Part shown: positions 1-64,000 of the stretch, in pieces
How positions within the stretch are numbered: the first letter of the stretch is position 1
Layout: every line of letters begins with the position of its first letter
DNA from: an uncultured Opitutia bacterium
GTDB taxonomy: Bacteria; Verrucomicrobiota; Verrucomicrobiia; Opitutales; Opitutaceae
Length of the DNA: 64,000 nt
Direction of reading: 5' to 3'
Assembly: GCA_903862955.1 (NCBI GenBank)
Contig: CAIPAH010000018.1
Coordinates: 1-64,000 of the forward strand
The notes under the pieces: generated by a model
Databases searched by the model: none
What the model saw: only the letters and a program-made list of their open reading frames with translations
Told to the model about the DNA's origin: nothing
Made by a program: the position numbers and the translations under genes

Positions 1-1
1 C

Positions 2-1102
<1,101 letters not shown>

Positions 1103-1289
1103 AGCGGCTCTGGCCAGTCCGCGGCTCGGCGCGGCGGCAGTTGGGCCGGGGCGCGGGCCCGAAATTGCCGCCAAACGGGTGCTCAATGTGCCGGTAAGGA
1201 CTTGGCCTGCCCGCTTGGGCTGCTAACGTCGGGTTCCGAACCAGCGCCGACTCTGCGCTCTTCTCCCGGCCCACGCTTTCTTCCCCGCC

Positions 1290-1781
1290 ATGCCCAAAAA
1301 TAAATCCGTCCCGAACACCTCGCATCTTTACCGGATGCTGTTCGACCTGCTGCACAGCCCGGCAACCAAGGCCGGCATCCTCGCATCGATGGCGCTCGAC
1401 CCCAATTGGGAGCTCATCGAGTGGAGTGACTTCGAGAGCTACCTGGTTTCCAAGGATCCCACGCAATGCGAGGGCGGCACTTGGTGGATGTGCAACAACG
1501 CCGAGCAGGCCTACGCGCAAAAGCCCGTCGCCGCTGACGTCACGGCTCTCTGGGCAACCATCGCCTACCCGGGCCCGGCTGGCCGGCCGCCGTGCACTTC
1601 GCCTTGCCAGTCCGTGCTCACCGGCCAGCAGGCGACGTGGACCATCCTCCAGCACAAGATCACCAAGCAGTGGGGCCTGTCCGTCTCGAAGCAATGCAAG
1701 TGGGAGTGCCTCAAGCCCGGCATCGCTCGCCCGCGCCCCGGACGTCCCGAAAAGCCGCTGCCACCGGACAACATCACTTGA
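1290..1781 (+). CDS. Hypothetical protein with three cysteine pairs
   Basis: I do not recognise this 163-residue protein. It has no signal peptide or membrane segment. Six cysteines lie in pairs (Cys60/68, Cys102/106, Cys136/140), several close to Trp residues, which could suit metal binding or disulfides. The C-terminus is basic and proline-rich. It stands alone between the RNase gene and a convergent secreted dehydrogenase. The ATG at 1290 is the first start in an open frame and no clear ribosome binding site is visible. The codon usage matches the neighbours, which supports a real gene, but no function can be assigned. Confidence 0.6.
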   Translation: MPKNKSVPNTSHLYRMLFDLLHSPATKAGILASMALDPNWELIEWSDFESYLVSKDPTQCEGGTWWMCNNAEQAYAQKPVAADVTALWATIAYPGPAGRPPCTSPCQSVLTGQQATWTILQHKITKQWGLSVSKQCKWECLKPGIARPRPGRPEKPLPPDNIT

Positions 1782-1836
1782 ACCGGCCCGTGCCTCGCGG
1801 CGCGTCTGGACAAATCCCGCACCCTCGCGGTCCGGC

Positions 1837-3639
1837 CTAGCGCCCGCCGGTGAACGACACGCGCCAGATCGTGCCGTTGCCGTCCTCGGTCACGAGCAGC
1901 GCGCCGTCGTGGGCAACGGCCACGCCGACCGGACGCCCCCAGACGTGTCCTGCGTCCACCACGAAACCGGTCAGGAAGTCCTCGTAGCCGCCCACCGGCA
2001 CGCCGTGCTCGAGCCGCACGCGCACGACCTTGTAGCCGGTGCGGTTGCTGCGGTTCCAGGAACCGTGCAGCGCGGCAAAAATATTCCCGCGATACTCCGC
2101 CGGGAACGCCGCCGGCCCCGTCGCCGACGGGTAAAATGCCATCTGCAGCGACGCCGAGTGCGACTGGAGCAGCACATCCGGCATGATCGCCACGCCGGCC
2201 AAGTCGGGCCGCGCCCCCGCATGCCGCGGATCCTCGTGATTGCCCAAATAATACCACGGCCAGCCGTAAAATCCGCCTTCGCGCACCCGCGTGATGTAGT
2301 CGGGCACCAGGTCGTCGCCCAAGCCGTCACGTTCGTTGGTTGAGGTCCACAACTCCCCCGTCTCCGGGTCGACAGTCAGTCCGACGCCATTGCGAATCCC
2401 GGTCGCAAACGTCCGCAACGGCTCACGTCCCGTCGGATCCGTCACCAGGATGTCGGCGCGGTTCGTCTCGAACGCCCACGCTGCGCCGCGCCCGTGCGCC
2501 GCCTCCCACTCGCGGATTTCCTCGGGCGTCTTCCGCGGCAGACCTTCGGCGACGTTTGACGACGAGCCCACCGAGATAAACATCCGGCGCCCATCCAAGG
2601 AAAACGCCACGTCGCGCGTGCTGTGACCGCCGGTGCCCTGCGTGAGCCGCGGCACGATGACCTCGGCCGCGCCCCGCGCCTTGAGGTCGCCGCTCTGGTA
2701 GGGAAACCGCACCACGGCGTTGTTGTTGGCCACATAGACCCACTGCGGCCGGTCGCCCACCGGGTAAAACGCGATCCCGAACGGCCGGTCGAGCCCTTCC
2801 GCAAAAATCGCGATCGCGGACGGCGCGTCCGCCCCGTCGCTCGCGCGCAAAACCCGGATCCGGCCAGCGCTCGTCTCCGCGACAAAGATGTCGCCATTGG
2901 GCGCCACTCGCACGATGCGGGGATTCTTCAGCCCGCTCGCAAACCGCCGCACCGTGAAGCCCGCGGGCACCGCCAGCCGGCTGGTTTCGTTCGGACGCAC
3001 CACGCGCGGCCCGTTGCCCGCCGACGTCGTGGCGTAGGGCGGCGGCAAATGCGTCGTCTCAAAATAATGCCGCACGCCCGGCGCCGAGCGACGCCAGTCC
3101 TCCGGGTCCGCGTTTGAATTTCCCGGCGCCCGCGCTGACGCGACTTCGGCCGTTGCGCCCCGAGCCGGGGCCGCTCTGGTGGACAGGAACGTGATGACAT
3201 TCGCTCGGTCCGCCGCCTGCGGCACGATGCCTCCCATCGTCGTGCCCGGCACCATGCCAGTGGGATCAGCCAGATATTTTTCCAGCGTGGCGACATCCCA
3301 CGTGAGCTTAGAGTTGGCCAGGGCCTGGCTGTAACTGAACGAGCCGGACGCCGCCTTTCGCCCGATGACGCCACCCAAATCCGGCCCGCGCCCCGCCTCC
3401 GGTTGAACCCCGCCGATGGTTCCCGTCGAATGACACAACGCGCAGTTCTGCATGAAATAGGCCTGTCCGGCGGCGACGTCCCGCGGGCTCTCCGCCGCGC
3501 TGCGCCCCGCGCACGCCAAGCAGACACAAACAAACAACACACCCCGGCACAGCCGGCGAAAGCCCGCGGGCTTCACTTCGCGGCCGTTCCATCCGCGCGA
3601 TTCAATCCTCCAGTTCATGCGCCCTCCATTGACTCCCAT
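1837..3639 (-). CDS. Secreted cytochrome c / L-sorbosone dehydrogenase-like beta-propeller fusion
   Basis: This is a predicted periplasmic PQQ-type sugar dehydrogenase with its own haem. An N-terminal hydrophobic stretch (about residues 30-48) looks like a signal peptide. A mono-haem cytochrome c domain follows, with Cys66-Ala-Leu-Cys69-His70 and a likely axial Met135 in GTTMGG. From about residue 215 to the end the sequence fits the sorbosone/glucose dehydrogenase propeller, with NGDIFVAET, GRPVGVAVA and ALLVTEDGNGTIWRV. Such proteins oxidise sugars or polyols and pass electrons to the respiratory chain, and the fused haem would be the first acceptor. An alternative start lies at 3618 (MNWRIES). 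The gene converges on the unknown gene at 1290 and has no operon partner. The substrate is unknown. Confidence 0.82.
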   Translation of the reverse strand: MGVNGGRMNWRIESRGWNGREVKPAGFRRLCRGVLFVCVCLACAGRSAAESPRDVAAGQAYFMQNCALCHSTGTIGGVQPEAGRGPDLGGVIGRKAASGSFSYSQALANSKLTWDVATLEKYLADPTGMVPGTTMGGIVPQAADRANVITFLSTRAAPARGATAEVASARAPGNSNADPEDWRRSAPGVRHYFETTHLPPPYATTSAGNGPRVVRPNETSRLAVPAGFTVRRFASGLKNPRIVRVAPNGDIFVAETSAGRIRVLRASDGADAPSAIAIFAEGLDRPFGIAFYPVGDRPQWVYVANNNAVVRFPYQSGDLKARGAAEVIVPRLTQGTGGHSTRDVAFSLDGRRMFISVGSSSNVAEGLPRKTPEEIREWEAAHGRGAAWAFETNRADILVTDPTGREPLRTFATGIRNGVGLTVDPETGELWTSTNERDGLGDDLVPDYITRVREGGFYGWPWYYLGNHEDPRHAGARPDLAGVAIMPDVLLQSHSASLQMAFYPSATGPAAFPAEYRGNIFAALHGSWNRSNRTGYKVVRVRLEHGVPVGGYEDFLTGFVVDAGHVWGRPVGVAVAHDGALLVTEDGNGTIWRVSFTGGR

Positions 3640-3733
3640 CCAATCAACCCGTGCCCCGGGAAACCAGCGGGATTTCGCCCGACCCCTCCCGGTGGACCGT
3701 GGGTCGTGGGATAGTTTGAAGGTAGATCCCCAC

Positions 3734-3794
3734 TGTAGGAGCGGCTTTACGCCGCGATGCCCATAATCCTACGCGGGCTAAACCCGCTCCTACA
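3734..3794. repeat. REP-type inverted doublet
   Basis: Two 23-nt units, 3734-3756 and 3772-3794, are inverted relative to each other with four mismatches. Each starts from the outside with TGTAGGAGCGG and folds into its own short hairpin (GCGGC/GCCGC and GCGGG/CCCGC). This is the form of REP elements mobilised by RAYT (TnpA-REP) proteins in gammaproteobacteria. It lies in the 232-base gap between two divergent genes. Confidence 0.75.
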
Positions 3795-3871
3795 TTCAAT
3801 CTGGACCACGACAGGACAGTTCGGCGTCTGGACAAACTCTGCAAGACTGTCACATTGCCCGGCCAATCCCC

Positions 3872-4822
3872 ATGTCCTCCGCCACCGCGCCTGCCCCGCG
3901 TTCCCGCACCAAGAGCGAATTTGTTGATTCCACGGATCTGCTGGGCGATCCCGTCGCGCTGCGGGCCCGGGCCCAGCAGGACGGCTACCTGTTTTTCCGG
4001 CAGCGGCTGCCCAAGGACGAAGTGCTCGCGATGCGCGCGGAGATGCTGGCCATCGTCGAGAAATACGGCTGGCGGCAGAAGGGCCAGGACGCCCTCGGCG
4101 GGCTGATCGATTACGATGCCATCAACAGCATCAGTGAGGAGCAGATGCACCGGACGGACGTGGGCGTCACCGCCGACGCGTATCACGACGTGCAGAAACT
4201 CGAGCGCTTTCACCGGCTGCCACACCACCCGCGTCTGCTGGAAATCTACCGCGCGCTCTTCGGCCGCGAGGTCCTCGTGCATCCGCGCCACATCGCGCGC
4301 ATGATCACGCCGCACACGTGCATGGTGCCCACGCCGCCGCACCAGGATTTTCCCTACATCCAAGGCTCGACGCAGACGTGGACCTGCTGGTTTCCCGTCG
4401 GCGACTGTGCCCGCTCCGAGGGCGGCCTCACCGTTCTGCGCGGCTCGCACGTCCACGGCTACCTGCCCGTCCAACCCGCCAAGGGCGCGGGCGGCTTCGC
4501 GGTTCCGCTCTGCCCCACCGAGACCGATTGGGTCGAGGGCGATTACCGGACCGGCGACGTCCTCACCTTCCCGAGCCACACGATTCACAAGGCGCTCCGC
4601 TCGCAGTTCAAGGACCGCATCCGCTTGTCGATGGACGTGCGCTACCAGGCCGCCGACGAACTCGTGGACCACAGCTCGCTCAACCCCCATTGCACGCTGA
4701 AGTGGGACGAAATCTACGCCAACTGGCAGTCCGACGAGCTGAAATACTACTGGAAGAAAATGCCCCTGAAGATGAGCCCGTGGGACGACGGCTATCTGAA
4801 AGCAGCGCGGCGGATCTGCTGA
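3872..4822 (+). CDS. Phytanoyl-CoA dioxygenase (PhyH) family protein
   Basis: This is a predicted Fe(II)/2-oxoglutarate-dependent oxygenase of the PhyH family, 316 residues, close to the usual family length. The iron-binding facial triad is visible as His157-x-Asp159 (PHQDFPY) with a distal His at about 236 (FPSHTIHK). An arginine-rich strand that would hold 2-oxoglutarate follows. EGGLTVLRGSH is typical of the family. The family hydroxylates many small molecules and the substrate here is open. The gene is monocistronic, 61 bases after the inverted repeat doublet and convergent with an esterase fusion gene. The ATG at 3872 precedes the conserved region by a short polar tail. Confidence 0.85.
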   Translation: MSSATAPAPRSRTKSEFVDSTDLLGDPVALRARAQQDGYLFFRQRLPKDEVLAMRAEMLAIVEKYGWRQKGQDALGGLIDYDAINSISEEQMHRTDVGVTADAYHDVQKLERFHRLPHHPRLLEIYRALFGREVLVHPRHIARMITPHTCMVPTPPHQDFPYIQGSTQTWTCWFPVGDCARSEGGLTVLRGSHVHGYLPVQPAKGAGGFAVPLCPTETDWVEGDYRTGDVLTFPSHTIHKALRSQFKDRIRLSMDVRYQAADELVDHSSLNPHCTLKWDEIYANWQSDELKYYWKKMPLKMSPWDDGYLKAARRIC

Positions 4823-4843
4823 TTCTCCGCGCGCAGCGCCGCT

Positions 4844-6556
4844 TCATCCCCACAGCTCATCCGGAACCTGGATTTTGCGGCGGTAAAGCCGGCGTCCGTC
4901 GCTCACGTAGAGTTGGTTGAATCCCGCGCCGCCGAACGCAATGGACTCGAGCCGTTCCGGGCTGGGCGACGGGATCAGGCCCGTGATCAAGCCCCCGCTC
5001 TTCATGCCGAGCTGCACGCCCGCCGTCGTCGCGAACGCCAGCCACCCCGTCGGGCTGAGCGCGATCGCGGTCACACCGGGCGTGGTCTCACCATCCAGAA
5101 TGACGGGCCGGAAAAACGGCGCGGCTTCGGTCAGCGTGCCGTCGGGGCGAATCGTGAAGACCCAGGTCGCCACGCCGTGCGCATCCGACACGAGCAATTG
5201 TCCGCCGCCCCCGAAAACCTGCACCGCCCACGGCGCGCTGATCGTGACGGGGTCAGCCCCTAACTTTTGTGGGGCCGCCCCACCCTCGGCATTCAGGGGC
5301 TGGGCCTTGCGCTCGCCGTCGGGCGTCACGAGCCAGAGTTTTTGCTGTTCGGGCTCAGACACGTACGCATTGCCCTGCGGGGTGAAACTGATCCCCGCGG
5401 CATCGATGTGCTTCAACCACGTCTCCATCTTTCCCTGCGGGTTCAATTTCACCACCCGCCGGTGACCTGGCTGGGCCGCGTAGAGCGTTCCATCGGGTCC
5501 GAAGGCCATCGTCGCCACCTGCGCCACGCGCTTCGCCCAAACCTGAGGCACGCCGTCGCCCGCAATCCGGTAGATGCATTCGTCCGCCGCACTCGCCAAG
5601 AATACCTCGCCGGTCGCGTTCACCGCCAAAGCCGACGCAGACGGATATTCGCCGCCCACGGGCTGCCAGGCCTCGCCGGCTCGCACCACCCGCATGACGG
5701 GCTGCGAGGATTTTCCCGCGCGCACCGGTGCCGGATAATCCTGCCAGAGCCAGCGGAGCGCACCCGGAAAAATCGAGGACCCGTGGTAATCGTCGTGCCC
5801 CGCATGCTGCGCCCAGGCGTGGCTCACGTCGTAGCCGGAGTAACGGAGCGCGGACAGCAGGTCCTGGTTCGCGACATACCAGTCCCCGGCGTAAATCTTG
5901 AAGTCGTTCGCGCCGCTCTCGAGGAACACCCGCAGCGGCTTCGGCTCCGTCAGCCGCACCAGCGCGGGCATGGTGTGGCCGTTCCGCATCGCAGTGTAGG
6001 AGCCGACGATGCTCAGCACCCGCGCGAACGCGTCGGGCCGCTCCCACGCGACATTGAACGCGCACATCGCCCCGCTGCTGCCGCCCATGATGGCCCGGCT
6101 GTTGCCATCCTGCGCGAGGTTGTAGCGGCGGCCGACCTCGGGCAGGATTTCCTCGATCAGGAAACGCGCGTAGCGGTCGCCCAGCGCGTCGTATTCGAAA
6201 CTGCGGTTGATGCGCGGCGCCACACCCGGAATCGACGGCGGGATCACGCCCGGGTTGATGAAGATCCCGATCATCAGCGGGATCGCCCGCTGGTGGATCA
6301 GATTGTCGAGGATCGTGGGAATGCGCCACCGGCGCTCCGGCGTCCAATGCCCCTCACCGTCCTGCACGACGAACACGCACGCCGGCTTGGCGGCATCGTA
6401 TTGCGCCGGCACGTAAATCCAGCAGTCGCGCGTCGTGCCGGGAAAAATCCGACTCGTGGCCCACGTGAATTTATCCATCCGCCCCTGCGGCACGCCGGGC
6501 TGCGGGAGGGAGTCGGGTCCGAGCGGGAATTCAACGGCAAGTTCTTCGGGAGTCAT
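4844..6556 (-). CDS. Putative esterase (esterase D/Fes type) fused to SMP-30-like beta-propeller
   Basis: This 570-residue fusion starts with a PF00756-type alpha/beta hydrolase (about residues 1-270). The nucleophile is Ser160 in GGSSGA, a family-typical acid follows in ESGANDF, and the catalytic His is in AGHDDYH. The rest (about 285-570) resembles the SMP-30/gluconolactonase propeller (VFLASAADECIYRI, NAYVSEPEQQKLW). No clear signal peptide is seen. I start at ATG 6556 (MTPEELAVEF). The frame is open for 116 more codons upstream, but those residues are arginine/serine-rich and lie antisense to the end of the neighbouring cbiX-like gene. The propeller contains a short GC-rich stretch near 5250-5290 that may be a repeat insertion. 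A sugar-ester or lactone substrate is plausible but unproven. Confidence 0.8.
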   Translation of the reverse strand: MTPEELAVEFPLGPDSLPQPGVPQGRMDKFTWATSRIFPGTTRDCWIYVPAQYDAAKPACVFVVQDGEGHWTPERRWRIPTILDNLIHQRAIPLMIGIFINPGVIPPSIPGVAPRINRSFEYDALGDRYARFLIEEILPEVGRRYNLAQDGNSRAIMGGSSGAMCAFNVAWERPDAFARVLSIVGSYTAMRNGHTMPALVRLTEPKPLRVFLESGANDFKIYAGDWYVANQDLLSALRYSGYDVSHAWAQHAGHDDYHGSSIFPGALRWLWQDYPAPVRAGKSSQPVMRVVRAGEAWQPVGGEYPSASALAVNATGEVFLASAADECIYRIAGDGVPQVWAKRVAQVATMAFGPDGTLYAAQPGHRRVVKLNPQGKMETWLKHIDAAGISFTPQGNAYVSEPEQQKLWLVTPDGERKAQPLNAEGGAAPQKLGADPVTISAPWAVQVFGGGGQLLVSDAHGVATWVFTIRPDGTLTEAAPFFRPVILDGETTPGVTAIALSPTGWLAFATTAGVQLGMKSGGLITGLIPSPSPERLESIAFGGAGFNQLYVSDGRRLYRRKIQVPDELWG

Positions 6557-6650
6557 GGGGCGGCGCGCGGGCGCACCGCACAGATAGGAGTTCGGAGATG
6601 GGAGCCGGGGCAATCCCCAAACGGAGACCACGCCGCCGCTCGGCCCTTGG

Positions 6651-7529
6651 CTATTTCCCAGCCCCGAGCTTGGCGAAGCCTGCTGCCAAAATATCGATGA
6701 TCGCCGGATCTTCGCCCGCCAGCTTGGTCCGCACCGTCCGCAGGCCCGGGGATTTTTCCCGCGCCCGGCGGCAAATCCGCTCGACGTCCCCGCGCGGGCC
6801 CGCGTGGCGGCCCGGCAGCAGGAAAAGCTGCGCGACAACCACCGGCCCGGTGTTCCAACCCGGCTTCGCCAGCAATGTTTCCAGGAGCGGCTCGTTGAAC
6901 GCATAGGCTGCGCCCGGGCGGCGCTCCATGCTGCACGCCGCCACGCCCGTCACGTCGTCGGCGAGTCGGCGACGCAATTGGGCGGCCAGCCGGTTCCTCA
7001 CCTGCGTCACGACGCGCACCGGGCTGCCGTGATCCACCAGCGCCACGCGCGCCCGCTGGCCGCGCAGGAAACGCGGCGTGAGTTTCGCGCGCACTTGCGA
7101 CTCGAGGATGCACGCCAGCCGATCTTCGTCCACCGCGGCCAACGGCGCGGCGACGCGTACCGTCAGCTCCGCCGATTGGCGCCGCCACTGCTGAATCAGG
7201 TCGGGAATGAACTCCGTCAACCCGCGGCTGCGGCCAAAAAACAACGGCACGATCACAAAATCCCGCGCCCCACGCTGCAGCCGGCGCGCGACCGCGTCCT
7301 TCAAGATCTCCGCCTTGCGCCCCCCGAGCTGCCTGGCCGGCACCTTGTTCGAGTGCAGCAGCGAGACGGGCTCGACTTTGCGACCCAGTTTTTTGCCCAG
7401 AGCGCTCGCGATTTTCCGCAACCGGAGCGTCGCCGCGGGCCGCAACGAGCCGTTGTCCACCAGCAATACCTTCTGCTCCGAGACAGGGCGGGATCTTAGA
7501 CCCGCCCTTTTTCTTTTAGCGGTGTTCAT
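6651..7529 (-). CDS. Sirohydrochlorin ferrochelatase-like (CbiX/SirB family) protein
   Basis: This 292-residue protein has two CbiX-like halves. The first carries VLLVDNGSLRP and VIVPLFFGRSRGL, and the second VALVDHGSPV and VVVAQLFLLPGRHAGPRGDV. CbiX/SirB proteins insert iron or cobalt into sirohydrochlorin. Here the setting argues for iron, because SUMT lies directly upstream and a siroheme sulfite reductase is divergent from it. The first metal-binding His is replaced by Asn (DNGS) in the N-terminal half, while the second half keeps DHGS, so only one half may be active. The first 16 residues from ATG 7529 are coded by a REP-like hairpin (7486-7507) and the true start may be downstream. Confidence 0.75.
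   Translation of the reverse strand: MNTAKRKRAGLRSRPVSEQKVLLVDNGSLRPAATLRLRKIASALGKKLGRKVEPVSLLHSNKVPARQLGGRKAEILKDAVARRLQRGARDFVIVPLFFGRSRGLTEFIPDLIQQWRRQSAELTVRVAAPLAAVDEDRLACILESQVRAKLTPRFLRGQRARVALVDHGSPVRVVTQVRNRLAAQLRRRLADDVTGVAACSMERRPGAAYAFNEPLLETLLAKPGWNTGPVVVAQLFLLPGRHAGPRGDVERICRRAREKSPGLRTVRTKLAGEDPAIIDILAAGFAKLGAGK
7486..7507. repeat. REP-like hairpin inside the 5' end of the cbiX-like gene
   Basis: GGGCGGG (7486-7492) pairs with CCCGCCC (7501-7507) across an 8-nt loop. The same opening word (GGGCGGGATC) recurs in a hairpin at 26060-26080, and a related word lies at about 7550-7570. This suggests a second REP-like family. Confidence 0.5.
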
Positions 7530-7637
7530 TGCTGGATTGCGCAGGGGCAGGTCGGAGACCCCGCCCTACCCGGGACGCTGGCGATGCCAGTGAGTCATGA
7601 CGAATCGATTCTCAACTCACAGGCCGCAAGACCCGTG

Positions 7638-8435
7638 TCACGTTTCCGCCAGCGCCGTCTTCGCTTGCTCGACAATCTCCGCCAGCCGCACGACTTCGCC
7701 GACGATGATCAATGCGGGACGACCCTCCAAGGCGGCGGTGAGCGTGTCGACCGAGTCCAGATCGCCGATTTGCACCGACTGGTTGGGCAGTGTCGCGTTG
7801 GCGATCACAGCCACCGGCGTTCCGCCCAGCAGTCCGCCGGCACGCAGCTCCGCGGCGATCACGCCGGCCCGGCGCACGCCCATGTAAATGCAAAGCGTCG
7901 CCCGCGTCCGCGCCAGCGCCCGCCAGTCCACGACCGCATCACCCGGCTTGCCGGAGCACTCGTGGCCCGTGACGAACACCACCGCCGAAGCATGCTGCCG
8001 ATGCGTCAACGGAATACCCGTCATCGCCCCTGCCGCCGTCGCCGCGGTGACTCCGGGCACAATCTCAAACGGGATGCCGGCCTCGGCCAAAGCGCGCTCT
8101 TCCTCGCCGCCGCGTCCAAAAATCAGCGGATCGCCTCCTTTCAGCCGCACCACATGCCGGCCGCGCTGCGCTTCGCTCACCAAAACCGCGCTGATTTCCG
8201 CTTGGATCGCCCCGTGCTTTCCCGCGCGCTTCCCGACGTAAATCCGATCTATCCCAGCCGGGCAAAATTCCAGCAGGGCAACATTGGCCAGGTCGTCGTA
8301 GACCACCACATCTGCTTCTGCCAGAGCCCTTTGACCACGAAGCGTGATCAGGTCAACGGCACCTGGACCGGCCCCCACCAGGGTGACACGTCCCGCCGTC
8401 CTGTCATAGGCTTCGTTTGGTTCTTTACTGGCCAT
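7638..8435 (-). CDS. cobA: Uroporphyrinogen-III C-methyltransferase (SUMT)
   Basis: SUMT adds two methyl groups to uroporphyrinogen III to make precorrin-2, the first step of siroheme synthesis. The protein has the SAM-binding opening VTLVGAGPGAVDLITLRG, the signature VVRLKGGDPLIFGRGGEE and GIPLTHRQHASAVVFVTGH. It is a stand-alone SUMT domain without the CysG dehydrogenase/ferrochelatase part. I prefer ATG 8435 (MASKEPNE); a TTG 12 codons upstream (8471) is possible. It is divergent from cysI across 50 bases, so the siroheme and sulfite reductase units may share control. It lies upstream of the CbiX-like gene in the same direction, 108 bases away. Confidence 0.93.
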   Translation of the reverse strand: MASKEPNEAYDRTAGRVTLVGAGPGAVDLITLRGQRALAEADVVVYDDLANVALLEFCPAGIDRIYVGKRAGKHGAIQAEISAVLVSEAQRGRHVVRLKGGDPLIFGRGGEEERALAEAGIPFEIVPGVTAATAAGAMTGIPLTHRQHASAVVFVTGHECSGKPGDAVVDWRALARTRATLCIYMGVRRAGVIAAELRAGGLLGGTPVAVIANATLPNQSVQIGDLDSVDTLTAALEGRPALIIVGEVVRLAEIVEQAKTALAET

Positions 8436-8485
8436 AAATTCATTACTTGAGTTCTTGACTGAGTTTATCAACTATTAAATTTCCC

Positions 8486-10204
8486 ATGTCCGCCACCGCC
8501 CCTCCCACCATCTCCAAGAACGAGGTCCTGAAACTCGCCAGCCCGACGCTCGCGGGGACGATCGCGGCGACGCTGGCTGACCCAACGCTGGATCGTTTCT
8601 CGGACGATGACACCCAGTTCACGAAGTTTCATGGCATTTACCAGCAGGATGACCGCGACCTGCGCAAGACGGCCAAGAAATACATGATGATGATCCGCAC
8701 CCGCGTGCCGGGCGGCGTCATGACGGCGAAGCAGTGGATCGCGTTCGACGACATCGCGACGACCTACGCCAACGACACGCTGCGCGTCACCACCCGCCAG
8801 TGCATCCAGTTCCACGGCGTGTTGAAGTCCGGGCTCGGTGCGACCGTTCGCCAGGTCAACGCCTCGCTCCTCTCCACCCTTGCGGCCTGCGGCGACGTCA
8901 ACCGCAACGTCACCGCCTCCCCAACCCCCGCCACGACGCCTGCACGCGAGACAGTCTACGCCGACGCCCTGCGCACCGCGCTCGCGCTCGCGCCGATCAC
9001 CAAGGCCTACCACGCCATCTGGATCGACCAGGTGCAGCTCGATCTCGCGGACCCCGAGAACAAAAATTTCTCCGACCCGCTCTACGGCCAGACCTACCTG
9101 CCGCGCAAATTCAAGATCACCTTCGTCGTTCCGCCGGTGAACGACATGGACGTCTACACCAACGACCTCGGCTTCATCGCGGTCGTCGAGAACGACAAGC
9201 TCGTGGGCTACAACGTGGCGGTCGGCGGCGGCATGGGCCGCACCCACGGCCTCATCCAGACTTTCCCGCGCCTCGCGGATGTCATCGGCTTCGTCGCTCC
9301 GGAAAACGTCATTGCGGTGGCCAAGGCCGTGCTCACCACCTTCCGCGACTTCGGCGACCGCAAGGACCGCAAGCACGCGCGTTTCAAGTACGTCGTCGAG
9401 GAGCGCGGCGCCGCCTGGGTGACCGCCGAGATCAATCGCCGCAGCAACCACGCGCTCAGCGGCGTGCGCCGTTTCGAATTCACCTCCACCGGCGATCTCT
9501 ACGGCTGGCAGAAGGCCGTCGACGGCAAACTCTTCCTCACCCTCTTCGTCGAAACCGGGCGCATCAAGAACGTCGCCGGCCACGCGTTGAAAACCGCGCT
9601 GCGCCAGGTCGCCGAGAAATTTCCCCATCTCGAATTCCGCCTCTCGGCCAATCAGAACGTCATCCTCGCCAACATCCCGGTCACCGATCGCGCCGGCATT
9701 ACCGCGCTGCTCGCGTCGCACGGCGTCAAGGTCGAGCAACAGGCGTCCCTCCTGCACGCCGCCGCCATGGCCTGCCCCGCGCTGCCGACCTGCGGCCTCG
9801 CGCTGGCGGAGTCCGAGCGCATGCTGCCCGGCCTGATTGACCGCATCGAGAAGCTCGGCGGCGAGCTGGGCCTGGGCGGCGAGGAAATCATCATCCGCTC
9901 CACCGGCTGCCCCAACGGCTGCGCTCGGCCCTACATGGCGGAGATCGCATTCGTCGGCAAGGCGCCCGGCCGCTACCAGCTCTGGCTCGGCGGCAACGCC
10001 GCGGGCACTCGGCTCAACCGCGTGTTCAAGGACGTCATCAAGGAAGCCGAGCTCGAGACCGAGTTGCGCCCCGTCCTCACCCGCTGGAAAAACGAGCGCA
10101 CCCCCGGCGAACGCTTCGGCGACTTCGCCGCCCGCGTCTTGTGGCCTGAAGTCGCCGCCGCCGCCGCGCCAGCCGTGGCCGCAAAGACTGCAGAGGCGAG
10201 TTAA
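8486..10204 (+). CDS. cysI: Sulfite reductase hemoprotein (CysI type)
   Basis: This assimilatory sulfite reductase subunit reduces sulfite to sulfide with a siroheme-[4Fe-4S] centre. The four cluster cysteines are visible as Cys430 and Cys436 (ACPALPTCGLA) and Cys475 and Cys479 (STGCPNGCARP). The latter also gives the siroheme-bridging thiolate. KFHGIYQQDDRD and VTTRQCIQFHG match the two sirohaem-binding repeats, and KAPGRYQLWLGGN is a CysI hallmark. At 572 residues it is the length of E. coli CysI. No flavoprotein partner (CysJ) is next to it, so the electron donor is unknown. It is the first gene of the plus-strand sulfate assimilation run. Confidence 0.95.
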   Translation: MSATAPPTISKNEVLKLASPTLAGTIAATLADPTLDRFSDDDTQFTKFHGIYQQDDRDLRKTAKKYMMMIRTRVPGGVMTAKQWIAFDDIATTYANDTLRVTTRQCIQFHGVLKSGLGATVRQVNASLLSTLAACGDVNRNVTASPTPATTPARETVYADALRTALALAPITKAYHAIWIDQVQLDLADPENKNFSDPLYGQTYLPRKFKITFVVPPVNDMDVYTNDLGFIAVVENDKLVGYNVAVGGGMGRTHGLIQTFPRLADVIGFVAPENVIAVAKAVLTTFRDFGDRKDRKHARFKYVVEERGAAWVTAEINRRSNHALSGVRRFEFTSTGDLYGWQKAVDGKLFLTLFVETGRIKNVAGHALKTALRQVAEKFPHLEFRLSANQNVILANIPVTDRAGITALLASHGVKVEQQASLLHAAAMACPALPTCGLALAESERMLPGLIDRIEKLGGELGLGGEEIIIRSTGCPNGCARPYMAEIAFVGKAPGRYQLWLGGNAAGTRLNRVFKDVIKEAELETELRPVLTRWKNERTPGERFGDFAARVLWPEVAAAAAPAVAAKTAEAS

Positions 10205-10259
10205 GAGCTGGTCCGACCTTCTTTTTCGTCTCCGAGCTTCCGTCTCCAGCACGTTTTTT

Positions 10260-10303
10260 ATCTCCCATCTTCCATCTTCCATCTTCGCCGCGCCTCACGC
10301 GGC
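10260..10303 (+). promoter_or_regulatory. Leader of cysH: tandem ATCTTCC words and GC hairpin abutting the start codon
   Basis: Three copies of a word close to ATCTTCC (10260-10287) run into a hairpin, GCCGCG (10287-10292) with CGCGGC (10298-10303). The hairpin ends five bases before the cysH ATG, where a ribosome binding site would be expected. A nearly identical hairpin precedes cysD. A role in translation is inferred only. Confidence 0.4.
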
Positions 10304-10308
10304 CCGAC

Positions 10309-10983
10309 ATGTCGCTCACACCCGAATCACTCTTAGTAATCAACGCCCAGCTGCGGGACAAGTCTCCCGCGGACATCGTTCGCTGGGCCCTCGCCCAGAG
10401 CCCGGGCCGCGCGCTCGTTTCCACCAACTTCCGCCCCTACGAGGCGGCCATCCTGCACGCCAGCGTTTCCGTCCAGGCCGATATTCCCGTGCTCTGGGTG
10501 GATCACGGCTACAACCGCCCCGCCACCTACAAGCACGCCGAGGAACTCCGCGCGAAGCTGAAGCTCAACCTGAAGCCCTACCTGCCCCGCCTGACACCGG
10601 CGCATCGCGACGCGATTTACGGTCCGCTCCCCGAGCTGACCGACGAGGACGGCCTGAAAAAATTCAGCGCCCAGATGAAGCTCGAGCCATTCCAGCGCGG
10701 CATGCGCGAGTTGGCGCCCAAGGTGTGGCTCACCGCCTTGCGCAAGGTTCAAAACTCCAACCGCGCCGAACTCGACATCGTATCGCACGATGCGAACTTC
10801 GGCGCGCTCAAGGTCAGCCCGTTTTTCCACGCGACCGACGCCGACCTCGACGCCTACCTCGCGGAGCACGGCCTGCCGAATGAGTGGGACTATTTCGATC
10901 CCGCCAAGGCCGACGAGAAACGCGAATGCGGCCTGCACGCCGCGTGGGGCGGCAAAGCCGTCGCCCCCGCTTCGGCTGGATAA
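10309..10983 (+). CDS. cysH: Phosphoadenylyl-sulfate reductase (CysH type)
   Basis: This thioredoxin-dependent enzyme reduces PAPS (or APS) to sulfite. At 224 residues it matches the family core. It has the nucleotide-binding segment FRPYEAAILH, IPVLWVDHGYNRPATY, and the C-terminal catalytic Cys207 in KRECGLH. The cysteine pairs that bind a [4Fe-4S] cluster in APS reductases are absent, so it is of the PAPS-specific type by sequence. That would require an APS kinase, and no cysC lies in this window. It is 104 bases downstream of cysI and followed by cysD in the same direction. Confidence 0.93.
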   Translation: MSLTPESLLVINAQLRDKSPADIVRWALAQSPGRALVSTNFRPYEAAILHASVSVQADIPVLWVDHGYNRPATYKHAEELRAKLKLNLKPYLPRLTPAHRDAIYGPLPELTDEDGLKKFSAQMKLEPFQRGMRELAPKVWLTALRKVQNSNRAELDIVSHDANFGALKVSPFFHATDADLDAYLAEHGLPNEWDYFDPAKADEKRECGLHAAWGGKAVAPASAG

Positions 10984-11046
10984 AGCTGGATGACAACCGT
11001 CAGCCCGGAAATCCGACCCATCTTTCAACCCTCATCTTCGATCCCC

Positions 11047-11063
11047 GCCGCGCCTCGCGCGGC
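11047..11063 (+). promoter_or_regulatory. Perfect GC hairpin just upstream of the cysD start
   Basis: GCCGCGC (11047-11053) pairs perfectly with GCGCGGC (11057-11063) over a CTC loop. It ends seven bases before the ATG of cysD. It is nearly the same sequence as the hairpin before cysH and is likewise preceded by an ATCTTCG word. Confidence 0.4.
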
Positions 11064-11070
11064 TCTCTGA

Positions 11071-11973
11071 ATGACTTCCTACCACCTCGACCACCTTCAA
11101 TACCTCGAAACTGAAGCGATCCACGTGATGCGCGAGGTGGCGGGCGAGTTCGAGCGGCCGGCCCTGCTGTTTTCCGGCGGCAAGGACTCGATCTGCCTCC
11201 TGCGGCTCGCGGAAAAGGCTTTTCGCCCGTCGGAACTGCCCCTGCCCTTGCTCAACGTGGACACCGGCCATCATTTCCCGGAGTTGAACACGTTCCGCGA
11301 CGCCCGCGCGAAGGAGCTGGGCGCCAAGCTGATCGTCCGCCGCGTCGAGGACGCCATCGCTTCCGGCATCGCCACGCCCGCGCCGGGCGAGGTCAGCCGC
11401 AACCGGCTGCAGATTCCCACGCTGCTCGCGGCGATCGAGGAGTTTCGCTTCGACTGCTGCATCGGCGGCGCGCGCCGCGACGAGGAAAAGGCCCGCGCCA
11501 AGGAGCGCTTCTTCAGCTTCCGCGACAGCTTCGGCCAGTGGGACCCGAAAAACCAGCGCCCCGAGATTTGGAACCTCTACAACGGCCGGCTGAACCCGGG
11601 CGAAAACATGCGGGCGTTCCCGCTCAGTAATTGGACCGAGCAGGACGTGTGGGAATACATCCGCCGCGAGGAACTCGCCGTCCCGAGTATCTATTTCAGC
11701 CACCGCCGCTCCTGCGTCCGCCGCCACGGCCAGTGGCTGCCGGTCAATGACATCGTCCCGCCCAAGCCGAAGGAGGAGGTCCGCGATCTCGTCGTGCGCG
11801 TGCGCACGATCGGTGACATCATCAGCACCGGCTTGGTCGAGTCGCCCGCCGAGACCGTGGATGACATCATCCTCGAGATCGCCGCCGCCCGCGTGACCGA
11901 GCGCGGCTCCCGCGCCGATGACAAGTCCTCCGAGGCTGCGATGGAGGACCGGAAGAAGGCCGGTTACTTCTAA
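11071..11973 (+). CDS. cysD: Sulfate adenylyltransferase subunit 2
   Basis: CysD is the catalytic half of ATP sulfurylase and forms APS from ATP and sulfate together with the GTPase CysN. The PP-loop SGGKDSICLLRL is present near residue 32. HHFPELNTFRD, GGARRDEEKARAKER, FPLSNWTEQDVWEYI and the C-terminal SEAAMEDRKKAGYF are all family hallmarks. Its 300 residues are the usual length. CysD is normally followed directly by cysN, but here a four-helix-bundle gene flanked by inverted repeats lies between them. The stop codon is four bases before the left arm of that repeat. Confidence 0.96.
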   Translation: MTSYHLDHLQYLETEAIHVMREVAGEFERPALLFSGGKDSICLLRLAEKAFRPSELPLPLLNVDTGHHFPELNTFRDARAKELGAKLIVRRVEDAIASGIATPAPGEVSRNRLQIPTLLAAIEEFRFDCCIGGARRDEEKARAKERFFSFRDSFGQWDPKNQRPEIWNLYNGRLNPGENMRAFPLSNWTEQDVWEYIRREELAVPSIYFSHRRSCVRRHGQWLPVNDIVPPKPKEEVRDLVVRVRTIGDIISTGLVESPAETVDDIILEIAAARVTERGSRADDKSSEAAMEDRKKAGYF

Positions 11974-11977
11974 CCGG

Positions 11978-12005
11978 CGGAGTTCGTAGATCGAAGATCG
12001 GGAAA
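11978..12005. repeat. Left arm of a 28-nt inverted repeat flanking the four-helix-bundle gene
   Basis: This segment is the reverse complement of 12491-12518 with only two mismatches in 28 positions. Both arms are built of a GATCTCCG-like word. The two arms enclose 485 bases that hold a hairpin, the four-helix-bundle gene and the cysN ATG. The left arm starts directly after the cysD stop. Confidence 0.8.
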
Positions 12006-12041
12006 AATCCCATGATTTCGCAATTTACAGAGACGACACGG

Positions 12042-12084
12042 CTGCCCGATGGCCTGCCGGGCTCGGCCCGGCAAGGCCGGGCAG
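12042..12084 (+). repeat. 43-nt GC-rich stem-loop upstream of the four-helix-bundle gene
   Basis: Nested pairings fold the whole segment. CTGCCCG (12042-12048) pairs with CGGGCAG (12078-12084), GGCC with GGCC inside it, and TGCCGGGC (12055-12062) with GCCCGGCA (12066-12073) over a TCG loop. It ends 11 bases before the chosen start of the next gene. Confidence 0.65.
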
Positions 12085-12095
12085 TGCTGACTCAC

Positions 12096-12467
12096 ATGCC
12101 CACCGCCACATCTGAGTTCGAGAAACTCGACGCCTGGAGAGTCTCGCGGGCCTTGACCAGTCGAGTGTATGCCCTCTGTCGCCGCGCTCCGCTCGCGCGG
12201 GACTTCGGGCTGTGCGATCAGCTGCGCCGGGCGGCGGTCTCGGTGATGAACAACATCGCCGAAGGCTGGGAAAGCCGTCACCCGGCCGAGAAAGTCTCCT
12301 TCTACAACTTCGCCCGTCGCTCCTGCGGCGAGGTCCGCTCGATGAGCTACGTCCTCCTCGACAGTCAATTTATCACTGACTTGGAGCAGCGCGAGCTTCG
12401 CGACCATTGCATCCGCTCCGGCATGTTGGTCAGTGGTCTGATCCGCTCCGTCCAATCCCGCAACTAA
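12096..12467 (+). CDS. Four-helix-bundle protein (23S rRNA intervening-sequence / S23 family)
   Basis: This small protein of about 123 residues belongs to the family first seen in intervening sequences of 23S rRNA genes. FEKLDAWRVSRALTSRVYAL opens helix 1, and FGLCDQLRRAAVSVMNNIAEGWES and YNFARRSCGEVRSMSYVLLDS are family signatures. The fold is an all-helical pentamer-forming bundle and its cellular role is unknown. I start at ATG 12096; an upstream ATG at 12012 would add residues coded by the stem-loop. The gene interrupts cysD-cysN and is bracketed by 28-nt inverted repeats, which suggests arrival as a unit. Confidence 0.9.
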   Translation: MPTATSEFEKLDAWRVSRALTSRVYALCRRAPLARDFGLCDQLRRAAVSVMNNIAEGWESRHPAEKVSFYNFARRSCGEVRSMSYVLLDSQFITDLEQRELRDHCIRSGMLVSGLIRSVQSRN

Positions 12468-12476
12468 TTCACTTTG

Positions 12477-13844
12477 ATGTCCGCCTCGCCTTTCCCGATC
12501 TCCGATCTCCGAACTCCGATCTCCGCGGCGCAAAGCGCGACGCTGCCCGTGGACATTCTGCGCTTCAACACCTGCGGCAGCGTCGATGACGGCAAGTCCA
12601 CGCTCATTGGACGGCTGCTCTACGATTCAAAGTCCCTGATGGAGGACCAGCTCGAGGCGCTCGAGCGTTCCGCCGACATCACCGGCGGCGGCCAGGTCAA
12701 CCTCGCCAATCTCACCGATGGCCTGCGCGCGGAACGGGAACAGGGCATCACGATCGACGTCGCCTACCGCTACTTCGCCACGCCGCGCCGCAAGTTCATC
12801 ATCGCCGACACTCCCGGCCACATCCAATACACGCGCAACATGGTCACCGGCGCGTCCGCCGCGAACCTCTCGATCGTGCTGGTGGACGCGCGCCAGGGCG
12901 TGATCGAGCAGAGCCGCCGCCACACCTGCCTCGCGTCGCTGCTGCGCATTCCCCACCTCGTCGTCGCCGTCAACAAGATGGACCTCGTCGGCTGGAGCGA
13001 GGAGCGCTTCAACGAAATCCGCGCCCAATTCGAGGAATTCCTGCCCCGGCTCGACATCAAGGACGTGAAGTTCATCCCGATCAGCGCGCTGCAGGGCGAC
13101 AACGTCGTCGACGCCTCCGCCCACACGCCGTGGTATGCCGGCCCCACGCTGTTGCACCACCTCGAGACCGTGCACATCGGCAGCGACTGGAACTTGAATG
13201 GCTTCCGCCTGCCGGTGCAGTGGGTCAACCGCCCGAACAATCCCACCGACCCGAAACTCCACGACTTCCGCGGCTTCAGCGGCCAGATTGCCGGGGGCAT
13301 TGTTCGCCAGGGGCAGAAGGTCATGGTTCTCCCGGGCGGCCAGATCACCACCGTGAAGGAAATCTGGACCTACGACGGCCCCGTCGCCGAGGCGTTCTGC
13401 CCGCAATCCGTCACGCTCCAGCTGGACAGCGACGTCGACGTGAGCCGCGGCAACATGATCATCGGGCAGAGCCACCTGCCGGGCTCCAGCAGCGAGCTTC
13501 TCGCCAACGTCTGCTGGATGCACCAGAAGCCGCTCACGCCGGGGAAAAAATACTGGCTGAAGCACACCACCAACAGCGTCCAGGCCGCCGTCATCGCCAT
13601 CAATCACCGCCTCGACATCAGCACGCTCGAGCCCCAACCCACGCCGCCCGAGCTTGCGCTCAACGACATCGGCGAGATCCGGCTCCGCACTGCCTCGCCG
13701 CTCTTCTTTGACGGCTACGAAACCAACCGCCTCACCGGCTCCTTTATCCTCATCGAGCAGGGCACGCACGCCACCGTCGCCGCCGGCATGTTGCTGCCAC
13801 CGCGCGAGGTCGTGCGCGCGGATGCCGACGACTTTGTGATCTGA
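12477..13844 (+). CDS. cysN: Sulfate adenylyltransferase subunit 1 (GTPase)
   Basis: CysN is the GTPase that drives APS formation by CysD. It has the translation-factor-like GTPase motifs G1 GSVDDGKST (residues 34-42), G3 DTPGH and G4 NKMD, then the EF-Tu-like domains II and III. It has no fused APS kinase domain. From ATG 12477 the first 20 or so residues (PISDLRTPIS region) are coded by the right arm of the inverted repeat at 12491-12518 and have no family counterpart. An in-frame GTG at 12549, just before DILRFNTCGSV, would give a conventional N-terminus. Confidence 0.95.
   Translation: MSASPFPISDLRTPISAAQSATLPVDILRFNTCGSVDDGKSTLIGRLLYDSKSLMEDQLEALERSADITGGGQVNLANLTDGLRAEREQGITIDVAYRYFATPRRKFIIADTPGHIQYTRNMVTGASAANLSIVLVDARQGVIEQSRRHTCLASLLRIPHLVVAVNKMDLVGWSEERFNEIRAQFEEFLPRLDIKDVKFIPISALQGDNVVDASAHTPWYAGPTLLHHLETVHIGSDWNLNGFRLPVQWVNRPNNPTDPKLHDFRGFSGQIAGGIVRQGQKVMVLPGGQITTVKEIWTYDGPVAEAFCPQSVTLQLDSDVDVSRGNMIIGQSHLPGSSSELLANVCWMHQKPLTPGKKYWLKHTTNSVQAAVIAINHRLDISTLEPQPTPPELALNDIGEIRLRTASPLFFDGYETNRLTGSFILIEQGTHATVAAGMLLPPREVVRADADDFVI
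12491..12518. repeat. Right arm of the 28-nt inverted repeat flanking the four-helix-bundle gene
   Basis: This is the partner of 11978-12005 (26 of 28 positions complementary). The word continues for about 10 more bases into cysN. If cysN starts at 12477, the arm is translated as part of its N-terminus. Confidence 0.8.
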
Positions 13845-13916
13845 ACTCGCCCAGCCATGAGCCACGCCGCGCACGTCCAGCCAAACATCAGGACTGGCTC
13901 GCCCTGTCTGGCGTCC

Positions 13917-14975
13917 TTAATACCAACCCTCGGCCCACGCTGTCTCGTACATCGCGATGATGTTCTCGGTGGGCGTGACGGGCTGGATGTTGTGGCAGGG
14001 AGCGAGGATAAAACCGCCACCGGCGCCGAGCGTGGCCATGCAGTCGCGCACCTCGCGTTGCACGTCCGCGACGCTGCCGTGCGGGAGGACGTCCTGGTTG
14101 TCCACGCCACCGTGGAAGCAAAGGCTTTTGCCGAAGTCACGTTTGAGCCCGGCCATGTCCATGCCCGGGCAGACGTGCTGGATGGGGTTCAGGATGTCGA
14201 CGCCGAGCTCGACGAAATCCGGGATGATCCGGCGGATCGCGCCGTCGTCGTGGTGCATCACCAGCGCGCCGGCCTGGTGCGCGAGGTCGATGAATTTCTT
14301 CATGAGCGGCTTGAACCAACGCCGGTAGCTCTCCGGACTGATCATGAGGTCGTGCTGCGAGCCGTAGTCGTCGGTGACCTGCGTGACGTTGATCTTGCCC
14401 TTGCCGGCCTCGAAGAACCGGTTCGCGTAGTCCCAGCAGAACTGCGTGATCCTCCCCAGCATGTATTCCGTCATCTCGGGCTCGGCCACGAGGTCCATGC
14501 AGCTCTGCTCGAGGCCGCGGACGTGGTTGTGCCAGTAAAACGGCGCGGTGTAGCAGCCCTCGATCGCGTGCTCTGGCCAGGCGTCGCACTGCGCCTCGAT
14601 CGTGGAGAAGTCATACCAGTCCGCGCTCGGCCAGGCAAAGGCCTCGAGCTCGGCCATGGTCGTGGCGCCCTTCAGCGGCCAGTCCACCGGCTCGCTGTAA
14701 CGCCCGGTGCCGTAGTTCATCTCCTTCACCGTGATCCACCACGGCGGAATCTGCCGCAACCCGCCGGCCAGCACGCGCTCGGGCGGACCCACGTAGCGCG
14801 GGCTCACGCCCACGATCTTGTCGAGGTGGAGGTGCGGCCAAAGCTCGGGCTCGGTCGCGACGCCGAAATGCTTCCGCAGCCGCTCGCTCACCTCGGGCGT
14901 CATCCACAAATCCAGCGGGATGCGATCGGGTTTGCCGCGCCGACCAGCCGTCAGGATACGTTCACGTGGGGTCAT
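13917..14975 (-). CDS. Uroporphyrinogen decarboxylase (URO-D) family protein
   Basis: This 352-residue member of the URO-D superfamily is not HemE itself. It has the opening TPRERILTAGRRGKPDRIPLD and the metal-site-like VMHHDDGAIRRIIPDFVELGVDILNP, followed by a catalytic-face CFHGGVDNQDVLP. These are features of the corrinoid/cobalamin methyltransferase-like URO-D relatives common in Verrucomicrobia and Planctomycetes. Those relatives probably act in methyl-group or sugar catabolism, and the reaction here is unknown. The ATG at 14975 is chosen because the 25 codons upstream of it are unlike the family. It converges on cysN. Confidence 0.85.
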   Translation of the reverse strand: MTPRERILTAGRRGKPDRIPLDLWMTPEVSERLRKHFGVATEPELWPHLHLDKIVGVSPRYVGPPERVLAGGLRQIPPWWITVKEMNYGTGRYSEPVDWPLKGATTMAELEAFAWPSADWYDFSTIEAQCDAWPEHAIEGCYTAPFYWHNHVRGLEQSCMDLVAEPEMTEYMLGRITQFCWDYANRFFEAGKGKINVTQVTDDYGSQHDLMISPESYRRWFKPLMKKFIDLAHQAGALVMHHDDGAIRRIIPDFVELGVDILNPIQHVCPGMDMAGLKRDFGKSLCFHGGVDNQDVLPHGSVADVQREVRDCMATLGAGGGFILAPCHNIQPVTPTENIIAMYETAWAEGWY

Positions 14976-15202
14976 CGTTGGGCCGCGACCGGAGGGTGGA
15001 CGCGTCCACGCACGAGCCAGACCCCGATTGCCCGGGTCGCACAATCCCAATGCCGGCCTGCGCCGCAGGTATTAACCGCCCAGCACTTCGCCAGTAGGGG
15101 CGGCGCGCGCCTTCGCGCGGCGGGGCGGAAGCACGGGCTGCGTCGCAGGAAAGAGTCGCCGGGTGCGCGTTGGAGCCCTACCTTCATCACCGGATTGGCG
15201 TT

Positions 15203-15616
15203 ATGAAGATCTCCGTCAAAGTCGACTATGCCTGCCGCGTCCTCGCCGAAATGGCGCGCCTGCACGGCACCGGCGCCCTGGCGCAGATCGAACAACTCGC
15301 GGCGGCGGAGGCTGTGCCGCCCAATTTCCTCGCGCAAATCCTCGGCTCGCTGCGGGACGGCGGGCTGGTCGTGAGCAAGCGCGGCATCCAGGGCGGCTAC
15401 GCCCTCGCGCGGCCACCGGAGCAGATCACGCTCTACGACATCATGCAGGCCATCGATGGCGAGTTGCTGGGGTTCAGCGGCAATTTCGAAGGCCGCACGG
15501 GTCGTCGCATGAAGGAGGTTTGGACCGAGCTGCGCACCACCCTCGACGAAAAGGCCCGGGCCGTCACGCTTGACACCCTCGTCACGCGGAGCGGCTCCGC
15601 GATGTATCACATCTGA
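15203..15616 (+). CDS. Rrf2 family transcriptional regulator, possibly CymR-like
   Basis: This 137-residue Rrf2-type repressor has a winged helix-turn-helix (MKISVKVDYACRVLAEMARL; IEQLAAAEAVPPNFLAQIL; LVVSKRGIQGGYALAR). It keeps a single cysteine, near residue 10, and lacks the three cluster cysteines of IscR/NsrR. It therefore cannot hold an Fe-S cluster in the IscR manner. It lies 126 bases upstream of cysE and next to the sulfate assimilation genes. This suggests a CymR-like role, that is, sensing cysteine status through O-acetylserine sulfhydrylase. ATG 15203 is preferred over 15170 because the family begins at MKIS. Confidence 0.88.
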   Translation: MKISVKVDYACRVLAEMARLHGTGALAQIEQLAAAEAVPPNFLAQILGSLRDGGLVVSKRGIQGGYALARPPEQITLYDIMQAIDGELLGFSGNFEGRTGRRMKEVWTELRTTLDEKARAVTLDTLVTRSGSAMYHI

Positions 15617-15740
15617 AAGAAGTAGCGGGTAGTGAGCATGTCCGCCACCCGCAGTCCGGGCGTTGGCCGCCGCGCTTTTCGTCATAACTCGGTTCGCACG
15701 CTTGCGCTACTCGCCACTCGCTGCTCACTACTTCCGAGCC
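15616..15740. repeat. Word-type imperfect palindrome upstream of cysE
   Basis: The left side (AAGTAGCGGGTAGTGAGCA, 15619-15637) and right side (TGCTCACTACTT, 15722-15733) are inverted copies, with an extra CGGGTAG in the left arm. The right arm continues into further AGT/AGC words. It fills the gap between the Rrf2 gene and cysE and ends just before the cysE ATG. Confidence 0.55.
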
Positions 15741-15742
15741 CC

Positions 15743-16672
<930 letters not shown>

Positions 16673-16675
16673 GCG

Positions 16676-16694
16676 GCGCGCGTATCACGCGCGC
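16676..16694. terminator. GC hairpin between convergent genes
   Basis: GCGCGCG (16676-16682) pairs with CGCGCGC (16688-16694) over TATCA, midway between the ends of cysE and the convergent cytochrome b562-like gene. There is no U-run, so termination is only a possibility. Confidence 0.35.
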
Positions 16695-16699
16695 TGCAC

Positions 16700-17194
16700 T
16701 CAGTGCTTCTCGTGCTCGTCCGGCTTCTTGAACTCGTGGTGGCCGGCCTTCTCGATCTCGCCCACCGCGGCCACGAGCTTGGTCGCCCCGGGAATGTCAT
16801 TGGCCCGGAGCGCCGTCTCGAGCTCCGTCAGCTTGGCGGTCAGCTTCTTGAGCTGCGCCTGGAAATCAGCGTGGAACTTCGCGCGGTCCGCCGCGGGTTT
16901 GTCAGCTTCCATCTCCGGCGTGAGCTTGGCTGCGGCCTCGGCGTTGACGCGGATCGTGACAACCAGATCAGCCATCGCGGGCGTGAGCTTGCCGTCCTTG
17001 GCCGCCTTGCGCAGCTGCCGCCACGCCTTGTTCATCTTGCCCATCGTCTTCTCGAGTTCCGTCTCCGGCTTCTCCGGCTTGGCCGCCACGGGGGCGGCGG
17101 GCGCGGGCGGAACCGGTTTGGCATCCTGGGCACGAATGCCGGGGATGGAGACGAGGGCCAGGGCGAGAGAAGCGAGCAGGAAGCGGGTTTTCAT
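16700..17194 (-). CDS. Cytochrome b562-like periplasmic four-helix protein
   Basis: This 164-residue protein has a signal peptide (residues 1-22) and an Ala/Pro/Lys-rich linker, then a four-helix segment that resembles the cytochrome b562 family. ELEKTMGKMNKAWRQLRKAAKDG corresponds to helix 1 with a candidate haem-ligand Met51 or Met54. GATKLVAAVGEIEKAGHHEF gives a candidate His152/153 ligand near the end. Whether haem is bound is not certain, because the family also includes haem-free relatives. The start at ATG 17194 gives a regular signal peptide. It is convergent with cysE. Confidence 0.65.
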   Translation of the reverse strand: MKTRFLLASLALALVSIPGIRAQDAKPVPPAPAAPVAAKPEKPETELEKTMGKMNKAWRQLRKAAKDGKLTPAMADLVVTIRVNAEAAAKLTPEMEADKPAADRAKFHADFQAQLKKLTAKLTELETALRANDIPGATKLVAAVGEIEKAGHHEFKKPDEHEKH

Positions 17195-17284
17195 GGGGAA
17201 CGAATGCATGGCCGGTGGAGCCTCCGATGGCGATTTTTTTCTTATCAAATTTGGCCGGTTTTGCCTATGAGCCGGGGCGCCAAA

Positions 17285-17302
17285 GGACCTTGGGCAAGGT
17301 CC
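17285..17302. repeat. Short perfect hairpin after the aldehyde dehydrogenase gene
   Basis: GGACCTT (17285-17291) pairs with AAGGTCC (17296-17302) over GGGC, just beyond the stop of the minus-strand aldehyde dehydrogenase gene. It could be a weak terminator or a REP-like unit. Confidence 0.35.
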
Positions 17303-17318
17303 GGCCCTGGCCCGCGAT

Positions 17319-18866
17319 TCAGCTGCCGAACGTGATACCCTGGGCCAAAGGCAGGTCCTTGGAAAAATTCACCACCGAGGTCTGCCGGCGCATGTAGGCT
17401 TTCCACGCGTCGCTGCCACTCTCACGGCCACCGCCCGTCTCCTTTTCCCCGCCAAACGCCCCGCCGATCTCCGCGCCGCTTGTGCCGAGGTTGACGTTCG
17501 CCAGCCCGCAGTCGCTGCCCCGGGCGGCAAGAAACGCCTCGGCCTCGCGCAGGTCGGTCGTGAAAATCGAGGAACTCAGCCCCTGCGGCACGCTGTTCTG
17601 CAAGGCCAGCGCCTCGTCCAGCGTGCGATACGTCATGAGATACAGGATCGGCGCAAAGGTCTCGTGCTGCACGATGCTCCAGTAGTTCTCCGCCTCGATG
17701 ATGCAGGGCGACACGTAAAGCCCGCTGGCGTAAGCCGGCCCCGTCAGGCGCTTGCCGCCCGTCAGGATCCGCCCGCCGTGCTTCCGGGCCGCGTCGATGG
17801 CGTTCGTGAAGTTTTCCACCGCGGCGACATCGATCAGCGGCCCCATCAGCGTGCCGGCGTCGAGAGGGTTTCCGATGCTCACCTGCCGGTAGCCGTCCAG
17901 CAGCCCCTTCGTCAGCTTCAGCGTCACGGACTCGTGCACCAACACGCGCCGCGTGCTCGTGCAGCGCTGGCCCGCCGTCCCCACCGCGCCGAACAAAATC
18001 GCCCGCACCGCCAGCTTCAGGTCGGCGGAATGCGTCACGATCAGCGCATTGTTGCCCCCCAGCTCCAGCAGCGTCCGCCCAAACCGCTTCGCCACCACTT
18101 CGCCGACACGCCGGCCCATCCGCGTCGAACCCGTCGCCGACACCAGCGGTACGCGGTGATCTGCCGCCAGCAGCTCGCCCACCGCCGCGCCGTCGCCACA
18201 GACGAGGGAAAAGATCGCGGGGTCCACGCCGCATTCGCGACAGACGCGCTCCGCCAGCTTCACGCACGCCACGGCCGTGAGCGGCGTCTTTTCCGAAGGT
18301 TTCCACAGCGTCGCGTCGCCGCATACCGCGGCCAGCGCGCTGTTCCAGGCCCAGACGGCCACGGGAAAATTAAACGCCGAGATGATCCCCACGACGCCCA
18401 GCGGGTGCCATTGCTCCATCATCCGGTGGCCGGGACGCTCGGTGGCGATCGTCCGGCCGAACAGCTGGCGCGACTGCCCCGTCGCGAGGTCGCAGATGTC
18501 GATCATCTCCTGCACCTCGCCCTCGCCTTCCGCCAAAATCTTGCCCGTCTCCAACGTCACCAGCCGGCCCAGGTCCTTCTGGTGCGCCCGCAACGCCAGC
18601 CCCAGCCGCCGCACGACCTCGCCGCGTTTCGGCGCCGGCACCTCGCGCCACGCGAGGAAGGCCCGCTGCGCCGCCGCCGCCGCGCGGTCGTATTCGCCCG
18701 GCGTGGCCGTCGTCACCTCGCCCAGCAGGCTGCCGTCGATCGGCGAATGTTTCTCAATTGCCGGCCCCGAGCCCAACCACTCGCCCGCGAACACGCCGCG
18801 ATTGTGCACCTTCAGCCCCAGGCGGGGAAAAATCTCGGCGGCGGCTTTTTTGACGGTGAGGGCCAT
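17319..18866 (-). CDS. Aldehyde dehydrogenase, ALDH7 (antiquitin/AmaB) type
   Basis: This 515-residue NAD(P)-dependent aldehyde dehydrogenase has the catalytic Cys302 (AGQRCTSTRR) and the general base Glu268 (LELGGNNA). It also has the cofactor segment SAFNFPVAVWAWN and the ALDH7-typical GGEKETGGGRESGSDAWK at the C-terminus. ALDH7 enzymes oxidise alpha-aminoadipic semialdehyde in lysine breakdown, among other aldehydes. The upstream gene in the same direction codes a VOC-like protein, which could point to a lysine route, but this is speculative. The start at ATG 18866 gives the full family N-terminus. Confidence 0.92.
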   Translation of the reverse strand: MALTVKKAAAEIFPRLGLKVHNRGVFAGEWLGSGPAIEKHSPIDGSLLGEVTTATPGEYDRAAAAAQRAFLAWREVPAPKRGEVVRRLGLALRAHQKDLGRLVTLETGKILAEGEGEVQEMIDICDLATGQSRQLFGRTIATERPGHRMMEQWHPLGVVGIISAFNFPVAVWAWNSALAAVCGDATLWKPSEKTPLTAVACVKLAERVCRECGVDPAIFSLVCGDGAAVGELLAADHRVPLVSATGSTRMGRRVGEVVAKRFGRTLLELGGNNALIVTHSADLKLAVRAILFGAVGTAGQRCTSTRRVLVHESVTLKLTKGLLDGYRQVSIGNPLDAGTLMGPLIDVAAVENFTNAIDAARKHGGRILTGGKRLTGPAYASGLYVSPCIIEAENYWSIVQHETFAPILYLMTYRTLDEALALQNSVPQGLSSSIFTTDLREAEAFLAARGSDCGLANVNLGTSGAEIGGAFGGEKETGGGRESGSDAWKAYMRRQTSVVNFSKDLPLAQGITFGS

Positions 18867-18871
18867 TAGGA

Positions 18872-18998
18872 AATTCTTAACCGCGAATGGACGCCAATGA
18901 ACGCGAATTCCGTCAGAAAGACAAACGAGCCGTCACATCTTGGCCGTGGATGTTGGGTGCTGCTCCTCCAGATTCGCGTCCATTCGCGGTAAAATTCT
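18872..18998. repeat. Word-type palindrome with CGCGAATGGACGC arms
   Basis: The left arm (18872-18909) and the right arm (18971-18998) share the inverted word ACCGCGAATGGACGC. It fills the gap between two minus-strand genes and its right edge touches the stop codon of the upstream one. The same word family recurs at 24427-24504 and 36757-36814. Confidence 0.75.
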
Positions 18999-20395
18999 CA
19001 GGCCGGGTGGCCCGACGCGAGGCGCGGGTCGGTCGCAGCGATGATCGCGCTGACCGCCTTCTGGTTGAAACCCTTGAAGCCGCCCTTGCGCTGCAGGTTC
19101 TCGAGGTGGCTGCCCAGCGCGCCGTGCTTGAGGAAGCCGTCGGCCTGCTCAGGCGTGACCATGCCGCGCAGCAGCAGCTCGGCCACACGTTCCGGGCGGA
19201 CGGGCCAGCGCTCGCCCTCGGTGAAGGCCTGCTTGAGAAACGCGAAGTCCGAAAACGGCTTCATCGTCGCCACGCCCTGCATGCCGAGCTGGTCGCGCAG
19301 CCGCACAAAATCAAACCGCGCCTCGAGGTGGTGCATCCCCGCCTGCAGGAAGCTGTCGCCATGCAGCGCACACCAGAGTCCCACCGTGCCCAGGGTGGGC
19401 AGCTCGCCCAGGCGTTGTTTCGCGAAATCGATGTCGATCTCCCCCGGCTGCAGGTCGACGTCGGCAAAGACCACGATGCCCGCCGCCGCCGACTCCATGA
19501 TCTGCGCGCCCCACCCCGCCTCGGCGCCGGCGTAGTAGCGCTCGCGCTTTCCCAGGCCGAGCCGCGTGAGAAACTCGATCAGGTCCGGGAATCGCGCCCG
19601 CGAGCAACGAAACGTGTGGTGGTCGTGGTTGCCCCAGCCCAGGCCCAGCGCGTCCTGGCGGCGCCGTTGCACGCGCGCGGCGCGGTTCCGGAATTCCCAG
19701 AACGCCCGCTCCTCGGCGAAAAACGACTCGCACGCCACGTCGCGCGGGACCAGCGCCAGCACCGCGTCGAGCACCGCAAAGGCGTGCTTCACGCCGTCAG
19801 CGTCGTCCGCAAAATGCCGGCGCCGCGCGCGGAACTGCTCCCGGGCCTTCACCACGGCCGCGGCAAATTCTGGCGCGACCGGTTCCATCGTGAATCCCCG
19901 CCAACCCAGCCGTTCCACGGCCTCGAGCCGCGTGCCGTTCTCCTCCGCCACCAGCGCCCGGCGCAACCGCGATCCAAAATCGCCCTGCACGTGCGCGGTG
20001 AGGTCATGACGCGCCAGAAAATCCACCAGCGATTCCGGCCGCAGCACGAGCACCGACGGCCCGCCCTCGCGGCCCGCGCCGGCGCGAAGCAGCACCCGCG
20101 GCATCATCGCCCGCGGATGATGCCACACCACCGTCCCCGACGTAGCGGGAACGTTTTCCTCCACGAGGCCCACCGCGCGCAACTCCGCGGCGTGTTCCGG
20201 CGCGAGGACGACATGATCGACCCACTCGTAGAAATCCGTGCCGGTCTCGTCCCGCATCCGCTCCGCGAGGCCACGCGCAAAGGCGTTGCGGGACAGAAAC
20301 GCCTCGACGTATCGCCGGAGCAACTGCTCCGCCTCGTAGGCAAGCGGCCAGTCAAACTCCGGGGCCGGGGAAACAGGGACGAGCGGGGATGCCAT
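18998..20395 (-). CDS. Conserved protein with VOC/DUF1338-like metal-site pattern
   Basis: I do not recognise this 465-residue protein with confidence. The C-terminal half has NHDHHTFRCSRA, then a strand-helix pattern (YYAGAEAGWGAQIME, VVFADVDL), then GLWCALHGDSFLQAGMHHLEARFDF. This arrangement of His and Glu recalls vicinal-oxygen-chelate enzymes and, weakly, the DUF1338 family that includes 2-oxoadipate dioxygenase/decarboxylase (HglS). Lying upstream of an ALDH7 gene, a lysine-catabolic role would fit, but the resemblance is thin. The N-terminal half is helical and unassigned. The start at ATG 20395 is preferred over 20419. Confidence 0.6.
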   Translation of the reverse strand: MASPLVPVSPAPEFDWPLAYEAEQLLRRYVEAFLSRNAFARGLAERMRDETGTDFYEWVDHVVLAPEHAAELRAVGLVEENVPATSGTVVWHHPRAMMPRVLLRAGAGREGGPSVLVLRPESLVDFLARHDLTAHVQGDFGSRLRRALVAEENGTRLEAVERLGWRGFTMEPVAPEFAAAVVKAREQFRARRRHFADDADGVKHAFAVLDAVLALVPRDVACESFFAEERAFWEFRNRAARVQRRRQDALGLGWGNHDHHTFRCSRARFPDLIEFLTRLGLGKRERYYAGAEAGWGAQIMESAAAGIVVFADVDLQPGEIDIDFAKQRLGELPTLGTVGLWCALHGDSFLQAGMHHLEARFDFVRLRDQLGMQGVATMKPFSDFAFLKQAFTEGERWPVRPERVAELLLRGMVTPEQADGFLKHGALGSHLENLQRKGGFKGFNQKAVSAIIAATDPRLASGHPA

Positions 20396-20513
20396 GGGAA
20401 AGTGCGACCGACAGCCCAACTATTGCCGCGTTCCTCTCCGCCGGAGAAGAGAAAACCGGCCGCGGTGCGCGTTTTCCCTTGGCGGAACCCCGCCGCGCAC
20501 GTTCGCTGGCGGC

Positions 20514-21008
20514 ATGAGCGACGCCCCGCGCAAACCGCCGAAGCTGGCCAGCGAGCCCGCGCCGACGGGCCCCGCGGAACCGGAGCCGCCGCGCCGCGAT
20601 TTTCATTTCAAGCCGACCGAGTTCGAGCGCGCCAATCCGAAGGTTGACGCCACATCCGGCCCGGGGCCAATCGACGTGGCGCAGCTCTACCGCGCCGCCA
20701 ACTCCCCCGCCCATCCGCCGACTGCCCCTGCGGCCGCCCCCGCCGAGAACGACGTCCACACCATCCTCCGCGCCAACCACGCCGCCAACGAAGCCAAGGG
20801 CCTGAACGAAGTCGTGCCGCAAAAGCCGCGGCCCTCCCAGCGCAAGCGCGACTACTGGCTGCTGCTGATCGCCGGTAACCTGCTCTTCGGCGGGTTCGCC
20901 CTGCTCACGCGCGGCAACCCAATGACGCTGGTGTTCGGCTTCAGCGGCATGGTCTTCTTCACCGTTGGCCTGACCTGGATCATGTGGGGCGTCATGGACA
21001 AATACTGA
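20514..21008 (+). CDS. Hypothetical membrane protein with proline-rich N-terminus
   Basis: This 164-residue protein has a long hydrophilic, Pro/Ala-rich N-terminal part (residues 1-105) and two membrane helices near the C-terminus (YWLLLIAGNLLFGGFALL and the FGFSGMVFFTVGLTWIMWG stretch). It ends with a short tail, MDKY. No family is recognised. ATG 20514 is chosen because the 40 codons upstream are arginine-rich and lie in the divergent intergenic region. It is divergent from the VOC-like gene and convergent with the SpoU-type methyltransferase gene. Confidence 0.7.
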   Translation: MSDAPRKPPKLASEPAPTGPAEPEPPRRDFHFKPTEFERANPKVDATSGPGPIDVAQLYRAANSPAHPPTAPAAAPAENDVHTILRANHAANEAKGLNEVVPQKPRPSQRKRDYWLLLIAGNLLFGGFALLTRGNPMTLVFGFSGMVFFTVGLTWIMWGVMDKY

Positions 21009-21034
21009 GCGCCACCACGGGCTTCAGAAGTGGT

Positions 21035-21051
21035 ATCGGCATCCTGCCGAT
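21035..21051. terminator. Short hairpin between convergent genes
   Basis: ATCGGCA (21035-21041) pairs perfectly with TGCCGAT (21045-21051) over TCC between two convergent genes. It has no T-run, so its role as terminator is uncertain. Confidence 0.3.
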
Positions 21052-21071
21052 GTTCGGTTCCGCCAACCGAC

Positions 21072-22082
21072 TCAACCCCGCCATCCCAGCAGTTCCCACA
21101 TCAGGATCGCAGCGGCCACGGAGACATTGAGTGACTCGACCTTTCCGCTGCCAGGAATCGTCACCAGCCGCGTGCAGTGCGCCGCCACGTCGGGTGCAAG
21201 CCCCTGCTCCTCGTTACCCAGGACGAGTGCAATGGGCTTGGGTTTCGGCGTCGCTGATCCCACCGGCTTGCCGCTGGCGCCGCCCAGCTTGCCGCCTCGC
21301 GTCGCCGCGCCGACCACGTCGTAGCCCGCCGCCGCCAGCTCCCGCGCGAACGCCGCCAGGCCGGGCACGCGCCAGACTTCGAGGTGTTCAAACCCGCCCT
21401 CGGCCACGCGGTGCGCCGCGTCGTTGGGCCGCGCTGCGACTTCGGAGTCCGGGATCACGAGCCGCGGCACGCCCAAGAATGCCGCGGTGCGCGCGATCGC
21501 GCCGAGATTGTGCGCGTTGCCGATCCGGTCGAGCACGAGGAGTGAATCACCCCGGCGCGCCCAAGTCTTCAAGTCATCCTCCGTCGGCGTCCGCAACGGC
21601 GCCGGCGTCACCACCGCCACGATGCCGCCGTGGTGGATCGAGCCCGCGATTTTTTCGAGTTCGGCAGGCTCAACGCAGCGATAGATTTTCTTCGCCTGCG
21701 CCAGCACCTTCGACATGACGCCCACCTGCCGGCTGCGCTCGTAGTCGAAGAACAGCCGCTGGATCGACGCCGGGTCGCGCGCAAACCGCGCCCGCACCGC
21801 CGCCAGGCCGCAGATTTTCAATTCATCCCTCGCCGGCCCGCTGCGCGAACCCGGCAACTCTGGTGCCGTCGCCGCAGAGGGAACCGAGCCTTCGCTTCCC
21901 ACTGGCCGCGTCGGGACATGCGTCGCCGCGGAAGCCCGCCGATCCGGCGCGCCGCGATCTTCCGTCCGGCGGTCGCCGGCCGTCCCGCGCAATCGCACCG
22001 GTCCGGCCGGGGCAACGAACTCGCCGCGGTTTTCCGAACGCTGCGGCGTCGGGCGCGAACCCGGTCGGGAAAAATTGGGCAT
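21072..22082 (-). CDS. TrmH/SpoU-family RNA 2'-O-ribose methyltransferase
   Basis: This is a knotted SPOUT methyltransferase for rRNA or tRNA. Motif 1 (NAHNLGAIARTAAFLG), motif 2 (IALVLGNEEQGL) and motif 3 (IPGSGKVESLNVSVAAAILMWE) are all present. An RNA-binding L30e-like substrate domain lies between about residues 85 and 160. The first 80 residues are Arg/Pro-rich and probably disordered, as in some verrucomicrobial relatives. The ATG at 22082 lies six bases inside a palindromic repeat. The RNA target is not predictable from sequence alone. Confidence 0.9.
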   Translation of the reverse strand: MPNFSRPGSRPTPQRSENRGEFVAPAGPVRLRGTAGDRRTEDRGAPDRRASAATHVPTRPVGSEGSVPSAATAPELPGSRSGPARDELKICGLAAVRARFARDPASIQRLFFDYERSRQVGVMSKVLAQAKKIYRCVEPAELEKIAGSIHHGGIVAVVTPAPLRTPTEDDLKTWARRGDSLLVLDRIGNAHNLGAIARTAAFLGVPRLVIPDSEVAARPNDAAHRVAEGGFEHLEVWRVPGLAAFARELAAAGYDVVGAATRGGKLGGASGKPVGSATPKPKPIALVLGNEEQGLAPDVAAHCTRLVTIPGSGKVESLNVSVAAAILMWELLGWRG

Positions 22083-22087
22083 GTCGC

Positions 22088-22172
22088 CAGTTGAAGGTTG
22101 AAAGCCCGAAGTTGAAAGCCCGAACCAAGGGCTGGCCCCGGCGTTCAACGTTCAACCCGTCACTTTCAACTG
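22088..22172. repeat. Word-type imperfect palindrome with CAGTTGAA arms
   Basis: The left side (CAGTTGAAGGTTGAAAG, from 22088) and right side (CTTTCAACTG, ending 22172) are inverted. Both consist of GTTGAA words, with indels between arms. It lies between the start of the SpoU-type gene and the end of the GxGYxYP gene. Confidence 0.55.
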
Positions 22173-22187
22173 ACCGGGAGCCCTACC

Positions 22188-23816
22188 TCAAAACCCCTTG
22201 AAATGCTTCGGGTCGTCCGGGTGCTGGTAGCGCGTGACGTAGGTTTGCTTGCTTGCCGCCAGCTTCATGAAGACGTCGAGCGGCACGACCTCGGTCGGAC
22301 CAGTCAGCTGCGTGAGTACGTTCACCAGGCTGTTGACGTCGTTCGACTCGCGCACGTGCACGAGCAGGAAATACGGCCGCACGGGGTTGAGCGCGATGAG
22401 CTCGTTGATGTCGGCGACGACTTCCTCGCGCGGACGCCGGGGATCGATGTAGTAGTCGTAGGAAATCAGCGGCCGCGTGTCGCGCAGGTCGCGCGTGCGG
22501 GCCGGGCCGTAGCCGTTGATGAAGCCGATCACGTCGGGGAAATTCGCGTAGTAGCGATCCACGGTCTCCTTCGTGAGATCAGCGTTGCCGAGATTTCCGT
22601 CGGCGGCGGTGTTGTCCATGATCTCGAACACGCGCTCGTCGAGCTTGGCCATCAGGTCCGACGCCTCCTTCATCAACGGGCCGAAACGCGCCGCCGGGAT
22701 GCTGTTGGGATACATGTAGGACGGGCCGGACAGGCCGCCAATGAAGTAGTCGTTGGGCGTCGCGCTCTCGTGGAAATACTCCAGCGCCGCCGGCGAGAAG
22801 TTCACCCAGCCCATGATCGCGCCCCACGCGAGCGGGAGCTTGCCGCGGCCGGGCTTGGTCCAGACGCCAATGCCGATGCCGTCGGACTGCACAAATGAGA
22901 GGTAAACCTTTTCCTGCGGCACCAGCTTCGCGTCCTTCGCGACGTTGTGGTGGTTGGTAAACGTGAACCCGGGCGTGAAGGAGAACCAGCAGTTGAAGCT
23001 CAGGTTGGGCAGGTTGTGCAGGCCTTCCATCTTGTAGCCATAGGTCGAGAGCAGCGTCGTGTGCTGCTCCTCCGTGTCCTTGCCATACGGATGCCACCCG
23101 AACGCCGTGGCGCCGGGATTCAGCTGGGAAAGCAGCTTCCGCTCGAGCGCGAGCTCGGCGGGAATCTCCGGGTTGGCCGCGAGGTCGTGGAAGAACATTT
23201 TCCGCTTTACGCCCCAGTCCGCCATGCCGGGCATCATCACCGCGCCGCGGTGGCCGCCCATCAGCATGTAGGCGTCCTTGGTGCAGCGCGCCCAGTAACG
23301 GTTGACCGCATCCTGGTAAATCTGCGCATCGGTTTGTCCGGTGTAGCGTCCGCGCAGGTCGTCGATCGGCTTCAGCCCGTGAGCCTGGATCAGCGGGATC
23401 AGCTCCTCGCTGACCACGACCGCGTCCTCGAGTCCGGCGATGGTGAACGCAACGTTGAGTGATGGGCCGACCTTCTTGTCCCAGACGACATAGCCCTTCG
23501 GCACGGACTTGAACTGAGTGAGCGCTTCGTCCGCCGTCTTCAGTTCGGTGAACTTCACGCCGTGCTTGCGCTGGTAGAACTCGAACAGCGGCTCCGTGAT
23601 CTCCCACTGGTAGCCCGGCGGGTGGATGATGTAGAACTGGCCGGTCTCGCGGTTCGCGAGGCCTTGCAGGCTGATGAGCATCGCCTTCTCGGGCAGGCCG
23701 CCGGCGACGCGCCAATCGAGGTCGAACCGCATGAAGTAGGCCGCGGCGGGCCCGGCGCCACGCAGGCCGGCGGCGAGGGAAAGGATCAGGGCGAGGGAAA
23801 ACAGGATGCGTTTCAT
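22188..23816 (-). CDS. Secreted GxGYxYP-domain protein (putative glycan-active)
   Basis: This 542-residue protein with a signal peptide (MKRILFSLALILSLAAGLRGA) carries the GxGYxYP signature as GGLSGPSYMYPNSIP near residue 365. It also has the family N-terminal region (LISLQGLANRETGQFYII). GxGYxYP proteins are annotated as putative glycoside hydrolases, but no activity has been firmly tied to the family, so the role is open. The gene is four bases downstream of a small secreted protein gene and the two are probably cotranscribed. Confidence 0.85.
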   Translation of the reverse strand: MKRILFSLALILSLAAGLRGAGPAAAYFMRFDLDWRVAGGLPEKAMLISLQGLANRETGQFYIIHPPGYQWEITEPLFEFYQRKHGVKFTELKTADEALTQFKSVPKGYVVWDKKVGPSLNVAFTIAGLEDAVVVSEELIPLIQAHGLKPIDDLRGRYTGQTDAQIYQDAVNRYWARCTKDAYMLMGGHRGAVMMPGMADWGVKRKMFFHDLAANPEIPAELALERKLLSQLNPGATAFGWHPYGKDTEEQHTTLLSTYGYKMEGLHNLPNLSFNCWFSFTPGFTFTNHHNVAKDAKLVPQEKVYLSFVQSDGIGIGVWTKPGRGKLPLAWGAIMGWVNFSPAALEYFHESATPNDYFIGGLSGPSYMYPNSIPAARFGPLMKEASDLMAKLDERVFEIMDNTAADGNLGNADLTKETVDRYYANFPDVIGFINGYGPARTRDLRDTRPLISYDYYIDPRRPREEVVADINELIALNPVRPYFLLVHVRESNDVNSLVNVLTQLTGPTEVVPLDVFMKLAASKQTYVTRYQHPDDPKHFKGF

Positions 23817-23820
23817 GGGA

Positions 23821-24354
23821 TTATTTCTTGGCCGCCTCCGCCGGCACCTTCGTGAAATGATACACGAGCGGGCGTTCGCGCGTGCTGTGCAGCTCGATCA
23901 GGAGGAGTTCCTTCCCGCCTTCCAGCAGTCGATATTCGTCGTAGAGCCGCATCGTCGTGTTGCCCTGCGAGGTCTCGACCGGCACCAGCGCCTCGATCCG
24001 CAGCGTGCGGCCGCCGTCCAGCCAGCCTGCGGTCACGTGCGCGGACTCCTTCGGGCGCGCGTAAACCGCCATGTGGCGCTGGTCGATGCGGAAGAAATTC
24101 GCGAGGTCCGCCGCCAAGGCCGTGTCGACCGTGTTGCTGGCGGTGACGTTCGTCGCATGCCAGGTCATGTCGTAGCGCAGCGTCACCTTGCTGCCGTCGA
24201 GCGCGATGACGACATCCGCCGTCGACCAGCCGTCGAGGGCCGTGCTGCGCGCGGTATTCAGGCGCCAGCGGCCCACGAGTGACGCGTCGCTCGCCCGCGC
24301 CGCCAGCGGCAACAGGCAGAGCCCGAGGAGAACTTTCAGGAGTGCAGGTTTCAT
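23821..24354 (-). CDS. Small secreted protein of unknown function
   Basis: This 177-residue protein has a clear signal peptide (MKPALLKVLLGLCLLPLAARA) and then a beta-rich region (SLVGRWRLNTARS, KVTLRYDMTWHA, TMRLYDEYRLLEGG). The GRWRLN opening followed by strands looks like a lipocalin-type barrel, but this is only an impression. It sits immediately upstream of the GxGYxYP gene with a four-base gap, so the products probably work together outside the cytoplasm. ATG 24354 is chosen for the signal peptide; the frame is open further upstream. Confidence 0.75.
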   Translation of the reverse strand: MKPALLKVLLGLCLLPLAARASDASLVGRWRLNTARSTALDGWSTADVVIALDGSKVTLRYDMTWHATNVTASNTVDTALAADLANFFRIDQRHMAVYARPKESAHVTAGWLDGGRTLRIEALVPVETSQGNTTMRLYDEYRLLEGGKELLLIELHSTRERPLVYHFTKVPAEAAKK

Positions 24355-24426
24355 GGAAAAATCCCCACCATGAAGCACGTCCGTCCAGCCAAAGACTAGC
24401 CCGAAAGTGAGCCTTCCAATACTCCG

Positions 24427-24504
24427 CCCGCGAATGACGCGAAATTGCGCGAATCTGGAAGATCCCCGGGTTGGGGATTTGCGTCGATTCGTGTCATTCG
24501 CGGG
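24427..24504. repeat. Word-type palindrome that supplies the 3' end of the rlmM-like gene
   Basis: The left arm (24427-24455) and right arm (24486-24504) share the inverted CCCGCGAATGACGCGAA word. A nested hairpin (ATCCCC/GGGGAT, 24462-24479) fills the loop. The right arm overlaps the last two sense codons and the stop of the rlmM-like gene. Confidence 0.75.
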
Positions 24505-25525
24505 CGACCTCCCCCACCACCGTAAATTCCTCGCGGTCGTGGTAAAGGTGCCGCACGCGAAAGCCCGGCGCATGCCGCGCGAATGGCGATTCCGGCGAAC
24601 GCAGTTCCGCGAGCAAGGCGATGGGGTCCACGCGGCCAAACTTCAGGTTGACCACGAACCGCCGGCACCAGCCCTGGGCCAGCCACGGCGTCACCAGCTG
24701 CTGCAACACGTGATGCGGTTCCTCCACCAAGTCGCAGAACAGCCAGTCAAAACCACCTGAGGAGGTTTTGCCCTCCGAAGCCTCGGCGAAGGAGGGCGCG
24801 AATCTGAACGCATCCTCCAACCGGTGCTCGATCAGCGGGTGGTTCAGCGCGCCGCCCTTGAGCGGGCCATTGTCGACCGCCACGACGCGCGCGCCCCGCT
24901 TGGCCGCGCTGTAGCTCCATCCACCGGGCGCCGCGCCGAGATCGCACACCGTCTCGCTCTCGGCCGGCTCATGGCCGAGCACGATGTAGGCTTCCTCCAC
25001 TTTCAAGTAACTCCGCGATGGCGCGAGGTCGTCGTCGGCCATGCGCCGCTGGCCATGCACGAACGCCTCCCGCGCCACCAGGATCCGGCCGAAGTCGGTG
25101 AAATAAACGAACAGCCCCCGCGCCGGCCCGGCGCCGCGCGGCACGTCCCGCATCGCCAGTTTCGCCACGCGCGACAGCTTCTTCTTGAGCAGCTCCCCGC
25201 ACGCCGACTCCACCGCCGAGATCCGGCGGCCCAGCCCGGTGATTTCCTGCGGCCCCAGCCACACGCAGGGCCAGTCCGCGTCCACGCGTTCGCCCTTCAG
25301 ACTCGTGAAGAAGAACTCCGCCACCCGCGTCGCGAGCGCGTTGACCGACTCGCCCCGCACCTCGACGGGCGCCCTCAGCTCCAACCAGGGAAACGCCAGG
25401 GTCTCATTGAACGCCGCGCCCTCCGTTCGCACCCAACCCGGTCCGGACTCCAGCGCCGCCGCGCCCGTGGCGGCCAGCTCGCGCCCGAGCAGTGATTCAA
25501 ATCCGGCCTGACACGTCAGCAACAT
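24494..25525 (-). CDS. rlmM: FtsJ-like RNA methyltransferase, RlmM type
   Basis: This SAM-dependent 2'-O-methyltransferase resembles RlmM, which modifies C2498 of 23S rRNA. It has a THUMP-like N-terminal half and a Rossmann domain with the SAM motif VCDLGAAPGGWSY. Catalytic-tetrad candidates lie in FDWLFCDLVEEP and VVNLKFGR. Residues 245-257 (SFAEASEGK and neighbours) are coded by a palindromic segment (24761-24798) that looks like an in-frame repeat insertion. The last codons come from another palindrome. ATG 25525 (MLLTCQAGFE) is the family-like start. Confidence 0.87.
   Translation of the reverse strand: MLLTCQAGFESLLGRELAATGAAALESGPGWVRTEGAAFNETLAFPWLELRAPVEVRGESVNALATRVAEFFFTSLKGERVDADWPCVWLGPQEITGLGRRISAVESACGELLKKKLSRVAKLAMRDVPRGAGPARGLFVYFTDFGRILVAREAFVHGQRRMADDDLAPSRSYLKVEEAYIVLGHEPAESETVCDLGAAPGGWSYSAAKRGARVVAVDNGPLKGGALNHPLIEHRLEDAFRFAPSFAEASEGKTSSGGFDWLFCDLVEEPHHVLQQLVTPWLAQGWCRRFVVNLKFGRVDPIALLAELRSPESPFARHAPGFRVRHLYHDREEFTVVGEVARE
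24761..24798. repeat. Palindromic insertion within the rlmM-like coding sequence
   Basis: CCTCC (24771-24775) and GGAGG (24791-24795) bracket a GAAGCCTCGGCGAA core. The stretch is read in frame as SFAEASEGK. It resembles palindromic elements inserted into coding sequences rather than conserved enzyme sequence. Confidence 0.5.
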
Positions 25526-25562
25526 GCCAGCGAACGTGCCCGGGCGTCGCGGCGTCGCGACA

Positions 25563-25592
25563 CAAAAAAGCCCGGGCGTTTCGGCCCGGGCT
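25563..25592 (-). terminator. Rho-independent terminator after the rhodanese gene
   Basis: On the minus strand GCCCGGGC pairs with GCCCGGGC (plus-strand 25584-25591 and 25570-25577) around a short loop and is followed by six T residues. It lies 20 bases past the stop of the rhodanese gene, which is transcribed leftward. Confidence 0.8.
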
Positions 25593-25611
25593 GGGAAAAG
25601 GTAAAACTCGC

Positions 25612-26004
25612 TCAGTTGCTCTTCTCGGTCGGCGCGCCGGACGCCTTCCAACCCGAGATACCGGGCGCGAAGTGCTTCACGTTCGTGTAGCCCAGCTTGA
25701 CCGCGGCGTTCGCGGCGGCCGCATACGCGTGGCACGTCGGGCTGCCGCAGTAGGCCACGACCAGCGCGTTCTTGTCCGCCGGCAGCAGCTTGGCGAGCTG
25801 GTCCTTGTGGGCGATGTAGTCGATCGCGCCGGGGATGTGGCCGGCCTTGTAGGAGTCGGTGCCGTTCACATCGAAGATGACGGCGGACTTGCTGGCGATG
25901 GCGGCCTGGAGCTCAGGCTGCGAGATATCCGTGACCTTGGCTTGGCCGGCGAACGCGACACCGGCGAGAATGACGGAGGCGAAGAGAGCAATGAATTGTT
26001 TCAT
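25612..26004 (-). CDS. Periplasmic rhodanese-like protein
   Basis: This 130-residue protein has a signal peptide (cleavage likely after residue 19, AFA-GQ) and one rhodanese domain. The domain opening VIFDVNGTDSYKAGHIPGAID and an active-site loop with Cys86 (AYCGSPTCHAYAAA) are present. It could act as a sulfurtransferase or redox protein in the periplasm, and the second Cys91 in the loop is notable for a rhodanese. It is monocistronic with a strong terminator downstream and a hairpin upstream at 26060-26080. Confidence 0.88.
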   Translation of the reverse strand: MKQFIALFASVILAGVAFAGQAKVTDISQPELQAAIASKSAVIFDVNGTDSYKAGHIPGAIDYIAHKDQLAKLLPADKNALVVAYCGSPTCHAYAAAANAAVKLGYTNVKHFAPGISGWKASGAPTEKSN

Positions 26005-26059
26005 GGGACCGCGAAACTACCAGTCCGCTCACTTTTCGCAAGTCTGGCTCGGAATGCAG

Positions 26060-26080
26060 GGCGGGATCGCTGATCCCGCC
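26060..26080. repeat. Perfect 9-bp REP-like hairpin
   Basis: GGCGGGATC (26060-26068) pairs perfectly with GATCCCGCC (26072-26080) over GCT, between the rhodanese start and the stop of the upstream SDR gene. It shares the GGGCGGGATC word with 7486-7507. Confidence 0.5.
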
Positions 26081-26094
26081 GTATTATCAACACC

Positions 26095-26877
26095 TTACAA
26101 CCTCTGCAGATGGAAGCCCCCATCGACGTCGAAGACGGCGCCGGTGGAAAACGGGAAGCGGTCCTCCGCGATCGCGCGGACGGCCTTGCCGACGTCCGCA
26201 GGCTGGCCCCAGCGGCGGATGGGCGTGATGCCCCGCTCATCCTGGAGGATCAGCTTGTCGTATTTTTCCTTCACGCCGCCCGTCATGTCGGTGGCGATGA
26301 CGCCGGGGCGGATTTCGTAAACGTTGATGCCGTCATTCGCGAGCCGGTCGGCGAACAGCTTCGTCATCATCGCGAGCCCGGCCTTCACCATGCAGTAGTC
26401 GCCGCGGTTGATCGACGCCGTGTAGACGGAAATGGACGTGATGTTGACGATGCGGCCCCGGGCACCCTCGGCGTCAGGCGCCTGCTTCAACATCTGCTTC
26501 GCCACCAGCTGCGTGAGGAAATACGGTCCCTTGAGGTTGATCGCGTAAAGCCGGTCGAAGCTCTCCTCGCCCGCGTCGAGCAGGTCGGCGCGCACCTTCG
26601 GGGCAACGCCAGCATTGTTCACGAGCAGGTCGATGCGGCCAAATTGCTTCACGGTCTCGGCCACGAGCCGAGCCCGGTCGGCGGCCACCGCCACGTCGCC
26701 CTGCACGATGAAGCCGTCCCCACCCGCCGCCTTCACCAGCGCGAGCGCCTCGGCGGCCGCCTCGGCGTTGCCGGCGTAGTTGATCGCCACGCGGCAGCCC
26801 GCGCGGGCGAGTTCGAGGGCGATGCCACGGCCAATGCCGCGCGATGCGCCGGTGACGAGAGCGTTTTTCTGGGCCAT
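26095..26877 (-). CDS. Short-chain dehydrogenase/reductase (SDR)
   Basis: This classical SDR of 260 residues has the cofactor motif TGASRGIG (residues 9-16), NNAG (87-90) and the catalytic Ser/Tyr161/Lys165 (DYCMVKAG). IYxIRPGV-like [14 protein letters not shown] and [12 protein letters not shown] at the end are typical. It resembles 3-oxoacyl-ACP reductase-like SDRs of the FabG group, but no fatty acid genes are near, so the substrate could equally be a sugar. ATG 26877 (MAQKNALV) is preferred; the extra upstream residues are not family-like. It is divergent from the BON lipoprotein gene. Confidence 0.9.
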
Positions 26878-27026
26878 GGGAAAAGCGAAACGGACCCACC
26901 CGCGCCGGGCAACGTTGATTCTCCAGTGCCCTGCTGTTTGGCGCGGCGCGGAGGACATCCCAGCAGGGCAATTCGCCCGATCATCGCGAACCGGCGGCGA
27001 TTTCGTCGGTCAATTACTGCCAACCC

Positions 27027-27518
27027 ATGACACCCATGAAAAAACTCCTCATCGCCCTTTCCGTCCTCAGCCTCGCCTTCGTCGGCTGCTCCAAGAAGGA
27101 CACCGACACCGCGGTCGACAAGACCAAGGACGCCGCCAACACCGCGGTGGAAAAGACCAAGGAAGTCGCCACCGACGCCAAAAACGCGATCAGCGACAAG
27201 CTCACCGAGTGGAAGCTGACGCCCTCCGACATCAAGGCTGACCTCCAGAAGGGCGCCACGATCGTCCGCACGAAGACCGTCGCCGCCGGCGAGAAGGTCG
27301 CCAGCGTGGCCGACAACGCCCGCATCGTCACCGTCATCAACGGCAAGCTCGTCGCCGATCCCGATCTCTCCGCGCTGAAGATCAACGTCGATGCCAACGC
27401 CGGTGCGGTCACCCTCAAAGGCACCGCTTCCTCCGAGGCTGCCATCGGCAAGGCCATCGCGCTCGCGCTGGACACCGACGGCGTGACGCAGGTCTCGTCC
27501 GAGCTCACGGTCAAATAA
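27027..27518 (+). CDS. BON-domain lipoprotein (OsmY-like)
   Basis: This 163-residue lipoprotein has a lipobox ending at Cys21 (AFVGC). A charged Lys/Asp/Thr/Ala-rich helical repeat region follows (residues 22-60: DKTKDAANTAVEKTKE). A BON domain lies at about residues 90-163 (VINGKLVADPDLSALKINVDA, GAVTLKGTASSEAAIGKAI). BON proteins such as OsmY bind membranes and help against envelope stress. A second ATG at 27036 is an equally good start. It is monocistronic, with a strong terminator 26 bases after the stop. Confidence 0.88.
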   Translation: MTPMKKLLIALSVLSLAFVGCSKKDTDTAVDKTKDAANTAVEKTKEVATDAKNAISDKLTEWKLTPSDIKADLQKGATIVRTKTVAAGEKVASVADNARIVTVINGKLVADPDLSALKINVDANAGAVTLKGTASSEAAIGKAIALALDTDGVTQVSSELTVK

Positions 27519-27543
27519 CCGCCCCGCTCGCAAAGTCTTAACC

Positions 27544-27573
27544 GGCCAGCCCTTCCCCGGGCTGGCCTTTTTT
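27544..27573 (+). terminator. Rho-independent terminator after the BON lipoprotein gene
   Basis: GGCCAGCCC (27544-27552) pairs with GGGCTGGCC (27559-27567) and is followed by six T residues (27568-27573). Confidence 0.85.
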
Positions 27574-27705
27574 GCGTCCGCCGCCGGCCGGAACCCGCCC
27601 GGTCGATCCCAGTCATACGCAGTTTGGGATTGGGCATCGGAAGTTTTCTCGTTTGGATTCTCCTCCGTCCGTCTGCCCGCACCCCCCGCCGACTTTTCCC
27701 TCCCC

Positions 27706-29334
27706 ATGAAGAAATCTCCCAAGAAAACGGTGCTGCTCGTCGCCAACGGCGACCTGCGCCAGTCCGCCAACGAAAAAACCTGGCCCGGCCAGGCCGCGAT
27801 GGAGCAGCAGCTCACCGCCGCCGTCGCCCGGCTCGGCTACAACCTCGTTCGCGCCCACCCCTACAAACCCGCGCTGAAGCACGGCTTCATCAGCTCCCAG
27901 AAGGAGGGCATGGCGGTGTTTGCCACGATCGACCCGCACACGCCGATCATCGTCGCCGAGGCCGTCTGGCAGTATTCGCACCACGTGCTCCACGGGCTCA
28001 TCTCGCACCAGGCCCCCATCCTCACCGTCGCCAACTGGTCCGGCGCCGCGCCCGGACTCGTCGGCATGCTCAATCTCAACGGCTCCCTCACCAAGGCCGG
28101 CGTGAAATACTCCACGCTCTGGAGCCTGGATTTCACCGATGAGTTTTTCCTCAGAGGCCTCGCGACCTGGCTCCAGGCCGGCGTCGTCAAGCATCCCGCC
28201 TCGCACGTCCGCCCCCTCGCCAAGACCTCCGTCCCGCCGAAGGCCCGCGCGATCGCCCAGAAGATCGCGGACAATCTCCGCGTGAAGAAGTCCATCATGG
28301 GCATCTTCGACGAGGGCTGCATGGGCATGTTCAACGCCATCATCCCCGACGAACTCCTGTTCCAGACCGGCGTCTACAAGGAGCGCCTGTCGCAATCCGC
28401 GCTCTACTACGGCGCAACGCAGGTCAGCGACGCTGAGGCCCGGGGCGTGTATAACTGGCTTCGCGCCAAAGGCATGAAGTTCCAGCTCGGCACCAACGAC
28501 GAGACCGAGCTCACCGAAGCGCAGGTGCTCTGGCAGTGCAAAACCTACGTCGCCGCGCTGCGCATCGCCGATGAGTTCGGCTGCGAGTCCATCGGCATCC
28601 AATACCAGCAGGGCCTGAAGGATCTCCTGCCCGCCTCCGACCTCGTCGAGGGTCTCCTCAACAACTCCGACCGGCCGCCCGTCGCCAACTCCAAGGGCGA
28701 GATCATCCGCGACGGCCAGCCGCTCACGCATTTCAACGAGGTGGACGAATGCGCCGGCCTCGACGGCCTCTTCACCAACCGCGTGCACGCCGCCCTCAGC
28801 CAGCCGGTCGAGAACACGCTGCACGACTTGCGCTGGGGTGATTTTGACCGCAGCGGCACCACCAAGGAATACGTCTGGGTGTTCCTCATCTCCGGCAGCG
28901 CCCCGCCTGCGCACCACATTGATGGCTACGCCGGCACCGACTCGCTCCGGCAGCCCCCGATGTATTTCCGCCTCGGCGGCGGTACCGTGCGCGGCATCGC
29001 CAAGCCCGGCGAGATCGTCTGGAGCCGCGTGTTCATCGCCAACGGCAAGCTCAAGATGGACCTCGGCCGCGCCAAGGTCATCAGCCTCCCGCGCGCCGAA
29101 ACCGAGCGCCGCTGGGCCGAGACGACCGTGCAGTGGCCGATCATGCACGCCGTGACCTACGGCGTGAGCCGCGACCAGATGATGTCCCGCCACAAGGCCA
29201 ACCACATCCACGTCGCCTACGCGAACTCCGCCAAGGAAGCCGACCTCGCGATGTATGCCAAGGCCGCGCTCGCCGCCGAACTCGGACTCGAGGTTTCCCT
29301 CTGCGGCACGAAGGCCGACGGCTCCAAGTTCTGA
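27706..29334 (+). CDS. L-fucose/L-arabinose isomerase-like protein
   Basis: This 542-residue protein is related to the FucI/AraA sugar isomerase superfamily. Family features include the N-terminal Rossmann-like domain (TVLLVANGDLRQSAN), IMGIFDEGCMGMFNAIIPDELL with likely metal/substrate contacts, FGCESIGIQYQQGLKDL and the C-terminal KANHIHVAYANSAKEAD. It is not close to E. coli FucI, and this subgroup is common in Verrucomicrobia and Planctomycetes without a proven substrate. It is followed by a GH32 gene after a palindrome of 29-nt arms, so the two may be transcribed together but are not tightly coupled. Confidence 0.82.
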   Translation: MKKSPKKTVLLVANGDLRQSANEKTWPGQAAMEQQLTAAVARLGYNLVRAHPYKPALKHGFISSQKEGMAVFATIDPHTPIIVAEAVWQYSHHVLHGLISHQAPILTVANWSGAAPGLVGMLNLNGSLTKAGVKYSTLWSLDFTDEFFLRGLATWLQAGVVKHPASHVRPLAKTSVPPKARAIAQKIADNLRVKKSIMGIFDEGCMGMFNAIIPDELLFQTGVYKERLSQSALYYGATQVSDAEARGVYNWLRAKGMKFQLGTNDETELTEAQVLWQCKTYVAALRIADEFGCESIGIQYQQGLKDLLPASDLVEGLLNNSDRPPVANSKGEIIRDGQPLTHFNEVDECAGLDGLFTNRVHAALSQPVENTLHDLRWGDFDRSGTTKEYVWVFLISGSAPPAHHIDGYAGTDSLRQPPMYFRLGGGTVRGIAKPGEIVWSRVFIANGKLKMDLGRAKVISLPRAETERRWAETTVQWPIMHAVTYGVSRDQMMSRHKANHIHVAYANSAKEADLAMYAKAALAAELGLEVSLCGTKADGSKF

Positions 29335-29358
29335 TCCGCGAACCAATCGCCCAGGCCG

Positions 29359-29438
29359 ATCGCGAAAACCCGGAAGAGCGAAAGCGCAAAAAAATGCCGG
29401 TTTGGTTCCGCGCTTTCGCTCTTCCGCGTTTTCGCGAT
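29359..29438. repeat. Near-perfect 29-nt inverted repeat (loop 22 nt)
   Basis: The arms 29359-29387 and 29410-29438 match at 28 of 29 positions. Their words are CGCGAAAAC and GGAAGAGCGAAAGCGC. It ends three bases before the first possible GH32 start. There is no adjacent T-run. Confidence 0.9.
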
Positions 29439-29441
29439 TAA

Positions 29442-30812
29442 ATGCATTTCGTCATGACGCCGTGGCCCGACTATCCCGCGATTGCTGACCCCGCGCTTCC
29501 GCGCTGGCACTTCGGGCCGCCGGCGCAGTGGATGAATGATCCCAACGGCACGCTCTGGCACGACGGCTGGTATCACGTCTTCTACCAGCACAACCCCGGC
29601 GGCGAGGAATGGGGTGACTTGCACTGGGGCCACGCGCGCAGCCGTGACCTCGTGCAATGGGAACACCTGCCAATTGCCCTCTCCCCGCAACACGCCCTCG
29701 GCGAACAACACTGCTACTCGGGCTGCGCCGCCCTCGATGCCGGTGGCACGCCGCGCATCCTCTACACGAGCGTCCTGCACGACGAGACCCACCCGGGCGC
29801 CCAGGTTCTCGCGTCGCCGCTCGACGCCGACTTGACCCGCTGGACGCAGGACATCGCCCACCCGGCCATCGATCTCAAGACGCACGGCGGCCCGGCCTTC
29901 GAGCGGGGCTGGCGCGATCCCTACGTTTTCCACGCCGAGGGCCGCACCTTCCTCGTCCTCGGCTCCTGGCTCGGCGACGAGTCGGTCATCGCCCTCTACG
30001 AAAACCCCGCCGGCGACCTGCGCCAATGGATCTATCGCGGCATCATCCATCGCGCGCCCAAGTCCGCCGTGACGTTCTTCGAGTGCCCGAATCTTTTTCC
30101 CCTCGGAAAGAAATGGGTGCTGCTCACTTCGCCCGTGCGCGAAGTCGAATGGTGCAGCGGCACGCTCGACCTCAAAAATTACACCTTCCACGTCGAGCAG
30201 CGGGGACTGCTGGACGTCAGCGATGCGTTCTACGCCACGCAGACGATCGTGGACCCGTCGGGCCGCACGATTCTCCTCGGGTGGGTGCAGCGTTTCCCGA
30301 AAGGCCGCGGCTGGAATGGCCGGCTCAACGCCCCGCGCCGCATCTGGCTCGACGCCGCCGGCTGGCTCTGTGCCGAGCCCGTCCTCGAGTTCTGGAAGCT
30401 GCGCCACGCCGAAAAGACCTTTCCGGTTCAGGATCTTGGCGACCAGCCCGTGACACTCGACCTGCCCGGCGATCACGCACACGACGTCGACTTGGTCATC
30501 GAGCGCGCGCCATCGGCCACCGTGCGCATCGAGATCGCCGGCGTAACCGTGGCCATCGGCGCAGACGGCGTCCGCTTCAACGACCGGCCGCCCGTGCCGC
30601 TCGCCCCCGCCACCACCGTGGGCGTTCGCTGGATGTTCGATCGCTCGATGATCGAGCTCTTCGTCGGCGAGCGCGCCGTGTTCACCAAGGTCGTGCCATT
30701 TCCGTCCAACCCCACCGCCCGTCTCACCGCCACCGGCGGCTTCGCCAAGCTCTGGACCGCGCGCGCTTGGGCTCTCCGCGCCACCCCGCCAAAGATGGAA
30801 ATCCAATCATGA
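29442..30812 (+). CDS. Glycoside hydrolase family 32 protein (beta-fructosidase type)
   Basis: This GH32 enzyme is expected to hydrolyse sucrose, fructo-oligosaccharides or levan. All three active-site motifs are present: WMNDPNG (residues 30-36, nucleophile Asp33), WRDP (157-160, transition-state Asp) and ECPN (acid/base Glu214). A five-bladed propeller and a C-terminal beta-sandwich fill 456 residues. There is no signal peptide, so it probably acts in the cytoplasm. ATG 29442 or 29454 are both possible; the former is only three bases from the palindrome. Its stop overlaps the start of the next small gene (ATGA). Confidence 0.92.
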   Translation: MHFVMTPWPDYPAIADPALPRWHFGPPAQWMNDPNGTLWHDGWYHVFYQHNPGGEEWGDLHWGHARSRDLVQWEHLPIALSPQHALGEQHCYSGCAALDAGGTPRILYTSVLHDETHPGAQVLASPLDADLTRWTQDIAHPAIDLKTHGGPAFERGWRDPYVFHAEGRTFLVLGSWLGDESVIALYENPAGDLRQWIYRGIIHRAPKSAVTFFECPNLFPLGKKWVLLTSPVREVEWCSGTLDLKNYTFHVEQRGLLDVSDAFYATQTIVDPSGRTILLGWVQRFPKGRGWNGRLNAPRRIWLDAAGWLCAEPVLEFWKLRHAEKTFPVQDLGDQPVTLDLPGDHAHDVDLVIERAPSATVRIEIAGVTVAIGADGVRFNDRPPVPLAPATTVGVRWMFDRSMIELFVGERAVFTKVVPFPSNPTARLTATGGFAKLWTARAWALRATPPKMEIQS

Positions 30813-31045
30813 GCGACCTCCCGCCCCTCCCCACCGAACCGCGCCCCGGACTCTATCGCCACTACAAGGGCAATGACTACCGCGTGGTCGGCCTCGCGCG
30901 TCACTCCGAGACGCTCGAGCCGCTCGTGGTCTACCAGGCCCTCTACGGCGAGCGCGGCCTGTGGGTGCGCCCCGCCGCCATGTTCGTCGAGACGGTCCTC
31001 GTTGAGGGCAAACGCGTCCCCCGCTTCGCCCGGATCGGTGAGTGA
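30809..31045 (+). CDS. DUF1653 family protein
   Basis: This 78-residue protein has the DUF1653 pattern GLYRHYKGNDYRVVGLARHSE, EPLVVYQALYG, GLWVRPAAMFVETV. The family is small, widespread and of unknown function. It overlaps the GH32 stop by four bases (ATGA), so it is translationally coupled to that gene. Confidence 0.88.
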   Translation: MSDLPPLPTEPRPGLYRHYKGNDYRVVGLARHSETLEPLVVYQALYGERGLWVRPAAMFVETVLVEGKRVPRFARIGE

Positions 31046-31050
31046 GATTT

Positions 31051-31165
31051 TTGGCCGCGAAAAGGCACAAGGGCTTGGAGGCTGCGCAAAAGTCTCCATT
31101 GCGCCTATAGGCGCGCGGGAGATTTGGGCCGAAGCCCCGGAGCCCTTGTGCCTTATCGTGGCCAA
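31051..31165. repeat. Composite palindrome, copy 1 (25-nt arms plus TATA-centred core)
   Basis: The outer arms 31051-31075 and 31141-31165 match at 23 of 25 positions (TTGGCC, CGAAAAGGCAC words). The core 31093-31122 contains the perfect palindrome GCGCCTATAGGCGC (31101-31114) inside TCTCC/GGAGA. A second copy with the same core and similar arms lies at 40852-40976. Confidence 0.9.
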
Positions 31166-31221
31166 CCTTCCGTACGCAAAACGCTCGCCTTCAAATGCCC
31201 GAAAACCTCTCGTAGTCCCCG

Positions 31222-32382
31222 ATGCGCGTCCTGCTCGCCTTCGACAAATTCAAGGACTCCCTCGCGGCCGACGCCGCCTGTGACGCCGCCGCCACCGCGT
31301 TGCGCAAGCGGCATCCCGATTGGTCGCTCGACTCGTGCCCGCTCGCCGATGGCGGCGAGGGTTTCGCGGCCCTCCTCACCACCGCTGCGCGCGGCACTCT
31401 TACCTCCCTGACCGTCACCGGCCCCCGGGGCGCGCCCGTCGAGGCCCAATTCGGCCTCGTGCTCTGGTCCCGCATTCCCGCCGCCGCGCGCACTCAGCTT
31501 CAACTGCCGTCACCGCTTCCCGACCACGCCGAAATCGCCGTCATCGAAATGGCCGCCGCCAGCGGGCTCGCACTCCTCCCGCCCGACCAGCGTGACCCGT
31601 GGGAAACCACCACTCTCGGCACCGGCCAGCTGCTCGCCGCCGCCGCACAGGCAGGCGCGGCTGCCATTCTCCTTGGCGTCGGTGGGAGCGCCACGCACGA
31701 CCTCGGACTCGGCGCGCTGTCCGCCCTCGGTTTCGAGTTCGTTTCGCATCACGGCGACAACATCCGCCCGCCCCGCCCGGCGCGCTGGGACCAGATCGAA
31801 CGCATCGCCGGCAAACTGTCCGTTCCGCTGCCGCCCGTTCGCATCGCCTGCGATGTGTCCAACCCGCTGCTCGGCCGAAGCGGCGCAGCGGCCGTGTATG
31901 GACCGCAAAAGGGACTCAAGGCGGCCGACCTCCCAAAACTCGATCACGCCAGCGCGCGGCTCGGCCTGTTGCTCTGTGCGCACTGCCACCAGCCGGACTC
32001 GTTGATGGACCAGCCCGGCGCGGGCGCGGCCGGGGGCATCGCGTTCGGGCTGATGACGGCCGTCGGCGCACGTTTGCTGCCCGGCTTCGAACTCGTCGCC
32101 GCCTGGTTGAACCTCGAGTCCCGCATTGCCGCGGCCGACGTCGTGCTCACCGGCGAGGGCCGCTTCGACGCCTCCTCGCTCAGCGGCAAGGGCCCCGGCG
32201 CCGTCGTCGCCCGCGCGCTCGCGCTGGGCAAGCCCGTCCATGTGTTCGCCGGCCAGGTCGCCGCCCGCGATGCGCGCGCCGGGCTGAGTCTCCATGCCAT
32301 TTCACCGGTCGGCCAACCGCTCGTCGATGCCTTCGCCGCCGCCGGCCCGAACCTCACCGCCGCCGTGGCGCGCGCGTTTTGA
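31222..32382 (+). CDS. Glycerate 2-kinase (GarK/GlxK type)
   Basis: This 386-residue glycerate kinase phosphorylates D-glycerate, usually at O2, feeding it into glycolysis. Family features are the opening VLLAFDKFKDSLAA, PLADGGEGFAALL, GVGGSATHDLGLG, AAAVYGPQKG, GAAGGIAFGLMTA and DVVLTGEGRFDASS. It is followed after 58 bases by a NamZ lipoprotein and then a D-2-hydroxyacid dehydrogenase. That dehydrogenase could supply glycerate from hydroxypyruvate, so the three may serve one route, although a shared transcript is not certain. Confidence 0.92.
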   Translation: MRVLLAFDKFKDSLAADAACDAAATALRKRHPDWSLDSCPLADGGEGFAALLTTAARGTLTSLTVTGPRGAPVEAQFGLVLWSRIPAAARTQLQLPSPLPDHAEIAVIEMAAASGLALLPPDQRDPWETTTLGTGQLLAAAAQAGAAAILLGVGGSATHDLGLGALSALGFEFVSHHGDNIRPPRPARWDQIERIAGKLSVPLPPVRIACDVSNPLLGRSGAAAVYGPQKGLKAADLPKLDHASARLGLLLCAHCHQPDSLMDQPGAGAAGGIAFGLMTAVGARLLPGFELVAAWLNLESRIAAADVVLTGEGRFDASSLSGKGPGAVVARALALGKPVHVFAGQVAARDARAGLSLHAISPVGQPLVDAFAAAGPNLTAAVARAF

Positions 32383-32440
32383 ACAAATTCCCGCAAACTT
32401 TCTCGACGGAGCTGCGCAGCGGCGCAACGTTTCGGCCCAC

Positions 32441-33850
32441 ATGCGCGGCCAATTTCGTCCCCTCCCTTTGAAACACCTCGGCGTGCCCCTCATCCTGCTG
32501 CTGGGTTTGCTCGGCTGCAGCTCCAGCAAGGCGCCCACCCGCCCGGCCTCCCCCCCCGCCACTTCGGTCGCCAGTGCGCCGCGCACCGCTCCCTTACCCG
32601 CCGCGCCCGCCACCCGCATCGCCGCCAGCACCGCGCCGTCGGCGCCGGTTTTCCCGGTCATGCTCGGCATCGACGTGCTCGAGTCCCGCGGCTTCGACGT
32701 CGTCAAGGGCAAGCGCATCGGCCTGCTCACGCATCCCGCCGGCGTGAACCGCCGCGGCATCAGCACGATCGACATCCTGCGCCACGCTCCCGGCGTGCAG
32801 CTCGTCGCACTCTACGCCGTCGAGCACGGCCTCTACGATGAGTTGCCATTCGAGACCACGTTTCCTGACAAGGTCGACCCGCACACGGGGCTCATGGTGT
32901 TTTCGCTCTACAACGACAGGACGAAGCACTTCGTCCCCACCGCCGCGCAGCTCCGCGGGATCGACGCCCTCGTCATCGACCTGCAGGACAACGGCACGCG
33001 CAGCTACACGTTCAGCGGCGCGATGAAGTCCGCGATGGAGGCCTGCTTCGCCAACGGCAAGGAGGTCATCGTCCTCGACCGGCCCAACCCGCTCGGCGGT
33101 TTCAAGGTCGACGGCCCGCCGATGGATCCCGACCTGATGAGCGACGTCGGCCGCTTCCGCGTCCCGTATGTGCACGGCCTCACGATGGGCGAGCTCGCGC
33201 TGATGGTGAAGGACGGCGCGCCGCCCGGCGGCCTCCGCCTCTCCGACGCCGCCCGCCGCAAGGCGAAGCTCACCGTCGTCCCCATGCGCGGCTGGACGCG
33301 CTCGATGCGCTGGCCCGAGACCGGCCTCAACTTCGTGCCCACCTCGACCGCGATCCAGGATTTTGCCGCGTGCGAAGGCTACCCGATGACGGGACTCGGC
33401 TGCATCCTCGGCGGCTTCACGCACGGCGTGGGCAAGTCCTATCCCTTCCGCGGCATCTCGCACCGCACGGTAAAGATCGACGTCGTCGAAAAGGAACTCC
33501 GCGCGCTCAACCTGCCCGGTCTCGCGTATCGCCGCGTCAGCGCACCCGACCGCAACGGCAAGCCCGCCACCGGCCTCTACATCGAGATCACCGACTACGA
33601 CGAGTGGCGCCCGACCGAGTTGAGTTTTTACCTGATGAAGCTGGCCTGCAAACTCGAGCCGAAGAACCCGTTCGCCACCGCGAAAAACGCCGACCGCCGC
33701 ACCTTCCTCGTTCACCTGGGCTCGGAAGCCTTCTACAACGACCTCGCCACGAAAGGCGCGCGGGTGGACGTCGACGCCTGGCTAAAAACCTGGCGCGACC
33801 AGGCCCGGATCTACCAAGAGCAAAGCAAGCGGTATTGGCTCTACCGGTAG
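32441..33850 (+). CDS. DUF1343/NamZ-type lipoprotein (exo-beta-N-acetylmuramidase family)
   Basis: This 469-residue protein has a lipobox ending at Cys26 (LGLLGCSSS) and an Ala/Pro/Thr-rich linker, then the DUF1343 domain. Hallmarks are AVEHGLYDELPFE, VIDLQDNGTRSYTFSGAM, VIVLDRPNPLGG, VGRFRVPYVHGLTMGELALM and the C-terminal YQEQSKRYWLYR. NamZ of Bacillus removes MurNAc from peptidoglycan fragments. Here the enzyme is likely membrane-anchored and acts on the cell's own or foreign peptidoglycan. ATG 32441 is chosen because it opens the lipoprotein signal; earlier in-frame starts overlap the glycerate kinase gene. Confidence 0.87.
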   Translation: MRGQFRPLPLKHLGVPLILLLGLLGCSSSKAPTRPASPPATSVASAPRTAPLPAAPATRIAASTAPSAPVFPVMLGIDVLESRGFDVVKGKRIGLLTHPAGVNRRGISTIDILRHAPGVQLVALYAVEHGLYDELPFETTFPDKVDPHTGLMVFSLYNDRTKHFVPTAAQLRGIDALVIDLQDNGTRSYTFSGAMKSAMEACFANGKEVIVLDRPNPLGGFKVDGPPMDPDLMSDVGRFRVPYVHGLTMGELALMVKDGAPPGGLRLSDAARRKAKLTVVPMRGWTRSMRWPETGLNFVPTSTAIQDFAACEGYPMTGLGCILGGFTHGVGKSYPFRGISHRTVKIDVVEKELRALNLPGLAYRRVSAPDRNGKPATGLYIEITDYDEWRPTELSFYLMKLACKLEPKNPFATAKNADRRTFLVHLGSEAFYNDLATKGARVDVDAWLKTWRDQARIYQEQSKRYWLYR

Positions 33851-33852
33851 TT

Positions 33853-33936
33853 TTAACCACAAAGGGCACGAAGCACACAAAGGAAGACGAAAACCGAGGA
33901 TTGAACCTTCGTGTGCTTCGTGCCCTTCGTGGTTAA
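33853..33936. repeat. Near-perfect 26-nt inverted repeat with TTAACCAC arms
   Basis: The arms 33853-33878 and 33911-33936 differ at one of 26 positions. The words are TTAACCAC, AAAGGGCACGAAG and CACAC. It begins two bases after the NamZ stop and ends 15 bases before the next ATG. It is related in word content to 35525-35591 and to the arms at 31051 and 40852. Confidence 0.9.
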
Positions 33937-33951
33937 GAATTCTCCCAGCCC

Positions 33952-34953
33952 ATGCCCCGCCCCGCGTCACTGCTCGCCGTTCTCACCCCGGATGAGCAGG
34001 CCAAATTTCTGCCCGCCCCCGCCCTCGCCGAGGTGCGCGCGCTGGCGCCGGAGTTTCGCCTGCTTGACCCGACCGGGCTGACGCCCGCGGACTTCGCGCG
34101 CGAGCTCGCCGCGGCCGACCCCGAGGTTGTGCTCGCCTGCTGGCGGACGCCGTCGCTGCCGGAAAAACTTCCGCCACGCCTGCGCTACGTGTGCTACCTC
34201 ACCGGCGGCGTGAGGAAACTGGTCACCCGTGGTCAGCTCGAGCGCGGCCTGCTGCTCACCAACTGGGGCAGCTCCATCAGCCGCACCGTCGCCGAGTGTG
34301 CGCTCTTCCACACGCTCGCCTGCCTGCGGCTCGCGCCGCGCTGGACGCTGATGATCCACCGCGACGGCGGCTGGCGCGACGGGTGGGAACAGAACCATTC
34401 ACTGTTTGGCCGCCGCGTCGGCATCCACGGCTTCGGCCAGGTCGCCCGCGCGTTCCTCCAGCTCATCCACCCGTTCGGCTGCGCGGTCTCGATCGCCGCC
34501 CCCGACGTGACCGACGCCGTCGCCGCCCAGCTCGGCGTCCGCGCCGTGACGCTCGACGCGCTCTTCGCCGACAACGACGTCATCGTCGAGCTCGCCCCGC
34601 TGAACCCCGTCACCCGCGGCATCGTCACCGAGCGTCACTTCCGCCTCATCCGCCCCGGCGGCGTCTTCGTGAACGTCGGCCGCGCCGGCGTCACCAACGA
34701 AGCCGCACTCCTCCGTGTCGCCCGCGAGGGCAAGATCCTCGTCGGCCTCGACGTCTTCGTCGACGAGCCGCTCCCCGTGGACAGCGGTTTCCGCGGCCTG
34801 CCGAACGTCAGTATCACCCCGCACATCGCCGGCCCCACCCTCGACCGCTACGTCGACGCCACCGCCCACGCCCTCCGCAACCTGCGCGCCTACACCGCCG
34901 GCCAGCCGCTGGAGGCCGTCATCACGCCAGCGATGTATGATGCTATGACGTAG
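33952..34953 (+). CDS. D-isomer specific 2-hydroxyacid dehydrogenase
   Basis: This 333-residue NAD(P)-dependent dehydrogenase belongs to the SerA/hydroxypyruvate reductase/FDH superfamily. It has the cofactor motif VGIHGFGQVAR, the catalytic Arg region (LAPLNPVTRGIV; NVGRAGVTNE), the Glu in DVFVDEPLP and the catalytic His in ITPHIAGPT. The nearby glycerate kinase suggests hydroxypyruvate or glyoxylate reduction, but the substrate cannot be read from sequence. The N-terminal extension (residues 1-50) is ordinary for the family. Confidence 0.88.
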   Translation: MPRPASLLAVLTPDEQAKFLPAPALAEVRALAPEFRLLDPTGLTPADFARELAAADPEVVLACWRTPSLPEKLPPRLRYVCYLTGGVRKLVTRGQLERGLLLTNWGSSISRTVAECALFHTLACLRLAPRWTLMIHRDGGWRDGWEQNHSLFGRRVGIHGFGQVARAFLQLIHPFGCAVSIAAPDVTDAVAAQLGVRAVTLDALFADNDVIVELAPLNPVTRGIVTERHFRLIRPGGVFVNVGRAGVTNEAALLRVAREGKILVGLDVFVDEPLPVDSGFRGLPNVSITPHIAGPTLDRYVDATAHALRNLRAYTAGQPLEAVITPAMYDAMT

Positions 34954-34989
34954 CTTCGAACCCGACGGCCCGTGGACTAACTTCACCCC

Positions 34990-35433
34990 ATGACCTCTGA
35001 TACCCCGCCACCCGTCTTGTCGTCACTTCGCGTCTACACTCCGTTCCAAGTTAGAGTTGCCGCCTTCTTTGGCGGGCCCTTCGCGGCAATCTATACCCTC
35101 CACTGGAACTTTAGGGTTTTAGGGAAGAGCCACGCGCAACGGCTCACGTTGTATTGGGGTGCAGCGTTTACCGTTACGCTTATCGCCACGCTGCCCTTTG
35201 TGCCCGAGAGTTTGCCCCGCTTCGTCATCCCTCTCGCGTATGCCATGATTGCCGAACAGATCGCGAAATCGAAACAGCTTACCAAGGAAGCCATCCTCTC
35301 GTCGTCCATTTACCAACGACACTCGGGTTGGAATGTCACCTTGGTCAGCCTGCTTTCAATCCTGGCTATTCTCGCGGTGGTGATTCCGTCGATGTTGGCA
35401 TTGGACTATTTTGGCGTCCTAAAACTGGACTGA
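34990..35433 (+). CDS. Hypothetical membrane protein with AT-richer codon use
   Basis: This 147-residue protein has three likely membrane segments (FFGGPFAAIYTL region, LYWGAAFTVTLIATLPFV and the LVSLLSILAILAVVIPSM stretch). No family is recognised. Codons such as TTA, GTT and TTT are frequent and the region is visibly poorer in GC than its neighbours, which suggests recent acquisition. It lies 36 bases after the dehydrogenase gene in the same direction and is followed by a 280-base gap with a palindrome. Confidence 0.7.
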   Translation: MTSDTPPPVLSSLRVYTPFQVRVAAFFGGPFAAIYTLHWNFRVLGKSHAQRLTLYWGAAFTVTLIATLPFVPESLPRFVIPLAYAMIAEQIAKSKQLTKEAILSSSIYQRHSGWNVTLVSLLSILAILAVVIPSMLALDYFGVLKLD

Positions 35434-35524
35434 GCCATCGTTGAGGCCTGAAACGGGGTCAGGGTTGGGGGCTTGGGGTTGGTCGACTTCGACTCGTGGC
35501 TAAACGTCGACACAAGAGCGCATC

Positions 35525-35591
35525 TTAACCACAGGGCACCAAGCGCACGAAGGTCGATCCGTGGCTTGGGCTTCGTGTCCTTCGTGGTTAA
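35525..35591. repeat. Imperfect palindrome with TTAACCAC arms
   Basis: TTAACCACAGGGCACCAAG (from 35525) and CTTCGTGTCCTTCGTGGTTAA (to 35591) are inverted relatives with small indels. It lies about 120 bases upstream of the isomerase/epimerase gene. Confidence 0.65.
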
Positions 35592-35713
35592 ATAATCAGC
35601 CCCGCCTGCCAGAATTTCCCTTGCCGCTCGCCGCGCGCGGGACGAAATCTCCCGCTGGCCGTGACGCCCCGCGTCCGGCCCGCTTTCCCTCAACCCCCCA
35701 ACTCTGCTTTCCC

Positions 35714-36757
35714 ATGCCGAGACCCTGCACGCTCTTCACCGGCCAGTGGGCCGACTTGCCCCTCGAGAAACTCGCCCCGCTGGTCAAAAAGATGGGCTAC
35801 GACGGCGTCGAGCTCGCCTGCTGGGGCGACCACTTCGACGTCGATGCCGCGACCGCCGACAAGAAATATGTCGCCGCCAAATGGGCCCTGCTGAAGGACC
35901 ACGGGCTCACCTGCTACGCCATCTCCAGCCATCTCGTCGGCCAGGCCATCTGCGACCGCATCGACGAGCGCCACCAGGCCATCCTCCCGCCCGATGTCTG
36001 GGGCGACGGCGAGCCCGAGGGCGTCCGCACCCGCGCCGCGCAGAAGATGATCAAGACCGCCCAGGCCGCCCGCGCCTTCTTCAACGCCAAGCCGGGCCGC
36101 AAGGGCGCCGACGACTTCCCCGCCGTCGTCAACGGCTTCACCGGCTCCAGCATCTGGCACTCGATCTACGCGTTCCCGCCGACGTCGCAGGCGTACTGGG
36201 ACGCCGGCTTCGCCGACTTCGGCAAGCGCTTCAAGCCGATCCTCAAGGCCTTCGACGAGGTGAACGTGAACTTCGGCCTCGAGGTCCACCCGACCGAGAT
36301 CGCCTTCGACATTGCCTCGGCCCAGCGCGCACTCGCCGCGGTGAAGAACCACAAGCGCTTCGGCTTCAACTACGACCCGTCCCACCTCGGCTACCAGGGC
36401 GTCGACTACGTAAAGTTCATCCGCACCTTCGCCGACCGAATCTACCACGTGCACATGAAGGACGTCTGGTGGGGCCACGGTGACGGCACCGTCGGCACGT
36501 TTGGCGGGCACGTGGGCTTCGGCGACGCCCGCCGCGCGTGGGACTTCCGCTCGCTCGGCCACGGCGACATCAAGTTCGAGGACATCATCGTCGCGCTGAA
36601 CGACGTCGGCTACCGCGGCCCGCTCTCCGTCGAGTGGGAGGACATCCGCATGGACCGCGTCCACGGCGCCACCGAGGCCGCCGCCTTCGTCAAGCAAGTC
36701 GACTTCCCCTCCAGCGCCCTCGCCTTCGACGCGGCCTTTGACAAAAGGAACCAGTAG
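35714..36757 (+). CDS. Sugar phosphate isomerase/epimerase (xylose isomerase-like TIM barrel)
   Basis: This 347-residue TIM-barrel protein of the AP-endonuclease-2/xylose-isomerase-like family opens with [20 protein letters not shown]. Metal-binding candidates lie in [39 protein letters not shown] and [10 protein letters not shown], the usual Glu/Asp/His/Glu set. Such proteins act on sugars or cyclitols, often beside a Gfo/Idh dehydrogenase, and one follows directly here. ATG 35714 is chosen; a longer frame from 35561 adds non-family residues. The stop codon touches the palindrome at 36757. Confidence 0.9.
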
Positions 36758-36814
36758 CCCGCGAATGGACGCGAAAGGTTCGGAAATTCGCGCTGATTCG
36801 CCCAATTCGCGGGC
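36757..36814. repeat. Word-type palindrome with GCCCGCGAAT arms
   Basis: The left arm (GCCCGCGAATGGACGCGAA, from 36757) and right arm (GATTCGCCCAATTCGCGGGC, 36795-36814) are inverted with several mismatches. The left arm starts at the last base of the upstream stop codon and the right arm ends 15 bases before the next ATG. Confidence 0.7.
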
Positions 36815-36829
36815 AACAAAATCTTATCT

Positions 36830-37987
36830 ATGAACCGAAAACTTCGTTTTGGCATGATCGGCGGCGGACGCGGCGCGTTCATTGGCGCCGTCCACCGCAT
36901 TGCCGCCATCATGGATGGCAAGGCCGAGCTCGTCGCCGGCGCGTTCTCCTCCGATGCCGCGCGCTCCAAGGCCTCCGGCGCGGACCTGTTCCTCGACGAG
37001 ACCCGCGTCTACGGCAGCTACGAGGAAATGGCCCGCGTCGAGGCGAAGATGCCCGCCAGCCACCGGCTGGACTTCGTCGTCATCGTCACGCCCAACCACC
37101 AGCACTTCCCGCCCGCGAAGCTTTTCCTCGAGTCGGGTTTCAACGTCGTCCTCGACAAGCCCGCGACCTTCGACCTCGCCGAGGCGAAGCAGCTGCGCGC
37201 GATCGTGAAGAAGACGAAGAAGGTCCTCGTCCTCACCCACAACTACACCGGCAACGTCATGGTGAAGCAGGCGCGCGAGCTCGTGCGCAACGGCAGCGTC
37301 GGCCAGATCCGCAAGATCGTCGTCGAGTATCCGCAGGGCTGGCTCAGCACCTTCCTCGAGAAATCCGGCCAGAAGCAGGCCGCCTGGCGCACCGACCCGA
37401 AGCGCAGCGGCGCCGCGGGCTGTATGGGCGACATCGGCACGCACGCGGAGAACCTCGCGCGCTACATCACCGGCCTGCACATCGACTCGCTCTGCGCCGA
37501 CCTCACGACCTTCGTGAAGGGCCGCAAGCTCGACGACGACGGCAACGTGCTCGTCCGCTACCAGGGCGGCGCCAAGGGCGTGCTGCACTCGTCACAGATC
37601 AGCATCGGCGACGAGAACATGCTCAACATCCGCGTCTACGGCACGAAAGCCGGCCTCGAGTGGCGGCAGGAATTCCCCAACGAGCTCGTGGTGAAGTTCG
37701 CCGACCAGCCCCGCCAGATCTGGCGCCGCGGCAACGGCTACCTTTCGCCGCGCGTCGGCCAGTTCACCCGCATCCCCGCCGGCCATCCCGAGGGCTACCT
37801 CGAGGCGTTCGCGAACATCTACCTCGAGGCCTTCCGCGCGATCGCCGCGGAGGTCGAAGGCAAGCGTCAGCCAAAGGACCTCGACTTTCCCACGATCGAC
37901 GACGGCGTCGAAGGCATGGCCTTCATCGAGACCGTGGTGAAGAGCTCCCAGCGCGGCGCGAAGTGGCTGAAATTCCCGAAAGCCTGA
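36830..37987 (+). CDS. Gfo/Idh/MocA family oxidoreductase
   Basis: This 385-residue NAD(P)-dependent oxidoreductase has a Rossmann N-terminal domain with the dinucleotide motif in [17 protein letters not shown], the family strand [12 protein letters not shown] and [17 protein letters not shown] (EKP-like triad as DKP). [18 protein letters not shown] carries the catalytic Asp/His pair. Together with the upstream isomerase it probably forms a sugar or inositol catabolic pair. The genes are 72 bases apart with a palindrome between them. The start at ATG 36830 fits the family. Confidence 0.92.
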
Positions 37988-37998
37988 GCTGGTCCGGT

Positions 37999-38084
37999 TT
38001 TTAGCCGGAAGCCATGAAACTAGGAAGCGGGCGACCGAACCAATCCGTGGTTCGTATTCCTGGTTTCCTGGCTTCCGGCTAAAA
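37999..38084. repeat. 28-nt inverted repeat with nested hairpin between convergent genes
   Basis: The arms 37999-38026 and 38057-38084 match at 26 of 28 positions (TTTTAGCCGGAAGCC words). Inside the loop CGAACCA (38036-38042) pairs perfectly with TGGTTCG (38048-38054). It exactly fills the space between the convergent oxidoreductase and msrB genes. Confidence 0.9.
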
Positions 38085-38092
38085 CGATCCGC

Positions 38093-38695
38093 CTATTTCT
38101 TCACTCCGGCTTCGTTTTTCGCGACCCAGGCGTTGTACGCGGCTCGCGGCATGAAGCGGAGCGACGCGCTGTTGATGCAATAGCGCATGCCCGTCGGCGC
38201 GGGGCCGTCGTCGAAGACGTGGCCGAGGTGCGCGCCGTCCACGTTGCAGTGGACCTCGTCGCGATCCATCCCGTAGCTCGTGTCCTTGGTCACGCCCACG
38301 AACGACTTCTCCATCGGCTTCGTGAAGCTCGGCCAGCCCGTGCCGCTCTCGAACTTGTCGCGGCTGTCGAACAGGGGCGTGTCGCTGCAGACGGAAAAAT
38401 ACACGCCGTCCTCATGGTTGTCCCAGTAGGCGTTCTGGAACGGCTGCTCGGTCCCCTGGCGGCGCGCGACCTGGTATTGCTCCGGGGTCAGCAGCCTCTG
38501 CCACTCGGCGTCGGTGTGCTGCACCTTGGCCTTGCTCATGTCGATCACGACGTTGGACGGCAGGCCGCAGGCGGACTTTTCGCCGGGCTTGCACTCGAGG
38601 GCGTCTTTGGCGGGTGGCGTGGATTTCATTTCGGTTTGGGCGCAGGCGGTGAGCGCCAGCGCGGAAAAGAGGGTTAGGAAGGAAAGCTTGCTCAT
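38093..38695 (-). CDS. msrB: Peptide-methionine (R)-S-oxide reductase, lipoprotein form
   Basis: MsrB repairs methionine-R-sulfoxide in proteins. This 200-residue version has a lipoprotein signal (lipobox Cys18, LTACAQ) and is therefore an envelope enzyme. The catalytic Cys173 lies in [13 protein letters not shown], and SGTGWPSF and [10 protein letters not shown] are family signatures. The paired CxxC zinc ligands of E. coli MsrB are not seen (SVCSDTPLF only), so it is probably a zinc-free form. A second reducing cysteine is uncertain; Cys103 or Cys150 are candidates. It is monocistronic. Confidence 0.92.
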
Positions 38696-38810
38696 GCCGG
38701 GTAAGAGGAATCCGCGGGTGGATTATTCCGCGGAGATTGCAAAATCAGCGTGAGCAAGCAGCCGAAATTCGCAACTCCGCCAGTCGGAGCGAACGTCCGC
38801 AAAATTGCCC

Positions 38811-40109
38811 TCATTCCCGTCGCTTGTCATCCTCCGCCCTGACATTCACCAACCCGTCGCTGAACTCGTTGGTCAACCGTTGCCCGGCCTTGACCTTCGC
38901 CCGGCGCGTCACCGGCTTCCCCGTCTCGTCGCGCACGATCGCGAACCCCCGGTTCAGCACTGACACCGGGCTGGCGGCCTGCAGGCGTTTGTAGAGCGAG
39001 AGCAACTGATGCGAACCGAGTTGCACCCGGGCCTCCGGCGAGGCTTGCGCCAGCCGCGCGCGGATCTCGCCCAACTGCTGGCTCCGCAACTGCACCGTGG
39101 AACGCAACGCCGCCACCAGCCGGTTCGAAAAATCGTCGAGCCGCAGGAAGCCCTGCTCGATCTGCGCTGCCGGCGTCAACAGCCGCAGCCGGGACCGCGC
39201 GTGGTCCAGCCGCTCCGTCGCCCGCGCCAACGTGCCCTCGCCCGCCGCCACCATCGCCTCGCTCGCCCGGGCCGCGCGCTCCGCCCCGTCCAGAAAATGA
39301 CTCGAGATCAGCTCCGCCGCACCGCTCGGCGTCTCGGCGCGCACGTCCGCCGCAAAATCGCTCAACGTGAAATCGATTTCATGGCCCACCGCCGAGATGA
39401 CCGGCACCGCGCTCGCCGCGATCGCGCGCACCAGCACCTCCTCGTTGAACGCCCACAGGTCCTCCAGGCTGCCGCCGCCGCGGCCAATCACCAGCAGGTC
39501 AAAGATCTCCAGCTCCTGCGCGAGGGCCAGCATCGCCACCATCTCCGCCGCGGCGCCCTCGCCCTGCACCTTGGCCGGCAGGATCACCAGCCGCCCGCGC
39601 CAGCCGCGCCGGATCAGGATGCGCATGAAATCCTGCACGGCCGCGCCCGTCGGTGACGTGATGAAACCGATCGTCGCCGGCATTTTCGGGATCAGGCGTT
39701 TCTTTTCCGCGGCAAACAAACCCTCGTCCGCCAGCTGCCGCTTCAGCCGCTCGAATTCCTGCTGCAGCCGCCCGACGCCATCCTCGATCACCGCGCGGAC
39801 GATCAGCTGATATTGGCCGCGCGCCTCGTAGACGCTGACCTCGCCGTAGACCACGACCTGCTGCCCGTCACGCAGCTTCACGGTCTGCCGCCCGGCATCG
39901 CCGCGGAAGAGCACGGCGCTCAGCTGCGCGCCGGCGTCCTTCAGCGAAAAATACACATGCCCGCTGGCCTGCGCGCGCAGGTTCGAGACCTCGCCGCGCA
40001 CCCAGCCGGGCCGCAGGCCGCTCTCGAGCAGGGTCTTCACCCGCCGCGTGAACTCCGTCACACTTTCCGCGCGCGCGCCGCGTTCGCCGAGATCCAGTTC
40101 AGCTTTCAC
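38811..40109 (-). CDS. xseA: Exodeoxyribonuclease VII large subunit
   Basis: XseA is the catalytic subunit of the single-strand-specific exonuclease VII. The 432-residue protein has an N-terminal OB fold (WVRGEVSNLRAQASGHVYFSLKD) and the nuclease domain with IGFITSPTGAAVQDF, VIGRGGGSLEDLWAFNEE and PVISAVGHEIDFTLSDFAADVRAETPSGAAEL. A coiled-coil region and the C-terminal SVLNRGFAIVRDE follow. I choose the GTG at 40109 (VKAELDL), which overlaps the end of the upstream membrane-protein gene by 11 bases. No xseB is seen in the window. Confidence 0.94.
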   Translation of the reverse strand: MKAELDLGERGARAESVTEFTRRVKTLLESGLRPGWVRGEVSNLRAQASGHVYFSLKDAGAQLSAVLFRGDAGRQTVKLRDGQQVVVYGEVSVYEARGQYQLIVRAVIEDGVGRLQQEFERLKRQLADEGLFAAEKKRLIPKMPATIGFITSPTGAAVQDFMRILIRRGWRGRLVILPAKVQGEGAAAEMVAMLALAQELEIFDLLVIGRGGGSLEDLWAFNEEVLVRAIAASAVPVISAVGHEIDFTLSDFAADVRAETPSGAAELISSHFLDGAERAARASEAMVAAGEGTLARATERLDHARSRLRLLTPAAQIEQGFLRLDDFSNRLVAALRSTVQLRSQQLGEIRARLAQASPEARVQLGSHQLLSLYKRLQAASPVSVLNRGFAIVRDETGKPVTRRAKVKAGQRLTNEFSDGLVNVRAEDDKRRE

Positions 40110-40791
40110 GTTTCGTGAATTTCTTCCGCAACAGCTGCAGTCCGACCACCGCGGCCACCAGCACGCCGAAGCCCATGCCCGCGGTCTTGAAATTGCCATT
40201 CATGATGCCCCGGCCCAGCACCACCGCGCCCACCGCCCACGGCAGCACGCACAGCCACGAGACGATCATGAAAAGCCGGAACGGCACGCCCGCGATTGCC
40301 AGCACGTAACCCTGCAGGAAAAACGGCGTGCCGGGCGTGAGCCGCACCACCAAGGCCACGCTCAGGGCATTGCTCTGAGTCACCCGCGGAATCGTGTAGC
40401 CGTAGCGCTTGAGCAGGCCTTCCACCAGCGGGCGCAACGCCCGGTGCGCGACCCAGTAGGTCAGCGCCAAGTTGGCCGCCACCGCGACCAGCGTCACCGC
40501 GATCACGCTGCCCAGCGTCATCTTCGCCGCGAACAACTCCCCGGCCGGAATCGTGAACGCCAGCATGGGCGCGCCGACCGCCGGCAGGACGACCATCGCG
40601 GAAAAATACATGACCGGACCCAGGCTGCGGATCAGCGCCATGCCCCGGTCCACCAACGCCTGGCCGTGTTCCATCAGCTCGCGCGGGCTATGGTCGCGCA
40701 ACAGCACCGCCGCAATCACCACCAGCACGACCGCCGCCACGGCGAGTTTGAACCAGGGAATTTTTTGAGTGGCGGGCGCTTCAGGCGTCAT
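40099..40791 (-). CDS. TVP38/TMEM64 (VTT-domain) family membrane protein
   Basis: This 230-residue membrane protein belongs to the DedA-related TVP38/TMEM64 family. It has an N-terminal membrane helix (WFKLAVAAVVLVVIAAVLL) and the VTT signature region with PAVGAPMLAFTIPAGELF, VVRLTPGTPFFLQGYVLAI and VSWLCVLPWAVGAVVLG. Members are thought to be lipid scramblases or transporters in membrane homeostasis. It overlaps xseA by 11 bases and the two are co-transcribed. ATG 40791 is chosen over 40809. Confidence 0.85.
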   Translation of the reverse strand: MTPEAPATQKIPWFKLAVAAVVLVVIAAVLLRDHSPRELMEHGQALVDRGMALIRSLGPVMYFSAMVVLPAVGAPMLAFTIPAGELFAAKMTLGSVIAVTLVAVAANLALTYWVAHRALRPLVEGLLKRYGYTIPRVTQSNALSVALVVRLTPGTPFFLQGYVLAIAGVPFRLFMIVSWLCVLPWAVGAVVLGRGIMNGNFKTAGMGFGVLVAAVVGLQLLRKKFTKRES

Positions 40792-40851
40792 GCCCGGGAG
40801 CCTGTCCATCCCCGCGCGCCACCGTCAAGCGCAGGCCTTTCCCGATCGCCG

Positions 40852-40976
40852 GAGGATGGCCACGAAAAGGCACGAGGGGCCTCAGGGCTGCGGCGGCGTC
40901 TCCATCGCGCCTATAGGCGCGCGGGAGAGTCGAGTCGGAGCCAAGGAAATTCTTGTGCCTCTTCGTGGCCATCCTC
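40852..40976. repeat. Composite palindrome, copy 2
   Basis: The arms 40852-40876 and 40952-40976 match at 23 of 25 positions. The core 40899-40928 is identical to that of copy 1 at 31093-31122 except at one position, including the perfect GCGCCTATAGGCGC (40907-40920). It lies in the 282-base divergent gap before the polysaccharide locus. Confidence 0.9.
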
Positions 40977-41073
40977 TGTCTTCCGTGGTCAAAAACATCC
41001 GATAAAACGCGCCGCCGGGACGGCAGGCTTGCCGCCACTGCCACGCTGCGTTGTTCTGGGCACTGTCCCGCGC

Positions 41074-43026
41074 ATGCCCGACACGCCCCCCGCCTCCGCC
41101 CGTCCGTTCCCCCAGCGCTGGCTGATCGCAATTCCCGCGGTGGTCGCCCTCACCTACGCGTGGGGCCATCTGGACTGGTATCTCACCACCCCGCTCGGAC
41201 GTGTTCCGGTTCTGGACGAGGCCGAAAACCTGCGGCTCGCCGAGCAAATCTTCCGCGGCACGCTGCCGGCCGAGCCGTTTTATCGCGCGCCCGGTTATGC
41301 CCTAATCCTGGCTGGCCTGCGCGAACTCGGTGCCACCGCCTCGGGCCTCTTTTCCGCGTCGCTCGCCCTCGGCACCTTTCTCCACGCCTGCAACGCCGGC
41401 TTCGTCGCGCTCATCGCGCGCCGCTGGTTCGGCCCCGCCGCCGCGCTGGTGGCCGGACTGCTGTTCGCGCTGAACCCGGTGCTGGTGCACTATTCGACGC
41501 AAGCGCTCGACTCCGTCCCGTCGCTCACGTTTTTCCTCGCCGGGCTCGTGCTCGTCGCCCCGGCGTTGACGCCCGGCGAAAATCGGTCGCTGCGCTGGGC
41601 GGGCGCGAGTCTGTGCTGGGCCGTGGCCACGCTACTCCGTCCCAACTACCTCCTCGTGTGGGCCACGCTGCCGCTGTTGGCGTGGTGGATTGCCCGCGCC
41701 CGACCCAGCCCCCGCGCACCCAAGCCGAGTGTAACCGTGGCACTGCGCCCGGTCGCCGCGGCGCTGGCGGGCGTCATGCTGTTTGTCGCCATGGCCGGCT
41801 GGCAGGACCGCGTGAGCGGCACCGCCGGCTTTCTGCCATGGCAGGGCGCGTATAATCTCTGGGCCGCCAACCAGCCCGGCACGAACGGTCGCTATTACAC
41901 GCAGCATGTCAGTCTGCCAGCCGCGCTCGCCGAGCGGAACCCCGCGCGGGCGGAATCAATGCTGCTCTACCAGCAGGAAACCGGGCGCATTCCCACTGAC
42001 ATCGAGGCGATGAACGCCCATTGGCACGCGAAGTTCCTGGGTTACGTCGTGCAGCACCCGTTCGCGTGGCTCGCCCAGCTCGGCCGCAAGCTCTACGCGC
42101 TGATCAACGACTGGGAGCAATACAACAACAAGACCTACGCCTTCCACCAGGCGCTCTCGCCGTGGCTGCGCTGGAATCTCCTCGGCTGGGGCGTCCTCTT
42201 TGTGCTCGGCGTCGCTGGCACAGTCCGGCTCACGGCAACTGCTCCCCGCACGGCCGCGGCGCTGGCTCTCGTCACCCTCGCCTGCACCGCTTCGATCCTC
42301 CTCTTCTTCGTCAGCGCGCGTTTTCGCCTGCCGCTTACCGCGCTCGCCACGATTCTCGCCGGCGGCGCGCTCGCCCCGCCGCCGTTCTGGCGGACGTGGC
42401 CGCAATCAAAGCGGATCGGCCTGGCGTTGCTTGTCCTCGCCAGCGCGTTCCTTACCTTTTCCAACTTCGACAACGTCCGCAGCCGCTCCACCTACGTCCA
42501 GGATCACGCATTGCTCGCCCGCGCCGCGGCGAGCGTCGGTGACGATGCCGTTGCATGGAACGAGGCCCAGGCCGCACTCGCGCTGCAGCCGGGCCATCCC
42601 GACGCGCTGCGACTCGCCGTCGCGTCGTATTTCAATCAGCTGCTCGACGGCACCGCCCCGCCCGCCGCCGAGTCCCGCTGGCGCGCCAACTGCGTCGAAC
42701 TCCTCGAAGACCGGCGGACCGACGCGCCTGACTTGCAAGCCGTGGCGGTCCTCGCCCTCTGGCGGGCCGGCGAACACGAGTCCGCCCTCGCTGCGTGGCG
42801 CCAACTCGGCTCGACTCCGTCCGCCCTCGCCGCGCGGCTGCTGGCGCGCGATGCCACCGCCGAGGCGTCCGCCCTCGCCGCCCTGCCGCCGTCCGCGTGG
42901 GCGCAACCGCTCGTGCGGCTCGCCGCTGTCCAGCTGGACATTTCGCCGCCGTCAGGCGTGATGCTGACTGCGCCCGACCAAGCCACCGGCCAAGTGCAAC
43001 GCCTCTTCTTCCCCAGGTTGCCATGA
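41074..43026 (+). CDS. Multi-pass membrane protein, ArnT/PMT-like glycosyltransferase with C-terminal helical repeats
   Basis: This 650-residue protein has about ten membrane helices and the acidic loop typical of GT-C transferases near its start (PVLDEAENLRLAEQIF), followed by PFYRAPGYAL. About 180 C-terminal residues are soluble and TPR-like (AWNEAQAALALQPGHPDALRLA). GT-C enzymes use lipid-linked sugars, so a sugar-transfer step outside the membrane is likely. It overlaps the next gene by four bases (ATGA). A much longer upstream frame exists but is antisense to xseA and the VTT gene; ATG 41074 is the natural start. Confidence 0.82.
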   Translation: MPDTPPASARPFPQRWLIAIPAVVALTYAWGHLDWYLTTPLGRVPVLDEAENLRLAEQIFRGTLPAEPFYRAPGYALILAGLRELGATASGLFSASLALGTFLHACNAGFVALIARRWFGPAAALVAGLLFALNPVLVHYSTQALDSVPSLTFFLAGLVLVAPALTPGENRSLRWAGASLCWAVATLLRPNYLLVWATLPLLAWWIARARPSPRAPKPSVTVALRPVAAALAGVMLFVAMAGWQDRVSGTAGFLPWQGAYNLWAANQPGTNGRYYTQHVSLPAALAERNPARAESMLLYQQETGRIPTDIEAMNAHWHAKFLGYVVQHPFAWLAQLGRKLYALINDWEQYNNKTYAFHQALSPWLRWNLLGWGVLFVLGVAGTVRLTATAPRTAAALALVTLACTASILLFFVSARFRLPLTALATILAGGALAPPPFWRTWPQSKRIGLALLVLASAFLTFSNFDNVRSRSTYVQDHALLARAAASVGDDAVAWNEAQAALALQPGHPDALRLAVASYFNQLLDGTAPPAAESRWRANCVELLEDRRTDAPDLQAVAVLALWRAGEHESALAAWRQLGSTPSALAARLLARDATAEASALAALPPSAWAQPLVRLAAVQLDISPPSGVMLTAPDQATGQVQRLFFPRLP

Positions 43027-44633
43027 ACGCGCCCACCCGCTCATCCAAATCCAGCGCCGCCACGTGGATCGCCGCGGCCTTGGTCGTCCTGCCGTTTCTC
43101 CAAGCGCTGTCGTTCGACTTCGATCGCTCCGGCGCCGTCGTGCTGCTGCTGCCCGCCTTGTGGGTGGGGCGCGTGAACCTCGCCCAGTCACTGGCCCAAC
43201 TGAGCGCCGGCCCGCTCTGGCTGAAATTCGCCGCGCTGCTCAGTGCGCTGGGCCTGCTGGCATCCCTCGTCACCGCCGACCAGTTTGCCCCCGCACTCGT
43301 CACCGCCGCTTCGTGGACGCTCATCGCCGCCACCGGTCTGGTCGCCGGCCAATGCGTGGCCGAGGACGCCACCGCCGGCCGTCGCCTGCTCGCCGGTCTG
43401 GCGCTGGGCGCGGCTGCGGGCGGGCTGGCTGTCTGGGCGCTGTGGTTCCTCAGCGGACGCGGCACGGTGCCGCTCTACGCGCACCACCGGCTGCTCGGCT
43501 TGCATGCCCTCTTGGGCGCGGTGGCGAGCCTCGCCTTGATCGTGAATCGCGATGTCTACCGCGCGGGTCGGTATTTCTGGCTGGCGACGGGCGTCGTCAC
43601 TTGGGCTGGAATGCTGTGGACGGGTGGACGCGCTCCGATGGTCGCGCTGGCGGCGACGGTGGTAATTTGGATGCTCCTCAGCCACGGGACGCAGCGCCGG
43701 GAAATTTTCCGCAACTCGTCGCTGTTGCTTGTCGCCGGGCTGGCGTTGTCCGCGGTCTTTTGGACGTCGAATCCCGAACTCGGTTGGTGGCATGCCATCG
43801 GACGCACGGCCTCAGGCGCGGCGTCCGGCAGCGTCAGCCAGCTGAGTTCCACGCGCACCGATTTCTGGCGCGAGGTGGTGCATCGCGCGAAGCTAAGCCC
43901 GTGGGTGGGCCACGGACCCGACTCGTATCGCTTTCTCACGCCGAAACTCGACGGGCAGCAGCCGCACAATTTCGTCCTGCAATTCTGGCTCGACCTCGGT
44001 GTCGTGGGCGCCGTGCCGCTCCTGGTGTTGCTGGCGGGTGTGCTCATCATCGGCTGGAAACGCGCCGTTGCGCTCGAGCTCGAGATGCCCCTCGCGTGGC
44101 TCGCCGTGCTCACCGCGGGCGTAGTCGCCGGCCTGCTCGACGGCGTGTTCTATCACCTGCTGGCCTTGCTGCCGGTGATGCTGGCCTTCGGCGTGGCGCT
44201 CGGCCTCGTCTCGAACCCCGCGCCGCCGGCCCGCATTTCCCAAGCTCCGAAATGGATCCTCGGCACCGCCACCGCCGTGTCGCTGCTGCACATGGGCATA
44301 TTCTACGTGGTCGCGGTCGCTCCGCCGCCTCCACCCACGTCGTGGGTGACGGACAGCGTCCGCTACTTCCCGAGTTCCACCTTCGGCTTGTGGCGCTGGC
44401 TCGATGACTGGCAGGCCTCCTATCCCAACGAAACCCTCGAATGGGCGCGCTGGGCCCAGCTGCATTCGCCCAACCCCATTTTCTTCCACGTCTACGCCGC
44501 GCGATTGCTGGCCAGCCAGGGCAACCGCGGCGCGGCGGAACGCGAACTGCAGGCGGCGTGGGACGAAGCCCACTGGAGCGTGCGCCCGTCCATCGAGGCC
44601 ATGATACGCCAACTGCATCCCCCGGCACCCTGA
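43023..44633 (+). CDS. O-antigen ligase / polymerase-like membrane protein (Wzy_C family)
   Basis: This 536-residue protein has ten or more membrane helices and the Wzy_C/WaaL-type periplasmic loop with GHGPDSYRFLTPKLDGQQPHNFVLQFWLDLGVVG, where the conserved His and Arg/Asp residues lie. SSTRTDFWREVV before it is also typical. It either ligates polysaccharide to lipid A core or polymerises repeat units. A short soluble C-terminal region with TPR-like features (AARLLASQGNRGAAERELQ) is present. It overlaps the upstream gene by ATGA and is eight bases from the next. Confidence 0.85.
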   Translation: MNAPTRSSKSSAATWIAAALVVLPFLQALSFDFDRSGAVVLLLPALWVGRVNLAQSLAQLSAGPLWLKFAALLSALGLLASLVTADQFAPALVTAASWTLIAATGLVAGQCVAEDATAGRRLLAGLALGAAAGGLAVWALWFLSGRGTVPLYAHHRLLGLHALLGAVASLALIVNRDVYRAGRYFWLATGVVTWAGMLWTGGRAPMVALAATVVIWMLLSHGTQRREIFRNSSLLLVAGLALSAVFWTSNPELGWWHAIGRTASGAASGSVSQLSSTRTDFWREVVHRAKLSPWVGHGPDSYRFLTPKLDGQQPHNFVLQFWLDLGVVGAVPLLVLLAGVLIIGWKRAVALELEMPLAWLAVLTAGVVAGLLDGVFYHLLALLPVMLAFGVALGLVSNPAPPARISQAPKWILGTATAVSLLHMGIFYVVAVAPPPPPTSWVTDSVRYFPSSTFGLWRWLDDWQASYPNETLEWARWAQLHSPNPIFFHVYAARLLASQGNRGAAERELQAAWDEAHWSVRPSIEAMIRQLHPPAP

Positions 44634-44640
44634 CCCGCCC

Positions 44641-46083
44641 ATGTCCCGCGCCTCCTCCCATTCGCTCCGCGAAACCGTCGTGCCGCTCTCGCTGCTGGCG
44701 GGCGACACGCTCGTGACGTTCGGCGGTCTCGCCCTCGGCTGGTGGCTGCGCTACGCCTCACCACTGGCCCGGCTGGGCGTGCCCGTGCCAGGCGCGACGT
44801 TTGCCCGCTACCTGCCGCTGCTGCTCGTCGGCGTGGCGCTGCTGGTCGGCGCCTTCGCGCAATTCGGCCTCTACGACGCCCGCCTGCTGCTGCGTCGCTA
44901 CCAAAGCCTCAACGCCATCCTCAAGGGCGCGGCGTTCTGGCTCGTCGCCTACCTCGGCGTCTCACTCGTGCTCAAATTCGATCCGCCGATTTCCCGCCTC
45001 TTCGTGGTCTACGCGTTCGTCTGCGTCGTCGCCCTGCTCTACGCGTGGCGCGTGCTCGCCTACACGGTCGTCACCCACAGCCCGTTGCTTGGGCGCCTGC
45101 GCCGTCGCGCCGTGCTGCTGGGCTGGAGCGATGAGGCCCGCGCGCTCGCCGCCGAAATCGCGCGCGACCCGGCGCATCCGTATGTAATCGCCGGCGTCGT
45201 CACCCTCAGCGGCGACACGTCCGCCTTCATCACCGGCGCCCCGGAGCGGCCCCCGGCGCTGGGTCCCGTCAGCGACCTCGAGTCCATCCTGGTCCGCGAT
45301 CGCGCCGACCTGCTCATCGCCACGCGCCTCGACCTGCCCCGCGCCGAGATCCGCCACATCGTCGAGACCTGCGAGCGGGCCTATGTGGAATGGAAGATCG
45401 TGCCGGACGCCTTTGACATTTTCCTCAGCGGCCTGCGCCTGCAGACGATCGGCCGCGTCCCCGTGCTCGGCGTGGAGGAGCTCGCCATTCACCGGCTCTT
45501 CAACCGCGCGCTCAAGCGCCTCTGCGACATCGTCGGCGCCGTCATCGGCCTCGTGCTCTCCGCGCCGGTCATCCTCGTGCTGGCCGCGCTGATCAAGCGC
45601 GAGTCGCCCGGCGGCCCGGTCTTTTTCCGCCAGGTCCGCGTCGGCACCGGCCACCGGACGTTCACCCTCTGGAAACTCCGCAGCATGGCGCCCGGCGCCG
45701 AGGCGACTGATGCAGAGCGACAGAGCACGGCGCGCAACGATCCGCGGCTGCTGCGCATCGGCGGATTTCTGCGCCGCTGGAACCTCGATGAGCTGCCGCA
45801 GTTCTGGAACATCCTGCGCGGCGACATGAGCCTCGTCGGCCCGCGACCCGAGCGCCCGAGTCACGTGGCGCAGCTTTCCGAGTCGATTCCGCATTACCTG
45901 CCGCGTCATCTCGTGAAGCCCGGTCTCACCGGCTGGGCGCAAGTCAACGGCCTGCGCGGCGAGGGCGACCTCGCGCTGCGGGTGCAGCACGACATTTACT
46001 ACATCGAAAACTGGTCCATCTGGCTCGATGCGCAGATCGTGCTGCTGACGCTGGTGCGCTGGCGCAATCCGGCCGCCTACTGA
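44641..46083 (+). CDS. Undecaprenyl-phosphate sugar phosphotransferase (WbaP/WcaJ-like)
   Basis: This 480-residue polyprenyl-phosphate hexose-1-phosphate transferase starts the repeat unit on the lipid carrier. The N-terminal half has four membrane helices and a CoA-binding-like domain. The C-terminal catalytic domain has KRLCDIVGAVIGLVL, KRESPGGPVFFRQVRVG, TLWKLRSM, LDELPQFWNILRGDMSLVGPRPE and KPGLTGWAQVNGLRG. The sugar (glucose, galactose or other) is not predictable. It is the only initiating enzyme visible and anchors the interpretation of the locus. Confidence 0.93.
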   Translation: MSRASSHSLRETVVPLSLLAGDTLVTFGGLALGWWLRYASPLARLGVPVPGATFARYLPLLLVGVALLVGAFAQFGLYDARLLLRRYQSLNAILKGAAFWLVAYLGVSLVLKFDPPISRLFVVYAFVCVVALLYAWRVLAYTVVTHSPLLGRLRRRAVLLGWSDEARALAAEIARDPAHPYVIAGVVTLSGDTSAFITGAPERPPALGPVSDLESILVRDRADLLIATRLDLPRAEIRHIVETCERAYVEWKIVPDAFDIFLSGLRLQTIGRVPVLGVEELAIHRLFNRALKRLCDIVGAVIGLVLSAPVILVLAALIKRESPGGPVFFRQVRVGTGHRTFTLWKLRSMAPGAEATDAERQSTARNDPRLLRIGGFLRRWNLDELPQFWNILRGDMSLVGPRPERPSHVAQLSESIPHYLPRHLVKPGLTGWAQVNGLRGEGDLALRVQHDIYYIENWSIWLDAQIVLLTLVRWRNPAAY

Positions 46084-46085
46084 CG

Positions 46086-47186
46086 ATGGCCGACTTTCCC
46101 GCCGTCGCCACCGGCTCGCCGGCCACCGATCCTGTGCCGGGTGCCGGTCGACGCGTGCTCGTTCTGGCGGGCTTGACCGTCCTCGCGATGGTTCTGTCGG
46201 TGCTCGCGATCACCCCGCGCGTGGTATTCTGGAAGGATTACCCGCAGATGAGCTTTGAAACCGCGCGGGTGCCGTCGCTCACCGCGCAACTCGCGGACCC
46301 GATCCATTGGGACCAGGCGTATCTCAACAACCCGCTCTTCGGCGACAACGCCCTGCGCTGGCGGCTGCTGCCGCCGGTGATCGGCCACGCGCTGCGTCTT
46401 TCGCCGCGAGTCTATCTTGGACTGCCCTGGCTGGGCCTGATCTTTCTTGTCGGCACCAGCCTGCACTACCTGCAGCGGCGGGGCGTCGGTCCGCCCGGCC
46501 TGCTGGCGGCCGGGGTGCTGATCGGGACCTCCGCGGTGTTCTTCGGATCGTCCACGAGCATCGGCTACTTTGACTGCCTGTATCTTCTCGCGCTCGTGGT
46601 TTTCTGTTTTTCGCCGTCGCCGCTGGCGGCCGTCATCGCCTGCCTCCTGGGACCGTGGTGCGACGAGAAATTCCTGCTGATGCTGCCCGCGTGCGGCCTG
46701 CTGCGCTGGAGCTGGCAACCCGGCTGGCGCTGGGTGGGCGGTGCGGCGCTCGGCGTGCTGCTCTATTGCGCGGCGCGGCTCTCCGCGCTCGCGGGCGGTG
46801 ACTCCAGTTTGCGCCTGCAACTGGCGATGCAGAGCAAGGTATTCTCGCACTACGCGAGTTCGTTGCCGCTCGGCTGGTGGCACGGCTTCCGTCTCGGCTG
46901 GATTTTCGTCGCCGCCGGCCTCTGGCTGGCGTGGCGTCAACTGCCGCGCAGCCTCGGCCTCGTCCTGCTGGCCAGCCTCCTTGCCGCGCTGGTCGCCATC
47001 AGCTTTCTCGCGTGGGACAGCACCCGTTCGATCGCGATGCTGTTTCCGTTCTTCCTCGTCGGCGCCGCCCAGCCTCGATTCGAACGTTCGCTGGTCTGGC
47101 TCGCGGTGCTCAACATTCTCCTGCCGGCTGCCTACCTTTGCTGCGCCGATCCGGTGCGGGTTCCCCTGACTTCGATTTTCCACTAG
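46086..47186 (+). CDS. Hypothetical multi-pass membrane protein of the polysaccharide locus
   Basis: This 366-residue protein has about nine membrane helices (ALVVFCFSPSPLAAVIACLLG, GLVLLASLLAALVAISFLAW and others). It resembles GT-C-type or polymerase-like membrane proteins only in general shape, and no family signature is recognised. It starts two bases after the phosphotransferase stop. Its own stop shares the palindrome CTAG (47183-47186) with the convergent gene, so each strand ends in TAG within the same four bases. Confidence 0.7.
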   Translation: MADFPAVATGSPATDPVPGAGRRVLVLAGLTVLAMVLSVLAITPRVVFWKDYPQMSFETARVPSLTAQLADPIHWDQAYLNNPLFGDNALRWRLLPPVIGHALRLSPRVYLGLPWLGLIFLVGTSLHYLQRRGVGPPGLLAAGVLIGTSAVFFGSSTSIGYFDCLYLLALVVFCFSPSPLAAVIACLLGPWCDEKFLLMLPACGLLRWSWQPGWRWVGGAALGVLLYCAARLSALAGGDSSLRLQLAMQSKVFSHYASSLPLGWWHGFRLGWIFVAAGLWLAWRQLPRSLGLVLLASLLAALVAISFLAWDSTRSIAMLFPFFLVGAAQPRFERSLVWLAVLNILLPAAYLCCADPVRVPLTSIFH

Positions 47187-48496
47187 CGGCCGAGCAGCCA
47201 GCGCACGGCGCGGGACAGCGGTCCCATGCGCTCGCCTGGCTGGAACGACGGCGGCAGCGCGCCGCGCATCCGCGGATCCTGCAGCACGCTGCGCACCGAT
47301 TCCGGGTTGGGATGCGGCGTCAGGATGGGCGGCTGCCCCGCAAACACGCGCGCATCGCCACTCTGCTGGAAGGCTACCGCCAGCCGCACCGGCGCGTCGC
47401 GGTCCCGCATGCGTGGCAGGATGAAACCTCGCATGATCTGCGCCGACACCCCCAGCCAGCCCGCCAGCAAAAACACCGCCCAGGCCGCCGCAATCATTCG
47501 GACCAGTTGCCAGCGTGGCCCCTTCGCCTCGCGCAAGAGCTGCGCCACGCACCAGACGTTCGCGATCGGCAGCAGCAGCAGAAAATCAACGTAGCGGATC
47601 GTTACGCCGGCATCGAATTCGTGCCCGCCACCCCGCGACCAGGCCATTGCGCCTGCCGCCACCACCGCCCAGCCGCCGAAGAGCACCACGAAATCCTCTC
47701 CCTCCGCCGGCCGCCGTCGGCCAGCCACGCGCGCCGCCACGACAATCAGCAGCGGCAGGTTGAGCACGAGCGCAGCCGCGGGCATCGCGGTGTGGGGCCA
47801 CGCGAGCGCCCGACCCAGCGCATTGAAAAACTCCCCCGCCGTGTGCGCGTGTAGCGTCGCATTTCCGGGCACATCCACTCGGAGAACCAGCGCGAGTGCG
47901 AGCAACGCCAGCGCGGGCGCCGACTCTTGCCAGAACGCGCCGTCGAACCGCCGGCGCTCCGCCGCGCGCACCAGCGCCAGCCCGAGCAGCGCCACCGGCA
48001 CTAACGCCCCCGATCCCATCGCAAAGAGCGCCGCCACTCCCGCCACCAGCCCGGCGGCCAACTGCCGCGGTGAGCGCGTGGCCCGACCCAGCCACGCCAG
48101 CGCCAGCAGCGAAAACAGCAGCGCGAAGTAAACCTGCGACTGAAATCCCCACAGCGCGTTCTGCCAGGCGACGTGCGGCAGGAAAATGAACCCCAGGCCC
48201 GCCGCCACCAACACCCGACCACCGCGACCGAACCCTGCGCCCAATATCGCCGCCAGCACCGCGGCCGCCGCCGCGCGCACCAGCGCACTGGCCGCCAGCT
48301 CGACGAGCGGGTCCCACTGCCCGTTGGCGGAAAAGAGCGCGAGGTCGAGCGAGCGGGTCCAAAAAATCCGGTGCTCGTTGTGCGCGTGCCAGAGGCTCGA
48401 CGCGTGCCACGTCCCATCCCGCCAGGCGGGAAACGTCAGCCGCCCTTCCACGTCCCACTCGTCCTGGAACGGAATGTCCGTGCCGATGCGCGCCAC
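47183..48496 (-). CDS. Multi-pass membrane protein, apparently frameshifted near its 5' end
   Basis: This 437-residue frame, opened by GTG 48496, has about nine membrane helices and starts abruptly inside conserved-looking sequence (ARIGTDIPFQDEWDVEG). The expected N-terminus is found one frame away at 48605-48500 (see the separate entry), where an ATG overlaps the stop of the upstream glycosyltransferase gene as ATGA. This implies a one-base frameshift near 48505-48515. The protein resembles membrane GT-C-like or O-antigen polymerase-like proteins of polysaccharide loci, without a firm family. The function is unknown. Confidence 0.72.
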   Translation of the reverse strand: MARIGTDIPFQDEWDVEGRLTFPAWRDGTWHASSLWHAHNEHRIFWTRSLDLALFSANGQWDPLVELAASALVRAAAAAVLAAILGAGFGRGGRVLVAAGLGFIFLPHVAWQNALWGFQSQVYFALLFSLLALAWLGRATRSPRQLAAGLVAGVAALFAMGSGALVPVALLGLALVRAAERRRFDGAFWQESAPALALLALALVLRVDVPGNATLHAHTAGEFFNALGRALAWPHTAMPAAALVLNLPLLIVVAARVAGRRRPAEGEDFVVLFGGWAVVAAGAMAWSRGGGHEFDAGVTIRYVDFLLLLPIANVWCVAQLLREAKGPRWQLVRMIAAAWAVFLLAGWLGVSAQIMRGFILPRMRDRDAPVRLAVAFQQSGDARVFAGQPPILTPHPNPESVRSVLQDPRMRGALPPSFQPGERMGPLSRAVRWLLGR

Positions 48497-48605
48497 CAGG
48501 AAGAAGTTGAGCGGCGAGCACCAGCGTGAAGACCGCCACCGGCAGCAACCAGCGCCGGCGGGCGCGCACGGGGACCGCCACCTCCGCTGCGTTCCCGGAA
48601 CTCAT
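48497..48605 (-). pseudogene. Out-of-frame N-terminal piece of the 47183-48496 membrane protein
   Basis: ATG 48605 overlaps the TGA of the upstream glycosyltransferase gene (ATGA), as at most junctions in this locus. It opens MSSGNAAEVAVPV, a basic segment (RARRRW) and a membrane helix (LLPVAVFTLVLAAQ). At that point the frame must shift by one base to join NFFLVARIGTD in the main frame. A true mutation, a sequencing error in CTTCTTCC, or slippage would all explain it. Confidence 0.6.
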
Positions 48606-49513
48606 AGCGGCCGGACTTGCCGGTGACCACGCCGGCGGGCGCGCAGTCGCGCGACTGTCTTCCACGCCCCGAAGGCCAGCGCGTATTTCCACCGCACCAG
48701 CCGGGAATTTCGCGGGTTGAAATGTTTCAGGTAAACCGCGCGGTTGGCGTCAAAGATCGCACCCGACATCGCGTCAAAATCCTTCGCCACGCTCACGCCC
48801 TTCAGGTGCACAAGACTGATGCGCCCGTCATACACGATCTTCCAGCCCGCGCGCGCCATCCGGATGCACAGGTCCAGGTCGTCGCCATACATGAAAAACG
48901 CCTCGTCAAACACGCGCCCGTCGGGCGCGACCGCCTGCAGCGCGGCGCGGGGCGCGAGCATGAAGGCGCCGTTGATCGCGCCGACTTCATACATGCCGTC
49001 GGCCGGTCGGTGCGTGAGATTGTAGCCGGCGAACAGCGCCTGCCGCGGCCACGCCGCCGCCAGCCCGCTCGCGCGGCAAAAGCCGTCCCAGAGCGTCGGG
49101 ATGCCGCGCCGGCACGCCAGGTCCATCGTGCCATCCGCCTGCACCAGCCGCGGCGAGATCAGGCCGATCCGCACATCCGCCCGCAGCTGCCCGAGGCATT
49201 GCGCCAGCGCCGCGTCGTTGCTGACCGTGTCGGGATTGAGAAACAGGATGAAGTCACCGCGCGCGTGCGCATAACCCAGGTTGTTCGCGCGCCCGAAACC
49301 CAGGTTCGTGGCGGGTTCGAGATACGCGACGTGCGGAAATTGCGCGCGGACAATCTCGCCCGTGCCGTCACCCGGCGAGTTGTCCACCACCGTCACCTCG
49401 ACATCCCGCCCCTCGAGCGTGCGCGGCAGCGAGCCGAGGCAGGCGCTGATTTCATCCCGCGACTTGTAGGCGACAATGATGACGGAAAGCAGCGGCGTGT
49501 TCGGCGTGGACAC
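48602..49513 (-). CDS. Glycosyltransferase family 2 (rhamnosyltransferase-like)
   Basis: This 303-residue GT-A enzyme has VIIVAYKSRDEISACL, VVDNSPGDGTG, ATNLGFGRANNLG, the DxD-like LFLNPDTVS and the WbbL-like acceptor region INGAFMLAPRAAL and FFMYGDDLDLCIRMARAGW. These features fit dTDP-rhamnosyl transferases. I choose GTG 49513 (VSTPNTPLLSVI). The start of the divergent glycosyltransferase gene is only 34 bases away, so the promoters must overlap the coding starts. Its stop overlaps the ATG of the following membrane protein. Confidence 0.88.
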   Translation of the reverse strand: MSTPNTPLLSVIIVAYKSRDEISACLGSLPRTLEGRDVEVTVVDNSPGDGTGEIVRAQFPHVAYLEPATNLGFGRANNLGYAHARGDFILFLNPDTVSNDAALAQCLGQLRADVRIGLISPRLVQADGTMDLACRRGIPTLWDGFCRASGLAAAWPRQALFAGYNLTHRPADGMYEVGAINGAFMLAPRAALQAVAPDGRVFDEAFFMYGDDLDLCIRMARAGWKIVYDGRISLVHLKGVSVAKDFDAMSGAIFDANRAVYLKHFNPRNSRLVRWKYALAFGAWKTVARLRARRRGHRQVRPL

Positions 49514-49547
49514 GTGCGGACACTGTGCAATGCTTACCGTGAACGCA

Positions 49548-50309
49548 ATGTCTCCCGATTCGTCCCCGTTCATCAGCGTCATTGTGGTCTGCAAGAATCC
49601 CGGCCTGCGGCTCCGCGAAGCCCTGGCCAGCGTCTGGGCCCAGATCGCGCAGCCCCCCGAACTCATTGTCGTCGACGGCGGATCCGAGGACGGCTCGCGC
49701 GTCTGGCTCGCCTCGCAGCGCGCGCGCATCACGACGCTGATCATGGAGCCCGACACGGGCGTCTACGACGCGATGAACAAGGGCCTCGCCGCCGCCCACG
49801 GGGAATGGGTGCTCTTTCTCGGCGCGGATGACCGGCTGTTCCATGACGCCGTGTTCAGCCGGGTCCAAGCCGTGCTCAAACAGGCCGGCGACGGCGTGGC
49901 CGTGGCCGAGATCGCCTACGAGGACGGCCGCGTCTACCAGCTCGACCAGCGCCCGCGGCCGATCCGGCGCAATTTCGTGCACCACCAGGGCGCATTTTAC
50001 CGGCGAACGCTTTTCGCCGACCACGGCATTTTCGATCCCACGCTCGCCGTGATGGGCGACTACGACCTGAACGCGCGGCTCCGGCAAAAGGGCGTGAAGT
50101 TCACCCCCATCCCCTTGCGTCTCACGACGTGCGGCGTGGGCGGGTTGAGCGACGCGGGTGGCTGGCAGGGTTACGGCGAGGAAGTCACCGTGCGCCACCG
50201 GCATTTTCCCGCCTGGCGCTGCTGGCCGTGGGACCTCGGTTCCGTGATCCGGTTTATCCGGAAGCAATTCGTCCGTCGCCCCAAGCCCCGCCCCGCCCAG
50301 TCGGGTTGA
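49548..50309 (+). CDS. Glycosyltransferase family 2 (WcaA/WfgS-like)
   Basis: This 253-residue GT-A enzyme has the nucleotide-sugar region FISVIVVCKNPGLRLREALASVW, LIVVDGGSEDGSR, the DxD-like MEPDTGVYDAMNKGLAAAHGEW and VLFLGADDRLFHD. The acceptor part is HHQGAFYRRTLF and YDLNARLRQKG. These are typical of enzymes that add single sugars to lipid-linked oligosaccharides. ATG 49548 (MSPDSSPF) is preferred over 49530. It is followed by a methyltransferase gene 11 bases later. Confidence 0.88.
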   Translation: MSPDSSPFISVIVVCKNPGLRLREALASVWAQIAQPPELIVVDGGSEDGSRVWLASQRARITTLIMEPDTGVYDAMNKGLAAAHGEWVLFLGADDRLFHDAVFSRVQAVLKQAGDGVAVAEIAYEDGRVYQLDQRPRPIRRNFVHHQGAFYRRTLFADHGIFDPTLAVMGDYDLNARLRQKGVKFTPIPLRLTTCGVGGLSDAGGWQGYGEEVTVRHRHFPAWRCWPWDLGSVIRFIRKQFVRRPKPRPAQSG

Positions 50310-50320
50310 ACGGCGCCACG

Positions 50321-50974
50321 ATGCTCAAGGCCGTTTTCCAACACCTGCCGGCCGGACTGCAGGACTGGCTCCGGCAACTGCGCGCCAAATTCCGCCACCG
50401 CGCGGGAAGCCACCGGCTTCGCCAGTTCCTGCGGGAGCACCACGGCTGGAAAATCGTCATCGGCACCAGCGGGGTGTTCGAGCCGGGCTGGATCCCCACG
50501 GATATCGAGTATCTCAACCTGCTGAACGACGCCGACTGGCAGAACTACTTTTCCCCGGGCTCGGTGAGCGCGATCCTGGCCGAGCACGTCTGGGAACACT
50601 TAACCCCGGAACAGGGCCTGCAAGCCGCGCAAACCTGCCACCGTTACCTGCAGCCGGGCGGCCGCCTGCGCATCGCCGTTCCCGACGGCCACCACCCCGA
50701 TCCCGCCTACCTCCAACAGGTGATGATCAACGGCACCGGCGCCGGCGCGGACGACCACAAGGTTCTCTACACTCACGAATCCCTCAGCCGCATGCTGCAA
50801 CAGGCGGGCTTCACCGTCACCTTGCTCGAGTATTTCGATGCGACGGGCACGTTCCACTTCCAGGAATGGAATCGCGCCGACGGCATGGTCCACCGGTCGA
50901 GCCGCTACGACAAACGCAACGCGGGCGGCAAACGCGTCTACACGTCGCTGATCGTGGACGCCTTCAAGCCGTAG
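50321..50974 (+). CDS. SAM-dependent methyltransferase-like protein
   Basis: This 217-residue protein resembles class I methyltransferases of the type found in polysaccharide loci. Features are VIGTSGVFEPGWIPTDIEYLNL, ILAEHVWEHLTPEQGLQ (post-II motif), YLQPGGRLRIAVPDGHHPD and DDHKVLYTHESLSRMLQQAGF. The canonical motif I glycine-rich loop is not visible, as in this subgroup generally. The acceptor is probably a sugar or glycan. It ends 11 bases inside the convergent glycosyltransferase gene. Confidence 0.78.
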   Translation: MLKAVFQHLPAGLQDWLRQLRAKFRHRAGSHRLRQFLREHHGWKIVIGTSGVFEPGWIPTDIEYLNLLNDADWQNYFSPGSVSAILAEHVWEHLTPEQGLQAAQTCHRYLQPGGRLRIAVPDGHHPDPAYLQQVMINGTGAGADDHKVLYTHESLSRMLQQAGFTVTLLEYFDATGTFHFQEWNRADGMVHRSSRYDKRNAGGKRVYTSLIVDAFKP

Positions 50975-52046
50975 GCTCCGACCCGCGGACGATTCGCCGC
51001 AGCCCGGCCAGGGTTCGGCCCGAAAAACGCCCGAGCCCGAGGCGGCCCGAAACAAAGGCGTCGCCCACGCGCAGCCAATCGGTGCCGAAAACAATCCGCA
51101 GCGGCAGGTCGCGCCAGAATCCCCGCCGCCGCCGCGCGGTCCGGCGCGGAAAATCCACTTCCGGCCGCCGCGCCTGCAATTCCGCGCGGGCCGCGACCAA
51201 GGCCCGCCAGTAAGGTCCGTAAATCGCCCCGCGCAGCCGCCGCGGCATCACGCCATAATCCAGTTGTCCGGACTGCCACCACCACGTGCCGCAGATCGGG
51301 CGGAAGCGCGCAAAGTGAAATGCCACGAGCGGCGCGCCTTCGATCTCCACGGGCGCCGCCGGTCGCGGCCCCACGCTCGTGTGGTGCGCCGCCCAGTTCC
51401 ACGGAGCGAAATTCACGCCCGGGTGAGCCGAAACGAGCAGCGCCGTTCCCCACCGTGCGGGCCACTCATCGAGGTAACGCTGGCTGGCATATTTGCCGTC
51501 CTCCACGCGGTCATGGCACCAAGCCAGGCAGCGCTTCCGCCAGTCGTCGAGGCACGCGAGCCCGGTCGTGTCACGGCGGAAGGACACAAAGCCTGCGTTG
51601 AATTTCCCGTGCCGCTCGTAGTGCCGCAACCACAACGGGAAGCCGTGGGGCGTCACCAGCACACTGGCCCGCGCGGCATCCATCGCCTCGAAGATCGGCG
51701 CGGGACTCGCAAAGAAAAACAAATCCGCGTCGATCGCCGTCACCCGGTCGATGCCGGCCTCCCGGGCGAGCAGCCAGCGCGGCCAGCAGGCCTGCAGCGT
51801 GAAATAGTATTCCGCCAGCGTGCGGTTCGACTTGGCCGCGGCGAGTTCCGGATCGGCCGACTCGAGCTCCGCCAGCGGCACCACGCGCAGCCAGGTGCCG
51901 CCTGTCTCGCGCAGCACGGCGGCCGTGAAATCGTCGAGCGCCAGCACCCACAGCACGGCGTCCTGATCCTGCGCCGCCAGCGAACGCCAGAGCGCGACGC
52001 CCTGGATCAGGTAACCGCGGTCAAAGAAAGTGCAGTAGTGATTCAT
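50964..52046 (-). CDS. Glycosyltransferase (GT8-like)
   Basis: This 360-residue protein has a GT-A-like start (CTFFDRGYLIQGVALWRSLAA), an ALDD motif, VTAIDADLFFFASP as a DxD site, and KFNAGFVSFRRD plus AFHFARFRP further on. The layout suits GT8-type transferases, with a basic C-terminal tail rich in Arg. The donor and acceptor are unknown. It is seven bases after the FkbM gene in the same direction and ends a five-gene minus-strand run. Confidence 0.78.
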   Translation of the reverse strand: MNHYCTFFDRGYLIQGVALWRSLAAQDQDAVLWVLALDDFTAAVLRETGGTWLRVVPLAELESADPELAAAKSNRTLAEYYFTLQACWPRWLLAREAGIDRVTAIDADLFFFASPAPIFEAMDAARASVLVTPHGFPLWLRHYERHGKFNAGFVSFRRDTTGLACLDDWRKRCLAWCHDRVEDGKYASQRYLDEWPARWGTALLVSAHPGVNFAPWNWAAHHTSVGPRPAAPVEIEGAPLVAFHFARFRPICGTWWWQSGQLDYGVMPRRLRGAIYGPYWRALVAARAELQARRPEVDFPRRTARRRRGFWRDLPLRIVFGTDWLRVGDAFVSGRLGLGRFSGRTLAGLRRIVRGSEPTA

Positions 52047-52053
52047 CGTCCGC

Positions 52054-53007
52054 TCAGCCGAAGCCCAACCGCCGCCACACCGCGCCCGGCAGGCTTCGCA
52101 CCATGGCCCAACGCAGCTGGCTCACGCTGGCCTTCCCCATCGCCGCAAAAAGCTCGCCGCCAAACCGCTGCGTCCCGGCGTCAGCCACGGTCAGCGCCGC
52201 ACCCGGTTGGCCCGAGATTGTCGCAAACACCCAGCTCAACAACAGCGCGCGTCGGTCGAGCGCCTCCGCCGCCAGCGCCGGATCGCGCAGGAATTTCGCG
52301 TTGGCCCACGCGGGCGCCGACGGGCCCAGCCGGCGAACCCAGCGCACGGCCCCCGCGCCCAAGTGTGACGCGAGCAAGCCCGGCCGGCCCCGCGCCGTGC
52401 GGCCCACTGTCAGTTCCGCCAGCCAGAACGGCTCGGTCTTCATCGCCGCCAGCACCTCCGCCAGCGGGTCCTCGCCTTCGTAGGCATTGATCAGGCCAGG
52501 CTCAAATTCCACGGCCAGCAGCCGCGTCCGCCACTCCGACGGCAGGCTGCGGAAAAGCCGCAGGTCGAGGCCCTGCGTATCGCATTTCAGCCAGTCCACC
52601 CGGTCCACGCCCGCGTCCGCCAGCGCGTCCCGGAGCGTCGTCGCGGGAAACCTGAGGGTTTCCTGCACCTCGAAAAATTCCGCGAACGCCCACTCCCCCA
52701 GCGTCGCGGTCCGCGGCTTCAGCGTGCTGGAGCACTGCGGCGAGCGCGTGAGGTGCAGCGTGGCCTGACCACCGGGCGGAGTTTCCGGCACGGCGAGGCC
52801 GGGACAAAAAATCCAGCGCTTGAACTGCCGCTGCGCGTCGCCAAGTGGAGCCGCCTCCCGCGCGTCAGGCTCAAAGCCCACGCCGATCGCCTGCCGCGCG
52901 ATGCGTCGCCACGCCGCGTGCGCCCCGCCCGCCGCTCCGACGTCGACCAGCACCGGCGGCGCCGCCTGCAGTTCCGGCTCGGCAAAGATACGGTCAATGA
53001 GGTTCAT
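52054..53007 (-). CDS. FkbM family methyltransferase (1)
   Basis: This 317-residue protein has the FkbM O-methyltransferase pattern: motif I APPVLVDVGAAGGAHAAW, LKPRTATLGEWAF before the central sheet, WLKCDTQGLDLRLF and RTRLLAVEFEPGLINAY. FkbM enzymes methylate hydroxyls of sugars or polyketides. It is one of three in this locus. ATG 53007 overlaps the upstream gene's stop as ATGA, so translation is coupled. It has a longer C-terminal tail than the other two. Confidence 0.85.
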   Translation of the reverse strand: MNLIDRIFAEPELQAAPPVLVDVGAAGGAHAAWRRIARQAIGVGFEPDAREAAPLGDAQRQFKRWIFCPGLAVPETPPGGQATLHLTRSPQCSSTLKPRTATLGEWAFAEFFEVQETLRFPATTLRDALADAGVDRVDWLKCDTQGLDLRLFRSLPSEWRTRLLAVEFEPGLINAYEGEDPLAEVLAAMKTEPFWLAELTVGRTARGRPGLLASHLGAGAVRWVRRLGPSAPAWANAKFLRDPALAAEALDRRALLLSWVFATISGQPGAALTVADAGTQRFGGELFAAMGKASVSQLRWAMVRSLPGAVWRRLGFG

Positions 53008-53738
53008 GTGCCACCTCCGCTCGCCGGTCGGCGCGCCAGCACGACATTGGTCAGGTAAAAATCCGGGTTGGCCGGCGCCACCCACGCTCCCAGCCCACCC
53101 ACCACATTGACCGGGGCGATGAGCAACAGCTGGCTGAGCAGGTTCAAGACCCGGTGACGACTGCGGGTCACCTTGTAAACATACGCCGAGGCCAACTGCA
53201 CCAAGGCCCGGCCGTCGGCGCAGGTCTTGCGCTGTTCGACGATTTCGAAGCCCGCCGCTTCCAGCACATGCCGCAAGCCGAAGGAGGAATACCGTCCGAA
53301 ATCGTAGGGCTGCGAGTGTTCGTCCCAGGCAAAGGGCGTGGTCAGCAACAATACTCCGCCCGGCCGCAGCACCCGGCGGATCTCCCCAAGAAACTCGGCC
53401 GGCGCAAAAATATGCTCGAGCACCTCCGAGCAAAGCACCGCGTCGAAGCTGCCGTCCGCCACCGGAAAACTCCCGCCGGCATAAAAAATGTCCGCCGCAC
53501 CCATGGCGCGGAGCTCCGGCGTATCCAGGTCCAGTCCCACATAACGCAACGCGGGCACGTGGGCGCGATACGGCTTCCGCCCGCAGCCCACATCGAGCAC
53601 GTCACCGGTGAGGCGCGGGAAGAATTCCCGCATCGCGCGCAGCATGCCGCACCGGGAAAAATAAAACGGGTTCACCAGCAGTCCAAGCCAGCCCGGCTCA
53701 AACCGTTCCTTTTCCCAGCGGGCGCGCAGTGGATTCAT
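53004..53738 (-). CDS. Class I SAM-dependent methyltransferase
   Basis: This 244-residue protein has SAM motif I LTGDVLDVGCGRKPYRAH, YVGLDLD, FDAVLCSEVLEHI and VLRPGGVLLLTTPF, the Methyltransf_11 pattern. It overlaps the genes on both sides by four bases (53004-53007 and 53735-53738), which places it in the middle of a coupled operon with two FkbM genes. Confidence 0.88.
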   Translation of the reverse strand: MNPLRARWEKERFEPGWLGLLVNPFYFSRCGMLRAMREFFPRLTGDVLDVGCGRKPYRAHVPALRYVGLDLDTPELRAMGAADIFYAGGSFPVADGSFDAVLCSEVLEHIFAPAEFLGEIRRVLRPGGVLLLTTPFAWDEHSQPYDFGRYSSFGLRHVLEAAGFEIVEQRKTCADGRALVQLASAYVYKVTRSRHRVLNLLSQLLLIAPVNVVGGLGAWVAPANPDFYLTNVVLARRPASGGGT

Positions 53739-54574
53739 GGGCGGACGGCGTGAAGGTTCACCTGTTGCGAGAAATTATTGACCAATGGCGTCGCGAGAAA
53801 CGGCTGTTTGGGCCCCGCCGCCACCTGCACATAACAGTCAAATCCCGCCGCTTCCAATTGCGTCACCACCGCACCCAGCCCCGGCCGTCCCGGTCGGCTG
53901 TGCCATTCGACAAAGAGCGAACGCACCCGCGACAAGAGAGGGCCAATATCCTGGATGACCTCGCCCTCCGCGCCTTCGACGTCGATTTTCAGCAGGTCGA
54001 CGCTGGGTGGGAGACATTTGGAAAGCAGTTTCACCGGCACCATGAGGGACCGGCCTTCCGCTCTAGCGCCGGGCGGGAGCAAACTGCCGCCATCCGCACC
54101 GTCGGAACGGAACTCAATCATTCCTTCCCGCCCTGCCACCGCTGCCTCGATGAGTTCGCCTTCGACCTCCCAGCGCCGGAGATTCTCGCGGCAGCAGGCC
54201 GCCACCACGGGATCCGGCTCAAAGCCGAGATAACGGAATTTTCCATACCGCCATTTCCAGAAGAGTGCCGCCAAGCCAACGTTGGCCCCCGCATCCACCA
54301 GCGAGGGGATCTCCCCGGACCGCACCGGTGTTTCATAGATGCGATTGACGAAAATCTCGTCCCAAGCACTGAGAAAACTGGGGCCGTCGCAGAGCTGAAT
54401 GACCCGCCCGTCGAACTTGACCTCTGCGCGGGTGTAGCGCGGAACAGTCCGCAGCTGACGGTGAAACCGGTGCAAAGCCCGGTAGGCCGGGTTGCGCCAC
54501 CACTCCCGCATATGCCACAGGGGTTGCTTGAGAAGTCCCCGCCAAAATCCCCGCGTGTGATAAAGGGTGCTCAT
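53735..54574 (-). CDS. FkbM family methyltransferase (2)
   Basis: This 279-residue FkbM-type methyltransferase has SLVDAGANVGLAALF (motif I), YLGFEPDPVVAACCRENL and VDLLKIDVEGAEGEVIQDI, followed by LFVEWHSRPG. The N-terminal 85 residues are basic and resemble those of other glycan-locus FkbM proteins. It overlaps the upstream glycosyltransferase gene by ATGA and is presumably coupled to it. Confidence 0.88.
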   Translation of the reverse strand: MSTLYHTRGFWRGLLKQPLWHMREWWRNPAYRALHRFHRQLRTVPRYTRAEVKFDGRVIQLCDGPSFLSAWDEIFVNRIYETPVRSGEIPSLVDAGANVGLAALFWKWRYGKFRYLGFEPDPVVAACCRENLRRWEVEGELIEAAVAGREGMIEFRSDGADGGSLLPPGARAEGRSLMVPVKLLSKCLPPSVDLLKIDVEGAEGEVIQDIGPLLSRVRSLFVEWHSRPGRPGLGAVVTQLEAAGFDCYVQVAAGPKQPFLATPLVNNFSQQVNLHAVRP

Positions 54575-55515
54575 CGCGTGAAACTCCGGGCTAACCTGCG
54601 CCCCAATCGCGTCAGAAATGAGGGCTGCCGGAAAACGAGCCGGCTCGTCCGGTCATCGGCCGCCATGTCGCGCGCGAGCGAAGATGGCGGAGTTAATGGG
54701 AATGACATCGGCCACGCTGGCAAAGCCGCGACTGGATTGGTCTCGCGGGTGTGGGTCGCGCCGATGCCAAAACCGATGTTCGAAACCAGGTTCCGGTAAG
54801 GCAGCACGCTCAGGCAGCCTTGCTGCCAAAGCGCCAGCGTCCACCGGTAAGCCCAGGAATCAATCCGGCCGCCCGCCGCGGCATCAAAATTTTCCTTCCA
54901 GTACCTGCGCTCCGCCTCATCCGGCAACCAATTTGCGAGCCAGCCAGCCCCGCCGCTTTGCTGCCATGCCGCCATCGAGTGATCGTAGTGGCGCCAGGCC
55001 CGCCGCCAAGTCGCCCACCCCCAGCAGTGGGGGTAGCGGGAAAAATAATAACTGGGGGAGGCGCCGGTTTCCTCGCCCTGAAAGGTGCATCCTGCGATCT
55101 GGCCGATCCGCGGCTCATCCCGGTAACGCTCCAGCAGCTCCGCGCAAAATCGGAAAAAAGTAGGATCCGGCACGCAATCATCCTCGAGGATGATGGCCTC
55201 GGGCTCACGCGCAAAAACCGCGTCCAGTCCGGACGAAACCCGCCGCGCCAGCCCGAGGTTGGACGGCGCGTAGTCGCGAATCACCTCGCACGGCCAGTCC
55301 ACGCCCCGCTCCACCAGTGAACGCACTTCGGCGCAGAGGGCCGCATCCGCCGGCCGATCCGCCCGCGGGCCGTCCGCCACGACATACAGCCGAGGTGGCC
55401 GCGCTCCGCGGATGCGCTCAAAAGCCCGCGCCGTGCAATCCGGACGATTGAAAACCAGGAAAACAACGGGCGGCATGACCACGTCGCTAGCCAAGGTCGG
55501 AATAGGTGGGGTCAT
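54571..55515 (-). CDS. Glycosyltransferase family 2-like protein
   Basis: This 314-residue protein has PPVVFLVFNRPDCTARAFERI, YVVADGPRADRPAD, the acidic ILEDDCVPDPTFFRF and the acceptor-side RIDSWAYRWTLALWQQG. This set is typical of GT-A proteins seen in surface-polysaccharide loci and annotated as HlpA-like or glycosyltransferase. ATG 55515 is chosen; 55476 (MPPVVF) is also possible. It is the first gene of the minus-strand five-gene run and is divergent from an acyltransferase gene over 229 bases. Confidence 0.8.
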   Translation of the reverse strand: MTPPIPTLASDVVMPPVVFLVFNRPDCTARAFERIRGARPPRLYVVADGPRADRPADAALCAEVRSLVERGVDWPCEVIRDYAPSNLGLARRVSSGLDAVFAREPEAIILEDDCVPDPTFFRFCAELLERYRDEPRIGQIAGCTFQGEETGASPSYYFSRYPHCWGWATWRRAWRHYDHSMAAWQQSGGAGWLANWLPDEAERRYWKENFDAAAGGRIDSWAYRWTLALWQQGCLSVLPYRNLVSNIGFGIGATHTRETNPVAALPAWPMSFPLTPPSSLARDMAADDRTSRLVFRQPSFLTRLGRRLARSFTR

Positions 55516-55744
55516 GGGCGTCGGGTGCCGGCAAGGCACGCTGTGATATGAAGTCGATTCCGATGCGCGACAAGAACGCGTGTTTCCCAAAGCCGGGCGG
55601 GTTCACCCACTTCGGCCTTGCCCGCCTCCCCGGTTGGGTGCAACGAGCGGCCTCCCGGGCTGGGCAGACGCGGGTGGCAACGAGGGCCTCCATCCACGTG
55701 GATTTCCAGTCGAGTTTGAAGCTGAAATCAGCGTGCATTGTTCG

Positions 55745-56986
55745 ATGGAACGCTCCGGGCCAAAGCTTTCTGTGGCGCGCGAAAATGACATTCCAGCGCT
55801 GGACGGAATACGCGCCTATGCGGTGTGTTCGGTGGTGATGGGCCATTTTGTTCCGATCCCGTGGCTCCAGAGTCTGATCGGTTGGGGCGATACCGGCGTG
55901 TTCATCTTCTTTTGCCTGAGCGGTTTTCTGATCACGCGGATTCTCCTGCAAGGGACCGACCGCACCCATCCTGGGCAAAGGGGAACCTTACTAAAATCGT
56001 TCTCGCGCCGCTTTCTGCGCATTTTCCCCATCTATTACTTGGTATTGGGCGCCGGCGTGGCCCTCCAGTACCCGCCCATTGTCGATAACCTGTTTCGACT
56101 TGCCACTTATTCGGTGGGGATACCGGGGCTGCCGCCTTTGTCGCCCTTGCGGAGTGCCTCCCATCTCTGGTCCTTGAGCGTGGAGGAGCAGTTTTACCTG
56201 GTTTGGCCCTGCCTCATAGTGTTGGGCCCGCGCCGGTGGCGTCTCGGGTTCACTCTCACCGCGATCTTGGCGAGCTTTGCCTACAAGCTCCTCCTTGCCA
56301 TGTATGGCGGCAACTACGGCGAGATCTTCCGGCCGGCGCTGGGTTGCGTGGATTCCTTGGGGTGCGGATCGCTGGCCGCGATCCTCTTTCACGGTCCATC
56401 CTCTCCACTGCGCCAGCGGATCGCGTCATGGCCGGTTGTCACGGGCGCGTTTATCGTGGCGGCAGCGCTCTGGGCCTATCGCATGGTCAACATCGATCAT
56501 CGCTACTCGGAGCACCTGACCTTCGGCGTGATCCAGGTCTTGGCCTTCGCCATCTTCTTTTCGCTGCTCATCCTCTTCCTGGCCGAACACCGGAACAACC
56601 GGCTTTCCACCGTGCTGTCGCTGCCACCCCTGCGCTTCATCGCGAAGATCAGCTATGGGGTTTATCTGTACCATTATTTCATGCCCATTGTGATCAACCT
56701 TCTCGTGCAAAAACTCGGCATGCCTTTCCCCCATTACACGCAGGAAAACGTGGTGCTCGCGGCCATTCCGCTGGCCTTCGTCGTCGCCACGGTTTCGTGG
56801 TATCTGATCGAGCAGCCGCTCCTCGCCCTAAAACGATTCTATCCTTATCCGAGAGCGCAGAACCAACTTGGAGGCCTGATGACCGAGATTGCAACTTGGC
56901 CAACGAATAGTGGCGTCAGCGCCCTCGGGAGACCGGAGTCAGCAGACAGTGCACCCCCACGATCGAAAACACCACCCAGACCCTGA
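55745..56986 (+). CDS. Acyltransferase 3 family (OafA/YrhL-like) membrane protein
   Basis: This 413-residue integral membrane O-acyltransferase has ALDGIRAYAVCSVVMGHF (catalytic-site His in the first helix region), FFCLSGFLITRIL, SRRFLRIFPIYYLVL and HLWSLSVEEQFYLVWPCL. All are hallmarks of the family that acetylates surface polysaccharides. Its coding sequence is visibly poorer in GC than that of its neighbours. Its last 71 bases overlap the end of the convergent glycosyltransferase gene. ATG 55745 (MERSGPKL) is the family-like start. Confidence 0.9.
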   Translation: MERSGPKLSVARENDIPALDGIRAYAVCSVVMGHFVPIPWLQSLIGWGDTGVFIFFCLSGFLITRILLQGTDRTHPGQRGTLLKSFSRRFLRIFPIYYLVLGAGVALQYPPIVDNLFRLATYSVGIPGLPPLSPLRSASHLWSLSVEEQFYLVWPCLIVLGPRRWRLGFTLTAILASFAYKLLLAMYGGNYGEIFRPALGCVDSLGCGSLAAILFHGPSSPLRQRIASWPVVTGAFIVAAALWAYRMVNIDHRYSEHLTFGVIQVLAFAIFFSLLILFLAEHRNNRLSTVLSLPPLRFIAKISYGVYLYHYFMPIVINLLVQKLGMPFPHYTQENVVLAAIPLAFVVATVSWYLIEQPLLALKRFYPYPRAQNQLGGLMTEIATWPTNSGVSALGRPESADSAPPRSKTPPRP

Positions 56987-57782
56987 ACCACACCCATGGC
57001 TTTAGCCACGGCGGCACCGCCAGCCACACGAAGGCGGATCGCGTCAGCGGGTTTTCCTTGAAGCGCCGGGAGAACAACATCGCCAGGCGCTGCCCGCGCG
57101 GGCGGGAAAAAAGGTCCGCGCGCGACCAGCCGGTTTGGTCCGAATGGGGAAGAAGCCCGGCCTTTTCCGCCACGCGCAGTTGCAGGCCGCGCCGGTGGGC
57201 GCGCAGCGTGAATTCATAATCCGAAAAATAGTGCGGCAGCAGCCGGGGATGAAAGCCGCCCGTGCGCCCCACGTCGCGCCAGCGCAAAAACAACCCGCGG
57301 GTCGGCAGGCAGTTGATGGCGACGGGATTCGACTCGGGATTGAAGCGCAACCGCGCCAGGTCGGCGTGCAAGCCGCCACCACCCGGGATTGCGCCGTCGG
57401 CGGGCGCGCGCATTTGCCGCGCCAGGAGCAGCGTGTCGGGCCACGTGGCGAGTTCCGAGACGGCCAGCGCGAGAAAATCCGGGGCGATGTCCACGTCGTC
57501 ATTCAGGAAACAGATCACCGCCTCGCCCGGCACGCCCTTCGCCGCCAGCCACGCGCAGGCGTGATGCAGGCAGCCCGCCCACCACCAGTGGCCGTCGCCG
57601 CGAATCACGACCGTGGACGGCAACACCGCCCGCACCGCGTCCGCCGTGCCGTCGGTGGAACCGTCGTCCACGAGCACGAGTTGGAAATCCTGCAGCGTCT
57701 GTCCGCGCAGCGCCTCCGCCATGCGGACCGTGATGGCCCGCCGGTTGTGCACGGGCAGGAGGATGTAAACCGGCTCACCCAT
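56916..57782 (-). CDS. Glycosyltransferase family 2
   Basis: This 288-residue GT-A enzyme opens with VYILLPVHNRRAITVRMAEAL, LVLVDDGSTDGTAD, VIRGDGHWWWAGCLHHAC, FLNDDVDI as the DxD-like site and LFLRWRDVGRTGGFHPRLLPHYFSDYEF. It ends in a hydrophobic region that may be membrane-associated (WVWFRVWVVFSIVGVHCLL). ATG 57782 overlaps the upstream methyltransferase gene by eight bases. It is the last gene of the second minus-strand run. Confidence 0.88.
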   Translation of the reverse strand: MGEPVYILLPVHNRRAITVRMAEALRGQTLQDFQLVLVDDGSTDGTADAVRAVLPSTVVIRGDGHWWWAGCLHHACAWLAAKGVPGEAVICFLNDDVDIAPDFLALAVSELATWPDTLLLARQMRAPADGAIPGGGGLHADLARLRFNPESNPVAINCLPTRGLFLRWRDVGRTGGFHPRLLPHYFSDYEFTLRAHRRGLQLRVAEKAGLLPHSDQTGWSRADLFSRPRGQRLAMLFSRRFKENPLTRSAFVWLAVPPWLKPWVWFRVWVVFSIVGVHCLLTPVSRGR

Positions 57783-58746
57783 GCGTCCTTTCCAGCGCCA
57801 TGACCAGGTTGTCGCCTTGGCCGAGGTGATCGAAAACAAACGACACCGCATGGTTGAAGCCGAGCCGGTTCAAGCCCGAGAAAAATTTCCGGGCCAGCCA
57901 CCGCGTCCGGGGCCAGGCGCGACCCGTGGTCCAGAATGCCGAGGGCACCCCCGGGGCCGGCCGCGACAAGAGGTGCAACCATTGGAAGTGATACCACTGC
58001 GGCGAGGTGAGGATGCGACACCACCGCACCCGCAGCCCCGCCGCCTGCGCGGCGGCGGCCAACGACTGCCTGGAAAAAAGCTGGAGATGATACGGCGTGT
58101 GCCAGTGCGCCCACCGCGGGCCGAGCGCGCGGGCCATCAGCGAGCGGGCGTTCGGCGTGCTGACCAACACCGTGCCACCGGGCCGCAGCACCGCGGCCGC
58201 GTCCCGCAACAGCGTCACGGGATCGGCGGCGTGCTCGATCACCTGGTCGAGCGTGACAAAATCAAAATAGTCCCGCGGGAAATCCGCCGCCCGGAACACG
58301 CCCACGTGCACCTTGAAATCGAAACGCCCGGCCACGCGCCGGATGTTCTCATCGGTTTCCACGCCCCACACCTCGCAGCCCCGCGCCCGGTGGTAACCGA
58401 GGCTTTCGCCGAAGCCACAACCCACGTCGAGCACCTTGACGCCGCGCGGCACCCAGCGGAACACCGCATTGCGCCCGCGCCCCAGCCAGAGGCGGATGGC
58501 GCCCAGCTCCCGGTGGGGCTGCCATTGCTCCAGCTGGCGCTCAGCCCGCGGGTAGAAATTTGTGTAGAGCTGCTGCAGCTCTTCCGCGGAAAAAACGGCG
58601 TCGAGGAACTGGTGGCCACAGGCCGCACACGCGAACAAATCAAACCGGCCCGGGTAACCGTAACGATCATCATACAGGCCGGTCAGGCTCGGGCCGACGC
58701 CGGCGCTGCCGCAGACGGGACAACGGGACCGGCGCGGTTCACTCAT
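57775..58746 (-). CDS. Class I methyltransferase with N-terminal zinc ribbon
   Basis: This 323-residue protein starts with a zinc-ribbon-like part (CPVCGS near residue 9 and CAACGHQFLD near residue 38). A methyltransferase core follows, with VKVLDVGCGFGESLGYHRA, VWGVETDENIRRVA, FDFVTLDQVIEHAADPV and VLRPGGTVLVSTPNA. Such zinc-ribbon methyltransferases are frequent in glycan and secondary-metabolite loci. It overlaps the FkbM gene by ATGA. Confidence 0.88.
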   Translation of the reverse strand: MSEPRRSRCPVCGSAGVGPSLTGLYDDRYGYPGRFDLFACAACGHQFLDAVFSAEELQQLYTNFYPRAERQLEQWQPHRELGAIRLWLGRGRNAVFRWVPRGVKVLDVGCGFGESLGYHRARGCEVWGVETDENIRRVAGRFDFKVHVGVFRAADFPRDYFDFVTLDQVIEHAADPVTLLRDAAAVLRPGGTVLVSTPNARSLMARALGPRWAHWHTPYHLQLFSRQSLAAAAQAAGLRVRWCRILTSPQWYHFQWLHLLSRPAPGVPSAFWTTGRAWPRTRWLARKFFSGLNRLGFNHAVSFVFDHLGQGDNLVMALERTHG

Positions 58747-59630
58747 GATGATTCCGACCCGGCGCGGGGTCGGAAATGATAATTGAAATGAGCATCATCA
58801 TGGCGCGCAAACGGCACGGGTTTCCCGGCCACGAGCACAAAAGCATCATACCCCTGGGCGCAGATCTTCCGCACCAAGCCTTCGGCGGAGAAATTTTCCC
58901 GCGCGCCTTGGTAAACCTCCACCATCAGCTCGGGGCGGTACCGCGCGAGGGTCTCCTGCGCCCCGGCGATCACCTCGGCCTCGCTGCCTTCCACGTCGAT
59001 CTTGACCAAGTCCAACCGCGCCAGCGCCTCGCGCTGGACCCATTGGTCCACGGTCGTCACGCTCACCTCGTAGGTCTGCTGCACGGGTCGGCGCCGATCC
59101 GGCTTGAGTGAGCTGTAGGCGTCATCGGCACAGAAATGAAACTCCGCCCGGCCGCTCGCCGCTCCGATCGCCTGCGGATAAGCCCGAATTTTCCCGCTCA
59201 AGCCATTCCGGGCGATGTTGCGCTCGAGCATCGCGAAGGTCGCGCGCCCAGGTTCGAAGGCAAAAACCGAACCGATGCTTTCCCCGCCCGCCGCCCTCAG
59301 GCTGTGCAGTCCGATATTGGCGCCAATATCCATGAATACCGCCCCGGGCCGGGCCCGCAGCCGGCTTTCGAGAAACAATGCCTCGGGCTCCTCGAACTCG
59401 CCATGCAGGTAGAGCAACTGGCCGATGAGCGAATCGAGGGAGTATTCCACCTCCAGCCCACCCACCCGGTCGAGCGCATGCCCATGGCTGCAGCCCAGAC
59501 CGAGCAGGTTCCCCAAACCCGGGGCCGCCAGCCAGCTGCGCGGCAGCATCTTGCGCGCGCCGCGCCGGAGATATCGGCGCCAAGCGCTGAGGGGCGGTGC
59601 AGTCGGGCGAATTCGATCATCCGTCCTCAT
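58743..59630 (-). CDS. FkbM family methyltransferase (3)
   Basis: This 295-residue FkbM-type methyltransferase has AVFMDIGANIGLHSLRAAG (motif I), VFAFEPGRATFAMLERNI and LDLVKIDVEGSEAEVIAGAQ, then LMVEVYQGARENF. ATG 59630 overlaps the stop of the flippase gene (ATGA). A frame open further upstream runs antisense and is not used. It is the third FkbM protein of the locus. Confidence 0.9.
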   Translation of the reverse strand: MRTDDRIRPTAPPLSAWRRYLRRGARKMLPRSWLAAPGLGNLLGLGCSHGHALDRVGGLEVEYSLDSLIGQLLYLHGEFEEPEALFLESRLRARPGAVFMDIGANIGLHSLRAAGGESIGSVFAFEPGRATFAMLERNIARNGLSGKIRAYPQAIGAASGRAEFHFCADDAYSSLKPDRRRPVQQTYEVSVTTVDQWVQREALARLDLVKIDVEGSEAEVIAGAQETLARYRPELMVEVYQGARENFSAEGLVRKICAQGYDAFVLVAGKPVPFARHDDAHFNYHFRPRAGSESS

Positions 59631-61150
59631 GAGGCCTCCGTTGTCCGAGGGCCCCGGAAAAACCGCCGGCCCTGGTCGCGGAACGTGGGATTGGCGACCG
59701 CTACGATCAACAGCGTCGAGGCACTCGCGAAGCCGAGCCACAGGAGCTGGCCTGTCCGCATGAGCCCGCCGGGCTCCAAATATTTCACCCCCCCCGCGAC
59801 CACGGCCGACAGCGCCAGCGATGGCGCCGTGTCCCGCCACCACCAGTGGGCTGCCTCGCCCTGCATAAACCGTCGGTGCAACCGCCACACCATCCAACCA
59901 AGAAAGGGCAGTGCAATCACCAGGTAGCCGGTCGCTGCGCCGATGGCGCCAAAGTGGATCGCCAGGTAGCACAACACCGGCAGCAAAAGGATGATCGCGG
60001 CCACATTGGATCCCAGCACCAGGGAAAACCACCCGTGCGCGAACTGGACGGCATAGGGAATGGTGTTGAGCGCGCCGATCATTCGCACCGCCACGAGCAA
60101 CGCGACCACCGGGGCCGCTTCCGTCGCAATCGCCGCATTCAGGGTCCACACTCCCAAAACTTCCCGCCCGAAAAACACCAGGATCATGCCCGCAGGCAAC
60201 ACCAGCACCGCGATGCACTGGCAGGCTTGGTGGTAAAGCTGGATCAGGCGGTCCTTCTGCTCTTGGGCGATGCAGCGGGAAAACTCAGGATAAAACGTGG
60301 CGGAGACCGGGCTGATCAGAAAATAGAGCAAGTTGGCCAGCGTCACCGCGATGGAATAGACCCCGAATTCATCGAGCCGGAGGAAACGGCTGAGCACGAT
60401 GCGATCGGCCAGCCCCAGCAGCATGCCGCTGAATGTGACCGCCGTCATCCCCCGGGAAAAATCCAGGCTCGCCCGGACGTTGGACCAGGTCGTGCGCCAG
60501 GCGGGCTTCGCCTGTCCCCGCGCGCCCCGCCGCAGCGCAACATGGCAAACCACGACGGCGATCAGCGAGGCGGCAATCTGCGCGATGAAGAAAACCGTGA
60601 TCGTCGGGGCGATGAAGATCACCGCTCCCACGGAAACCAACGCCCGCATCGTGGCGGTGCCCGCGAGGGCAAAATTCGCCGCCACATGATGCCGTGCACC
60701 CAGGAAAATTCCGATATACAGGTCGATCGGGACCTGCAGCGCCATCACCACCGCCATCAGCAGGATCGCGCGTTGCGCCGAGCCGGCCCCGATCTGGTCC
60801 AATTGGAGCCAATGGTGCGCCAGCCAGCCACTGAGTCCGGCCACCACCACGCCGAGCCCCAATCCCACCAGCCAGGCGAGATGAAGGAAGGCGAATTGTT
60901 GTTCGACTACGGCGGCAGGACCGTCTTTTTCGACCGCCGAGGTTTTTCGATTGGCGGAGTCCGACAACCCGGCGCTGACGAACCCGAGGACGGCCTGCAG
61001 CAGGAGACAAAAGGCCACCAACCCGAAATTCTCCCGGCCCAACCAGTGCAGGTAGATGGGCGTCGCCAGAAATGCGACCGCGCCCGCCCAGGTCCGGCCC
61101 ACGAGATTGACCCCGAGCGACAGTTTCAACGATGCCCGCATGCCACCCAT
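59627..61150 (-). CDS. Polysaccharide flippase (Wzx-like, MOP superfamily)
   Basis: This 507-residue membrane protein has about 14 helices in the MATE/MOP pattern. It opens with LKLSLGVNLVGRTWAGAVAFLATPIYLHWLGRENFG, which fits Wzx repeat-unit flippases and has the early Pro/Tyr/Gly helix. It moves lipid-linked repeat units across the membrane. Together with the phosphotransferase and the Wzy_C protein it indicates a Wzx/Wzy-type pathway. An alternative start is ATG 61141. It is divergent from a methyltransferase gene. Confidence 0.9.
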   Translation of the reverse strand: MGGMRASLKLSLGVNLVGRTWAGAVAFLATPIYLHWLGRENFGLVAFCLLLQAVLGFVSAGLSDSANRKTSAVEKDGPAAVVEQQFAFLHLAWLVGLGLGVVVAGLSGWLAHHWLQLDQIGAGSAQRAILLMAVVMALQVPIDLYIGIFLGARHHVAANFALAGTATMRALVSVGAVIFIAPTITVFFIAQIAASLIAVVVCHVALRRGARGQAKPAWRTTWSNVRASLDFSRGMTAVTFSGMLLGLADRIVLSRFLRLDEFGVYSIAVTLANLLYFLISPVSATFYPEFSRCIAQEQKDRLIQLYHQACQCIAVLVLPAGMILVFFGREVLGVWTLNAAIATEAAPVVALLVAVRMIGALNTIPYAVQFAHGWFSLVLGSNVAAIILLLPVLCYLAIHFGAIGAATGYLVIALPFLGWMVWRLHRRFMQGEAAHWWWRDTAPSLALSAVVAGGVKYLEPGGLMRTGQLLWLGFASASTLLIVAVANPTFRDQGRRFFRGPRTTEAS

Positions 61151-61299
61151 ATCATTGCGACCCGCATCGGGAGTAAAGGGCTGACTAATTGTGGTCTTCC
61201 GCGGCGGGCGGCCCAGTCGCTGCTCGACTTAGAACTCGCTGGCCCTCGCCCCCGCGCCTAGCTTGTCTCGTCCCATCCTCCGCAACAATCTATCCGCCT

Positions 61300-62037
61300 G
61301 TGAAATGGATATTTGACAGGAACACATTCAAACTCCGCCGGTTTCGTCCCCCGGAACAGGTGTTCCACGAGGCTGAATACCTGCGGCACAACGCCCGCCG
61401 GCTGGAGCACCTCGCCAGCCTCCAGCTGGAAACGGCCGGCCGCAGCGTGCTGGAAGTAGGGGCCGGCATCGGTGACCACACCGGCTACTACCTCGACCGC
61501 GGCTGTCCGGTGACCATCACGGAGGCCCGGCCGGAAAATCTTGCGGTCTTGTCCAGACGTTATCCCGGCAGGCCGGTGATCGCCCTCGATGTCGAGGCCC
61601 CGCAACCGCTGGCCGGCGCGCCCTTCGAAATCGTGCACTGCTACGGCCTGCTGTATCACCTCGCCCAGCCCGACCGCGCGCTTGAGTTTCTCGCCTCGCA
61701 GTGCAGCGGGCGCTTGGTGCTGGAGACCTGTGTCTCGTTCGGCAGCGAAAATGAAATGCACCTGGTGCAAGAGGACCGGTTTGACCCCAGTCAGGCCAAT
61801 TCGGGCCGGGGTTGCCGGCCGACGCGGGCTTGGATTTTCTCCGCGCTTACCCGGCTCTTTCCGCACGTTTACGTTCCCCGCACCCAGCCCAACCACGAGC
61901 AATTCCCGGTTGATTGGACCCAGCCCGCGCAACACCACGGCGGCTTGCAGCGCGCGGTCTTTATCGCGTCGCGTGAGCCGCTGGGCAGTCCGCTCCTGAG
62001 TCCAACCCTGCTCGATATCCAAACGCGCCAGCTCTGA
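61300..62037 (+). CDS. Class I SAM-dependent methyltransferase
   Basis: This 245-residue methyltransferase has GRSVLEVGAGIGDHTGYYLDRG (motif I), VTITEARPENLAVL and VHCYGLLYHLAQPDRALEFLA, then RLVLETCVSFG. I choose GTG 61300 (VKWIFDRNTF) because the residues upstream are not family-like and include divergent promoter sequence. It is the seventh methyltransferase of the locus and stands at the head of a plus-strand run with the following membrane protein. Confidence 0.8.
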   Translation: MKWIFDRNTFKLRRFRPPEQVFHEAEYLRHNARRLEHLASLQLETAGRSVLEVGAGIGDHTGYYLDRGCPVTITEARPENLAVLSRRYPGRPVIALDVEAPQPLAGAPFEIVHCYGLLYHLAQPDRALEFLASQCSGRLVLETCVSFGSENEMHLVQEDRFDPSQANSGRGCRPTRAWIFSALTRLFPHVYVPRTQPNHEQFPVDWTQPAQHHGGLQRAVFIASREPLGSPLLSPTLLDIQTRQL

Positions 62038-62116
62038 TTGAGGCATTTGGTGATGGCTCCCTTCCTTCCGTCGCGGTCATGAACCCCTCTTCCTTCCTCG
62101 CCACGGGCGCAGTCCA

Positions 62117-63622
62117 GTGAAAACCGAGCGGTGGGTCTGGCTGGCCGCGGCTGCATTGGCCGTGGGATTTTGGGTCTGGCGCGCCGTCGTCGCGCCGCTG
62201 CCGTTCTACGCGTTCCAGAGCGATCCCGAGATCATGTATTACGACAGCGCCATCCTGCTGGCGAACGGGCATGCGCTCGAGCACACCGACCATCCCGGCA
62301 CCGCGCTGCAATGCACGGGGGCGCTGATCACGCGCACCCTCGGACTCGACCTGCCGAGCGCGTTCGACCCGGCAGCATTCAAGCGCTTCATGCTCGGCTG
62401 GAGGCTGCTCGCGCTCGCCAGCCTGCTGGGCACGGGTTTCTGGCTCGCGAAACGACTCGAGGGACGCGGCGCGTTCGTGGTCGCATTGCTCCCGCTGCTG
62501 TTCGCCTTCGACTACCAGACTTTGGTTTACTGGCTCACCTTCACGCCTGAGTCGGCCTTTTTCGTGCTGTATCTGCCGGTGGCACTGTGGTGTTTGCTGC
62601 GCGCCCGCGGACCTGGCTGCTCGTGGCGCGCGGGTCTCGGGCTGGCCATCCTGCTCGGTTTCGCCACGACGATCAAGCTCACGCTCTGGCCCGTCACGCT
62701 CTTCGTCCTCGCGCAGCTCGCGCTGTCGCGTGCGTCAACCGTTCCGCCGTGGCGGCGCTTTGTGGCTTACACCGGCGTCGCCGTGCTGGTCTTCGCGGTC
62801 GCTGCGACAGTGCTCGCTCACGATCCGATGGCACCTTGGCGCTGGGTGCTTGGGCTGATCGAGCACAGCGGGCGTTACGGTGCCGCCCGGGCAGAGGGCG
62901 GATTCTTCCCGCCGTGGTCCGTGGGCCTCGAGGCCCTGCGCCGGGCCTTCGCGTTGCAGGCCTACACGACGCTGCCCGTCTACGCCGGCATTCTCCTGCT
63001 GGCGATCTGGTCCGCGCGACGCGATCCCGCGCGGGATGCCCGCGACCGGATTCTCGGGGCGAGTTTCCTCGCCGCATTTTTCCTGCTGCTGATGATGTTC
63101 CTCAAGCATCCCTACCAGGGCAAATACCTGATGCCGGCGTCGCTGCTGATTTTGCTCTATGCCGCGGCCCAGATTGAAAGCGGCCCGTTGCCCGCGTTGC
63201 GGTGGATCCGGCCCCTCGGCGTCGTGCTGGCGCTCATTGTCGTCAACGCCGTCCTCTCGCAAAAGCTGCTCTACGATTTCGCGATTTCGCGCGACGAGCG
63301 GGTGTGCGCCCACATTGATGGCTGGCTCGCCCGCGTGCCCCACGACGCGGTCGTCATCAGCAGCCGCCTACCCCACCCGATCCCGGCGTTCCGGGAAATG
63401 GCGCGGGGTCCCCTGCTGCCGCTCTATTTCCAGCACTTCGGACACATCGAGCTCACGGGCACGACTTCCCTCGATTTTCAACGTGTGGCGGCCCCGGCCC
63501 TGCCGGCCCTGCCGGGCGTCAAGCGCGCCATTGCCTTCCTCAACACGCCCACCCCGGACGCGCGGTGGGTGCTGGTGGATGCCAATCCGTCCGACGCGCT
63601 CTTCGTCTATCTCTTGAAATGA
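62117..63622 (+). CDS. Multi-pass membrane protein, GT39/ArnT-like
   Basis: This 501-residue protein has about ten membrane helices and an acidic first loop ([23 protein letters not shown]). [13 protein letters not shown] follows, and a periplasmic C-terminal domain of about 100 residues comes after the last helix. This matches GT-C-type enzymes that transfer sugars from polyprenyl phosphate carriers. The start is GTG 62117. It could use the product of the following polyprenyl-phosphate sugar transferase-like gene. Confidence 0.78.
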
Positions 63623-63704
63623 TCCTTGCTGTCCACGCCCGGGGCCCGGCCCGCCCGGAAAAAACTTCCGTCTCCCCCGGCGTGCGCTACCGTCCTTTGC
63701 CCGC

Positions 63705-64000
63705 ATGAAGCTTTCCATCATCATCCCCTGTTACAACGAGGCCAAAACGATCCGCGCCATCGTGGAGCGCGTGCGGGCCGCCCCGGTGGCCGACAAAGAG
63801 ATCATCATCGTGGACGACTGTTCGCGCGACGGCACGCGCGACCTGCTGCGCACGCAGCTCATGCCGCTGGTGGACAAGGTCATCTTCCACGACGTGAACC
63901 GCGGCAAGGGCGCCGCCCTGCGCACGGGTTTTGCGGCGGCCACCGGCGACGCCGTCATTGTCCAGGACGCCGATCTCGAATACGACCCGCAGGAATATCC
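63705..64000 (+). CDS. Glycosyltransferase family 2, DPM1-like (partial, continues past window)
   Basis: The first 98 residues have the GT2 dolichol/polyprenyl-phosphate sugar transferase pattern: [57 protein letters not shown] and [16 protein letters not shown] with the DxD site. Such enzymes make polyprenyl-phosphate hexose for GT-C transferases, which suits the neighbour at 62117. The 3' end is cut by the window edge. Confidence 0.88.

Follow-up and report, generated by a model that had tools for sequence, protein, structure and literature searches.

The window analysed here is the whole 64,000-nt stretch of DNA covering positions 1 to 64,000 of the forward strand of contig CAIPAH010000018.1. 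A small cassette lies in it between cysD (11071-11973, plus strand) and cysN (12477-13844, plus strand), whose products match the profiles NF003587 with 424 bits (cut-off 195) and TIGR02034 with 550 bits (cut-off 336), respectively. The cassette consists of a left arm (11978-12005) that begins 4 nt downstream of the cysD stop codon, a GC-rich hairpin predicted at about 12042-12084 (plus strand), a plus-strand gene for an IVP/S23 four-helix-bundle protein of 123 amino acids (12096-12467), and a right arm (12491-12525). The ATG of cysN at 12477 is located between the IVP stop codon and the right arm, so the right arm falls within the cysN reading frame and encodes the N-terminus of CysN. The initial annotation had described two 28-nt arms complementary at 26 positions, a stem-loop between them and an S23/IVP gene in the cysD-cysN pair. 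All of these features were confirmed, the genes by profile matches (PF05635 and TIGR02436 for the IVP gene) and the stem-loop by the predicted hairpin.

The segments 11978-12005 and 12491-12518 are 28 nt long, lie 485 nt apart and are complementary at 26/28 positions (93%). When the window was scanned at 421 positions for complementarity between flanks of 300 and 250 nt separated by a 300-nt gap, the cysD-cysN locus obtained the highest score, 46, compared with a median of 20, a 99th percentile of 30 and a next non-overlapping score of 34. Both arms are built of tandem heptads, with lag-7 self-matches of 0.67 for the left and 0.81 for the right arm. In the left arm, CGN cores occur every 7 nt, four in all (11978, 11985, 11992, and 11999). 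The right arm reads CGG-agat-CGG-agtt-CGG-agat-CGG-agat-CGG on the minus strand, with five cores exactly 7 nt apart (12523, 12516, 12509, 12502, and 12495) that span 12495-12525; the previously reported extent, 12491-12518, is thus correct as far as it goes and the real arm is longer. The two repeats close a stem around the ORF as in an intervening sequence (IVS), and in the predicted fold of the element RNA the two arms pair with each other (z -4.6). The location differs from that of a 23S rRNA IVS, the cassette being placed between cysD and cysN, and an Rfam scan of the window at E 0.1 gave no match.

The protein matches PF05635 with 97.2 bits (cut-off 33.8) and TIGR02436 with 91.4 bits (cut-off 24). 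A longer frame opens at 12012. The ATG at 12096 is the more likely start, because the copies in three related genomes (G003, G005, and G008), inspected by eye, are without the hairpin region and start near the conserved domain. The structure model (pLDDT 93.3) is a four-helix bundle that superimposes on the chains of the solved family members 2gsc and 2rld with TM scores of 0.75-0.84. It also resembles the chains of Avd (4dwl; TM 0.76-0.77), with weaker statistics (E about 0.04) than for 2gsc and 2rld. The first solved S23/IVP structure dates from 2006. Both 2gsc and 2rld contain five chains, and the S23p protein of Xanthomonas campestris is termed a homopentamer and a toroid in the available passages of PMC4990558, which also describe the family as having no known function. 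By analogy, the window protein probably forms a five-membered ring. The ORF matched PF05635 alone in Pfam at E 0.001, and no transposase was found inside the unit. We know of no experiment in which an IVP protein bound nucleic acid or moved anything.

The initial annotation had proposed that the unit inserted between cysD and cysN, and the junction was compared in relatives. Among the 11 genomes of the genus with a cysN match, source genome included (a twelfth gave no cysN match and is not in the count), the junction is filled in six: the source genome G000, G003, G004, G005, G008, and G006, where the contig starts partway through the IVP gene. It is empty in G002 and G011 and holds scraps in G007, G009, and G010. 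The empty genomes fall inside the filled group in a quick cysN tree; support for this placement is good for G002 and weak (0.43) for G011. Loss or re-gain at this site is therefore likely. The family was surveyed through the 30 best-scoring CysN loci, of which 27 had an identified cysD. Only a gap of at most 156 nt separates the two genes in 21 of these 27; two junctions carry an IVP gene (G075 with an arm score of 45, G043 with only 24), two carry a cassette with a gene of the GxxExxY family, and two carry a gene-less heptad palindrome of IVP type (G045 and G047). The unit is therefore not a fixed part of the junction, and its insertion between cysD and cysN is supported by these comparisons.

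At the rbsA-rbsC junction, which could be read in 11 genomes of the genus (G003 was left out for its weak match), the IVP cassette is present in the source genome only, where arm sequence has taken the place of the final rbsA codons. The two genes lie within about a dozen nucleotides of each other in 9/11 readable genomes, and in G007 the site is occupied by a palindrome of GxxExxY type that contains no gene. Genome G031 contains two copies of one element, L004 and L031, with 95% identity over the element only and unrelated flanks. A third copy, L145, is partly deleted, with 92% identity over 216 nt and again unrelated flanks; the left arms of the three have 8, 4, and 2 units, respectively. 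No target-site duplication was seen by eye at the G031 copies or at rbsA-rbsC, where the relatives are 16-24% diverged. Across 13 site clusters comprising 39 loci, the best IVP match lies within the cluster for 30/39, often in another species or genus and with differing words. Many cassettes thus look vertically inherited at one site, which makes movement rare or partly ancient.

We then asked how general inverted arms are at IVP loci. PF05635 genes are present at 139 places in 28 of 38 genomes (the source genome and 37 relatives, mostly draft assemblies, in which repeat counts may suffer). Three of them belong to the source genome. Besides the cysD-cysN gene, both others, which the initial annotation had suggested examining, are flanked by inverted arms, each of the three with a different word and L001 the weakest at 83%. 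For the Opitutales set, 97 loci were retrieved, corresponding roughly to the better-scoring portion of the 139, and excluding 3 at contig ends left 94 usable loci; loci at the same site are not independent. Strong arms were defined by a complementarity score of at least 28 between the upstream and downstream flanks, and the flanks of mismatched locus pairs served as the null. This score was reached by 67/94 loci compared with 2.6% of 8742 mismatched pairs, and the median best score was 35 at IVP loci and 18 in mismatched pairs. Control windows from cysN loci (n = 156) had a median of 19 and a maximum of 28. In a set from other phyla, consisting of the best 80 of 585 confirmed loci and including one verrucomicrobial Cerasicoccus and one Akkermansia, 62/80 loci scored at least 28 compared with 5.5% of mismatched pairs. 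Strong arms are missing at 27/94 Opitutales and 18/80 other-phyla loci. The unit words vary from locus to locus and agree within a locus, with core words as diverse as CGG, AAT, ATT, and GAA. An rRNA link of the other-phyla copies is unsupported, as Rfam gave no rRNA match in the 20 loci scanned of the 80. The initial annotation did not mention the heptads, their number of five, the polarity or the occurrence across phyla.

The spacing of the units was examined next. In the 67 armed Opitutales loci, self-match at lags of 7, 14, and 21 nt was 0.49, 0.46, and 0.41 compared with a background of about 0.27, and lag 7 was the best in 53/67. The 62 labelled loci of the other-phyla set divide into 32 with 7-nt and 30 with 8-nt units. 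Mapped on the IVP protein tree of 122 loci, unit spacing requires 14 changes, compared with a mean of 32.6 and a minimum of 25 for shuffled labels. This link is weak within Opitutales, where 3.6% of within-group label shuffles do as well, and no within-group shuffle does as well in the other-phyla set.

Units were counted from their cores in the best register of each arm, since a lag-based estimate of array length overshoots through chance extension and was dropped. With a 2-nt exact core, five is the commonest count, obtained for 83/168 arms with 7-nt and 33/76 arms with 8-nt spacing, and by none and one of the shuffled arms, respectively. Allowing one mismatch in a 3-nt core gave five units in 77/168 and 31/76 arms (6/168 and 3/76 after shuffling). 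A 3-nt exact core gave five units in only 52/168 and 14/76 arms, and the mode of the 8-nt set was then three; this strict count goes against the five-unit claim. A number other than five was counted in about half of the arms, including the left arm in the window, with four. The paired arms have a median length of 40.5 nt at 8-nt spacing and 31.75 nt at 7-nt spacing, so unit number looks more constant than arm length.

The words of the arms are also related to the gene they enclose. When loci at different sites are compared, the sharing of arm words increases with IVP similarity, from 0.07 to 0.35 (Mantel rho 0.17, p ≤ 0.0005), and one site is occupied by two IVP lineages with two words (L014/L113 compared with L152/L157). 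At the level of sequence, these loci show that the arms travel with the IVP gene. In 16 of 21 same-site pairs, the two arms of a locus are more similar to each other than the same arm is between species (means 0.55 and 0.40). Such pairs make up 8/10 at cysD-cysN, which alone supplies ten of the 21, and 8/11 elsewhere. The two arms of a locus thus tend to evolve in concert and to change their word jointly with time.

The upstream neighbour is co-oriented with the cassette in 54 of the 58 Opitutales loci in which it was called (67 armed, 9 uncalled) and likewise in 54/58 of the other-phyla set (62 armed, 4 uncalled), compared with 162/215 for other adjacent gene pairs in the other-phyla loci. 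In 44/54 and 41/54 of the co-oriented cases, respectively, the left arm starts at most 20 nt from the upstream stop codon. The gene caller was simple and these calls are approximate. The neighbours include cysDN and, assigned by eye from translations, rbs, rfb, nuo, pheST, and his; all gene names except cysD, cysN, IVP, and GxxExxY were given in this way. Being near a stop codon and co-oriented with the upstream gene, the cassette probably owes its expression to the host operon.

The GxxExxY genes (TIGR04256) found at the same junctions are present in 30/38 genomes, three of them in the source genome. Their flanks carry arms as well: 23 of the 30 loci examined score at least 30, which is where the 95th percentile lies for 870 mismatched pairs. 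Words common to different loci raise the mismatched scores in this set. These arms draw on about three words with an 8-10-nt period; the best lag was 8, 9, or 10 in 22/24 loci scoring at least 28, and no 7-nt period was found. The upstream neighbour is co-oriented in 19/21 called cases. Like the IVP cassettes, with which they share the cysD-cysN junction, GxxExxY cassettes hold a single small gene that is flanked by inverted repeat arms, and they lie near the stop codons of co-oriented genes; they differ in protein family and in arm architecture. This suggests that small genes of two different families spread among operon junctions in armed cassettes of one kind. The comparison also bears on the empty palindromes of the window, which had been proposed to be non-autonomous forms of the cysD-cysN element. 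The proposal was right in kind, although the palindromes belong mainly with GxxExxY and mostly not with IVP. The palindrome at 24425-24506 scores 46 to the arms of the GxxExxY gene L106 of the source genome compared with 19 to the best IVP arm, and that at 18877 scores 27 compared with 16 for IVP arms. Judged by their sequence, these two clearly resemble the GxxExxY class. The palindrome at 33853 leans slightly towards GxxExxY by best score (33 compared with 30) and more so by its 9-nt period, and the one at 37999-38084 is the best candidate for a gene-less IVP type.

We consider it fairly probable, at roughly two chances in three, that the window unit belongs to the cassette-type mobile elements of the 23S rRNA IVS kind, resides in a protein-coding operon and has ends that are recognised by a pentamer. 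The IVP protein would assemble into a five-membered ring, as suggested by its two solved relatives. Each ring would bind one arm with one subunit per unit, and would in this way read the number and spacing of the units. A ring on each arm could then mark or pair the ends of the element. Movement would most likely occur through host replication or repair acting on these ends, given which enzymes went undetected in the genomes. RVT_1 had no match at E 1e-5 in 12/12 genus genomes or in G031, which disfavours dependence on a reverse transcriptase for the genus. PF01797, the Y1 transposase family, had none at E 1e-5 in G001, G008, G011, and G020, genomes with 3, 11, 2, and 7 IVP matches, respectively; the source genome has one PF01797 match. 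Dependence on a Y1/RAYT transposase was rejected, as the enzyme is not consistently present in IVP-bearing genomes.

The main rival is an element that acts as RNA, in which the stem formed by the two arms in the polycistronic mRNA is cleaved by RNase III and the cassette serves to separate and regulate the cysD and cysN messages, the IVP protein being incidental or RNA-binding. The predicted pairing of the arms and the predominance of sense cassettes within gene pairs agree with this account, and RNase III excises 23S IVSs according to the passages available from PMC4990558. If the RNA stem were the conserved object, sense G.U mismatches should exceed A.C mismatches in the arms. No such excess was found in any set (G.U compared with A.C: 46 and 75 in Opitutales, 67 and 70 in other phyla, 16 and 33 in GxxExxY loci), so a conserved sense-RNA stem receives no support from these counts and arm recognition by a pentamer is favoured over RNase III processing. 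Moreover, a stem alone needs neither a 7- or 8-nt period, nor the usual five units, nor a spacing linked to the protein tree. We therefore regard the RNA-level account as unlikely.

Less likely again is a regulatory cassette kept for the benefit of the host, in which the IVP protein binds the repeats near its own or the downstream start and controls translation in the manner of TRAP. The closeness of the arms to stop and start codons would suit such a role, and some sites are conserved across genera. The neighbouring genes look functionally unrelated, however, and empty or decayed states are frequent (5/11 at cysDN). In RNA, furthermore, the recognised strand would be on one arm only. A reading of the left arm as a Shine-Dalgarno repeat was set aside on consideration, as the core words vary too much and such a reading would leave the right arm without an explanation.

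Slightly less probable still are arms that arise as a by-product, with slippage making the heptad arrays, template switching mirroring them and the protein uninvolved. Such a process would account for the different unit numbers in the similar G031 copies and for the homogenisation of arms within a locus. It leaves unexplained the presence of the arrays beside IVP genes in many phyla, the agreement of unit spacing with the IVP tree and the different architecture of GxxExxY arms. An Avd-like, reverse-transcriptase-dependent retroelement is very improbable: the fold matches Avd and the ribonucleoprotein of a diversity-generating retroelement (DGR) at E about 0.04 and the available passages of PMC10053308 discuss Avd and PF05635 as homologous, yet no RVT_1 match was obtained at E 1e-5 in the genus or in G031, despite the similar G031 copies at several sites.

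Beyond the window, we put forward tentatively, and with clearly less confidence than the pentamer-recognised element at cysD-cysN, a class of mobile cassettes in many phyla that possess neither a transposase nor a reverse transcriptase. A pentamer would read a code of count and spacing in their arms, mostly five cores 7 or 8 nt apart, while the word itself drifts. This class would include, as special cases, the 23S IVSs and the heptamers of Geobacter and Xanthomonas, and the GxxExxY cassettes would form a parallel class with an arm code of their own. Repeat arms whose commonest unit number is five and whose spacing tracks the protein offer a concrete candidate ligand for the S23/IVP family. 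If the proposal holds, 23S rRNA intervening sequences would share a common origin with heptamer repeats that are otherwise read as regulator sites or G-quadruplexes.

The closest known relatives of the cassette are the 23S IVSs. PMC4990558 describes that of C. burnetii as ending in inverted repeats of 28 bp and as containing an S23p ORF in sense orientation, preceded by heptameric repeats in variable number. The window cassette shares with the IVSs of C. burnetii and Leptospira, as presented there, the small size, the terminal inverted repeats and the sense S23/IVP gene, and with C. burnetii the heptads. It differs from them in its position between protein-coding genes; cassettes of its type occur at many sites, with site-specific words. 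For CPR bacteria, IVP ORFs have been reported as well, within insertions in 16S and 23S (PMC11270868). The anatomy of an IVS was thus already known. The general link between S23/IVP genes and arms is apparently new: in the open-licence PMC literature (titles, abstracts, and passages), no general link of S23/IVP or GxxExxY to heptads or inverted arms was found.

Tandem heptads that resemble gene-less arms are known from several bacteria. In the passages available, 15/16 class 3 sites of Geobacter consist of five tandem heptads (PMC2700814), the published Geobacter heptad being MTYCTGA, two Xanthomonas genomes contain 70 and 75 inverted pairs of GGGAATC heptads (PMC4692102), and TAACTGA heptamer repeats are described in PMC4679880. 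Those of Geobacter and Xanthomonas are often paired. The same passages present these elements as regulator sites, G-quadruplex formers or translational signals and make no link to S23/IVP. The Avd proteins of diversity-generating retroelements (4dwl, 8ub7) have the same four-helix fold as IVP; unlike in Avd systems, RVT_1 finds no match in the genus. TRAP is an eleven-membered ring protein that reads regularly spaced RNA triplets. The likeness to TRAP would lie in the proposed logic, with a ring reading triplet cores at a fixed spacing, one per subunit. In contrast to TRAP, the IVP fold is unrelated, the ring would have five members instead of eleven, and inverted copies of the array stand at both ends of the element.

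A palindrome of 7-8-nt period at window 37999-38084 is a candidate gene-less element of the IVP type, judged from the sequence of its arms. The nearest arms among the fetched loci carrying an IVP gene (S23/IVP four-helix bundle, PF05635) are those of L121/L130. Three further palindromes of the window without a gene (24425-24506, 18877-18993, and 33853-33936) have arms like those of GxxExxY cassettes, the second class, in which a TIGR04256 gene lies between inverted arms of 8-10-nt period. For 33853-33936, this likeness exceeds that to IVP arms only slightly. The arms of L106, a GxxExxY locus of the same genome, are a near match to the palindrome at 24425-24506. The palindromes at 31051-31165 and 40852-40976 have the inner stretch GCGCCTATAGGCGCGCGGGAGA in common and are members of a dispersed repeat family. 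The short palindrome at 3734-3794, TGTAGGAGCGG...CCGCTCCTACA, looks REP-like.

The rfb operon appears to have been targeted repeatedly by IVP cassettes. At its rfbA-rfbB-like junction, the window's genome has an IVP gene with an in-frame TAG (1501-1815 of locus L001). In relatives, this junction also carries IVP cassettes, with arms built of repeated words other than that of L001. IVP genes of other species (L005, L006, L007, L015, and L132) occupy a second, adjoining junction in apparently the same operon.

In a relative's genome with closely similar IVP cassettes at several sites (G031), a further pair of copies (L124 and L125) is 98.7% identical across 373 nt. Each stops at a contig end, and the pair may therefore be an assembly duplicate.

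Near an IVP gene of a KSB1 genome (locus L176), two matches to Acido-Lenti-1 RNA were observed at 3474-3519 and 4047-4092, approximately 0.7 and 1.2 kb from the gene. In a survey of CRISPR association (PMC10910872), one figure mentions the 23S rRNA IVP; we would guess that its inclusion could reflect heptad arrays taken for CRISPR arrays.
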